DNA of 41,741 nucleotides, from NCBI GenBank assembly GCA_021730935.1, contig JAKFYJ010000072.1, positions 1-41,741 of the forward strand. Reading direction: 5' to 3'. The DNA is from Elusimicrobiota bacterium (GTDB taxonomy: Bacteria > Elusimicrobiota > Elusimicrobia > 2-02-FULL-39-32). Shown in pieces: positions 1 through 41,741 of this stretch. The position numbers and the translations under genes are program-made. Position 1 is the stretch's first letter. Each line of letters opens with the position of its first letter. A model generated the notes under the pieces. The model saw only the letters and a list, made by a program, of their open reading frames with translations, ran no database searches and was not told the origin of the DNA.

Positions 1-173
1 CTGTTGCGGTCATTGCGGATCTGCCCAAACCGGTCAGTCCCTGCGGCGCGTGCCGGCAAGTGATTTCGGAGTTCGGGCCCGACGCCAAAGTCGTCATGAC
101 GAACCTTAAGGGCGCTGTGTTGGTTGAGAACCTCGGGCACCTGCTTCCTTCAACTTTCGCCTTCACGAAATGA
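1..173 (+). CDS. cdd: Cytidine deaminase, C-terminal part (cut by window start)
   Basis: The reading frame is open from base 3 to a TGA at 171-173, about 56 codons. It contains the motif PCGACRQ, the second half of the zinc site of cytidine/deoxycytidine deaminases (PCxxC supplies two of the three zinc-binding cysteines). It ends in a region that fits the homotetrameric enzyme (ISEFG...LLP..F). The family deaminates cytidine or deoxycytidine to uridine forms in pyrimidine salvage. The N-terminal half with the catalytic glutamate lies outside the window. The stop overlaps the ATG of the next gene by four bases (ATGA), so the two are probably co-transcribed. The family call is good, but the enzyme is only partly visible. 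Confidence 0.85.
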   Translation, partial: VAVIADLPKPVSPCGACRQVISEFGPDAKVVMTNLKGAVLVENLGHLLPSTFAFTK

Positions 174-1141
174 AATTGGCGGCGCTGATTTTTTCAGGGC
201 TCCTTCCGGCCTTTGTTTTTCAGCCGCTTCACGCCGACAAAAGGTCTGCCGGAATTCCCAACAGCCTGGAGAACGCGGCTGAGAGGTTCAAGTCGGCCCA
301 GTCTCCGCAGGAAAAAATTGTCGCGGTCCAAACCCTCGGGGAGATGGGCGGACCCAAAGCCGGGAAAATTTTGATGCGGCTTTATAAAAAAGAAACGGAT
401 CCGTCTGTCCGCAGGTCCATCGTTCTTCTGCTCACCAGCGTGCTTCCTGAAGAACGCGAATCGGTGGATTATTTTTGCGATGTCGCGCTTGAAGACAAGG
501 ACGGGGACACCCGCCTGATCGCGCTCAGCCAGGCGTCCCTGCTCGCGCACGGAGACGGTTCAAAAGGCCAGCTCCGTGAAACCTGCCTGAAACTTTATCG
601 CACCGAAGAGCAGAAGGAAAACCAGATGCTTTCCGCCATCATTTTGCGGGAACTGGGCGAACGGAGCCGCGACATTTCCGCTCTCGTGATTGACGGGCTG
701 GCTCATCCTTCAGTGGAAATCCGGCGGCGCGCGGCGGCGGTGCTGGACCGCGTGAACAACGAGGAGGCGCTCCGAAAAATTTCAGCCGCGGCGGAAGATT
801 CGGACCCCGAAGTGAGGGCCAACCTCTGCCGGGCGTTGGGCGGCATCAAGCGCGGCATCACGATCCCGCTCCTCAAAAAGCTCGCGAAGGATTATTCTTC
901 AGCGGTGCGCAAGGACGCGCTCGTGGCCCTTTCGGTTTTTGATGAAGAGGATTCCAAGCTGGAAACTTTCATCGGCGCCCTGAAAGACGAGGACGCGGAC
1001 ATCCGGATTGAAGCGGTGGGCGTTTTGGAAAAATATGAAAATCCCAAAGCGGTCCCGTTTCTGGAAGAGGCCGCGGAGAAGGATCCCGACCCCAGGGTTC
1101 AGCAGTTGGCGAAGAAAGCTTTGATCAAACTGAAATCATAA
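170..1141 (+). CDS. Exported HEAT-repeat protein
   Basis: This 323-residue protein starts with a likely Sec signal peptide (K2, hydrophobic 3-19, cleavage near LHA-D at 22-23). The rest is a run of HEAT / PBS-lyase-type helical repeats of about 31 residues. They are clear at roughly 45-90 (VRRSIVLLL), 165-190 (VEIRRRAAAVL), 196-225 (PEVRANLCRALG), 228-255, 262-290 (ADIRIEAVGVL) and 293-320 (PRVQQLAKKAL). Such repeats form a curved solenoid that binds proteins, and no catalytic motif is visible. The signal peptide places it in the periplasm or on the envelope. It overlaps the cdd stop by four bases, which looks like translational coupling rather than a functional link. The precise role is unknown. 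Confidence 0.8.
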   Translation: MKLAALIFSGLLPAFVFQPLHADKRSAGIPNSLENAAERFKSAQSPQEKIVAVQTLGEMGGPKAGKILMRLYKKETDPSVRRSIVLLLTSVLPEERESVDYFCDVALEDKDGDTRLIALSQASLLAHGDGSKGQLRETCLKLYRTEEQKENQMLSAIILRELGERSRDISALVIDGLAHPSVEIRRRAAAVLDRVNNEEALRKISAAAEDSDPEVRANLCRALGGIKRGITIPLLKKLAKDYSSAVRKDALVALSVFDEEDSKLETFIGALKDEDADIRIEAVGVLEKYENPKAVPFLEEAAEKDPDPRVQQLAKKALIKLKS

Positions 1142-1159
1142 AAAAATAAAAATTAGCTA

Positions 1160-1189
1160 TTGCATTTAATAGTTCGTTTAGCGTATAAT
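1160..1189 (+). promoter_or_regulatory. Sigma-70-type promoter of rplU-rpmA-obg
   Basis: The -35 box is TTGCAT (1160-1165) and the -10 box is a perfect TATAAT (1184-1189), with an 18-base spacer. A second TATAAT lies at 1200-1205 without a clear -35 box and could start transcripts almost at the 1213 ATG. The site is in the gap between the HEAT gene and rplU. Confidence 0.7.
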
Positions 1190-1206
1190 ATACGGCTCGT
1201 ATAATA

Positions 1207-1212
1207 AAAGGA
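1207..1212 (+). promoter_or_regulatory. Ribosome binding site that decides the rplU start
   Basis: AAAGGA lies nine bases before the ATG at 1222 but touches the ATG at 1213. Spacing therefore supports 1222, which also gives the standard L21 N-terminus ([14 protein letters not shown]). Confidence 0.6.
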
Positions 1213-1221
1213 ATGAAAACC

Positions 1222-1536
1222 ATGTACGCAATAATTGAAACCGGCGGAAAACAATATAAAGTGGAGAAAGGCAGCAGACTCCGCGTTGAGAAGCTCCCTT
1301 ATGATGAAGGCAAAGACTTTGAGATCCCTCAGGTCATGCTGATCAAGGGCGAGGGCGACGCGTCTTATAAGATCGGCAAGCCCTTTGTGGCTGGCGCGAA
1401 AGTCATGGCGACAGTCGTCAAACAGCTTCGCGGACCCAAAGTCATCGTCTTTAAGAAGCGGCCCAAGAAAGGATACAAAAAACTCAACGGGCATCGCCAG
1501 AGCCAAACCGAAATTGAAATCAAGGATTTAATCTAA
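1222..1536 (+). CDS. rplU: 50S ribosomal protein L21
   Basis: The protein has 104 residues, the usual L21 length. The N-terminus [14 protein letters not shown] is the family signature, and the basic C-terminal region [15 protein letters not shown] fits the 23S rRNA-binding end. L21 sits on the large subunit next to L20. An upstream in-frame ATG at 1213 adds three residues but has no room for a ribosome binding site. The stop overlaps the rpmA ATG by one base (TAATG), giving the classical rplU-rpmA-obg order. Confidence 0.95.
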
Positions 1537-1790
1537 TGGCACATACAAAATCACAAGGCTCAACCCAAAACGGCCGCGACTCAAACGGCCAGAGATTAGG
1601 CGTCAAGGCGTTCGGCGGCCAGACCATCCATGCTGGATCCATCATCGTCCGTCAGCGCGGGACCAAGTTTTTCCCCGGAGAAAACGTGGGATTGGGTTCC
1701 GACGACACGATCTTCGCCAAGATCAACGGCATCATCAAGTTCGAGTGGCACAGCAAGGGCAAGAAGCAAATCTCCGTCTACCCGGCATAA
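1536..1790 (+). CDS. rpmA: 50S ribosomal protein L27
   Basis: The protein has 84 residues. It starts [10 protein letters not shown] and carries the conserved [12 protein letters not shown] and [12 protein letters not shown] segments. The flexible N-terminus of L27 reaches the peptidyl-transferase centre. This protein has the direct MAH start without the N-terminal extension that Firmicutes remove with the Prp protease, so no processing is expected. It is joined to rplU by a one-base overlap and followed by obg after 68 bases. Confidence 0.96.
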
Positions 1791-1809
1791 CTTTCCACCT
1801 CGCATAGTG

Positions 1810-1831
1810 TTGGGGGAGGCAGAGCCCCCAA
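1810..1831 (+). other. Stem-loop between rpmA and obg
   Basis: TTGGGGG (1810-1816) and CCCCCAA (1825-1831) form a perfect 7-base-pair stem with an 8-base loop. No T run follows, so it is unlikely to be a strong intrinsic terminator. It could be an RNA-processing or stability element that separates the output of ribosomal protein genes from the GTPase gene. Confidence 0.4.
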
Positions 1832-1858
1832 AGTCCTCGCAAAGAACCATCCAAATTT

Positions 1859-3169
1859 ATGGCTCATCCGTCATTTTTAGATAAAACACGCATTTATGTC
1901 CAGGCCGGCAACGGCGGCAATGGATCTCTGTCTTTTCGCCGTGAAAAATACGTCGAGTGGGGCGGACCCAACGGCGGAAACGGCGGAGTGGGCGGTGACG
2001 TCATCCTTGTTGCGGACCAAAATCTCACAACGCTTCTCGACCTCACTTATCGTCCCCATTTCACGGCTCAGAGCGGAGATGTCGGACGCGGATGGGACAA
2101 ACATGGCAGAGCCGGAGAAAACCTGACCATTCATGTGCCTGTTGGAACCGCCATCTATGAGGACGGGAACCTCGTTGTGGACATGACAGAAATAGGCCAG
2201 ACCATTGTGATTGCTCACGGCGGCCGAGGCGGACGGGGCAACGCTTCCTTCAAAAGCACCCGCAACACTGCGCCCAAAATTGCCGAACTCGGAGAGCCCG
2301 GGGAAGCGAGAACGCTTGATCTGGAATTGAAACTCATCGCCGATGTTGGTCTCGTGGGGTGTCCCAACGCCGGGAAATCCACTCTCCTTTCCCGCATCTC
2401 CCAAGCCAAACCCAAAATCGCGGATTATCCTTTCACCACTCTTTCGCCAAATTTAGGCGTCGCAAAGTTCGGGGACAAAACTTTTGTGGTCGCTGACATT
2501 CCTGGACTCATTGAAGGCGCTCATTCAGGGAAAGGACTGGGCACTGAATTTTTGCGCCACATTGAACGCACCCGCGTCCTGGTCCACCTGCTGGATGTTT
2601 CCGGATTTTCCGGCCAGAAACCTTATAAGGCATATCAGTCCATCACCAAAGAGCTTGCTCTTTATAGCAAGAAGCTGGCCAAAAAACCTGTTTTGATTGT
2701 TGCCAACAAAATGGACCTCACGGATTCCAAAGACGAGCTGAAAACGCTCCGCAAGAAACTGAAAGGCAAAAAAATTCTTTCCATTTCCGCTGTGACCGGA
2801 GAAGGCCTCAAGGAACTGACCGAAGCGGTGGTCAAGATGCTCGAGAAAGCGCCCAAAGAAATAGACGTCGTAATTCCCAAGGCCCCGGAAGTGCACAAAT
2901 TCCATTTTGCCGATGAATTTTTTATTGAGAAGGAAGAAGAAGGGTTCCGCGTGAAGGGCAAAAAAGTGGAACGGCTTTTCAGCATGACCAACTTTGAACA
3001 GCCCCAGGCCGTGACGCGGTTTCAGAATATTTTAAAGAAGATGGGCGTGGAAAAAGTGCTTGAGCGGAACGGCGTGCAGCCCGGAGACCCGGTGTTTATC
3101 GGGAACAGCGAATTTATATTTGAGCCCGGGGCGTTTGTCCCGATGCGCCGTTACCACCGCGACGACTAA
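1859..3169 (+). CDS. obgE: Obg-family GTPase (ribosome assembly)
   Basis: This 436-residue protein has the three Obg domains in order. The glycine-rich OBG fold covers about 1-158 (GNGGNGSLSFRREK and a run of GG pairs). The G domain has G1 GCPNAGKS at 167-174, G3 DIPG at 213-216 and G4 NKMD at 283-286. The C-terminal OCT domain spans about 345-436. Family members bind the 50S subunit during late assembly and stress signalling. Position directly after rplU-rpmA is the widespread arrangement. The last 56 bases overlap the 3' end of a convergent gene. Confidence 0.96.
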   Translation: MAHPSFLDKTRIYVQAGNGGNGSLSFRREKYVEWGGPNGGNGGVGGDVILVADQNLTTLLDLTYRPHFTAQSGDVGRGWDKHGRAGENLTIHVPVGTAIYEDGNLVVDMTEIGQTIVIAHGGRGGRGNASFKSTRNTAPKIAELGEPGEARTLDLELKLIADVGLVGCPNAGKSTLLSRISQAKPKIADYPFTTLSPNLGVAKFGDKTFVVADIPGLIEGAHSGKGLGTEFLRHIERTRVLVHLLDVSGFSGQKPYKAYQSITKELALYSKKLAKKPVLIVANKMDLTDSKDELKTLRKKLKGKKILSISAVTGEGLKELTEAVVKMLEKAPKEIDVVIPKAPEVHKFHFADEFFIEKEEEGFRVKGKKVERLFSMTNFEQPQAVTRFQNILKKMGVEKVLERNGVQPGDPVFIGNSEFIFEPGAFVPMRRYHRDD

Positions 3170-4124
3170 AAAACAAAATCAGAAACCCGATCCCCACCCA
3201 GGCCAGTTCGCGGATCCGCCTCACAATCCCATAAGATAGCCCAGCGTCTTTCGTATATCCCAAAGCGACAAATAAAAGTGTTCTGGCCCCTTCGCCCACG
3301 CCGATGCGCGCGGGCACAAAAAAACTGATGTTGTTTACGAAAAGCGAGAAGGTTTCCACCGTGAGGGCCGCGGGGAAACTGACGGGCAGATTCAAGAGGC
3401 GCATGAAAATCATGATCTCCAAAACGCCTCCGAACCACGCCAGGAAATTATAAAAAACGGAGAGGGCGAAGGGTTTGTGGTGGGAATCATAAAATTTCCG
3501 CACCGCTTCGTCCACGATGTGGGCTGACTGCAGTTTGGATTCCACCCACTTTTCGAGCCCGAGGCTGTGGAGCAGTTTCCCAAGACGAAGAAAAAAACCT
3601 TTTTGCTGAATGAAGAAAAAAAGAACGGACGCGGCGGTCATGCCGAACAAGATGACCCCTCCGCCGATCACCCAGGGCGCGGGCATTTTATAGAAAAAGA
3701 AGTGCAGTCCCCAGCCCGCAAGCAGAAAAAGAGTCATGGAGAGGAAGTCCGCGAATTTATAAACTGTCACGGAAGCAAGGGCGGATTCGGCGTTCACAAC
3801 ATTTTTGATAAGCATGATTTTTACGGGCTCGCCCGCGAGGTTCCCTGAAGGCACGGTCATGTTGAGAGCGTCGCCTGCGGCATAAGCATAAAAAGTGCGC
3901 CAGAACCCGATGGGATGTTTCTGGTCTTTCAGGAGCACGAACCACGCCATGCAGAAAGCGATTTGGGCGAGAGAATAGACCGCGATCAATAAAAAAGTTG
4001 AAGAGAAACCGAAGCGGAGAAAATTTTCCTTGAGCACGTCAAAGCCGATCTGTTGCGCCATCCAATAAAGGAGTGCGAGGCCCGCCGCGCCAAGGATGAA
4101 GTGTATGGTTTTCGACATAGCCAT
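3114..4124 (-). CDS. Flippase-like integral membrane protein (LPG synthase TM / UPF0104 family)
   Basis: This 336-residue protein is mostly hydrophobic, with about seven to eight predicted membrane segments. The segment PSGNLAGEPVKIMLIKN and the later FFVPARIGVGEGA match the conserved proline/glycine-rich loops of the family that includes YbhN and the flippase half of MprF. Members are thought to move lipids or lipid-linked sugars across the inner membrane. The substrate here cannot be told. A second start, MSKT, lies six bases downstream, and no clear Shine-Dalgarno sequence precedes either. The 3' end runs 56 bases into obg on the other strand. The gene is divergent from proB. Confidence 0.78.
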   Translation of the reverse strand: MAMSKTIHFILGAAGLALLYWMAQQIGFDVLKENFLRFGFSSTFLLIAVYSLAQIAFCMAWFVLLKDQKHPIGFWRTFYAYAAGDALNMTVPSGNLAGEPVKIMLIKNVVNAESALASVTVYKFADFLSMTLFLLAGWGLHFFFYKMPAPWVIGGGVILFGMTAASVLFFFIQQKGFFLRLGKLLHSLGLEKWVESKLQSAHIVDEAVRKFYDSHHKPFALSVFYNFLAWFGGVLEIMIFMRLLNLPVSFPAALTVETFSLFVNNISFFVPARIGVGEGARTLLFVALGYTKDAGLSYGIVRRIRELAWVGIGFLILFFSRRGGNGASGQTPRAQI

Positions 4125-4172
4125 GAAATGTTAAGATATAGGCTCGGCAAAATCAAATGACCTCGTGAAGAA

Positions 4173-4997
4173 ATGAAAAAACGAATCGTTGTGAAACTGG
4201 GGACATCGATCCTCACGCAAAGCCATGGCGTCAAGGGCTCCATTTTGGAAGCTCTGGTGAAAGACGTCTGCGCTCTCAAAAAGAGCGGGGCGGAATTTAT
4301 ATTGGTGACTTCGGGGGCCATCGGCGCCGGCATGAAACAGCTGGGCTGGCACAAGAAGCCGGACGACATCAAGAAGAAACAGGCGGCCGCGGCCGTGGGA
4401 CAAGTTTCTCTCATGCACATTTATCAGAGGCTGTTCGGCGCTCACGGCGTGAACGTCGGGCAAGTGCTCCTCACCCGGAGCGATTTTGGCGACCGCAACC
4501 GATATTTAAATGCCCAGGGGACCCTGAACTCTCTCCTTGAGCTCGGCGTGGTGCCCATCATCAATGAAAATGACACGGTGGCCGTGGAAGAAATTAAGTT
4601 CGGCGACAACGACCGGTTGTCCGCGTTGGTGGCGGTCAAAATGCACGCGGACCTCCTCGTGATTCTCTCGGATGTGGAAGGGCTATACGCTTCCATGACC
4701 GCGCGGGAAAAAACTTTGATCCCTCAGGTGACGAAAATTACTCCCGCGATCGAGCGGCTGGCGGGGAAAGGGTCTGACAGCGGTTTGGGAACGGGCGGCA
4801 TGGCTTCCAAAATTCAGGCGGCGAAAATCGCGACCGCGAGCGGAGCGATTGTGGTGGTGGCCAACGGGAGCCGCAAGAAAGTTTTGCAGGACATTTTAAA
4901 AGGCCAAAGCGTTGGAACAAGATTTGAATCAAAAAGGTCACTTTCAGACAAGGAGCGGTGGATGTTCAGTTCATCCTTATTAAAATCATGGAAATAG
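4173..4997 (+). CDS. proB: Glutamate 5-kinase without PUA domain
   Basis: This 274-residue amino-acid kinase starts KRIVVKLGTSILT, then has VTSGAIGAG (about 48-56), the proline-type substrate segment IINENDTVAVEE, FGDNDRLSA, and the nucleotide-binding LGTGGMASKIQAA. It phosphorylates glutamate to glutamyl-5-phosphate, the first step of proline synthesis. E. coli ProB is about 367 residues because of a C-terminal PUA domain. That domain is absent here, as in some short family members. The end overlaps ychF by ten bases at the chosen ychF start. No proA is seen nearby, so the partner reductase must be elsewhere. Confidence 0.92.
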   Translation: MKKRIVVKLGTSILTQSHGVKGSILEALVKDVCALKKSGAEFILVTSGAIGAGMKQLGWHKKPDDIKKKQAAAAVGQVSLMHIYQRLFGAHGVNVGQVLLTRSDFGDRNRYLNAQGTLNSLLELGVVPIINENDTVAVEEIKFGDNDRLSALVAVKMHADLLVILSDVEGLYASMTAREKTLIPQVTKITPAIERLAGKGSDSGLGTGGMASKIQAAKIATASGAIVVVANGSRKKVLQDILKGQSVGTRFESKRSLSDKERWMFSSSLLKSWK

Positions 4998-6070
4998 GCA
5001 TCGTCGGACTTCCCAATGTCGGTAAATCAACGCTTTTCAACGCCCTGACTTCAGGCCACGCGGCGTCTTCAAATTATCCGTTCACCACCATTGAGCCCAA
5101 TGTGGGGATCGTGAGTGTTCCTGATCCGAGGTTGACCCGGCTCACCGAACTTTTTCAGCCTGCCAAGGTGACGCCTGCCACCATAAAATTCGTGGACATT
5201 GCGGGGCTTGTGAAAGGGGCAAGCGAAGGAGAAGGGCTGGGGAATAAATTTCTTGCGCATATCCGCGAAGTGGACGCCATCGTGCAAGTTTTAAGATTAT
5301 TTTCTGACCCTGATGTGGTTCACACCATGGGCCATGTGGATCCTGAACGCGATGCCGAAGTGATCGAGACAGAACTTATCCTCGCGGACCTCCAATCCGT
5401 GGACAAGCAGATTGATAAAGCAGGCAAAGACATCAAGTCGGGAGACAAAGACGCCAAGGCGCGGCTGGAAGTTTTGGAGAAAGTTAAAAAAACTCTCAAT
5501 GCCGGAAAATCCGCGCGGTTGAGCGGCGCAACTGCCGAAGAACTCAAACCCCTGACGTTGATCACAGCAAAACCCGTTTTATTTTTGGGCAATGTGGACG
5601 AAACCGCCATCGGCGACAACACGCCTCACGCCGCGACCTTAAAAAAGATCGCGGAGCCCCGGAACGCCAAGTGGGTGGTTTTTTCGGGCAAGCTCGAGTC
5701 GGAACTGAATCAGCTCGCGACAGAAGAAGAAAAGAAAATGTTCCGCGAAGATCTGGGCGTCAAAGAAACGGGCCTCGAAAAACTCATCCGCGAATCTTAT
5801 CAGCTTTTAAACCTCATCACCTTCCTCACCGCAGGCCCCACGGAAGTGCGCGGCTGGACTGTTGAGCGAGGCAGCACCGCCGTTCAGTCCGCAGGCAAGA
5901 TCCACACCGACATCGCCAAAGGCTTCATCAAAGCCGACATCTATAAATTCGCCGACATCGACCGCCTGGGCTCCGAAAAAGCCATCCAGGAAGCCGGCCT
6001 CAAACGCTCCGAAGGCCGCGAATATGTGATGCAAGACGGCGATGTTTGTTATTTTCATTTTCGCGGATAA
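4988..6070 (+). CDS. ychF: Redox-regulated ATPase YchF
   Basis: From the ATG at 4988 the protein has 360 residues, the family length, and starts [14 protein letters not shown]. An in-frame ATG at 4958 would add ten residues unlike the family and lengthen the overlap with proB. G1 is GLPNVGKS (7-14) and G3 is DIAG (70-73). The G4 position reads NVDE (202-205) instead of NKxD, the change that makes YchF prefer ATP over GTP. A TGS-like C-terminal part follows (about 275-360). The family binds ribosomes and is linked to stress responses. Confidence 0.95.
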
Positions 6071-6075
6071 AAGGC

Positions 6076-6105
6076 TTGCCATCCGTAATCCCCATTTGAT
6101 ATAAT
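6076..6105 (+). promoter_or_regulatory. Promoter of the rpsF superoperon
   Basis: The -35 box is TTGCCA (6076-6081) and the -10 box is TATAAT (6100-6105), with an 18-base spacer and an extended TGA just before the -10. Only ten bases separate the -10 from the rpsF ATG at 6116. The predicted start point leaves a leader of about four bases and no space for a Shine-Dalgarno sequence. Confidence 0.75.
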
Positions 6106-6115
6106 AATCCCCCTA

Positions 6116-6538
6116 ATGACGAACACTTACGAAAGCATATTTATTTGCCCAGGCGAACTGTCGGACGACAAGGTGCAGGCGGCCCTCGATAAAACGAAGG
6201 CCATCATTTCCCGCGCCGACGGAAAAATCATGACAGCGGAGCTTTGGGGCAGACGCAGGCTTGCGTATCCGATCGAACGATCGCGAGAAGGGCACTATGG
6301 CTACATGATCTTCAGCGGCCCTTCCCAAATTCCGGCAGCCTTAGACCGGCACTACCAGGTGACCGATTCTATCCTCCGGGGTCTCACGGTTAAAGTCGAT
6401 CCTCGCCATCTGGACAAAATTAAGCCTTCACTCAAGGCGCTTGAAGATGCCGCTCCCGCAGCAGCTGGAACGGAATCGGCGGCGGCCCCCGCAGCAGCGG
6501 CGGCTCCGACAGCGCAAGAACCAACTCCAACGGTTTAG
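6116..6538 (+). CDS. rpsF: 30S ribosomal protein S6
   Basis: This 140-residue protein has an S6 core (YESIFICPGELSDD, WGRRRLAYPIERSREGHY, Y..TDSILRGLTVK) over about 1-107. An alanine/proline-rich tail (about 112-140) replaces the acidic tail seen in many S6 proteins. S6 pairs with S18 in the central domain of the 30S subunit, and rpsR lies two genes downstream. Its ATG directly follows a strong promoter, suggesting a leaderless or near-leaderless mRNA. It heads rpsF-ssb-rpsR-rplI-dnaB. Confidence 0.95.
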   Translation: MTNTYESIFICPGELSDDKVQAALDKTKAIISRADGKIMTAELWGRRRLAYPIERSREGHYGYMIFSGPSQIPAALDRHYQVTDSILRGLTVKVDPRHLDKIKPSLKALEDAAPAAAGTESAAAPAAAAAPTAQEPTPTV

Positions 6539-6558
6539 TCCTTTTAAAGGGGGTTTTT

Positions 6559-7017
6559 ATGAGTATGTTACGGCTTCATCAAATCAATGATGTCAAGCTT
6601 GTGGGCCGCCTTACCCGCGACCCCGAGATGAGATTTACGGCCAAAGGGCAGGGCGTTTGCCGCTTCGATTTAGCGGTCAACCGCAGATACAAAGATCCCA
6701 CGGGCGAATGGAAAGACGACACGTCTTTCGTTCCGGTCGTGGTGTGGAGAGACGCGGCTCAGCGTTGCGCAGATCGCCTCAAGAAAGGGCATCCTGTGTA
6801 TGTTGAGGGGCGTCTTAAATCCCGCAATTGGGAAACCAAAGAGGGACAGAAACGGACCAGCCTTGAAGTGAATGCTCTTCGCGTGCAGTTCCTGGCCAAG
6901 GTGGAAGGCGAACCTGATCATGACGAAGGTCACGGGGCAGCGGTTGGGGCGATGTCCCATGCGGCTCCGGCTTCCTCGGGCGCCGAAGAAGCCTCGGACG
7001 ACGATATCCCGTTTTAA
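6559..7017 (+). CDS. ssb: Single-stranded DNA-binding protein
   Basis: This 152-residue protein has an N-terminal OB fold (VKLVGRLTRDPEMRF, RFDLAVNR, VVVWRDAAQRCADRLKKGHPVYVEGRL). A short low-complexity linker follows. The acidic tip DDDIPF (147-152) is the docking peptide for replication and repair partners. A strong ribosome binding site, AAGGGGG, precedes the ATG by about five bases. Its place between rpsF and rpsR is the conserved arrangement, and dnaB is in the same run. Confidence 0.96.
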   Translation: MSMLRLHQINDVKLVGRLTRDPEMRFTAKGQGVCRFDLAVNRRYKDPTGEWKDDTSFVPVVVWRDAAQRCADRLKKGHPVYVEGRLKSRNWETKEGQKRTSLEVNALRVQFLAKVEGEPDHDEGHGAAVGAMSHAAPASSGAEEASDDDIPF

Positions 7018-7039
7018 TTAAAATAGAAAAGGTAAACAT

Positions 7040-7372
7040 ATGACGACGATGGAAACCAGACCACAATCTTCAGCACCTGCCGCCGCGAGACCCGCGGGAC
7101 CCGGCGGATCCAGGCCTCCCATGGGCGCGAGAAAGCCCGGCGGACGGTTCGGAAAACCTTTCTTGGCCAAGCGCAAAGTCTGCCGCTTCTGCCAGGACAA
7201 GATGGATTATATCGATTTCAAAAACATGAATCTCCTCCGCGCGTTCATCACGGAGCGGGGCAAGATTTTGTCGGCCCGCACGACCGGCGTCTGCACCAGC
7301 CATCAGCGCGGCCTTCTCACAGCCATTAAGCGCGCCCGCAATGTCGCGCTTCTTCCATTCTCTTCTGTATAA
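7040..7372 (+). CDS. rpsR: 30S ribosomal protein S18, long zinc-type form
   Basis: The S18 core spans about 44-110 ([33 protein letters not shown]). It carries a C-x2-C (C48, C51) and a C-x2-H (C85, H88) that could bind zinc, unlike the E. coli form, which lacks this set. About 43 extra N-terminal residues rich in alanine, proline, glycine and arginine precede the core, making 110 residues against about 75 in E. coli. AAAAGG before the ATG acts as the ribosome binding site. It is an S6 partner in the central 30S domain. Confidence 0.93.
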
Positions 7373-7383
7373 GGAAAATTCCC

Positions 7384-7848
7384 ATGCAAATTATCCTCTG
7401 TGAAGATGTAGCGAAAGTCGGCGTTGCCGGAGAAACCAAGAGCGTCTCTGAAGGGTTTGCCCGAAACTTCCTCCTGCCGAGAGGCCTGGCTTATCCCGCG
7501 ACGGATGCCAACGTCAAGAAATGGCAGTCCGAGAAACGGGTCCGCGAAGTCAAACTTCAGAAAAACATAGAGTCCGCCAAGACCTTGGCCGCTCAGCTTG
7601 AACAGCTTTCCATCACCATTCCCGCTCGCGCCGGCCGCGAAGGGCATTTGTTCGGATCCATCACCAACGCCATGGTCGCGCAGGCGCTGTTGGAAAAAGG
7701 ATTTTCCGTCGACAAAAAAACGATCGAGCTCTCAACCCCGATCAAGACCCTGGGGTCCTTTGAAGTGACCGTGAGGCTCCATGCCGAGACCCTCGCCCAC
7801 CTCAAGGTTGAAGTGACGCGGGCGGCAGAATCCGCTCAGCAGGGCTGA
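7384..7848 (+). CDS. rplI: 50S ribosomal protein L9
   Basis: This 154-residue protein has the L9 N-terminal domain (MQIILCEDVAKVGVAGE...VSEGFARNFLLPRGLA). A long connecting helix covers about 43-78. The C-terminal domain has the signature GREGHLFGSITNAMVAQAL, then the SFEVTVRLH segment. L9 binds near the L1 stalk and limits frameshifting. AAGGA lies eight bases upstream of the ATG. The gap to dnaB is 16 bases. Confidence 0.96.
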   Translation: MQIILCEDVAKVGVAGETKSVSEGFARNFLLPRGLAYPATDANVKKWQSEKRVREVKLQKNIESAKTLAAQLEQLSITIPARAGREGHLFGSITNAMVAQALLEKGFSVDKKTIELSTPIKTLGSFEVTVRLHAETLAHLKVEVTRAAESAQQG

Positions 7849-7864
7849 TCCGCGGGGCGCCGAG

Positions 7865-9289
7865 ATGGCTCCCATTGATTCGCCCAACGCGCCTTCCAAA
7901 ACAGTTTTCCGCAGTCCCACCGGAGACGCTTCCACTCTAAATCTTAAAGTCCAGCCTTATTCCGCGGACGCCGAACAGGCCGTCCTCGGTTGCATGCTCA
8001 TCGACAAGGAAGCCATCGAAGTCGCCATCGAGAGCCTGAGCGAAGACAATTTCTTCATCGACAACAACCGGAAACTCTTCGCCATCATGAAAGAGATGGT
8101 GCTGGCCAACAAAACCGTGGACGTCATCACTTTGTCGGACGAGCTGAACAAGCGCGAGTTGATGGCCTCGTTCGGCGGAGCAGAGTATTTGACGAACGCG
8201 GTCAATTCCGTTCCCACCACCGCCCATTTAACCGATTATATCCGCATCGTCCGCGAAAAGGACACGCTCCGCAATCTCATCAACGCCGCCACCAAAGTGG
8301 TTGGCGATTGTTATAAACAAGACGAAGACCCCGAACTTTTGCTGGACAATGCCGAGCGTCTGATCTATTCGATCGCCGACCAAAAGCGCAAGACCGGGCT
8401 CACGCACGTGGCCGACATGCTTCACGGCATGATTGATCAGTTTGAAGCGCTTCACCAGAACAAACAGTCCATCACGGGAGTCCCGACCGGATTCAAAAAA
8501 TTCGATGAAATGACTGCCGGGTTTCATCCTGGAAACCTGATCATCTTGGCGGCCCGTCCGGGCGTGGGGAAAACCGCCTTTGCCCTCAACATCGCTCTTC
8601 ACTGCGCCGTCAAAAACAAGCTCCCTGTGGCGTTTTTCTCTCTGGAAATGAGCCAGCAGGAAATCGGGATGCGTCTGTTCAGCGCGGTCACCAACATTTC
8701 CCTTTCCAAGCTCCGCACCGGATTTTTCGACAAGTCCGCCTGGCCCATGATCACGCGAAAAGCCGAAGTGCTGTCGGAATCTCCGATTTATCTGGATTCT
8801 TCGTCGGCCGTTTCCATCATGTCTCTCCGTTCTTCCGCGCGCCGCCTCGCCAGCCAGCTCAAGGCCAAAGGCACGCCTCTCTCCATGATCATGATCGATT
8901 ATTTGCAGCTCATGCAGGGTTCCAGAAAAAATCCCGAGAACCGCCAGACGGAAATTTCGGAAATTTCCCGCTCTCTCAAGGGGCTTGCTCAGGATTTGAG
9001 GATCCCCATCGTCGCTCTTTCCCAGCTGAACCGTTCCACGGAGGAACGCGGACGCGAAGGCAAACCCCAGCTTTCCAACCTGCGCGAATCGGGGGCCATC
9101 GAACAGGACGCCGATCTCGTCGCTTTCATTTATAGGGAAGCGATGTATAAAAACGAGCCCACGCCCGAAGAAATGGGCCGCGCCAAGCTCATCATCGCCA
9201 AACAGAGAAACGGCCCTCAGGGAGAAGTGGATCTCACTTTCGTGAGGGAATGCGCGCGGTTCGAAAACTTTGAGCCCGAAGCAGAGTGA
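7865..9289 (+). CDS. dnaB: Replicative DNA helicase DnaB
   Basis: This 474-residue protein has the DnaB N-terminal domain (about 30-135, YSADAEQAVLGCMLIDKEA). The RecA-like ATPase domain has Walker A ARPGVGKT at 230-237, then FSLEMS, a Walker B IDYLQLM and a C-terminal arginine-finger region (IAKQRNGPQG). It unwinds DNA at the fork as a hexamer. The first 25 residues precede conserved sequence and the ribosome binding site is weak, so the exact start is less sure. The stop overlaps the alr GTG by four bases. Confidence 0.96.
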   Translation: MAPIDSPNAPSKTVFRSPTGDASTLNLKVQPYSADAEQAVLGCMLIDKEAIEVAIESLSEDNFFIDNNRKLFAIMKEMVLANKTVDVITLSDELNKRELMASFGGAEYLTNAVNSVPTTAHLTDYIRIVREKDTLRNLINAATKVVGDCYKQDEDPELLLDNAERLIYSIADQKRKTGLTHVADMLHGMIDQFEALHQNKQSITGVPTGFKKFDEMTAGFHPGNLIILAARPGVGKTAFALNIALHCAVKNKLPVAFFSLEMSQQEIGMRLFSAVTNISLSKLRTGFFDKSAWPMITRKAEVLSESPIYLDSSSAVSIMSLRSSARRLASQLKAKGTPLSMIMIDYLQLMQGSRKNPENRQTEISEISRSLKGLAQDLRIPIVALSQLNRSTEERGREGKPQLSNLRESGAIEQDADLVAFIYREAMYKNEPTPEEMGRAKLIIAKQRNGPQGEVDLTFVRECARFENFEPEAE

Positions 9290-10419
9290 AAAAAGACCCC
9301 AAGTTTTTTCGTCCGACCTGGGTTGAAATCAATCACCGCAACCTTCGATCCAATTTCCTCGAACTCAAAAAACAGATTGCCCCCGGCGTTTCCATCCTCG
9401 CTGTCGTCAAGGCCAATGCTTATGGCCACGGGCTTGTTCCCGTGAGCCGCACGCTCTCGCGCCTGGGCGCAAAATTTTTGGGCGTGACCTCGCTTGAAGA
9501 AAGCCTGGCTCTCAAATCCGCGCAAATCAAAACCCCCTCTTTGATCCTCGGCAACATTTATCCTTTCAGCAACCTTTCCGTGGCCATTAAAAATGGCGTG
9601 CGGGTCACTGCGGCCAGCGTCGAGTCTGCCCTTCAATGCGAAAAGGCCGCCCGCCGCCTCGGGGAAAAAGTCTATGTCCATGCTAAAATCGACACAGGCA
9701 TGAACCGCATCGGCGTCAACATCAAAGGCGCGGTCCCGTTTATTGAAAAAATAAAATCGCTCAAGTCCGTCGTTCTTGAGGGAATTTACACGCATTTCGC
9801 GAGCTCTTATGAAGATCCTGATTTCACCGGCAACCAGATCCTGCATTTCACGGACCTTCTGGAAAATTTGCGGGCCAGAGGCATCCATATCCCCTTTGTT
9901 CACGACGCCAACAGCGGAGGGATTTTCAGATATCCCCACGCGCATTTTTCCCTTGTCCGTCCGGGCATATCGCTTTATGGCGTTCTTCCTGTGACAGTTC
10001 CGAAACAGATAAACCTGAAACCCGTCCTTTCCTGGAAGAGCAGGATCATATTTCTGAAAAATGTTCCGGCCGGCATGCCGGTCAGTTATTCCGGAACCTT
10101 TAAAACAAAAAGGCCGTCCGTGATTGCGACCGCCGCGTTCGGATATGCCGACGGGTTCCGCAGAAGTTTTTCCAACAAAGCCGAGGTTTTGGTTCAGGGC
10201 CAAAGAGTTCCCGTGGCCGGCCGCGTGACCATGGACATGACCATGCTTGACGTCACCGATGTCCCGAGGGTTCAGGTGGGAGATGAAGTCGTTATTATCG
10301 GCACCCAGGGAAAAGAAAATATCCCCGTGCAAAATCTTGCCGGTTGGGCCGGCACAAGCCCTTATGAAATTTTCTGCGGCATCAGCGCGAGAGTCCCAAG
10401 GATGGATCTTCACTCATGA
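9286..10419 (+). CDS. alr: Alanine racemase
   Basis: This 377-residue protein starts at GTG (GTGA overlap with dnaB). The pyridoxal-phosphate lysine is K42 in AVVKANAYGHG, and the second catalytic residue is Y268 in PVSYSGTF. Other family segments are KIDTGMNRIG, RPGISLYG, GYADGFRR and AGRVTMDM. The enzyme makes D-alanine for peptidoglycan. The position after dnaB is seen in several phyla. A four-base overlap links it to mlaE. Confidence 0.95.
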   Translation: MKKDPKFFRPTWVEINHRNLRSNFLELKKQIAPGVSILAVVKANAYGHGLVPVSRTLSRLGAKFLGVTSLEESLALKSAQIKTPSLILGNIYPFSNLSVAIKNGVRVTAASVESALQCEKAARRLGEKVYVHAKIDTGMNRIGVNIKGAVPFIEKIKSLKSVVLEGIYTHFASSYEDPDFTGNQILHFTDLLENLRARGIHIPFVHDANSGGIFRYPHAHFSLVRPGISLYGVLPVTVPKQINLKPVLSWKSRIIFLKNVPAGMPVSYSGTFKTKRPSVIATAAFGYADGFRRSFSNKAEVLVQGQRVPVAGRVTMDMTMLDVTDVPRVQVGDEVVIIGTQGKENIPVQNLAGWAGTSPYEIFCGISARVPRMDLHS

Positions 10420-11213
10420 CCCTCAGCGAAAATAATCCGGTCTCGCTTTTTGGGCGGAAGATCGTGAGCGTATCCCAGTCTCTTGGGGAAATCATCATCC
10501 TGATGCGCCGGACCTTGTTTTGGATTGTGCGCGCGCCGATTGACCGTCAAAATCTGGTTTATCAAATGGTGGAAATGGGAAACCGGACTTTTCCGGTGGC
10601 GTCCCTCACCTTGATTTTCACCGGCATGGTGGTGGCGCTCCAGACAGGGTTTTCAATGATCCGAGTTTTCAATGAGCCGCTTTATATCGGGACCACGCTC
10701 GGCCATTCCATTTTTAAAGAGCTGGCCCCTGTTTTGACCGGCATGGTGTTTTCCGGGCGCGTGGGCGCGGCGATCGCGGCAGAACTGGGCACCATGAAGG
10801 TGACGGAACAGCTTGACGCTCTGCACACACTGGGGACGAACCCCGTGAAATATCTGGCGGTCCCGAGGTTTATCGCGGCTTTCACCATGCTTCCCCTTTT
10901 GGTTATTTACGCGGATGTGATGGGGGTTGCGGGAGGGTATATTGTTTCCGTGATCCAGCTCAGAATTCCGAGCACGCAATACATTGACGACATCACAAGC
11001 CTTGACCTGGACATCGTGATGCACGGCTTTCTCAAGTCCTTCGTCTTTGCCTTGATTATCGTCGCAGTTTCATGCTATAAAGGATTCACGACGCGAGGCG
11101 GAGCCGAAGGTGTGGGCAAAGCCACGACGGCCGCGGTGGTGATCTCGATGGTTTCCATCCTGGTCAGCGATTATTTTGTGTCGGCCATCCTGGTGGCCGC
11201 GGGCATCGGATGA
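10416..11213 (+). CDS. mlaE: MlaE-type lipid transporter permease
   Basis: This 265-residue membrane protein of the MlaE/YrbE permease family has an amphipathic N-terminal helix (about 20-45) and five to six hydrophobic segments. The conserved motif is GTMKVTEQLDALHTLGTNPVKYL (about 126-148), with ELAPVLTGMVFSGRVGAAIAAE just before it. With MlaF and MlaD it forms the inner-membrane ABC complex that moves phospholipids between inner and outer membranes. Four-base overlaps with alr and mlaF support one transcript. Confidence 0.93.
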   Translation: MTLSENNPVSLFGRKIVSVSQSLGEIIILMRRTLFWIVRAPIDRQNLVYQMVEMGNRTFPVASLTLIFTGMVVALQTGFSMIRVFNEPLYIGTTLGHSIFKELAPVLTGMVFSGRVGAAIAAELGTMKVTEQLDALHTLGTNPVKYLAVPRFIAAFTMLPLLVIYADVMGVAGGYIVSVIQLRIPSTQYIDDITSLDLDIVMHGFLKSFVFALIIVAVSCYKGFTTRGGAEGVGKATTAAVVISMVSILVSDYFVSAILVAAGIG

Positions 11214-11974
11214 GCGTTCCAGTCATTCGGGTTGAGAATCTCTGCAAGTCGTTCGGGCAGAAAAAGATCCATGACGGCATTTCCTTTGAGCTGAAAGAAG
11301 GCGAAACCCTCACCATCATCGGGGGGTCCGGAACGGGCAAATCGGTTCTTTTAAAACAAATCATCGGACTTATCAGGCCGGACTCCGGGCACATCTATAT
11401 CGACGGAGAAGACATCACCCAGCTGGAAGAAGACGATCTTCAGCGGGTGCAGAAAAAAGTGGGCTATGTTTTTCAGGAAGCGGCGCTCTTCGATTCCCTG
11501 ACGGTTGGGGAGAATGTGTCGTTCGGTCTGCGCACCATCATGGAAGCGGAAAAGCCGCACGCGCTCAAGATCGCCAAACAGAAGCTCGCGATGGTGGGCC
11601 TTTCCGGGATCGAAGATTTGAAACCTTCCCAGCTGTCGGGAGGCATGAAAAAACGCGTCGGCATTGCGCGGGCGATCGCCATGGGCCCGGAAATTTTGCT
11701 TTATGATGAACCCACGACAGGGTTGGACCCTGTGATGACGGATGTGATCAGTGATTTAATCCTAAGGCTCAAGGAGGGAAGCGGAACCACGGCCATTGCG
11801 GTCACTCACGACATGAAATCAGCCTATAAAATCTCAGACAAAATCGCCATGCTCTTCAACGGCAAAATCCTTCAGATCGGCACTCCCGACGAGATCCAAA
11901 ACTCCGACAGCCCCATCGTCCGCCAGTTCATCTCCGGCTCAAGCCACGGCCCGATCCCGGTGCCCAAAATATAG
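11210..11974 (+). CDS. mlaF: MlaF-type ABC transporter ATPase
   Basis: This 254-residue nucleotide-binding subunit has Walker A GGSGTGKS at 38-45, a Q-loop near 89 (VFQEAALFDSLTV), ABC signature LSGGMKK at 142-148, Walker B ILLYDE at 162-167 and an H-loop in AVTHDMKSA. The LSGGMKKR form of the signature is typical of MlaF rather than of importers. It powers the MlaE permease. The mlaD GTG overlaps the last base of the stop. Confidence 0.94.
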   Translation: MSVPVIRVENLCKSFGQKKIHDGISFELKEGETLTIIGGSGTGKSVLLKQIIGLIRPDSGHIYIDGEDITQLEEDDLQRVQKKVGYVFQEAALFDSLTVGENVSFGLRTIMEAEKPHALKIAKQKLAMVGLSGIEDLKPSQLSGGMKKRVGIARAIAMGPEILLYDEPTTGLDPVMTDVISDLILRLKEGSGTTAIAVTHDMKSAYKISDKIAMLFNGKILQIGTPDEIQNSDSPIVRQFISGSSHGPIPVPKI

Positions 11975-13362
11975 TGAATCTGGAAACCAAAGTCGGTTTT
12001 TTCGTGCTCGCGGGGTTGGTCATCTTCGGTTTCGGCATCATGAAACTGTCCGACCTCTCCATGAAAAAAAGCTATAAACTCAATTTTGTTTTTGACGACA
12101 TCGGCAATCTCCGCGACAAGAGCGCCGTGAAAATGTCCGGAGTGGAGGTGGGCAAAGTCCGCGGCATCAAGCTGGAAAACGGACGGGCCAAGGTGACCGC
12201 TCACATCGACGCGGATGTCCCGGTCTATGCGAACGGCAAAGTGAAGCTCAGCGTGACGGGACTGATCGGAAGCCAGTTCCTGGATCTGAACCCTGGAACG
12301 CCCGAGGCCGCGCGCCTCAAAGACGGAGACACGCTTTATGGCAAACCTCTGAAAACGCTGGACCAGCTCATCGAGAAAATTTCCGAAATCGTTGAAGGCA
12401 AAGACGGGAAAAGCGGGATCGGCGGCGACCTGGGCGCCAGCATGGCCAACATCCGCTCCATCACGAGTTCCCTCAACTATGCCATCGGCCTCCAGCGCGA
12501 AGAGCTCAAGCAGATGGTTCTCAATTTTCACGACATGAGCGCGGACTTGAAAGGCATCGCGAGAGATTTTCACGAAGTCACCAGCGCGCGGAAGGCCGAC
12601 ATCGACGCCGCGATCGTGCACATGAAATCCATTCTGGAACGCGTGGACGACCTCACCGCCAAGATTCAGAAGGGCGAAGGGAGCATCGGCAAGCTCCTCG
12701 CGGACAAAGAGATGGGCGAGGAAGTGAAGAAAACGGTTTCGAACATCAAGGAAACTTCCGAGTCGGCCAAAGAGGTTTTGGCGCGTTTCGTGAAAGTGCG
12801 CGCCTATTGGGAGCTTCAGGGCCGTTATGTCCCGAGCGCGGGCGTTTTTCGGGGAGACGGCGGCATCCGGCTTCAGCCGCGGGACAACAAATATTATTAC
12901 ATCGGCGGCAACAATCTCGGCGACCGTAAATATGAATTCAAAGACGAGAACGATTACGAAAAGAAGAACGGGATCACGGCGGTGCTTGGAAAAATTTTCG
13001 GGCCCATCTCGGTTGAGCTGGGAGCCATCCGATCTTCCGCCGGAGTGGGCTTGAGATATTATCCTTTCAAACCGCTCCGGGATCATGAAAATGCCGTTAA
13101 AAAATTCGCAAGCGGCCTGGAACTGAACACTCAGGCCTATGATTTCGGACGGGATGAAATCCGCGGACGCGCCGGGCGGGAACGGACGTTTGACAAACCG
13201 CAATATGACGTCGGAGCCCGCCTCAAGGTCAACCGTTTCATGGACATCGGCCTCTCCGTCGAAGATCTTGCGATCCTCAAGCAATATAACATGAACACTC
13301 ATTTCGTGTTCGAGGACAAGGATCTGTCCTATCTCTTCGGGTTCATCAGTTTCGCGAGATAA
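11974..13362 (+). CDS. mlaD: MlaD-like MCE protein with C-terminal barrel-like domain
   Basis: This 462-residue protein starts at GTG. A membrane anchor lies at about 7-24 and one MCE domain at about 34-112 (VKMSGVEVGKVRGI, VTGLIGSQFLDL). A long mostly helical stretch covers about 125-270. The last 190 residues (about 275-462) alternate polar and aromatic/hydrophobic residues in beta-strand fashion (YWELQGRYV, KYYYIGGNNLGDRKYEF, VGLRYYPF) and end in ISFAR. E. coli MlaD is about 183 residues and lacks the last two parts. The layout matches the transenvelope MlaD described in Veillonella, where a barrel reaches the outer membrane. The barrel assignment is inferred from sequence pattern. No mlaC or mlaB is present here. 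Confidence 0.85.
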   Translation: MNLETKVGFFVLAGLVIFGFGIMKLSDLSMKKSYKLNFVFDDIGNLRDKSAVKMSGVEVGKVRGIKLENGRAKVTAHIDADVPVYANGKVKLSVTGLIGSQFLDLNPGTPEAARLKDGDTLYGKPLKTLDQLIEKISEIVEGKDGKSGIGGDLGASMANIRSITSSLNYAIGLQREELKQMVLNFHDMSADLKGIARDFHEVTSARKADIDAAIVHMKSILERVDDLTAKIQKGEGSIGKLLADKEMGEEVKKTVSNIKETSESAKEVLARFVKVRAYWELQGRYVPSAGVFRGDGGIRLQPRDNKYYYIGGNNLGDRKYEFKDENDYEKKNGITAVLGKIFGPISVELGAIRSSAGVGLRYYPFKPLRDHENAVKKFASGLELNTQAYDFGRDEIRGRAGRERTFDKPQYDVGARLKVNRFMDIGLSVEDLAILKQYNMNTHFVFEDKDLSYLFGFISFAR

Positions 13363-13363
13363 A

Positions 13364-14767
13364 ATGTCCGTCAAAACAAAATCGAAAACCATTTACCGCT
13401 GTCAGGAATGCGGCGTGACTTCCGCCAAGTGGATGGGCAAATGCAATGACTGCGGCAAGTGGAACACCTATGCTGAGGAAACCCAGGTTTCTGAAAAATC
13501 CGTGAACCGGTCTCACCTGACTGATTTTTCGTCGGCGGTCAATTTGATCTCCGAAGTGTCGGCGGAATCCGTGAAGCGGGTCTGCACGGGAATCGTTGAA
13601 TTTGACCGGATGATCGGAGGCGGAATCGTGCCCGGGAGCCTGGTTCTTTTGGGGGGCTCGCCCGGAATCGGCAAATCCACTCTGATGCTGCAGGTCGCCT
13701 CGCGGGTGGGAGAGAAACGCAAAGTTTTGTATGTGTCCGGAGAAGAATCTCAGGAGCAGGTGAAGGCGAGAGCGGACCGGCTGAAACTCGTTTCACCCCA
13801 TTTGTATCTTTTGTCGGAAACCAGTCTCGAAAACATGCTTGAGGCCGTCACGAAGGTTCAGCCGGAACTTCTGGTGATCGATTCGGTGCAGACCACATAT
13901 CGCGGAGACCTTGCGGGAGCCCCCGGGTCTGTGGGGCAAGTGCGCGAATGCGCGGCGGAGTTTTTGCGGCTCGCCAAATCCAAGGGAATCACGGTTTTTC
14001 TCCTGGGGCACGTGACGAAAGAGGGCGATCTCGCCGGTCCCAGAGTTTTGGAACACATCGTGGACACGGTTTTATATTTTGAGAGCGAAAAACAGCTCAC
14101 ATACAGAATTCTGCGCGCCGTCAAAAACCGCTTCGGCCCGACTTCAGAGATCGGAATTTTTGAAATGGGAGCCCTGGGGCTGGAAGAAGTTTCCAACCCG
14201 TCCATGGTGTTCCTGAGCGAGCACAAGCGGGGCCCCGGTTCGGCTTTGGTCGCGGCTCTGGAAGGATCCCGGCCGTTTGTCCTTGAAATTCAGGCGCTGG
14301 TCTCCCGTTCCTACTTTGGGATCCCGCGGAGAATGTTCACGGGGGTTGATTTTAACCGCGCATTGATTATACTTGCAGTTCTGGAGAAACGCCTCGGGAT
14401 GAACCTCGGGAACCAGGATGTTTTCGTGAACGTCACGGGAGGAACCAAACTGAAAGAGCCCTCCGCGGATTTAGGCATCGCCTGCGCGGTCGCAAGCGCG
14501 TTTGGAAACTTCACCTGTCCGTCCGACGGCATTTTCATCGGAGAAGTCGGACTCGGCGGCGAAATCCGCAATGTGGGGCTCGTGCTCGAGCGGCTGAAAG
14601 AGTCCGAACGGCTCGGCATGGAATGGGCGGTCATCCCCAAGCGCAGTCTCAAAGAAAAATTCAAGTCGGACACGATGGAAGTCGTGGGCGTTGAAACTTT
14701 AAGTGAAGCGGTTCATTGGCTCAAAGCCCGAAGCGGCTCGTCCGCCCGGGAGAACAGCCCAGTTTAG
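13364..14767 (+). CDS. radA: DNA repair protein RadA
   Basis: This 467-residue protein has an N-terminal zinc finger (C13, C16, C27, C30) and a RecA-like ATPase with Walker A GGSPGIGKS at 97-105. The RadA-specific KNRFG motif lies near residue 254, and a C-terminal Lon-protease-like domain spans about 285-450 (TGGTKLKEPSADLGIA, GEVGLGGEIR). RadA drives branch migration in recombinational repair. It lies one base after mlaD. Its stop TAG overlaps the AGGAGG used by the next gene, which would couple the two. Confidence 0.96.
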   Translation: MSVKTKSKTIYRCQECGVTSAKWMGKCNDCGKWNTYAEETQVSEKSVNRSHLTDFSSAVNLISEVSAESVKRVCTGIVEFDRMIGGGIVPGSLVLLGGSPGIGKSTLMLQVASRVGEKRKVLYVSGEESQEQVKARADRLKLVSPHLYLLSETSLENMLEAVTKVQPELLVIDSVQTTYRGDLAGAPGSVGQVRECAAEFLRLAKSKGITVFLLGHVTKEGDLAGPRVLEHIVDTVLYFESEKQLTYRILRAVKNRFGPTSEIGIFEMGALGLEEVSNPSMVFLSEHKRGPGSALVAALEGSRPFVLEIQALVSRSYFGIPRRMFTGVDFNRALIILAVLEKRLGMNLGNQDVFVNVTGGTKLKEPSADLGIACAVASAFGNFTCPSDGIFIGEVGLGGEIRNVGLVLERLKESERLGMEWAVIPKRSLKEKFKSDTMEVVGVETLSEAVHWLKARSGSSARENSPV

Positions 14768-14771
14768 GAGG
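14766..14771 (+). promoter_or_regulatory. Shine-Dalgarno that sets the PIN/TRAM start
   Basis: AGGAGG lies ten bases before the ATG at 14782 and overlaps the radA stop codon. An in-frame ATG at 14716 lies inside radA, adds 22 polar residues and has no such site, so 14782 is preferred. Confidence 0.65.
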
Positions 14772-14781
14772 AAGAAATTTC

Positions 14782-15819
14782 ATGATACGATGGGCCATAC
14801 GCATTATCGTTGTTGTCGCAAGTCCTTTGATCGGCTGGTTTCAGATCGCGCAAACGCCGAGGGGTATTTTGGTGGGGGTCGCCTGCGCGCTCCTCATCAT
14901 CCTCGCTGAAATCGTCATTGAGAGGATCCCGCTGGACAATCTGATTGTGGGCACCATGGGCGGAGTCGTGGGATACATCATTTCCAAAATATTTGACTAT
15001 TGGATATATCTGATGGATCGTCCTGTTTGGTACGACAGGATCCATAAATATTCCATCCTCACGGACCTCCTTTTCGCCTATCTTTTTATGGTCGTTTTTA
15101 TCCGCAAAAAAGATGAAGTCGATCTTTTGGACAGGAACATTTTCGTTCCGTCCTCGAAGCGCAAAGGGCAAGAGGTGGTGGTTCTGGACACTTCCGTCAT
15201 TATTGACGGAAGGATTATCGATATTTGTGAAACGCGGTTCATGACGGGGCGGATCATCGTTCCGCGCTTCGTGTTGAATGAACTGCACGCACTCGCGGAT
15301 TCCGCTGACAACATCAAGCGGCAGAAAGGGCGGCGGGGCCTGGATATTTTAAACCGCCTGCAGGAAATCCCTGAAACGCCCGTCACCATATTCGAGAAGG
15401 ATTTTTCTGAACTCAAAGCCGTGGACGCGAAACTGGTGGAACTTGCCAAAGACCTGACCGCCAAAATCGTGACGACGGATTTCAACCTGAACAAAATTGC
15501 GTCGCTTCAGGGAATCCGCGTCCTGAACGTGAACGACCTGGCCGCCGCTCTCAAGGCTGTGGTCCTTCCCGGAGAAGGCATGCAGGTTTTCGTGGTCAAA
15601 GAAGGCAAGGAACGCGATCAGGGCGTGGCTTATCTTGAAGACGGGACGATGGTGATTGTTGAAGAAGGCCGAAAGCTTGTCGGGAAAAAGATTGAAGTCG
15701 TGGTGACGTCCATCCTCCAGACTTCCGCGGGCCGGATGGTTTTCACGAAAGCCAAGGAACACGCCGTGCCGGTTGAGCCGCCCCCGGTCCCCGGAAAACC
15801 CAACGGCGCGAACGCTTAA
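14782..15819 (+). CDS. Membrane-anchored PIN/TRAM domain protein (YacL-like)
   Basis: From 14782 the protein has 345 residues. The first 100 or so contain three to four membrane segments. A PIN nuclease domain follows (VVLDTSVIIDGRI, then VPRFVLNELH and TTDFNLNKIA with the expected acidic residues). The C-terminal TRAM domain spans about 270-325 (EGKERDQGVAYLEDGTMVIVE). This is the organisation of Bacillus YacL, a family found near radA and isoprenoid genes in many bacteria. The role is probably RNA cleavage at the membrane; the substrate is unknown. It ends at TAA directly before the likely ispD start. Confidence 0.88.
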   Translation: MIRWAIRIIVVVASPLIGWFQIAQTPRGILVGVACALLIILAEIVIERIPLDNLIVGTMGGVVGYIISKIFDYWIYLMDRPVWYDRIHKYSILTDLLFAYLFMVVFIRKKDEVDLLDRNIFVPSSKRKGQEVVVLDTSVIIDGRIIDICETRFMTGRIIVPRFVLNELHALADSADNIKRQKGRRGLDILNRLQEIPETPVTIFEKDFSELKAVDAKLVELAKDLTAKIVTTDFNLNKIASLQGIRVLNVNDLAAALKAVVLPGEGMQVFVVKEGKERDQGVAYLEDGTMVIVEEGRKLVGKKIEVVVTSILQTSAGRMVFTKAKEHAVPVEPPPVPGKPNGANA

Positions 15820-16509
15820 CTGAACTCTTTAATCCTTTTGGCGGCGGGGCAAGGGAAAAGGATGGGAGGAACCATCCCCAAGATGCTCCTGCCTTTGAGG
15901 GGCAAACCGATCCTTCACTGGACTTTACAGTTCCTCGAACTTTGCCCGTTCATCGACAACATTGTCCTGACCAGCCCTCCGGGACTTGAGGCTGTTTTCA
16001 AAAAGAAGATCATCCTTTCAAAGTTCAAAAAAATTCATGCCGTGGTTCCGGGCGGGGCTGAGCGGACGGACTCCACGAGGAACGCTCTCCAAGCCCTTCC
16101 TCAAGCAACGAAATGGGTTGGGATTCATGATGCGGCGAGGCCCTTCGTCACTTCAGAAAATTTAAAAGAGGTTTTCAGCGCCGCGAAGAGCACGGGGTGC
16201 GCGGTCCTGGCAGTGCCGAGCAAAGACACGGTCAAGGTGGCCGGGAAAAGCGGAAAGTTTATAAAAAGCACGATCCCGCGCAAGCTTTGCTGGCTGGCCC
16301 AAACTCCCCAGGTTTTCCGTCGGGACATTGCTGAAAAACTGCATTCAAAATCCCGGACGGCGCAATTCACGGACGACGCCAGCATCGCGGAATCTTTGGG
16401 ATATCAGGTTGCGCTGGTGATGGGGTCTTATGAAAACATAAAGATCACCACCTGGGACGATCTTCCCACGGCTGAAAAAATATTGAAAAAGAGACTTAAA
16501 AATGGCTAA
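15820..16509 (+). CDS. ispD: 2-C-methyl-D-erythritol 4-phosphate cytidylyltransferase, probable CTG start
   Basis: The enzyme couples CTP to methylerythritol phosphate in the non-mevalonate isoprenoid pathway. The nucleotide-binding motif LLAAGQGKRMGG, PK at about 21-22, HDAARPFV, a SKDTVK segment and QTPQVF are present. The frame opens after an in-frame TAA at 15817-15819. The first usable standard start is TTG at 15838, but this would delete the first beta strand (NSLILL). The CTG at 15820 gives LNSLILLAAG, which lines up with family N-termini and totals 229 residues. The start is inferred. No Shine-Dalgarno is seen, so translation may depend on reinitiation from the upstream gene. The end overlaps ispF by eight bases. 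Confidence 0.9.
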   Translation: MNSLILLAAGQGKRMGGTIPKMLLPLRGKPILHWTLQFLELCPFIDNIVLTSPPGLEAVFKKKIILSKFKKIHAVVPGGAERTDSTRNALQALPQATKWVGIHDAARPFVTSENLKEVFSAAKSTGCAVLAVPSKDTVKVAGKSGKFIKSTIPRKLCWLAQTPQVFRRDIAEKLHSKSRTAQFTDDASIAESLGYQVALVMGSYENIKITTWDDLPTAEKILKKRLKNG

Positions 16510-16984
16510 AACACTGAGAACCGGAATCGGATATGACGCGCATCGTCTCGTTAAAAATCGGCCCCTCTATTTGGGAGGCATCAAAATTCCGCACACGCAC
16601 GGCCTCCTTGGCCATTCGGACGCGGATGTCATTTTGCACGCGATCGTAGACGCGCTCTTGGGCGCGGCAGGACTTCCCGACATCGGCAATTATTTTTCCA
16701 ACAAAGACCCGAGATGGAAAAACGTTTCGAGCCTCATTTTTCTCAAGGAAGTCGCCAGGATTTACGGCAAACAAAAAATTAAAATCCAGAACATCGACTG
16801 CGTCCTCCTCTCTGAAGCGCCCAAGATCGCGCCCTTCATCGGCAAAATGAAAACCGCAGTCGCGCAGGCGCTTAAAATCAAGGAATCCGATATCGGCATC
16901 AAGGCTTCCACCAACGAGGGCATGGGGTTCGTCGGCAAGCGGGAAGGCATGGCCGCCACTGCCGTTGCGCTCGTCCAATATTAA
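16502..16984 (+). CDS. ispF: 2-C-methyl-D-erythritol 2,4-cyclodiphosphate synthase
   Basis: This 160-residue protein has the family metal-binding motif GYDAHRL (D and H), HSDADVILHAI, GLPDIGNYF and the C-terminal STNEGMGFVGKREGMAATAVAL. It forms the cyclic diphosphate two steps after IspD. The eight-base overlap ATGGCTAA couples it to ispD. The intermediate kinase gene ispE is not in the window. Confidence 0.96.
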   Translation: MAKTLRTGIGYDAHRLVKNRPLYLGGIKIPHTHGLLGHSDADVILHAIVDALLGAAGLPDIGNYFSNKDPRWKNVSSLIFLKEVARIYGKQKIKIQNIDCVLLSEAPKIAPFIGKMKTAVAQALKIKESDIGIKASTNEGMGFVGKREGMAATAVALVQY

Positions 16985-16995
16985 CCCGCATTCCA

Positions 16996-18379
<1,384 letters not shown>

Positions 18380-18387
<8 letters not shown>

Positions 18388-19114
18388 TTGGATTTACGGC
18401 CGCAGGTCCGTTTTGGAAATTCTCCGCGCCAACCTCCCGGTGCGCCGCATCGTTTTCGCGGAGGGCGCTCACGCTCCTGAATTTGAAGAGATAAAAAAAG
18501 AGGCCCAAAGCCGCGGCGTCGCCATCGAAGGGATCACCCGCAGGGGTCTTGAAGCCGTCACTCACGGAAACCATCAGGGCGTGGCCGCTCAGATCGACCC
18601 CATTTCTCCCGTCCCATTCAAGGTTTTCATGAACCAGCTCAGGATCGATAAAAAAACTTTCGTGTGTCTCCTGGACGAAATTCAGGACCCTCAGAATCTT
18701 GGCGCGATCATCCGCAACGCCGTTTGTTTCGGCTGTTCCGGAATCATTCTTCCGAAGTGGCGTTCAGCGGGGCTGACTCCGGCCGTCATGAAAGCGTCCA
18801 GCGGCGCTTTGGCCTATTGCCCGATCGCGGAAATTCCGAACCTCGGAGTCGCGGTTGAACGGCTCAAGGAAAAAGGTTTTTTTGTTTATGGCGCCGACGC
18901 CCAGGAAGGGAGTGTTCCCCTTGAAAGCCTGGAACTTGACGGTCCGCTTGCCATCATCCTCGGGAGCGAACATGAGGGCATCAAGCCCATCCTTAAAAAG
19001 GCCTGCGACAACCTTGTGCGCATCTCCCAGAAAACCTCCATCCAGTCTTTGAACGTCGCAAGCGCTTCCGCGGTGTTTTTCCATGAGATATCGGCCCGTT
19101 CCAGCGGAAAGTAA
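18380..19114 (+). CDS. rlmB: 23S rRNA 2'-O-ribose methyltransferase, TrmH/RlmB family
   Basis: This 244-residue SPOUT methyltransferase starts at GTG inside the cysS stop region. An N-terminal substrate-binding domain (WIYGRRSVLEILRAN) spans about 1-75. The knotted catalytic domain has DPQNLGAIIRNA (about 100-111), ILGSEHEGI and QSLNVASASAVFFHE. RlmB methylates G2251 of 23S rRNA, and related members act on tRNA G18. Neighbour cysS is the common partner. This gene closes the long run that began at rpsF. Confidence 0.92.
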
Positions 19115-19116
19115 TT

Positions 19117-19125
19117 TGATATAAT
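19117..19125 (+). promoter_or_regulatory. Extended -10 promoter of the DsbA-like gene
   Basis: TGATATAAT (19117-19125) is a perfect extended -10. The -35 region is weak (GTTCCA at 19098-19103, 16-base spacer). Only six bases lie between the -10 and the ATG at 19132, so the predicted start point is the A of the ATG. The same TGATATAAT stands before rpsF. Confidence 0.65.
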
Positions 19126-19131
19126 CCGCTT

Positions 19132-19986
19132 ATGACTTTTTTAATCGTCCTTGCGGGCTTTTTCCTCGCTTTATCCCAAAACGTCCACGCCGTTCAGGTT
19201 CCGGCGTCCGATCAGGCAAGAATCGTGACCAGCGTCCGGAAATCACTTTCCGTCATGCCCAACTGGGAAATCCGCCTGCTGGACGTGAACGCCTCCAGTT
19301 TCACGGGCCTTTATCAGGGCACGGTGGAATTCAAATTCAACGAAAACGTCCGATATCAAAACATCTTTATATCGGGTGATTTTAAAAAATATATCATCGG
19401 AAATGTCTTTGACTCGACGGAAGATTCGGACGCGACGAGGTTGGGCAAAATGAAATTGAAAGGCTCGCCTTTCAAAGGTCCCGAAACGGCTCCCGTGACG
19501 ATCGTCGAATACAGCGACCTTCAGTGCCCGTCCTGCAAGAAGGCGCATGAGAAACTGCAAAGCGATAAAATTCTGGAATCGTATCCCGGAAAAGTGAAAT
19601 TGGTTTTCAAAAACAAGCCCTTCCCCATGGCTCATCCCTGGGCGACAGACGCGGCGGTTGCCTGTCAGTGCGCGTTCAGACAGAAATCCGATTTTTTCTG
19701 GAGCATGGCCGACCAAATTTACATGAACCAATCCTCCATCACCGTCACCAACCTTTGGGACAATCTTTCGGTTTATGCCAAAAACGCCGGTCTCAATTTT
19801 TCGGCTTTTAAAAAATGTTATGACGGCAAGGAAACCCTGGATCTCGTGAACGCGGATGTCTCGGAGGCGGAATCTCTCGGCGTCAGCCAAACCCCCACCT
19901 TCTTTATCAACGGACGCGCCGTCGTGGGATATCAGGACCCTCAGGTTTTCCACCTTTTGATTCAGGAATTCCTGTCAAAAAAATAA
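19132..19986 (+). CDS. DsbA-like exported thiol oxidoreductase
   Basis: This 284-residue protein has a hydrophobic signal-like N-terminus with cleavage near VHA-V (20-21); the n-region has no positive residue. A TGA in frame at 19117 fixes the start at this ATG. An unassigned domain (about 25-105) precedes a DsbA/DSBA-type thioredoxin fold with active site C132-P-S-C135 and cis-proline in SQTPTFFINGR. It is expected to oxidise or isomerise disulfides outside the cytoplasm. It is followed after one base by a CcdA-type electron carrier, which supports a periplasmic redox role. Confidence 0.87.
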   Translation: MTFLIVLAGFFLALSQNVHAVQVPASDQARIVTSVRKSLSVMPNWEIRLLDVNASSFTGLYQGTVEFKFNENVRYQNIFISGDFKKYIIGNVFDSTEDSDATRLGKMKLKGSPFKGPETAPVTIVEYSDLQCPSCKKAHEKLQSDKILESYPGKVKLVFKNKPFPMAHPWATDAAVACQCAFRQKSDFFWSMADQIYMNQSSITVTNLWDNLSVYAKNAGLNFSAFKKCYDGKETLDLVNADVSEAESLGVSQTPTFFINGRAVVGYQDPQVFHLLIQEFLSKK

Positions 19987-19987
19987 A

Positions 19988-20707
19988 ATGAATTTCTGGG
20001 CCGCGTTCGCCGCAGGCCTCCTGTCGTTTCTCTCCCCCTGCGTCCTGCCTCTTGTCCCGGGCTATATTTCCTTCATTTCCGGAATTTCTCTCGACGAACT
20101 GACGCACTCTCAGGACCGTTCCCGAATTTTAAAAAAAACGCTCATCGGGTCCCTCCTCTTCGTGACAGGATTTTCCCTCGTCTTCACCCTGCTGGGCGCC
20201 TCGGCTTCCGCGGTTGGAGGATTTCTTCAGGACCATCTCAATCTGCTCGCCAAGGGCGCGGGCATTCTTATTTTTTTCTTCGGCCTTCACATGACGGGCT
20301 TTCTGTCGATTTCTTTTCTTTATTATGAAAAGCGGTTCCACGCCTCAAAATTTTCTTCCACCGCGTTGGGGGCCTTCGTGATGGGCCTTGCTTTCGCGTT
20401 CGGCTGGACCCCTTGCATCGGCCCTTTTCTTGCCGGGATTCTCGCTCTGGCCACCTCGGAGGAAACCGTGCTCCGGGGCATGGCGCTCCTCTTCACCTAT
20501 TCCCTGGGCCTCGGGATTCCCTTCATTCTCACCGCGCTCGGCATCCACGGGTTCTTGCAATTTTTCAACCGGTATAAGAAATTCATGCGGTCCGGAGAAA
20601 TCCTTGGCGGTGTTCTTCTGATGTTCATCGGCGCGCTTATTTTTTCAAATAAACTGACGATCCTCGTGAATTTTCTGCCGCAGTCCCTTCTGAAATTTTC
20701 AAAGTAA
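19988..20707 (+). CDS. ccdA: CcdA/DsbD-type membrane thiol electron transporter
   Basis: This 239-residue protein has six predicted membrane segments. The two conserved cysteines are C18 (LSPCVLPL) and C143 (GWTPCIGP), the pair that passes electrons from cytoplasmic thioredoxin across the inner membrane. Family members reduce partners for cytochrome c maturation or for DsbC/DsbG-like proteins. The likely partner here is the DsbA-like gene just upstream. It has no fused periplasmic domains, so it is CcdA-like rather than full DsbD. Confidence 0.92.
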
Positions 20708-20708
20708 A

Positions 20709-22868
20709 ATGACCCCTCCCAATTCACTCATCAACGAGAAGAGCCCCTATCTGCTTCAGCATGCCTATAATCCCGTGGATTGGCATCCGTGGGGCGAAGC
20801 GGCTTTCAAAAAAGCGCGCGACGAAAACAAACCCATCCTCCTCTCCGTCGGATATTCCACCTGCCACTGGTGCCATGTGATGGAGAAAGAATCGTTCTCC
20901 GATCCGCAGATCGCCCAGGTGATGAACGAAAATCTTGTCTGCATCAAGCTGGACCGTGAAGAGCGTCCCGACGTCGACAAAATTTATATGACCGCGGTGC
21001 AGGCCATGACGGGGCAGGGCGGCTGGCCGCTCAATGTATTTTTGACGCCGGACCTGAAACCTTTTTACGGCGGGACTTATTTTCCGCCTGAAGAACGCTG
21101 GGGAAGGATCGGATGGCCGGACCTCGTGAGGCAAGTGGGATTGACCTGGCGTTCGCCCGAAGAGCATAAAAAGATTGTGTCCAGCGCCGAACATTTGACG
21201 CAGGAGATTTCGCAGTTTTTGAACGCGCGTTCACAGCCGGGCGACCTGAATTTCAGCATCCTTGAAAACGGGTTCAATTATTTCAAATCCGATTATGACC
21301 CCGTCCTTGGCGGGTTTGGAGGCGCCCCGAAATTTCCCATGCCGGTCAACCATCATTTTCTTCTGCGGTATCATGCGGCGGTCAAAGCCGCGAACCCAAA
21401 ACAAGCCGCGGAATCTCTCGAAATGTCTCTCGAAACCCTGCGCGCGATGGCGCGGGGCGGAATTTATGATCACCTGGGCGGCGGATTTTCCCGCTATTCC
21501 ACCGACGAGCGCTGGCATGTCCCGCACTTCGAAAAAATGCTCTACGACAATTCCCAGCTGATCCAAAATTATCTGGAAGCATTTCAGGTGAGCGGCGACC
21601 CTTTGTTTTCTGAGATTGCGCGGGAATCCCTTGATTATATTTTAAGGGACATGACGGACGCGAAAGGCGGATTTTATTCGGCCGAAGACGCCGACAGTTT
21701 GCCGCCTGAACTTGCCGGAGAAAAATCCGGCGAAGGCCATGAGCATAAATCCGAAGGCGCTTTTTACATCTGGACAAAAAAAGAAATTCTGCGCCTGCTT
21801 GGAAATCCAAACGGCGAAATTTTTTCATATCGATACGGCGTGCTGGACCACGGAAACGCGGAATCGGATCCGCAGGGGGAATTCAACGATAAAAACATAT
21901 TGTTTGCCGCAAAAACTCCCGAACAAACGGCCCAGCATTTTGAAATGCCGCTGGAAGAAATTGAAAAAATACTCGGCAATTCGAGGCGCAGGCTTTTTGA
22001 GGAGCGCCGCAGGCGGCCCCGGCCGCACCTCGACGACAAGATCATCGCCTCGTGGAACGGGCTTATGATTTCAGCTCTCTGCCGCGCCTGGCAGACATTG
22101 GGGGAAACAAAATATATCGACGCGGCTGTGGCCGCGGCTGAATTCATCAGCCAAAACTTGTTCGATTCGGGGGACGGAAGGCTGTATCGGAGGTGGCGTG
22201 AAAAGGACCGAAAAGTGGCCGGCCTTGCCGACGATTACGCGTGCATCGCTCAGGCATGTCTCGATCTCTATGAATCCAATTTTGATCCAAAGTGGTTCCG
22301 CCTGGGGCTCCGGCTCATGGAAGAGCTTCGGCTCCGCTTTTTTGATCCCGAGAACCCCGGTCTCTTTATGACGGAAAAAGGATCTTCGGACGATCTTCTT
22401 CTGCGCGCGAAGGACGATCAGGACAATGTTGAACCCTCCGCGGGGTCTGTGGCGTGTTTGAACGCGCTTCGTCTGGCCGAGATGCTCGGCGACCCGTCGT
22501 GGAAAAGCTGGGCAGAAACTCTGCTTAAGAGTTTCGCAGGGCCCATGAGAAAAAATCCCAGGGCGTTTCCGCAGATGATGTCCGCTCTTTCCCTGTTTCT
22601 TTCCGAGCCTCGCCAGATCCTCCTGGTCGGGAAACCGGAAGCCACTCGGCCATTTCTTGACGAATGCCGCCGCAGATTCCTCCCAAACCGCGTCATTATT
22701 TCAGTCGATGACCGCTGGGCCGTTCCACGGGAGTTCAGCTGGGTTTATGACATCGTGAAATCTGAAAAAAGCCAGAATGTCCCCGCCATGGCCTATGTCT
22801 GCAAAGGCCGGGCCTGCGATCTTCCCGTCACGGATCTCCGGGAATTTCAAAAACGCTTAATGGTTTAG
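20709..22868 (+). CDS. Thioredoxin-like DUF255 protein (YyaL/SSP411 family)
   Basis: This 719-residue protein starts [21 protein letters not shown], the family signature. A thioredoxin-like domain (about 1-160) has C52-H-W-C55 in [15 protein letters not shown] long alpha/alpha toroid glycosidase-like region follows ([43 protein letters not shown]). No signal peptide is seen, so it is likely cytoplasmic. The biochemical role of the family is unsettled. It lies one base after ccdA in a three-gene redox set. Confidence 0.92.
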
Positions 22869-22871
22869 CTC

Positions 22872-22900
22872 TTGACATTTAAGGGCTTAAATAATATTAT
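22872..22900 (+). promoter_or_regulatory. Promoter of the marR-tolC operon
   Basis: A perfect -35 box TTGACA (22872-22877), a 17-base spacer and TATTAT (22895-22900) precede the gene. The ATG is 11 bases after the -10, leaving a leader of about five bases without a Shine-Dalgarno sequence. Confidence 0.8.
22877..22892 (+). promoter_or_regulatory. Putative MarR operator inside the promoter
   Basis: ATTTAAG-GG-CTTAAAT is a perfect 7+7 inverted repeat filling the spacer between the -35 and -10 boxes. Its size and place fit an autorepression site for the MarR domain encoded just downstream. Binding has not been shown. Confidence 0.55.
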
Positions 22901-22911
22901 CTTCGGACCCC

Positions 22912-24738
22912 ATGTCAGCCCAGGATTGCGAAAATTTAGGCGTTTATTACAGCCATTGCTTCGACTATGCCAAGGATCTCTATAAAAAGTTTGATCCCGC
23001 GGTCATCGGCTGTTATCTCAATTTGATCCGCACCGCCGAACTTCTTCGGACCGCTGTCGACGGCCGCATGCGCGTCCACAACCTGACCGGCCCGTCCCTC
23101 GGAATTTTAAACCTGCTCGAAGTGGCGCCCAACAAACGCCTCACCATGAACCAGATCGGGGAACAAATGCTGGTGTCTCAGCCCAATGTCACGGGGTTGG
23201 TGGACACGCTCGAAAAGCGGGGGTTCGTGGAGCGGATCAGCGATCTCAAGGACCGCAGGGTCCGGACGATCCGCATCACGAAACAAGGTTCCAAAACCAT
23301 CAGCAAAATTCTGCCCGAACACCTCCGCTTCATGCACTCGCTATTCGATAATTTTACGCAAAAGGAAATGTCTTCAATGACCCAAAAACTCTGTTCCATC
23401 CGTTCTTCCCTGGCTAAAGCCGCCGTGAGCGCCCTCATTATTCTTTCCGTCTTCAGCGTCTCCGCGCGCGCTCAAAGTTCTTCCGCTCCTCTCACGCTTT
23501 CCCAGTGTTATGACATGGCGGTCCGCAGGAGCGAAACGCTCAGAGCCAACGCGGAGGGTGTGTTTCAATTCGAACAGATGGCCCGCAAAAGCATCGGCGC
23601 CATTCTCCCGGATGTTCATTTGATTTATACGGAACAATGGCAGGACACGAGCGGCGTGGACGCCAGCGGCGGCGGCGTCAACAGCACGCTCACCCGGAGC
23701 GAGCGGCCGGAAGTCAAAATTCAGGCCCACCAGCCGATTTTTTCCGGGTTCCGCGAGTTCCACGCTTATTCCGGATTCAAATCTGAAGAGCAGCGGCAGA
23801 TTTTGATCCTTAAACACGCGTATCTCCTCCTTTATGAAGACGTCGCCGGAACTTTTTATCTTGCCCTTCAGCTCGAAAAGGATATGGAGAATACCCGCAA
23901 TATCCTGACCCTTTCCCAACAAAGGATCAATGACATGGAGTCCCGCGTTAAACTCGGAAAATCCCGTGAGAGCGAACTTCGAAGCGCCAGGTCGCAACTT
24001 TATACGCTCCAGGGCGAAGAAGAAGTCCTGAAGGGTCAGGTGGCGGTCGCGAGAGAGTCTCTCAGTTTTCTTGTGGGGGAGAGCGTCGGCTCAAGAGTCC
24101 TTGCCGACGATGTTCCTGCTTCGGCTCCGGAATCTCTTTCGCTCGTGCTGGAACATTCCCGGAAACGCAAAGATCTTCAGGCTCTGGCTCAGGCCGTGGA
24201 GAGCCGGAGACAGTCCTATAAAGTCGCGCGCGGAGCTTTTTCTCCGACCGTGGGACTCCTCGGGAATTATTATCTTAAACGCGTCGGGTTTCAGGAGCCC
24301 ATCGATTGGGACCTCCTTTTGACCGTGGACCTTCCTCTCTTCCAGGGCGGATCGAATGTGAGCGGCATGAAAATCGCGGCGTCTGAACTGAGCCAGGCGA
24401 CGCTGGAATATCAAAGATATAAAAGGTCTGTCGAATCTCTCGTGCGGAAAGCCCACATCAATCTGCAGACTGTTTTCGCTCAGATGACCGCGTTTGAAAA
24501 TGCTTTCAAGGAAGCTCAGGCAAGTTATAAATTATTGGTGAACGAATATCAGCACGGGCTCGTGAACAATCTGGATGTTCTTGCGGCTTTAAACACGCTC
24601 GAATCCACGAAGAAAGCTCTTGACCGGACTCAGGTTCAGCTGAAACTCAATTATCTGGCTCTGAAAGTGGCCAGTGAAGATCTTGAGCAGGCCGTGAACG
24701 CCGCCGAAAACTATCAATCATTGGAGCCTTTAAAATGA
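22912..24738 (+). CDS. MarR-type regulator fused in frame to a TolC-like outer-membrane efflux protein
   Basis: This 608-residue frame has two parts. Residues about 1-165 form a MarR winged-helix domain: recognition region MNQIGEQMLVSQPNVTGLV at 79-97, wing DLKDRRVRTIRIT at 111-123, then the C-terminal dimer helix. That helix runs straight into a Sec signal peptide (K159, R164, K169, hydrophobic 170-183, cleavage SARA-Q at 187-188). Residues about 190-608 are a TolC-type protein (LTLSQCYDMAVRR, two coiled-coil repeats, RAFSPTVG-like GAFSPTVGLLGNYY, DLLLTVDLPLFQGG). An internal ATG at 23377 (M156) with AAAGGA ten bases upstream could make a separate TolC-like precursor. A normal export route for the full fusion is unclear. 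The RND pump gene follows with a four-base overlap. Confidence 0.87.
   Translation: MSAQDCENLGVYYSHCFDYAKDLYKKFDPAVIGCYLNLIRTAELLRTAVDGRMRVHNLTGPSLGILNLLEVAPNKRLTMNQIGEQMLVSQPNVTGLVDTLEKRGFVERISDLKDRRVRTIRITKQGSKTISKILPEHLRFMHSLFDNFTQKEMSSMTQKLCSIRSSLAKAAVSALIILSVFSVSARAQSSSAPLTLSQCYDMAVRRSETLRANAEGVFQFEQMARKSIGAILPDVHLIYTEQWQDTSGVDASGGGVNSTLTRSERPEVKIQAHQPIFSGFREFHAYSGFKSEEQRQILILKHAYLLLYEDVAGTFYLALQLEKDMENTRNILTLSQQRINDMESRVKLGKSRESELRSARSQLYTLQGEEEVLKGQVAVARESLSFLVGESVGSRVLADDVPASAPESLSLVLEHSRKRKDLQALAQAVESRRQSYKVARGAFSPTVGLLGNYYLKRVGFQEPIDWDLLLTVDLPLFQGGSNVSGMKIAASELSQATLEYQRYKRSVESLVRKAHINLQTVFAQMTAFENAFKEAQASYKLLVNEYQHGLVNNLDVLAALNTLESTKKALDRTQVQLKLNYLALKVASEDLEQAVNAAENYQSLEPLK
23361..23366 (+). 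promoter_or_regulatory. Internal ribosome binding site for the TolC-like part
   Basis: AAAGGA lies ten bases before the in-frame ATG at 23377, which would start a protein with a complete signal peptide (MTQKLCSIRSSLAKAAVSAL). This would let one frame give both a regulator-containing form and a free TolC-like precursor. Confidence 0.45.
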
Positions 24739-27700
24739 CCTTATCCGACACCTCGATAAAAAACCCGGTTTTCGCGTGGATGCTGATGTTCGGGCTCATC
24801 CTCTTCGGATGGATCGGGTTCACCGGCATGGGGATCAGCCAGCTCCCCGACGTGGACTTTCCCATTGTCACCGTCACGGTCAACTGGGAGGGCGCCGCGC
24901 CCGAGGTGATGGAAACTGAAGTCACGGACGCGATCGAAGACGCCGTCATGCAGGTGCAGGGGATCAAGGAAGTGTCATCAAGCTCCCGCCAGGGCAACGC
25001 CACCATCACGATCGAGTTTGAGCTGGGCCGCGACATCGACGCCGCGCTCCAGGAAGTGCAGACCAAAATCGCGCAGGCGCAGAGAATTTTGCCTCGCGAA
25101 ATTGATCCCCCGATCGTCAACAAAGTGAATCCTGAAGACAACCCCATCATGTGGCTGGCCCTTTCGGGAGACAAGCCCCTCAGAGAACTCATGGAATACA
25201 CCAAAGATCACCTCAAGGACCAGTTCACCACGGTCCCCGGAGTGGGAGAGGTTTTTCTGGGCGGATACATTGAGCCCAACCTCCGCGTGTGGCTGAACGC
25301 AGAGAAAATGAAGTCGCGGGAACTGACCGTGGACGATGTCATGGACGCGATCGGCTCAGAGCACAGCGAAGTCCCTGCCGGGCGCATCGAAACGTCCCAG
25401 AAAGAAATGAACGTCCGCGTCATGGGGGAGGCCTCTTCCATTGAAGAGTTCGGGAACATCGTGATCCCCGGCCGCAGAGGGTCTCCGATTTGGCGGACAT
25501 TCAGGATCAAGGATGTCGCGAGCATCGAAGACGGATTGGCGGATATCCGGAGAATTTCCCGAGTGCTTGGGAAGCCTGCGGTGGGCCTGGGAATCAAGAA
25601 ACAGCGCGGAACGAATTCAGTGGCGGTGGGGCGGGCCGTCAAGAAACGAATGGAAGAAATTCAGAAAACTTTGCCCGAAGGCCTCAAACTCGGAGTGAAT
25701 TTTGACAGCACGAAATTCATCGAAGATTCAACGCACGAGCTCAATTTCACCCTGGTGCTTTCGGCTCTCCTCACCTCCGTGGTCTGCTGGCTCTTTTTGG
25801 GGTCCTGGAGTTCGACGGTCAACATCATTTTTGCGATCCCGACCTCCATCATCGGATCTTTCTTCATTCTCAATCTGCTCGGGTTCACCTTAAACACATT
25901 CACCCTCCTGGGGCTTTCTCTCGCCATCGGGATCGTGGTGGACGACGCCATCATGGTGCTGGAAAACATTGTGAGATATCGCGAGCAGGGGCTTTCCCGC
26001 GTGAAAGCCGCCATCGTGGGAGCCCGCGAAATCACGTTTGCCGCCATGGCCGCGAGCATCGCGATCCTGGCGATCTTTGTCCCGGTCGTGTTCATGAAAG
26101 GGATCATGGGAAAATTCTTCTTTCAGTTCGGCATCACCATGTCGGTTGCCGTTCTCCTCTCCCTGCTGGAGGCTCTGACGCTCGCGCCCATGCGCTGTTC
26201 TCAGTTCCTTGAAGTGGGGCACAACACCTGGATCGGGCGCAAGATGGATTCTCTCACGGAGTGGCTGAAGGTAAAATATGAGGCGTCCCTCGCGGTCTGT
26301 CTCAACTGGCGCTGGACTGTCGTGATCGTTTCCATCCTTTTCTTCGTCGGCTCAATTCAGTTCGCTAAAATCATAAAAAAAGAATTCGTTCCCGCGCAGG
26401 ACCAGAGCATGTTTATGCTGAGGATGCAGACCCCGATCGGCTCTTCCCTCCAATTCACCGACACTCAATTCAGAAAAGCCGAAGAAGCGATCATGAAATA
26501 CGGGGAGGTCAACCGATATTACGGCGCCATCGGAGGTTTTGGCGGCGGCGAAGTGGACACGGGCATGATGTTTGTCACGCTCAAACAGCCCAAGGACCGC
26601 CCGATCGATTCCAAGAAAAACCGCGCGCTCACCCAGCAGGAATTCATGGAAGTGGTCCGCAATGACCTCAAGGGCATTCAGGGGTTCAGAAAAGTGATCC
26701 CGCAAGACCTTTCTCTTTCCGGGTTCACTTCCCAGAGAGGGTTCCCGATTGAGTTCACGATCCGCGGGGAGAACTGGGAAAAGCTGGCAGACCTGAGCCA
26801 GGAGCTCACCAAAAAAATGGAAGAGTCCGGAACAGTCACCGGCGTTGACAGCGATTATCGCGCCGGCGTCCAGGAAGTGCGCGTCATTCCAAACCGAACG
26901 AAAGCCGCGGGCCGGGGCGTCAGCATTTCGAGCATCGGCAACGCCATCAACGCCATGATCGGCGGTCTCCGCGTCGGAAAATATACCAAAGCCGGAAAAC
27001 GATATGACATCCGTGTCCGCCTCGTCGGAGACGAACGCAACCGTCCGGACGACATCACCAACATTTGGGTGCGCAACAACCGCGGCGAAGTGATCCCTCT
27101 CTCCGACGTTGTGGAAATCAAGGAAAAACCTTCACTGCTTTCCATCACCCGCAGGAACCGCGAGCGGTCCATCAGCATTTTCGCCAACATCGCTCAGGGA
27201 AAATCCCAGTCTGAAGCCCTGGCCGCCGTGGAAAAGATAGGGAAGGATGTTTTGCCTCAGGGATACCGGATCGTTTGGTCCGGAAGCGCTCAAACATTCA
27301 AGGAGTCCGGCCAATCTCTGATGTTCGCGATGATCATCGGAATCCTCGTGGCCTACATGATCCTGGGCGCCCAGTTCAACAGTTTCATCCAGCCCATCTC
27401 GGTCCTGATGGCGCTTCCTTTCAGCGTGACCGGCGCGTTCATTGCTCTCTGGCTGACCGGAAAATCCCTCAACATGTACAGCATGATCGGCATCATTCTG
27501 CTTATGGGCATCGTCAAGAAAAATTCCATCCTCCTGGTGGATTTCACGAACGAGCGCAGGAAACTTGGGAAAAATGTGCGCGACGCGCTCCTTGAAGCCT
27601 GCCCCGTGCGTTTGAGGCCCATCATCATGACCAGCGTTTCCACCATCGCCGCGGCCGTGCCTCCCGCCCTCGCGTTGGGCCCCGGCGCCGAGTCCCGCAT

Positions 27701-27863
27701 CCCCATGGCGATGGTCGTCATCGGCGGTGTGACGGTTTCCACTTTCCTGACTTTGTTTGTCGTCCCCTGCGTTTACAGCCTGCTTTCCCGCTTTGAAAGC
27801 ACCGCGCACAAAGACGACCTTCACGAAGCGCTGGTTGAACTGGGCGAAATTCATTCGGCGTGA
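24735..27863 (+). CDS. RND-family multidrug efflux pump (AcrB-like, HAE-1/HAE-2 type)
   Basis: This 1042-residue inner-membrane pump has the standard RND layout. TM1 (about 13-32) is followed by a large periplasmic porter domain, TM2-6 with the proton-relay pair D403-D404 in IGIVVDDAIMVLENIVR, a second porter domain (about 560-860) and TM8-12 ending near 1020. The N-terminal SIKNPVFAWMLM and QLPDVDFPIVTV segments are typical. It forms a trimer with a TolC-like channel, here encoded directly upstream. The expected periplasmic adaptor is not encoded in this operon. The GTG of the next gene overlaps its stop by four bases. Confidence 0.95.
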   Translation: MTLSDTSIKNPVFAWMLMFGLILFGWIGFTGMGISQLPDVDFPIVTVTVNWEGAAPEVMETEVTDAIEDAVMQVQGIKEVSSSSRQGNATITIEFELGRDIDAALQEVQTKIAQAQRILPREIDPPIVNKVNPEDNPIMWLALSGDKPLRELMEYTKDHLKDQFTTVPGVGEVFLGGYIEPNLRVWLNAEKMKSRELTVDDVMDAIGSEHSEVPAGRIETSQKEMNVRVMGEASSIEEFGNIVIPGRRGSPIWRTFRIKDVASIEDGLADIRRISRVLGKPAVGLGIKKQRGTNSVAVGRAVKKRMEEIQKTLPEGLKLGVNFDSTKFIEDSTHELNFTLVLSALLTSVVCWLFLGSWSSTVNIIFAIPTSIIGSFFILNLLGFTLNTFTLLGLSLAIGIVVDDAIMVLENIVRYREQGLSRVKAAIVGAREITFAAMAASIAILAIFVPVVFMKGIMGKFFFQFGITMSVAVLLSLLEALTLAPMRCSQFLEVGHNTWIGRKMDSLTEWLKVKYEASLAVCLNWRWTVVIVSILFFVGSIQFAKIIKKEFVPAQDQSMFMLRMQTPIGSSLQFTDTQFRKAEEAIMKYGEVNRYYGAIGGFGGGEVDTGMMFVTLKQPKDRPIDSKKNRALTQQEFMEVVRNDLKGIQGFRKVIPQDLSLSGFTSQRGFPIEFTIRGENWEKLADLSQELTKKMEESGTVTGVDSDYRAGVQEVRVIPNRTKAAGRGVSISSIGNAINAMIGGLRVGKYTKAGKRYDIRVRLVGDERNRPDDITNIWVRNNRGEVIPLSDVVEIKEKPSLLSITRRNRERSISIFANIAQGKSQSEALAAVEKIGKDVLPQGYRIVWSGSAQTFKESGQSLMFAMIIGILVAYMILGAQFNSFIQPISVLMALPFSVTGAFIALWLTGKSLNMYSMIGIILLMGIVKKNSILLVDFTNERRKLGKNVRDALLEACPVRLRPIIMTSVSTIAAAVPPALALGPGAESRIPMAMVVIGGVTVSTFLTLFVVPCVYSLLSRFESTAHKDDLHEALVELGEIHSA

Positions 27864-28633
27864 AAACTCTCATCGGGATATTGTCTCTCGGCGCTCTCTA
27901 TGGTCTTGAAAGCTTCATTCCGCTGTTTCAGAACCGCCCCGAGAATCTTCATGTCAGGCATGCGGCAAAAAATCTGTTCTTCGGCCTGATCAACGCGGCC
28001 GTCACTCATGTTTTTTTCGCCGGACTCGTTTATCATGTCCTGGAATGGGCCTCAGGCCGTGAGTTCGGCCTCCTCAGGATTGTTCCGCTTCCCCGCTTTT
28101 TAATGGTTCCGGCTTCTTTTCTCCTCCTCGATCTCTGGATGTATTGCTGGCACAGAATAAACCATGTCGTCGGCTTTTTCTGGCGTTTTCACAGGATGCA
28201 CCACTCTGATGCGGAGATGGACGCGTCAACGGCCCTCCGGTTTCACACGGGCGAAATTATATTGTCTCACTGCGCCCGCCTCCTCGTTTTGCCGCTTCTA
28301 GGCTTGGATTTTTCAGCGCTTCTCCTGTATGAAATGTGTTTATTTCCCGTCATCCTGTTTCATCACAGCAACATTGCCTTGCCCGAAAAATGGGACAAAC
28401 TCATGCGCGGTTTTATCGTCACTCCCAACATGCACCGCGTCCACCATTCGCAGGTTCTCGACGAAACCAACTCCAATTATTCGACGATATTTTCTTTTTG
28501 GGACCGTCTCTTCGGCTCCTTCATAAAGAGAGACGATATCCTGAACATCCGGTTCGGTTTGACGGAATTCACCGCGCCCTATTGGCAGACGATCTCCGGA
28601 ATGTTCCGAACGCCGTGGGTCGGAAAAATATAA
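27860..28633 (+). CDS. Fatty acid hydroxylase / sterol desaturase family protein
   Basis: This 257-residue membrane protein starts at GTG. It has the di-iron histidine clusters of the superfamily: WHRINH (HX3H), FHRMHHSD (HX2HH), a distal H in FHTGE/HHSN and MHRVHHSQ. Four membrane segments flank these motifs. Members hydroxylate or desaturate lipids at the membrane. The substrate cannot be read from sequence. Operon position after an RND pump and before glycosyltransferase genes suggests envelope-lipid modification, which is inference. Confidence 0.88.
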   Translation: MKTLIGILSLGALYGLESFIPLFQNRPENLHVRHAAKNLFFGLINAAVTHVFFAGLVYHVLEWASGREFGLLRIVPLPRFLMVPASFLLLDLWMYCWHRINHVVGFFWRFHRMHHSDAEMDASTALRFHTGEIILSHCARLLVLPLLGLDFSALLLYEMCLFPVILFHHSNIALPEKWDKLMRGFIVTPNMHRVHHSQVLDETNSNYSTIFSFWDRLFGSFIKRDDILNIRFGLTEFTAPYWQTISGMFRTPWVGKI

Positions 28634-28640
28634 ATCTGAA

Positions 28641-29957
28641 GTGAAAAACAGGCTCATCCTCTTCGTAAAAGCCCCGGCGCCTGGCAAAGTCAAAACCCGG
28701 CTTGTCCCCCCTCTGTCGCACAAAGAGGCCGCTTCCCTCTATCGTTCCTGGGCGAGAGAAATTTACGGAACCGCAGTCAAAAACGCCAGCGCCTCGGTTC
28801 ATGTGGCCTATTCGGCAGACCCCGCATTCCCCACGCCCCAGTGGCTCTCCGACAGCGATTCCAAAGTTAACTTCTTTGTTCAGCAGGGGCATAATCTGGG
28901 GGATAGGATGGGGCGCGCATTTGAAAGAGCTTTTGGGGAATCCTGTGAGAAGGTGATCCTCATCGGCACAGACTCTCCCGGTCTCCCTGCGGAGTATATT
29001 AATGAGGGGTTCAAACATCTCGACAACCATGATCTCGTTTTGGGTCCAACGCCGGATGGCGGATATTATTTGATCGGCCTGAAAAATAATTTTCGGCAGA
29101 AACTTTTTGAAGGGGTTCAGTGGTCAACCGCGACTGTTCTGGAGCAGACCCTGACAAACGCGCGGACTCTGGGCCTTCACAAGGCCATGCTTCCGGAATA
29201 TTTCGATGTGGATCGGCCGGAAGACCTTGAGCGGATCGGCGCGGGCAAAAAAATTCAGAAATTTTCGGTGATCATCCCCGTGCGGAATGAGAGCCGATTG
29301 ATCCGTCGCCAGATCGAGCTGATTCGGCAAACTTCAACCGCACCCACGGAAATTATTGTGGTTGACGGGCAAAGTTCTGACGGAACCGGAGAACTCGCGA
29401 AAAGCCTTGCGGACATTGCGGTTCAAAGCGCGCGCGCCGGCCGCGGCGGCCAAATGGCTCTCGGTGCCGAAAGGGCGTCCGGAGACATTCTGCTCTTTCT
29501 CCACGCCGACACCCGCCTTCCGGCGAACTGGCAGGAAATCCTCCTCCAAACATTCGGAGAAACGCGCGAGCCCGTTTCTGGAGCGGCCTTTGAGCTTTCC
29601 TTTGATTCCGGCCGCTGGGAATATCGCGTGATCGAGTATTTTGCGCGGCTCAGGAATTGGGTGACGGGCGTGCCTTATGGAGATCAGGGGTTGGCTGTTC
29701 GACGGAACGCTTATCTCAGCGCCGGAGGTTTCCCGGACGTCCCTTTGATGGAAGAATATTTTTTTGTCCCGAGGCTCCGCGAAGCCGGCAAATTTGTTAC
29801 CTTAAAAGAGCCGATCAAAACCTCGGTCAGAAAATATGAGGCCGCGGGACCCTTTGCGAACGCGATCAAAAATTCAGTTTTCCTGGTATTGTTTTTTTTA
29901 GGAGTTTCGCCCGAGACTCTGGCCAAGCGGTATAGAAAAGGAGACGGACATGGTTAA
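28641..29957 (+). CDS. Fusion of a DUF2064 nucleotidyl/glycosyltransferase and a GT2 glycosyltransferase
   Basis: This 438-residue protein starts at GTG. Residues about 1-200 match the TIGR04282/DUF2064 family (FVKAPAPGKVKTRL, IGTDSPGLPAEYI, GPTPDGGYYLIGL). Residues about 205-430 match the TIGR04283 GT-A fold (FSVIIPVRNE, IIVVDGQSSDGT, GRGGQMALGAERASGDILLFLHADTRLP, GVPYGDQG, MEEYFFVPRLREAG). The two families are often neighbours; here they are one chain. A hydrophobic stretch near the C-terminus (SVFLVLFFLGV) may touch the membrane. The donor and acceptor sugars are unknown. It overlaps the next gene by eight bases. Confidence 0.88.
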   Translation: MKNRLILFVKAPAPGKVKTRLVPPLSHKEAASLYRSWAREIYGTAVKNASASVHVAYSADPAFPTPQWLSDSDSKVNFFVQQGHNLGDRMGRAFERAFGESCEKVILIGTDSPGLPAEYINEGFKHLDNHDLVLGPTPDGGYYLIGLKNNFRQKLFEGVQWSTATVLEQTLTNARTLGLHKAMLPEYFDVDRPEDLERIGAGKKIQKFSVIIPVRNESRLIRRQIELIRQTSTAPTEIIVVDGQSSDGTGELAKSLADIAVQSARAGRGGQMALGAERASGDILLFLHADTRLPANWQEILLQTFGETREPVSGAAFELSFDSGRWEYRVIEYFARLRNWVTGVPYGDQGLAVRRNAYLSAGGFPDVPLMEEYFFVPRLREAGKFVTLKEPIKTSVRKYEAAGPFANAIKNSVFLVLFFLGVSPETLAKRYRKGDGHG

Positions 29958-30591
29958 ATCAACAAAGTGGATCGACATTTCAGTTCCTCTCAAAGACGGC
30001 ATGGTCCATTGGCCGGGAGATCCGGAAATAAAAATTCATAACATCAAGGATATGCGCAAAGGCGACCGCGCCACCGTGGCTCATCTGTCGATGGGTTCTC
30101 ACACCGGCACTCACATGGACGCTCCGGCGCATTTCATTCTTAACACCAAAACCATCGACCAAATGCCTTTGGACTCGACGGTGGGGCTTGCGCGCGTCAT
30201 TGAAATTAAAGACCCTGAATCGATCAAGATCGAGGAACTCAAAAAACATAAAATAAAAAAAGGCGACCGCATCCTTTTTAAAACCAAAAACTCTGCGCTT
30301 TGCTGGAACACCAATGATTTCGTGAAAGATTTCGTCTATATTTCTGATGATGCCGGCCATTGGCTCGGGGAAATCGGAGTCAAATGTGTCGGCGTCGATT
30401 ATTTGTCGGTCGGCAGTTTCCGAAAAGGCGGGCATGAAATCCACAAAGCGCTTCTGTCGAAAAATGTGTGGATCATTGAAGGGCTCAATCTTTCAAAAGT
30501 GAAGCCGGGGAAATATGATCTCGCGTGTTTGCCCTTGCGAATCATGAACGGCGACGGTTCTCCAGCTCGCGCGATTTTAAGGAAGGCATAA
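29950..30591 (+). CDS. Cyclase family protein (kynurenine formamidase-like metal hydrolase)
   Basis: This 213-residue protein belongs to the Cyclase family (PF04199-type). The metal-binding motif HTGTHMDAPAHF lies at about 54-65, preceded by DISVPLKDGMVHWPGDP and followed by the distal GVDYLSV and IIEGLNL segments. Family members hydrolyse N-formylkynurenine or act on other small amides and cyclic ketones. No tryptophan-degradation gene is nearby, so kynurenine is not a safe substrate call. Confidence 0.87.
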   Translation: MVKSTKWIDISVPLKDGMVHWPGDPEIKIHNIKDMRKGDRATVAHLSMGSHTGTHMDAPAHFILNTKTIDQMPLDSTVGLARVIEIKDPESIKIEELKKHKIKKGDRILFKTKNSALCWNTNDFVKDFVYISDDAGHWLGEIGVKCVGVDYLSVGSFRKGGHEIHKALLSKNVWIIEGLNLSKVKPGKYDLACLPLRIMNGDGSPARAILRKA

Positions 30592-30593
30592 AA

Positions 30594-31562
30594 ATGAAAA
30601 ATATGAACGATCTGGAATTCGGCGTCATCGGACTTGGGAAAATGGGCGGCAACCTGGCGCGGCAGGCGCTCGCGAAGGGATTGAGAGTCGCAGGGCACAC
30701 GATCGAAAGAGTCCCTCCGGATTTAGTCAAGGCAGGCCTTGTTTCGGTAAAAAAGCTCGAGGGGTTTGTGAAAGCTTTGAAAGCGCCAAGAATAATATTT
30801 TTATACATTCCCGCTGGCCCCGATGTGGACAAGCTCCTCGATAAACTTTCGAAAATTTTAAAACCGGGAGACATCATTGCGGACGGAGGGAATTCTTATT
30901 GGGGGGATTCCATTGCGCGGGCCCAGAAACTGAAGGTGAAGAAAATTCATTTTATCGATTTGGGCACCAGCGGCGGAGTGGATGGAGCCTTTCACGGCGC
31001 TTGTTTTATGGCAGGCGGGGAAAAATCTGCCTATGAAAAAATTGAGCCGATTTTAAAACGGCTTTCCGTTAAAGACGGTGTTGTTTATGCGGGTCCTTCC
31101 GGATCAGGCCATTTTGTAAAACTGGTTCATAATGGAATTGAGTTCGGCATGCTCCAGGCGATCGGCGAAGGCATCAACTTGCTCGAAAATTATAAAGACA
31201 ATCTCGATGTTGCGAATGTTTTGAAATGCTGGCGGAACGGTTCGGTCATCCGTTCGTGGCTGGTGGACCTCATGCATCAAATGTATGTGATGGAAGGCGG
31301 CACAAAAAAAATTCCGCCGCATGTGGAAGACACGGGCGAGGTCAACTGGCTCTTAAGCGACGCGATTCAGATGGAAGTTCCGATCCCCGTGATCACACAA
31401 TCCGTGATTCAGCTTTTTGCTTCGCGCGACTCTGAAAAGAAATGGGCGAAAGCCGTTGCCATGATGCGCAACGGGTTCGGAGGCCATCCCTATGGCCCCA
31501 ACCAACCCATCCAGACCGAAAGAAAAATCGGCCGGGTTGGGGAAATTTACAGAACTAAATAA
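30594..31562 (+). CDS. 6-phosphogluconate dehydrogenase, short (YqeC/GntZ-type) form
   Basis: From the ATG at 30594 the protein has 322 residues. GGAAGG about eight bases upstream supports this start; an earlier ATG at 30525 lies inside the previous gene. The Rossmann motif is GVIGLGKMGGNLARQ, then ADGGNSYWGDS, the substrate segment GTSGGVDGAFHGACFMAGG and the catalytic lysine region SGSGHFVKLVHNGIEFG. It oxidatively decarboxylates 6-phosphogluconate to ribulose-5-phosphate. The short form usually prefers NAD. Its stop directly abuts the stop of the convergent gene with no base between. Confidence 0.92.
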   Translation: MKNMNDLEFGVIGLGKMGGNLARQALAKGLRVAGHTIERVPPDLVKAGLVSVKKLEGFVKALKAPRIIFLYIPAGPDVDKLLDKLSKILKPGDIIADGGNSYWGDSIARAQKLKVKKIHFIDLGTSGGVDGAFHGACFMAGGEKSAYEKIEPILKRLSVKDGVVYAGPSGSGHFVKLVHNGIEFGMLQAIGEGINLLENYKDNLDVANVLKCWRNGSVIRSWLVDLMHQMYVMEGGTKKIPPHVEDTGEVNWLLSDAIQMEVPIPVITQSVIQLFASRDSEKKWAKAVAMMRNGFGGHPYGPNQPIQTERKIGRVGEIYRTK

Positions 31563-32372
31563 TTATTTCTTAAAAATTTCGTCGAGGAAATTTTTGAGAG
31601 CCTGCCAGGATCTTCGGTCGGCCGCTTCGTTATACGCCATTCCTTTTGAAGGGTCATTTCCGGCTTCCTTGACCGTGAAGCTGTGGACCGCTCCGCTATA
31701 TTCGATCAACTGCCAGTCCGCTCCTGACTTTTTCATCTCATCTTTAAACTTATCCAACCCAGCCAAAGTGTAGGCATCGTTGGCTCCCTGAAACACGATC
31801 ACTTTCGACTTGATGTCTCCGGGGTTTGCGGGAGTGGGGCTGTCGAGTCCGCCGTGAAAGCTGGCCACGCCCAATAAATTTTCTCCGCTCCTCGCCAATT
31901 CCAAAACCGTTGTGCCCCCGAAACAATATCCGATGGCCGCGATTTTATTTTTATCCACCTCGGTTTGGCTTAATGCCTTTAAGGACAACAAGGCCTGGAG
32001 TCCCGCTTTGGCTCGTCTTCTCATGAGCGCGCGGTCGTTGCGATAAATCCCGGAGAGCTTCGCGGCCTCTTCATGGTCTTTCGCGCGGACGCCTTTGCCG
32101 TACATGTCGATCGCAAAAGCGACATATCCCATTTTGGCAAGCATCTCGGTCCGCCGGCGGGCATAATCTCCGAGGCCAGTCCATTCATGGGCGATAATCA
32201 CTCCGGGTCTAACCTTGGGCATCACCAGGTCTGTACCGACCGAGTCTGTGTAAGCCAAATACCCCTCGCATTCGACACTGCCGTCTTTATATTCAATAGT
32301 CTGCGTTCGAAGAGCCGCCTGTCCAGCGACCGGGAAAAATAAAATAAGCGCGAGTGCGATGATGCTTGTCAT
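31563..32372 (-). CDS. Exported dienelactone hydrolase family protein
   Basis: This 269-residue alpha/beta hydrolase has a likely signal peptide (MTSIIALALILFFPVAGQA, cleavage AQA-A-like near 19-20). The dienelactone hydrolase triad is visible: nucleophile C in GYCFGG, D in GANDAY and H in GAVHSF. Family members hydrolyse ester or lactone bonds; the true substrate is unknown. AGGAGG eight bases before the ATG is a strong ribosome binding site. It lies 12 bases after hemW on the same strand, so the two are probably co-transcribed. Confidence 0.9.
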   Translation of the reverse strand: MTSIIALALILFFPVAGQAALRTQTIEYKDGSVECEGYLAYTDSVGTDLVMPKVRPGVIIAHEWTGLGDYARRRTEMLAKMGYVAFAIDMYGKGVRAKDHEEAAKLSGIYRNDRALMRRRAKAGLQALLSLKALSQTEVDKNKIAAIGYCFGGTTVLELARSGENLLGVASFHGGLDSPTPANPGDIKSKVIVFQGANDAYTLAGLDKFKDEMKKSGADWQLIEYSGAVHSFTVKEAGNDPSKGMAYNEAADRRSWQALKNFLDEIFKK

Positions 32373-32384
32373 GTGTGCCTCCTG

Positions 32385-33482
32385 TTAATGTGTGAGAATG
32401 TCTCTGAAAATTTGGTTCGAAAGAAGCCAGCCTTTGAGGTTCAATATGGCGCGATTCTTGTCTGCGTCGATTTTAAGAAGCTCCCTCTCTTCGTATTTTT
32501 TTAGCATTTCTCCGTGCATTTTCCAAATTTTTGGGGTCAATCGCGCGCCTTCCCTGAGCCGGAGTCCCAGCATCAAATTCTCGCCTTCCTGTTCGTCTTC
32601 CGTCAAAGTGATGGTTTCCATGGCGGGGGAAACCTTGCATCGAATCGACTCCAAATATTCTTCCATGCGGTCTTTATTTTTAATGCGCGTCCGGCCGTCG
32701 AACCCTGCGGCGGAAAGGCCGATTCCAAGACACGGATCATTTCTCCAATATTTGAGGTTATGCCGGCACTCGTTTCCCGGTTTCGCGAAATTGGAAATCT
32801 CATAATGACGATATCCCGCTTCCGCGAGTTTGCGGCTCAGCAATTCATACATGTCCGCCTGCAGGTCATCGTCCGGAACCGTTTTTTGAAACGAAAGAGC
32901 CGAAGGTTCGTCGAGATCCAGGGCATAAGCCGATATGTGTTCCGGAGCCATCGCGACAACGCGGTCCAATGTCTCTTCCCAGTCCGCAAGCGTCTGATGG
33001 GGAAGCCCGAAAATCAGATCCGCATTGATATTCTGGAAACCGATTTTACGCGCTGATGCATAAGCCAAGACGAACTGTTTGAAATCGTGGGTCCGGTTGA
33101 GGGATTTTAAGAGGGGTTCCTGGGTTGCCTGGAGCCCGAAACTGATCCGGTTGATTCCGGCGGATTTCATGGCTTTTAATTTTCCGGGGGTTGCGTCGTC
33201 GGGATTGCACTCCATTGAAATTTCAGAGTCCGCTTCGATCTCAAAATATTTTCGTATGGCATCGAGAAGCGATTTTATTTCCAGTTCCGACAAAAAGCTC
33301 GGAGTCCCGCCGCCGAAAAAAATTGTGTTCAGTTTTTGTCCGCCGGCGCGCGACATTTCCGTTTCAAGCGCTGACAAATATTCCGGAACTCTTTTTCGAA
33401 GGCCCGGAAACGTCGCGAAGTGGCAGAACTTGCATTTGACCCGGCAAAAGGGGATGTGGACATAAAGTCCGACGGGGTTCAT
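32385..33482 (-). CDS. hemW: HemW-like radical SAM protein
   Basis: This 365-residue protein carries the radical-SAM cluster motif CRVKCKFC near residue 13, then FFGGGTPSFL, ECNPDD, INRISFGLQA and the HemW-type YEISNFAKPG segment with a C-terminal wing (LMLGLRLREGA). HemW is related to oxygen-independent coproporphyrinogen oxidase HemN but binds and transfers heme. The start at YVHIPFC without the HemN N-terminal extension and the second aromatic after the cysteine motif (CHF) favour HemW. It is divergent from the FecR-like gene, with 66 bases between. Confidence 0.9.
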   Translation of the reverse strand: MNPVGLYVHIPFCRVKCKFCHFATFPGLRKRVPEYLSALETEMSRAGGQKLNTIFFGGGTPSFLSELEIKSLLDAIRKYFEIEADSEISMECNPDDATPGKLKAMKSAGINRISFGLQATQEPLLKSLNRTHDFKQFVLAYASARKIGFQNINADLIFGLPHQTLADWEETLDRVVAMAPEHISAYALDLDEPSALSFQKTVPDDDLQADMYELLSRKLAEAGYRHYEISNFAKPGNECRHNLKYWRNDPCLGIGLSAAGFDGRTRIKNKDRMEEYLESIRCKVSPAMETITLTEDEQEGENLMLGLRLREGARLTPKIWKMHGEMLKKYEERELLKIDADKNRAILNLKGWLLSNQIFRDILTH

Positions 33483-33510
33483 GAGGATATGATATACAAA
33501 TTTTGTTTGC

Positions 33511-33539
33511 TTGACATGAAAAAACCATTCTGATAGGAT
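33511..33539 (+). promoter_or_regulatory. Promoter of the fecR-like operon
   Basis: A perfect -35 box TTGACA (33511-33516), a 17-base spacer and TAGGAT (33534-33539) with an extended TGA. The ATG at 33549 is nine bases after the -10, leaving about three bases of leader and no Shine-Dalgarno sequence. Confidence 0.7.
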
Positions 33540-33548
33540 GAGCGGCAG

Positions 33549-35207
33549 ATGACATTTAAACGCTTGTTGTTTTTGTCTTCCTTCCTTTTAATCACCGTTC
33601 CGCTTTTTGCCCAGGATGTCATCGTCAATGCCCTCAGCGGGACCGTCGAAATTCGCGAAACCCAAACCTCGGAATGGAAAAACGCTTTGCGCGGGACAGG
33701 ATTGTCGGAAGGCGGAACCATCCGCACCGGCGCGGACGGCAGGGCGGTCCTTCTCTTTAAGAACGGATCCAAAATCTGGCTTAAAGAAAAAACCACAATA
33801 AATATTTCCCAGCAGAAACCCTATAACAATGAAATTTATTTAAAATCGGGCTCCGTAAAAACCCGCGTTCCTCATCTCAAATTCCGCGAACGGTTCCGCA
33901 TGAGGACAGCCACATCTCTTATTGCGGTGCGAGGCACCGTGTTCACCTTTGAAGCAGATGAAACCGGCCAGCCCACGCTGGATGTCTTGTTCGGTGAAGT
34001 CAAACTGTCGCGCACAGAACAGGATAGCGAGCGTGAGCTCAAGAAAGTGAACATCCCTCAAGGAAACGGATACACCGACGGCGCGGTCAGCCTCCTGACG
34101 CCGGAAAGAGAAATTTTGGGCCTCGAAGACTGGTCTCCCGGTCTCGCGCCTGAAGAACGCCGGCGGGACATGATCGACAATGTCAGAAAGCGCGACGAAA
34201 TCCGTCAGTTCGCCATGTTGACCGGCGCCACGGAACGCGAAATTTCCCAGTCGCAAGAGCAGGTCAAACAGGAAGATTTTGCCGCGGGCCGCACGCTTGT
34301 CGATGTGCACGGAAACCTTGTCCGAGTGGACCAAAGGCTGGACCGTCCGGACAATAAAACCCTCCAAATATTAAATGTCGTCAAACGAACAACCTATGCT
34401 TCAGGCGGATTCAGAAAATATACTTATAACGGAGATTCCGGGTCTCGCGTCGATTCGCTCCGCGCCAAGGTTGAATTCGACCAAGCCCTTCCGGACAACC
34501 TCAACGAGTTCCCCGGATATTTCTCAACAAATAAAGACACCATTCATGTCCAGCGTTCCGAGCTTGTCCTGGCCAACTCCGGGGACGCCGACAATGTTTT
34601 TATCATCGCCCTGATGGGACTCAGAAACGCATCCACCAATGACATCGCTCCCGATCTCTATATCGGCACTCTGCAGACTTCCGGCGGGTCCAGCGGACGA
34701 AAAAAACTGTTCGAATTGAAAGAGCTGAACGATTTGAGCGTTCCGGGGCTCACTCGGTTTGTGGAGGACACGACGATCAAAGAGCTTTCCCAGGACGGCT
34801 CGAACGGCGATCTTTACGGCAACTTCGCCAAGAGGTGGCAGAACGCATCCTTCCCTGGAAACAAACTGTGGCTGGCTTCCGAGTTTTTCGTGATCAACAA
34901 CGCCGGCAACGTGAGAAACATTTCCGATTATGTCGGCGGGACGATCAATTTTGAATCCCTGCTTAAAAATTCCGGAGCTGAACTGGGCATTTTTGTGAAA
35001 CAAGACATCAGCAATGCCCCCAGTTCAACTTTGGATGTCACAAGTAATTCGACATTTGCAGGTGGCAACGCGGCAAATAAAAACATCGACATCGTTATCA
35101 TCCCCGACCTCTTCGTTTCCGTCGTTAAATCCCTGTCCACGAGCCTTGATTCCATCAGCAAGTCCCTGGACAAAAGCTTTGAATCCGTGAGCAATGCGAA
35201 GAAATAA
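33549..35207 (+). CDS. Exported FecR-domain protein
   Basis: This 552-residue protein has a signal peptide (K4, R5, hydrophobic 6-19, cleavage LFA-Q at 21-22). A FecR domain spans about 25-160 (GTVEIRETQTSEWKNALRGTGLSEGGTIRTGADGRA in outline, then LKSGSVKTRVP, IAVRGTVFTFEADE). Classical FecR is an anti-sigma/receptor protein with a cytoplasmic part. Here a signal peptide replaces it and no sigma factor is near, so this is a secreted FecR-like protein. The rest (about 200-552) is unassigned and ends in a helical segment LSTSLDSISKSLDKSFESVS. It overlaps the next gene by 14 bases. Confidence 0.85.
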   Translation: MTFKRLLFLSSFLLITVPLFAQDVIVNALSGTVEIRETQTSEWKNALRGTGLSEGGTIRTGADGRAVLLFKNGSKIWLKEKTTINISQQKPYNNEIYLKSGSVKTRVPHLKFRERFRMRTATSLIAVRGTVFTFEADETGQPTLDVLFGEVKLSRTEQDSERELKKVNIPQGNGYTDGAVSLLTPEREILGLEDWSPGLAPEERRRDMIDNVRKRDEIRQFAMLTGATEREISQSQEQVKQEDFAAGRTLVDVHGNLVRVDQRLDRPDNKTLQILNVVKRTTYASGGFRKYTYNGDSGSRVDSLRAKVEFDQALPDNLNEFPGYFSTNKDTIHVQRSELVLANSGDADNVFIIALMGLRNASTNDIAPDLYIGTLQTSGGSSGRKKLFELKELNDLSVPGLTRFVEDTTIKELSQDGSNGDLYGNFAKRWQNASFPGNKLWLASEFFVINNAGNVRNISDYVGGTINFESLLKNSGAELGIFVKQDISNAPSSTLDVTSNSTFAGGNAANKNIDIVIIPDLFVSVVKSLSTSLDSISKSLDKSFESVSNAKK

Positions 35208-35976
35208 TCTAATCCTCGTCTGCCTGTTTTTGTCCGGGTTGGCGTTGCCTCTGCGCGCCGAAAACCAGTTCAACAGTTTTGCCATCAAGCAGGCCGGAAC
35301 GCTTCTTTCAAATCCGCCGTTATTTATTTATGAATTCCAGCGCAACATGGAGTCAACCAACCCTCTTCCTCCGGGCAAAAAATTCGGCGTCAACACGCAT
35401 CTGTTGGGCGGGATCGTGATCATTCCCCTTCCGGACATCACCTCGGCTTTCAATGTCGCGGGCAAAGTGCGGCTTCATCCCGAAGGGAAACTCGCTCCCG
35501 GCCTTCCCCAGCTCGATCTTGTGGGGGGATATTGGGATTCTCTGCTCACCACCCTGATCGAACAAAAAGGCGCCACGGCCGACGACACGGAAACCAAAAT
35601 CACTCGCGCAAAGCTGGGGGGGTCTTATACCGGCGTTGTCCTCACGAGCTCTTTGGAACCTCGCGTCCGCCTTTTCTGGGGCTATAAACTGTCCATGCTC
35701 AACATGGAAATCGGCCTGAACCGCCCTGAAACCATCCTGGGCAACAAGGTCAGCAGTTTTAAATCTGAACTGACGGAACACACCGTCTCAGCCGGCATCG
35801 AGCACACCTATGGTCCGGACAAACGCTGGATTTTGGAAGGCGGTTACGGCGTGAAGAACAACCTCCTCACAGCCAAAGTGAGCTGGTACAGAAAATATCT
35901 TGAACTGGGGCTGAACATCTATCCCGAATCTGTTTTTATCATGCAGCCGCAGATTAATCTGCACTTCAATTTCTGA
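35194..35976 (+). CDS. Predicted outer-membrane protein, first of two
   Basis: This 260-residue protein has a signal peptide (R2, R3, hydrophobic 6-20, cleavage LRA-E at 22-23). The mature part alternates hydrophobic and polar residues in short strands (VRLFWGYKLSMLNMEIGL, HTVSAGIEHTYG, WILEGGYGV, YLELGLNIYPE) and ends in a C-terminal phenylalanine (INLHFNF), a known beta-barrel insertion signal. The specific family is not recognised. It sits between a FecR-domain protein and another barrel with a 14-base and a one-base overlap, so the three likely work together. Confidence 0.75.
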   Translation: MRRNNLILVCLFLSGLALPLRAENQFNSFAIKQAGTLLSNPPLFIYEFQRNMESTNPLPPGKKFGVNTHLLGGIVIIPLPDITSAFNVAGKVRLHPEGKLAPGLPQLDLVGGYWDSLLTTLIEQKGATADDTETKITRAKLGGSYTGVVLTSSLEPRVRLFWGYKLSMLNMEIGLNRPETILGNKVSSFKSELTEHTVSAGIEHTYGPDKRWILEGGYGVKNNLLTAKVSWYRKYLELGLNIYPESVFIMQPQINLHFNF

Positions 35977-37190
35977 TGAAACGGCTAAGTAAATATTCTT
36001 TGCTCGCGGCCTCGGCGCTTTTCACAATTTCCAGGGCTTCCTCTGCCCCCCTTGAGAGCCGCTATTTCACGCCTTATTTCAACATGGGCGTCACTCAGGG
36101 CGCATATCTGCCGTCGAGCGGAGACTTTTTTTCGGGCGCGCAAATGAACATGAATGTGGGGCTCCTCACGAAAATCGCCCAGAAACATAATCTCTTCGCT
36201 CTCTATAGCCTCAATTTCGCGGGCCAGGCGTTCCGTCCCCAGGACACGTCCGAGTTCGATTCCAAAGACCTCTCGCACAATTTTAATTTTGAATACCGCT
36301 GGAACGTCTGGAAATATATCCGCCTGCGTCCAAGCGCCGCTTATGGGTTCAACCTCACGCGCACCGCGGCCAACGAAGTCTGGGGGGAAGGTCTTTATGA
36401 TTCAAAGTCCGTCGGCGGGGGGCTCGCCGTGGATTACACCTTCGAACTTTTCGACAGAGACGGCACGCTCACCGGCAACTGGCTTTATCGCAACATCAAA
36501 TATCCCAATTACACCGACATCATCCGCGAGTTTCAGGGCACGGACTCGCAGGTTGAGCTCGCCGCGGGCCTGAAAGATCAAAAGTTCAACGAACTTGGAT
36601 TGATGGTCAACTGGAGCAGGTTTTTTGCCCGTTTCCGATACAATTTTATAGATTATTCGAACGAGCGGGTGGTCGAGTCCAACGGAACCTATGGCGCGCA
36701 GAAGCAGAAAGACACGAATGTTATTTTATCCGCCGGGGCAAATCAAAAAGTCTGGATTTTTGAGACGGCTCCGGAAATTTCATACACCCTTCACCGTTCC
36801 AACCAAAATTTTCTGCTCTTCCAGTCCGCGACCGATCCGTCTCCGGTCTTTGCCTCGAATTATTATGACTATAACGAGACAGATTTGAACTTGCCCCTCT
36901 TCCTGAACTTCACCAAAAAGTGGGCGCTCAACCTTGGAGTGAACTGGAAACACCGCGGATATAACAGCCGCCAGCCTCGCGAAGGCACCAACTCATTCAT
37001 CGCCGGCAAAACCCAAAGCAACGATTTCGTGACGCTCACGGGCGGCCTCCGCAAAAAGATGAACGAAGTTGCCTCCATGTTTTTGACTTATTCCCAGGTC
37101 GTCGCCACGTCCAACAACAAGTTCCAGCGTTATCTCCCCAGCAACTACACCGGCCAAAGCATCAGCCTGGGCTTTCAGCTCACTTATTAA
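35976..37190 (+). CDS. Predicted outer-membrane beta-barrel protein, second of two
   Basis: This 404-residue protein has a signal peptide (K2, R3, cleavage ASSA-P near 24-25). Many amphipathic strands follow (MNVGLLTKI, HNFNFEYRWNVW, SVGGGLAVDYTFEL, WALNLGVNWKHRGY) and the C-terminus is aromatic (LGFQLTY). The pattern resembles outer-membrane barrels of about 14-16 strands. No specific function can be named. The ATG overlaps the previous stop by one base. Confidence 0.75.
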   Translation: MKRLSKYSLLAASALFTISRASSAPLESRYFTPYFNMGVTQGAYLPSSGDFFSGAQMNMNVGLLTKIAQKHNLFALYSLNFAGQAFRPQDTSEFDSKDLSHNFNFEYRWNVWKYIRLRPSAAYGFNLTRTAANEVWGEGLYDSKSVGGGLAVDYTFELFDRDGTLTGNWLYRNIKYPNYTDIIREFQGTDSQVELAAGLKDQKFNELGLMVNWSRFFARFRYNFIDYSNERVVESNGTYGAQKQKDTNVILSAGANQKVWIFETAPEISYTLHRSNQNFLLFQSATDPSPVFASNYYDYNETDLNLPLFLNFTKKWALNLGVNWKHRGYNSRQPREGTNSFIAGKTQSNDFVTLTGGLRKKMNEVASMFLTYSQVVATSNNKFQRYLPSNYTGQSISLGFQLTY

Positions 37191-37200
37191 CTCGCCCCTC

Positions 37201-37221
37201 GGGGAATTTGTAAACCTCCCC
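37201..37221 (+). terminator. Weak hairpin after the barrel operon
   Basis: GGGGA (37201-37205) and TCCCC (37217-37221) form a 5-base-pair stem, followed by an AT-rich stretch but no clean T run. It overlaps the -35 box of the tRNA promoter. Termination here is only a possibility. Confidence 0.25.
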
Positions 37222-37236
37222 TTAAAATTATAAAAT
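37208..37236 (+). promoter_or_regulatory. Promoter of the tRNA-Tyr locus
   Basis: TTGTAA (37208-37213), a 17-base spacer and TAAAAT (37231-37236). The predicted start is about 37243, five bases before the first broken tRNA-Tyr copy. The same box pair with the same spacing lies before the tRNA-Ala locus (40062-40090), and the bases after TTGTAA are also alike (aCCTCcCC versus cCCTCgCC). Confidence 0.6.
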
Positions 37237-37247
37237 CACCTTTCCAC

Positions 37248-37340
37248 GGATGGGTGGCCGATCCGCCCAGGCGGACAGGACGGCTAATGGCATTCGCCGC
37301 GGCGAACGGCCTGACGACGAAGGGAGAGGTTTCCTCTCCC
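37248..37340 (+). pseudogene. Broken tRNA-Tyr copy A1
   Basis: The first 14 bases match the intact tRNA-Tyr from its first base (37248-37261). A 20-base D-loop insert follows (about 37262-37281), including the inverted repeat TCCGCC-CA-GGCGGA. Then comes the D-arm end GGCTAATGGCA. The palindrome TTCGCCGCGGCGAA (37293-37306) stands where the 17-base anticodon arm should be. A mutated variable arm follows. The T arm and 3' acceptor are replaced by the hairpin GGGAGAGG-TTT-CCTCTCCC (37322-37340). It cannot be a working tRNA because it has no anticodon and no 3' acceptor strand. Confidence 0.8.
37293..37306 (+). repeat. 14-base palindrome in place of an anticodon arm (copy A1)
   Basis: TTCGCCGCGGCGAA is a perfect palindrome. 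As RNA it could fold as a 5-base-pair stem with a CGCG loop. The core TCGCCGCGGCGA is shared with the tRNA-Ala copies. Confidence 0.85.
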
Positions 37341-37370
37341 GAATAATAGATTTTGATGTATGCAACAAGC

Positions 37371-37455
37371 GGATGGGTGGCCGAGCGGCTAATGGCACAG
37401 GTCTGTAAAACCTGCGGTCTGACGACCTACAGAGGTTCGAATCCTCTCCCATCCA
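37371..37455 (+). tRNA. tRNA-Tyr (anticodon GTA)
   Basis: The acceptor stem is GGATGGG (37371-37377) with CCCATCC (37448-37454), discriminator A at 37455. The anticodon stem CAGGT/ACCTG encloses the loop CTGTAAA, giving anticodon GTA. The long variable arm (GGTC-TGAC-GACC) is typical of bacterial tRNA-Tyr, and the T arm is AGAGG-TTCGAAT-CCTCT. CCA is not encoded. This is the only intact copy at this locus. Confidence 0.95.
37415..37455 (+). repeat. 41-base direct repeat, copy 1 (tRNA-Tyr 3' part)
   Basis: The variable arm, T arm and 3' acceptor of the intact tRNA-Tyr are repeated without mismatch at 37764-37804. The two copies flank the GIY-YIG gene. Confidence 0.9.
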
Positions 37456-37474
37456 TAAGTTTTTAAAAAGTTTG

Positions 37475-37744
37475 ATGACTTATTTTGTATATGTTCTGAA
37501 GAGTTTGAGAGACGGCCGATTTTATACCGGTTCAACTGAAAATTTAGTAAAGCGTATAGCAAGACATAATAAAGGCCATGCGAACTATACGAAACGCAAT
37601 GGTCCCTTTGAGTTGGTTTATAGTGAAACGCTTGCCACCCGTGCCCAAGCTGTCAGACGAGAGAAGCAGTTAAAGACAGGGAAGGGCCGAGACGAGTTGA
37701 AAAGAATCTTGATGTCGATCGGTCACGGCGGACAGGACGGCTAA
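37475..37744 (+). CDS. Small GIY-YIG nuclease, tRNA-Tyr-linked
   Basis: This 89-residue single-domain protein is of the GIY-YIG/UPF0213 type: VYVLKS...FYTGSTENL, R and H in KRIARHN, and the acidic catalytic region AVRREKQLKTG. Such domains cut DNA, often as homing enzymes. It starts at ATG 37475; a TTG three bases earlier is possible. About 50 of 81 aligned residues match the copy at 40189. The coding sequence is clearly more AT-rich than its neighbours. The last residues (GHGGQDG) and the stop TAA (37742-37744) are supplied by the broken tRNA copy A2, so the gene has no private end. No Shine-Dalgarno is seen. Confidence 0.85.
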   Translation: MTYFVYVLKSLRDGRFYTGSTENLVKRIARHNKGHANYTKRNGPFELVYSETLATRAQAVRREKQLKTGKGRDELKRILMSIGHGGQDG

Positions 37745-37804
37745 TGGCATTCGCCGCGGCGAACGGTCTGACGACCTACAGAGGTTCGAATCCTCTCCCA
37801 TCCA
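37727..37804 (+). pseudogene. Broken tRNA-Tyr copy A2
   Basis: This copy lacks the 5' acceptor. It starts in the insert-bearing D loop (GGCGGACAGGA at 37727-37737, also in A1), then CGGCTAATGGCA (37738-37749). The palindrome TTCGCCGCGGCGAA (37750-37763) replaces the anticodon arm, and intact variable arm, T arm and 3' acceptor follow (37764-37804). Its D loop provides the stop codon of the GIY-YIG gene. The bases after it, CAAATTT, also follow the tRNA-Ala gene and its copy B3, but not the intact tRNA-Tyr. Confidence 0.82.
37750..37763 (+). repeat. 14-base palindrome in place of an anticodon arm (copy A2)
   Basis: TTCGCCGCGGCGAA, identical to the palindrome in A1 and with the same 12-base core as in the tRNA-Ala copies. 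Confidence 0.85.
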
Positions 37805-37810
37805 CAAATT

Positions 37811-39220
37811 TTATAGCCTCACCCTCTCCCCCAACCCCGGCGCATTGATCGCGGCGCCCACTCCATTGGCTTTCAATAAATCCGACAACACTTTCTGCGG
37901 TTCCGGCTCGCCGTGGACGAGAATGATTTGTTTAAGCTTGCCTTTGCGCTGGACGTCCAGGGCATATTGCGCCAGTCCCTTCTGGTCCGCGTGAGCGCTG
38001 AATCCGTTTAAGACAACAACCTCCGCCAAAAGTTCGCGCAGCACTCCGAAAATCCTGACTTTTCTCTGGTGTTCGACCAGCCGCCTTCCAAGCGTATGTT
38101 GCGCCTGAAACCCCACGATCAGGACCGTGTTCTTTTGGTCACCGATCGCGGACCTCAGATGGTGGAGCACCCGCCCCGCCTCGCACATGCCGCTTGCGGA
38201 AATAATAATGGACGGTCTTGATTCCTCATCAATCGCCTTGGATTCCTCCGCGTCGGAAACATATTTCAGTCCCTCGAAATCAAACGGAGAATCCCCGCTC
38301 TGAAGCAATTTTAAAGTTGCCGGATCATAACATTCCGGGTGCCGCTTGAACACGTCCGTCAGTTTGACCGTTAAGGGCGAATCAACATAAACAGGAACGG
38401 CCGGGAGCTTTCCATATTTCTTAAGACTTTTTAGAGCGAAAATCACTTCCTGCGCCCGCTCCAGCGCAAAAGAAGGCACGATCACTTTTCCGCCCCGCGC
38501 GATGGTGCGGTTGACGGCTTCTCCCAGGGCGTTCGTCATTTTTTCTATGGGATCATGCAGCCGGTCGCCATAAGTGCTCTCCATCAGCAGGCAATTGACG
38601 CCTTCCGGAATTTCCGGGTCCCTCAAAATCGGCAGGTGCGGCCGCCCCAAATCGCCGCTGAACGCGACTCTCATTTTTTTCCCTTCATCCTCAACGTCCA
38701 GAACCACCATGGCGCTTCCAAGCACATGGCCCGCTTCCAAAAATGTGAGAGAAATTCCCGGCGCGATCACTTTGGGCTGATGCAATGGAACCGGCTTCAT
38801 CTGGCTGAGCAAGCCGTTCACGTCCTCAAGGGTATAGAGGGGTTCCGCGCGCTGAATGTCCACTTCCCCGGCCTCAATCAGGTGCTCGATGTGCCTTGAA
38901 TCCGCTTCCTGAATCATGGCCGCGTCCTGAAGCATCGGGGAACACAAGTCGCAGGTCGCCGGCGTCGCATAAACCGGACCGCGATATCCCTTTTTATAAA
39001 GAATCGGCAAGGCTCCGGAATGGTCGATGTGGGCGTGGGAAAGGACGACCGCGTCCAGCCTCGTTGTGTCGATGGAGAACTCGTGGTTGCGATGGAACGC
39101 TTCGCTTCGGTGCCCCTGGAATAGCCCGCAGTCGAGCAGAACGGCGGCCCTGGAAGTCCGCAACAAATGCTTGGACCCTGTGACGGTTTGCGCCGCGCCT
39201 AAAAATTCAAATTCAATCAT
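37811..39220 (-). CDS. Metallo-beta-lactamase / beta-CASP RNA-processing hydrolase
   Basis: This 469-residue protein has a metallo-beta-lactamase domain with SHAHIDH (H62, H64, D66, H67) after GAAQTVTGSKHLL. A beta-CASP insert follows (PSFALERAQEVIFAL, VYVDSPL, IIISASGMCEAGRVLHHL). The RMMBL motif near the C-terminus is GFSAHADQKGL. The family includes bacterial relatives of CPSF-73 with endo- or exonuclease activity on RNA. GGGAG seven bases upstream supports the ATG, which overlaps the stop of the upstream gene by four bases. The gene ends six bases from broken tRNA copy A2 on the other strand. Confidence 0.92.
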   Translation of the reverse strand: MIEFEFLGAAQTVTGSKHLLRTSRAAVLLDCGLFQGHRSEAFHRNHEFSIDTTRLDAVVLSHAHIDHSGALPILYKKGYRGPVYATPATCDLCSPMLQDAAMIQEADSRHIEHLIEAGEVDIQRAEPLYTLEDVNGLLSQMKPVPLHQPKVIAPGISLTFLEAGHVLGSAMVVLDVEDEGKKMRVAFSGDLGRPHLPILRDPEIPEGVNCLLMESTYGDRLHDPIEKMTNALGEAVNRTIARGGKVIVPSFALERAQEVIFALKSLKKYGKLPAVPVYVDSPLTVKLTDVFKRHPECYDPATLKLLQSGDSPFDFEGLKYVSDAEESKAIDEESRPSIIISASGMCEAGRVLHHLRSAIGDQKNTVLIVGFQAQHTLGRRLVEHQRKVRIFGVLRELLAEVVVLNGFSAHADQKGLAQYALDVQRKGKLKQIILVHGEPEPQKVLSDLLKANGVGAAINAPGLGERVRL

Positions 39221-40017
39221 GATTTTTCTCCCTTATCGGTATGGATGTGCGGAGCCACGGACTTGGCGAACGCCGGGGTGGAAGCTTCTCCATCCTTTTG
39301 TGTCCCGTCTTTCAGGAGTTGAAAGGCGGTTTCCGGATCGTCGGCGAAACGCAGGAGTTTGAGGTCTTCTGGAGAAATGGTCCCATATTTGGCAAGCGCC
39401 TCAAAATTCAATATCTCTTTCCAATAGGAGGTGCCGTAAATAAGAATAAAAATTTTCCTCGCGAATTTCCCGGTTTGCGCGAGGGTCAGAATTTCGAAAA
39501 GCTCGTCCAAAGTTCCGAAACCGCCAGGGAAAATCACGATGGCGCGCGCAAGGTGAGCGAACCAGAGTTTGCGCATGAAAAAATAATGGAACTCGAAAGA
39601 AAGTTCCGGCGTGATATAGGGGTTCGGTCTCTGCTCGTGGGGGAGCCCAATATTGAGCCCAATGGTGCGCCCGCCCGCGTCTTGCGCTCCTCGGTTCGCC
39701 GCTTCCATGATGCCGCCTCCGCCGCCCGTGCAGACGGTCAGGAGATGCCGCTCCTTGCTCATCGACATCGACCATTCCGTGACCAGCCGCGAGAGTGTCC
39801 GCGCTTCTTCATAATATCTGGCGAGAGGCCCTTCTTTATGGTTCCGCGCCGAGCCAAAAAACACGATCGTGTCATGGATATGTTCCCGCCGAAACGCCGC
39901 GAGAGGCTCCAGATATTCCGCGAGTATGCGGATGGGCCTCCCTTCGTCGCTGTCTATAAATTTCTTATTTTCATATGCCAGGACCGGTCCGTCCGAGGCG
40001 TCAGATTTGTTCGTCAT
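39217..40017 (-). CDS. LOG / TIGR00730-family Rossmann protein
   Basis: From the ATG at 40017 the protein has 266 residues. GAGGAGG nine bases upstream supports this start; an upstream in-frame ATG at 40125 would add 36 non-family residues. The family motif is PGGFGTLDELFE with GGGGGIMEAANRGA and the N-terminal VFFGSARNHKEGPLARYYEEA. Some members are cytokinin-activating phosphoribohydrolases that act on nucleoside monophosphates; older annotations call them lysine decarboxylases. No evidence of cytokinin biology is seen here. It is the first gene of a two-gene minus-strand unit. Confidence 0.88.
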   Translation of the reverse strand: MTNKSDASDGPVLAYENKKFIDSDEGRPIRILAEYLEPLAAFRREHIHDTIVFFGSARNHKEGPLARYYEEARTLSRLVTEWSMSMSKERHLLTVCTGGGGGIMEAANRGAQDAGGRTIGLNIGLPHEQRPNPYITPELSFEFHYFFMRKLWFAHLARAIVIFPGGFGTLDELFEILTLAQTGKFARKIFILIYGTSYWKEILNFEALAKYGTISPEDLKLLRFADDPETAFQLLKDGTQKDGEASTPAFAKSVAPHIHTDKGEKS

Positions 40018-40026
40018 TGGGGGAAA

Positions 40027-40033
40027 CCTCCTC
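40027..40033 (-). promoter_or_regulatory. Shine-Dalgarno that sets the LOG-like start
   Basis: GAGGAGG on the minus strand, nine bases before the ATG at 40017. Confidence 0.7.
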
Positions 40034-40050
40034 AAATCGTCAACATTCAT

Positions 40051-40059
40051 ATGATAGCA
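40051..40059 (-). promoter_or_regulatory. Possible extended -10 for the LOG-like gene
   Basis: TGCTATCAT on the minus strand has the TGn extension and a fair -10. No good -35 is seen. It lies back to back with the tRNA-Ala promoter. Confidence 0.35.
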
Positions 40060-40061
40060 GT

Positions 40062-40090
40062 TTGTAACCCTCGCCCCATTGTGGTAAAAT
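40062..40090 (+). promoter_or_regulatory. Promoter of the tRNA-Ala locus
   Basis: TTGTAA (40062-40067), a 17-base spacer and TAAAAT (40085-40090) with an extended TGG. It matches the promoter before the tRNA-Tyr locus in both boxes and spacing. The first feature downstream is broken copy B1, about 34 bases after the predicted start point. Confidence 0.6.
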
Positions 40091-40130
40091 TGATGTCCGG
40101 CACTTTGCCGCAATTTTTCAACCACTTTAC

Positions 40131-40187
40131 GGGGCTGTAGCTTGGGGGAGAGCGGTCGCCGCGGCGACAGGTCGAGGGTTCAATCAA
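40131..40187 (+). pseudogene. Broken tRNA-Ala copy B1
   Basis: It begins GGGGCTGTAGCT like the intact tRNA-Ala, has a changed D loop and then GAGAGCG. The palindrome GTCGCCGCGGCGAC (40155-40168) stands in place of the 17-base anticodon arm. AGGTCGAGGGTTCAATC follows, and the copy then breaks off inside the T arm a few bases before the GIY-YIG start. It lacks an anticodon and the 3' acceptor, so it is not a working tRNA. Confidence 0.8.
40155..40168 (+). repeat. 14-base palindrome in place of an anticodon arm (copy B1)
   Basis: GTCGCCGCGGCGAC is a perfect palindrome whose 12-base core TCGCCGCGGCGA equals that in the tRNA-Tyr copies. Confidence 0.85.
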
Positions 40188-40188
40188 T

Positions 40189-40515
40189 ATGTACTATGTT
40201 TATGTTCTTAAAAGTCTCAAGAATGGACGTCTCTATACAGGTTCAACGGAAAATCTTGAGAAAAGGCTAAAAGAACATAATTCTGGACAATCGGGATATA
40301 CTCGACTTACTCGGCCCTTTGAACATATTTATACAGAAAAATTTAATACGCGTGCCGAAGCCGTAAGGTGTGAGAAAGAATTGAAAACAGGAAAAGGTCG
40401 CGACGAATTAAAAAGAATAGTTGATTTTGGGGCTGTAGCTCAGCTGGGAGAGCGCACCGTTCGCAACGGTGAGGTCGAGGGTTCAATCCCCTTCAGCTCC
40501 ACAAATTTGAAATAG
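40189..40515 (+). CDS. Small GIY-YIG nuclease reading through tRNA-Ala
   Basis: The 108-residue frame has a complete GIY-YIG domain in residues 1-80 (VYVLKSLKNGRLYTGSTENL, KRLKEHN, AVRCEKELKTGKGRDELKRI). From residue 81 it is a plain translation of the tRNA-Ala gene (GAVAQLGERTVRNGEVEGSI) and stops 14 bases beyond it at TAG 40513-40515. The domain is closely similar to the copy at 37475. No stop precedes the tRNA, so RNase P cutting at the tRNA 5' end would remove the stop from the message. The 5' end abuts the broken copy B1, with no Shine-Dalgarno. Base composition is more AT-rich than the neighbours. Confidence 0.82.
   Translation: MYYVYVLKSLKNGRLYTGSTENLEKRLKEHNSGQSGYTRLTRPFEHIYTEKFNTRAEAVRCEKELKTGKGRDELKRIVDFGAVAQLGERTVRNGEVEGSIPFSSTNLK
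40429..40501 (+). tRNA. tRNA-Ala (anticodon CGC)
   Basis: The acceptor stem GGGGCTG (40429-40435) pairs with CAGCTCC (40494-40500), discriminator A at 40501. The D arm is GCTC-AGCTGGGA-GAGC. The anticodon stem CACCG/CGGTG holds the loop TTCGCAA, giving CGC (reads GCG, alanine). The T arm is GAGGG-TTCAATC-CCCTT with one G-T pair. CCA is not encoded. The whole gene lies inside the reading frame of the upstream GIY-YIG gene. Confidence 0.94.
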
Positions 40516-40538
40516 TATCCAATCACGCTGGGAGAGCG

Positions 40539-40552
40539 GTCGCCGCGGCGAC
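40539..40552 (+). repeat. 14-base palindrome in place of an anticodon arm (copy B3)
   Basis: GTCGCCGCGGCGAC, identical to the palindrome in B1. Confidence 0.85.
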
Positions 40553-40565
40553 AGGTCGAGGGTTC

Positions 40566-40601
40566 CCGCCACAGGCGGATCCGCCGAGAAGTCTGGCGGA
40601 C
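40566..40601 (+). repeat. GC-rich double inverted repeat in the T loop of copy B3
   Basis: The 36-base insert holds CCGCC-ACA-GGCGG followed by TCCGCC-N9-GGCGGA. The half-sites TCCGCC/GGCGGA are also found as TCCGCC-CA-GGCGGA in the D-loop insert of tRNA-Tyr copy A1 (37262-37275), so this is a second repeat family shared by both loci. Confidence 0.7.
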
Positions 40602-40630
40602 AATCCCCTTCAGCTCCACAAATTTATTTT

Positions 40631-41741
40631 ATGTCCTATCTCGTCCTCGCGCGCAAATATCGCCCTCAGAAGTTTTCTGATCTGACGGGGCAAGAAACCA
40701 CCTCCAAGATCCTGCAGTCCGCGATTGCGCAGGGACGGGTGGCTTCTGCTTATTTATTTTCCGGGCCCCGCGGCACGGGGAAAACCACCAGCGCTCGCAT
40801 TTTCGCCAAGGCGCTCAACTGCGGCAACCCCAAAAATTTTGAACCCTGCGGTGAATGTTCCTCCTGCGAAGAAATCACGAAATCCACATCGATGGACGTT
40901 CTGGAACTGGACGCGGCCTCTCACACGGGCGTCGACAATGTCCGCGAAGTCATCATCAACACCGTGGCTTATGCGGCGGCGCGCGACAAATATAAAGTTT
41001 TCATCATCGACGAAGTCCACATGCTTTCTTCCCAGAGCTTCAATGCTCTTCTGAAAACCATCGAAGAACCGCCGCCCCATGTCGTGTTTGTTTTGGCCAC
41101 GACCGAATATCACAAAATCCCGGCCACGATTGCTTCCCGATGCCAACGCTTCCGCTTTTTGCCTCTCACGCAGAAAGAGATTGCCCAGACCATAAAAAAT
41201 ATAGCGAAGATCGAAAAAATTTCAATTTCCGACGACGCTCTGGGACTTTTGGCCCGCGCGGCGGCCGGCTCCATGCGGGACGCTCTTTCCCTTATGGACC
41301 AGATCATCTCTCATTTTCCTCTCACGGGAGGCAAAAATGAAATTTCTCTCGAGAACGCAGAAGAAATTTTGGGCGTCGTCCGCGAAGATTTCCTGATCGA
41401 ATTTTTGGGCCATGTCTCTGCGAAAAATCCCAAGGGCGCTTTGGAAGCTGTCGGCAAACTTCTGGAAGAAGGCCACGACCTTTCTTATTTTTTAAAAGAG
41501 CTCCGCGAATCGTTCCGCCAGATGATGATCGAGAAATGCGGATATAAAGAAGAAAACAATTTTATTGCCAGAAAAAAGGCCTATCCGACGGAAAAATTCA
41601 CTCTCGAAGAGCTCTTGCGCGCCAGCCAGCTCCTCTCAAAATGCGCCGACCAAATGCGCTGGAACGATTTTCCCAGGATGGTGTTTGAATGTTATGCGGT
41701 CAAGCTCTGCCAGCAGGCGATGGATGTTTCCGAAATCCTCC
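40631..41741 (+). CDS. dnaX: DNA polymerase III subunit gamma/tau (cut by window end)
   Basis: The frame is open for 370 codons to the window edge. It starts MSYLVLARKYRPQKFSDLTGQ and has Walker A GPRGTGKT at 45-52, the zinc-binding cysteines C64, C73, C76 and C79, Walker B in KVFIIDEVHML, LLKTIEEPP, sensor-1 VLATTE and SRCQRF. This is the clamp-loader ATPase of the replisome; the C-terminal tau part is not visible. The ATG lies 12 bases after broken tRNA copy B3 with no Shine-Dalgarno and no clear promoter of its own. Its message may therefore come from read-through of the tRNA-Ala locus. Confidence 0.95.
   Translation, partial: MSYLVLARKYRPQKFSDLTGQETTSKILQSAIAQGRVASAYLFSGPRGTGKTTSARIFAKALNCGNPKNFEPCGECSSCEEITKSTSMDVLELDAASHTGVDNVREVIINTVAYAAARDKYKVFIIDEVHMLSSQSFNALLKTIEEPPPHVVFVLATTEYHKIPATIASRCQRFRFLPLTQKEIAQTIKNIAKIEKISISDDALGLLARAAAGSMRDALSLMDQIISHFPLTGGKNEISLENAEEILGVVREDFLIEFLGHVSAKNPKGALEAVGKLLEEGHDLSYFLKELRESFRQMMIEKCGYKEENNFIARKKAYPTEKFTLEELLRASQLLSKCADQMRWNDFPRMVFECYAVKLCQQAMDVSEIL

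Follow-up and report, generated by a model that had tools for sequence, protein, structure and literature searches.

A MarR-type regulator and a TolC-type outer-membrane channel encoded in one open reading frame in Elusimicrobiota

The stretch of DNA analysed here, called the window, comprises 41,741 nucleotides of contig JAKFYJ010000072.1 from an Elusimicrobiota bacterium (assembly GCA_021730935.1). Positions 22912 to 24738 of its forward strand form a single open frame of 608 amino acids, with an ATG at 22912, a stop codon at 24736-24738 and no internal stops. The frame was found once in a search of the host genome. It encodes a MarR winged-helix repressor domain (residues 1-167, 22912-23412), a predicted signal peptide that overlaps the end of this domain (residues 156-187, 23377-23472), and a mature TolC-type outer-membrane efflux channel (OEP; residues 188-608, 23473-24735). 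An RND efflux permease gene (24735-27863, forward strand; ACR_tran, E 2e-283) follows the fusion gene with a 4-nt overlap, ATGA, and thus the OEP and RND parts of a tripartite efflux operon stand together. No periplasmic adaptor was recognised near the OEP-RND pair, either in the window or in relatives (L055, L056, L057, L059, L060); four HlyD_D23 matches, representing adaptor-like genes, occur elsewhere in the host genome.

Both parts of the chain score well above curated Pfam cut-offs. The MarR_2/MarR match covers residues 56-117 (E 7e-13), with 49 bits for PF12802 (cut-off 27) and 44.6 bits for PF01047 (cut-off 24.6), and PF02321 matches the channel part in two stretches (E 6e-44). In a full-length AF2 model the channel part takes the TolC fold (Foldseek match to TolC, E 3e-20). 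That model is weak over the MarR part, with pLDDT of about 40-60, and residues 1-188 were therefore modelled separately with 41 MarRs. The resulting model (pLDDT 93) shows a complete winged-helix MarR fold with its wing, followed by C-terminal dimer helices at residues 124-144 and from residue 150 to 187, and its Foldseek matches include MftR, YetL, HpaR, MexR and MepR. Residues T94, D114, R116 and G126 are invariant across the 41 aligned MarRs, and by this alignment the DNA-binding residues are kept. The original prediction of one continuous frame, with no stop or change of frame before a complete TolC-like protein, is therefore borne out in each of its parts. A free MarR is a cytoplasmic protein of about 140-180 residues with its own stop codon, whereas the MarR of the window lacks a stop and runs into the OEP. 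Among the MarR homologues examined, only this fusion and the two described below continue into another protein; the rest stop soon after the domain.

The junction appears in the model of residues 1-188 as one unbroken helix, residues 150-187 (23359-23472), in which the last MarR dimer helix runs on into the signal peptide. Most of the 40 MarRs aligned with it stop near residue 167 to 171. MarR homology extends to about residue 167, and the hydrophobic core begins two or three residues further on, leaving an overlap between MarR and signal peptide of about 12 residues (156-167). The dimer helix had been placed at residues 145-169; its merging with the signal peptide stands, but the model starts the helix near residue 150, and homology to MarR ends about residue 167. 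The accompanying proposal that the last MarR helix doubles as the n-region of the signal peptide is supported by the continuity of the modelled helix. The h-region spans about residues 170-183, and an A-X-A site follows the core at 185-187, with cleavage predicted after A187 (ARA, then QSS). Such sites, or their equivalents, lie downstream of the h-region in all three fusions. In comparison with 42 signals of unfused OEPs, the h-region hydrophobicity of the window chain, 1.98, falls in the upper eighth, and that of one of the other fusions (G029), 1.68, is average. An extra-hydrophobic anchor in place of a signal peptide, suggested at first, was dropped after this comparison. Apart from its position at residues 156-187 rather than at the N-terminus of the frame, the signal peptide is ordinary in hydrophobicity and in its A-X-A site. 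Because the h-region is normal for OEP signals of the phylum, cleavage is to be expected more than anchoring. The host genome contains a gene for signal peptidase I.

Residues 1-188 were used as a query against 341 Elusimicrobiota genomes. Including the window genome, three of the 341 carry the fusion; in two further species, G217 and G029, the MarR frame runs on beyond 600 residues (643 aa at L096:9206-11137 and 654 aa on the minus strand at L097:11365-13329, respectively). Both belong to one genus, placed in another family of the same class as the window genome. Their gene order repeats that of the window: MarR, a last helix leading straight into a signal peptide, OEP, and then the RND gene with the ATGA overlap. 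When G217 is compared with G029, synonymous sites are at or near saturation, but dN amounts to about 0.33 for MarR, 0.20 for residues 155-174 (80% identical) and 0.30 for OEP. Such low dN across the junction indicates that the frame is translated and constrained there and that both halves are kept. Occurrence of the one-frame fusion in two species of another family effectively excludes a sequencing error or a one-strain freak. Both of these fusions have a divergently oriented neighbour gene (L096:5891-9046, L097:13369-16755) that codes for about 1050-1130 aa, and its product by eye resembles a fusion of a membrane metalloprotease with a subtilisin-like protease.

Across the phylum, marR and the OEP gene are ordinarily separate. 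At about a dozen loci marR directly precedes an OEP gene, mostly with the TGA of marR inside the ATG of the OEP. Two-gene relatives with a stop codon at this point had been named beforehand as the finding that would reduce the fusion to an error or a peculiarity of one strain; such Elusimicrobiota exist, but two species of another family share the fusion. Same-genus relatives have the same locus, and MarR was not found there. G002 keeps the gene order of the window (DsbD-like, DUF255 thioredoxin, OEP, RND) with no MarR in between. A search with residues 1-188 found no related MarR in G001-G008, genomes that are 72-98% complete, and one is also lacking in other members of the family. The OEP of same-genus G001 is split into two overlapping frames (L056:158-1521), through either a frameshift or an assembly error. 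A gene that is TetR-like by eye, not MarR, directly precedes or overlaps the OEP-RND pair in genus g21 of family f8 (L061:326-940, L064:4145-4840, L065:7837-8487); the regulator differs while the pump stays. Long frames over other Elusimicrobiota OEPs, among those scanned with Pfam, contained OEP only, and inspection by eye recognised no MarR upstream of the OEP relatives of the G029 type. The search for long MarR frames covered the 341 Elusimicrobiota genomes and 399 Pseudomonadota genomes. Long Pseudomonadota frames over MarR homologues, in those fetched, carried MarR at the C-terminal end with no downstream fusion. A tblastn read-through that resembled a MarR-OEP fusion on the Pseudomonas plasmid CP136011 proved to be two annotated genes.

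The MarR domains of the three fusions form one clade among 52 MarRs (SH-aLRT 96). Their channels do not follow this grouping. The OEP of the window has the OEP of same-genus G002 as its sister (support 100), whereas those of G217 and G029 sit on a very long branch far from it, with unfused proteins as the relatives found by search, and the RND proteins of G029 and G217 fall in a clade distant from that of the window. One MarR lineage has therefore been joined to two unrelated OEPs. This repeated joining suggests that the fusion is in use and not accidental. The TTGAC and AAATAATAT of the window promoter, set apart by a spacer, are common to G002 and G001, and as judged from these sequences the lineage of the window most likely acquired MarR at the head of a resident OEP gene, behind a resident promoter. 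Loss of MarR from the same-genus relatives is a possible alternative.

A scan placed this promoter at 22872-22900 on the forward strand (11 of 12 matches), with a -35 box TTGACA at 22872-22877, a 17-nt spacer and a -10 box TATTAT at 22895-22900. The same layout precedes the G217 and G029 fusions and the unfused OEP genes of G002 and G001. The window promoter ends 11 nt before the ATG at 22912, which probably leaves the mRNA almost without a leader. In all three fusions TTGAYA-17-TANNAT lies with its end 6-11 nt upstream of the ATG, and none has a convincing Shine-Dalgarno sequence at its start; taken together, these features make leaderless or nearly leaderless translation probable. The start codons of several genes of the window (at 6116, 19132 and 22912) lack a Shine-Dalgarno and follow a TATAAT-like box at a distance of 6-11 nt, which would fit a host genome with many leaderless mRNAs. 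Between the -35 and -10 boxes of the fusion gene lies an inverted repeat, TTTAAG-GG-CTTAAA(TAA), at 22878-22894. The pattern TTWA-N4-TTAARTAA recurs in the spacer of all three fusions in the same register, and in the three fusion genomes the combined promoter-operator pattern matches perfectly at a single place, the fusion operon. The repeat is missing from the promoters of the same-genus G002 and G001, which lack MarR. It fits a local MarR operator, although a putative one, as the pattern was noticed post hoc, comprises three sites and is partly the promoter sequence itself.

The reading we prefer, at a probability of roughly one half, is that the gene encodes a polyprotein, translated whole, inserted by Sec and cleaved after A187, with a membrane-held MarR repressing its own operon. 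Since the MarR part lacks a stop codon, any MarR product must start as the full chain, and since its DNA-binding residues are conserved, that chain is presumably made and used. We infer the following course of events. The operon would be transcribed from its own promoter into an mRNA almost without a leader, and translation from the ATG at 22912 would give one chain of 608 aa. The MarR domain would fold in the cytoplasm, while the signal peptide, with the end of the last MarR helix as its n-region, would enter the Sec translocon with the N-terminus kept cytoplasmic. Signal peptidase I would then cut after A187 and the channel would proceed to the outer membrane. The MarR dimer would remain at the cytoplasmic side of the inner membrane, anchored through the signal-peptide helices or set free at a later stage, and would repress its own operon through the inverted repeat in the promoter spacer until a pump substrate lifted the repression. 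Counted against this polyprotein is that a folded domain of about 155 aa before a cleavable Sec signal is unusual, that the same-genus species manage without MarR, and that an internal ATG in the window, with a fair ribosome-binding site, could yield the channel with no cleavage at all. A more speculative extension, which we regard as doubtful, makes export itself the regulatory event: cleavage, possibly with later removal of the stub, would set the place and amount of active MarR, and the repressor would count delivered channels one to one.

The internal ATG is the basis of the strongest competing explanation, in which the two proteins would come from nested in-frame genes. Most of the channel would start at M156 in the window, or at a TTG (L155) in G217 and G029, and a scarcer long chain, cut or not, would serve as the regulator. 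As the original prediction stated, the ATG at 23377-23379 has an upstream ribosome-binding site, AAAAGGAA at 23360-23367, 9 nt away, and a chain begun there would have a signal peptide of normal length. The codons aligned to M156 in the two other fusions are both TTG, with purine-rich AAAGAGAG and CAAGGAAG 7-8 nt before them. However, an equally strong upstream site is found at about 10% of 158 internal ATGs in genes of the window, and the purine-rich stretch encodes K-E of the MarR helix in any case. Neither G029 nor G217 has an ATG or GTG at this place, and two TTGs are weak evidence for a start because TTG makes up 12-17% of their Leu codons. From its sequence context, M156 is thus a possible internal start in the window, one that is not conserved as ATG. 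Its use may add channel, but MarR can still come only from the long chain. Cleavage of the full chain and separate initiation, offered earlier as two mechanisms to choose between, are accordingly unequal: MarR, with no stop, needs the full chain, and the internal ATG is missing from G029 and G217. We consider the nested arrangement rather unlikely.

Less probable still is that the fusion is translated and exported with MarR as a passenger that regulates little or nothing, the two neighbouring genes having merged in a lineage-specific and tolerated way. Its restriction to 3 of 341 genomes would fit, as would the lack of a related MarR in same-genus G001 and G002 and in other family members. Against this, the MarR residues and fold are kept, the MarR half of G217 and G029 is about as constrained as the OEP half, and the joining is seen with two unrelated OEP-RND operons. 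An uncut signal peptide would leave the chain in the inner membrane as a regulator like ToxR or CadC with a periplasmic part derived from a channel, and the topology (N-terminus in, one helix, C-terminus out) matches that layout. We hold this to be very improbable, given the A-X-A or equivalent sites in all three fusions, an h-region ordinary for cleaved OEP signals, and an OEP part that is complete yet would not reach the outer membrane. Hardly credible, finally, is an artefact of sequencing or assembly that removed the marR stop or shifted the frame. The source is a metagenome-assembled genome, many relatives have separate genes, and a TGA in the +1 frame overlaps the ATG at 23377; but the same fusion occurs in two other assemblies and the flanking gene order equals that of G002. 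A frame error with the marR stop at that TGA was rejected, as MarR would then be cut within its last helix, which the frame in use completes, in line with 40 other MarRs.

Few components of multidrug efflux have been studied as thoroughly as MarR repressors and TolC channels, which act in separate cellular compartments. We found no description of a MarR-OEP fusion in the literature, mainly open-access, in agreement with the earlier remark that none was known. If the polyprotein reading is true, the gene is a clear example from bacteria of maturation in which a single chain gives both a regulator and an exported protein; the same helix would act as dimer interface and as export signal, and the ratio of regulator to channel would be fixed at one to one. 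The fusion would also put to the test whether a cleavable Sec signal tolerates a cytoplasmic domain in front of it.

The nearest counterparts are the separate marR-oep(-RND) operons of Elusimicrobiota (L086, L081, L095, L080, L083, L042). There, as in the fusion, MarR directly precedes a TolC-type channel and ends where the signal peptide begins. Unlike the fusion, these operons have a marR stop and an OEP start of their own in different frames and would yield two products by coupled translation. Known MarR repressors of efflux operons include MexR (mexAB-oprM), MepR (mepA) and EmrR (emrAB). They share with the fusion a winged-helix MarR adjoining efflux genes and an operator over the promoter, and MexR and MepR are among the Foldseek matches reported above; to our knowledge, however, these regulators are free cytoplasmic dimers and never part of a pump protein. 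ToxR and CadC resemble the fusion in having an N-terminal cytoplasmic winged helix, a single membrane helix and an exported C-terminal part. Their helix is not a cleavable signal, their exported part is a sensor and not an outer-membrane channel, and their DNA-binding domain is of the OmpR type, whereas the fusion combines a MarR domain, a predicted cleavable signal and an outer-membrane channel, with no OmpR-type domain detected in the chain by Pfam. The FbcH polyprotein of Bradyrhizobium japonicum is split by signal peptidase into cytochromes b and c1. Its two halves are both respiratory, and neither is a regulator or an outer-membrane protein. It nonetheless resembles the fusion, which is known from sequence, as a single chain that holds two proteins and, between them, an internal signal peptide. 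FbcH is parted there, and the Elusimicrobiota chain probably has to be cut there as well, to give the cell a repressor and a channel separately.
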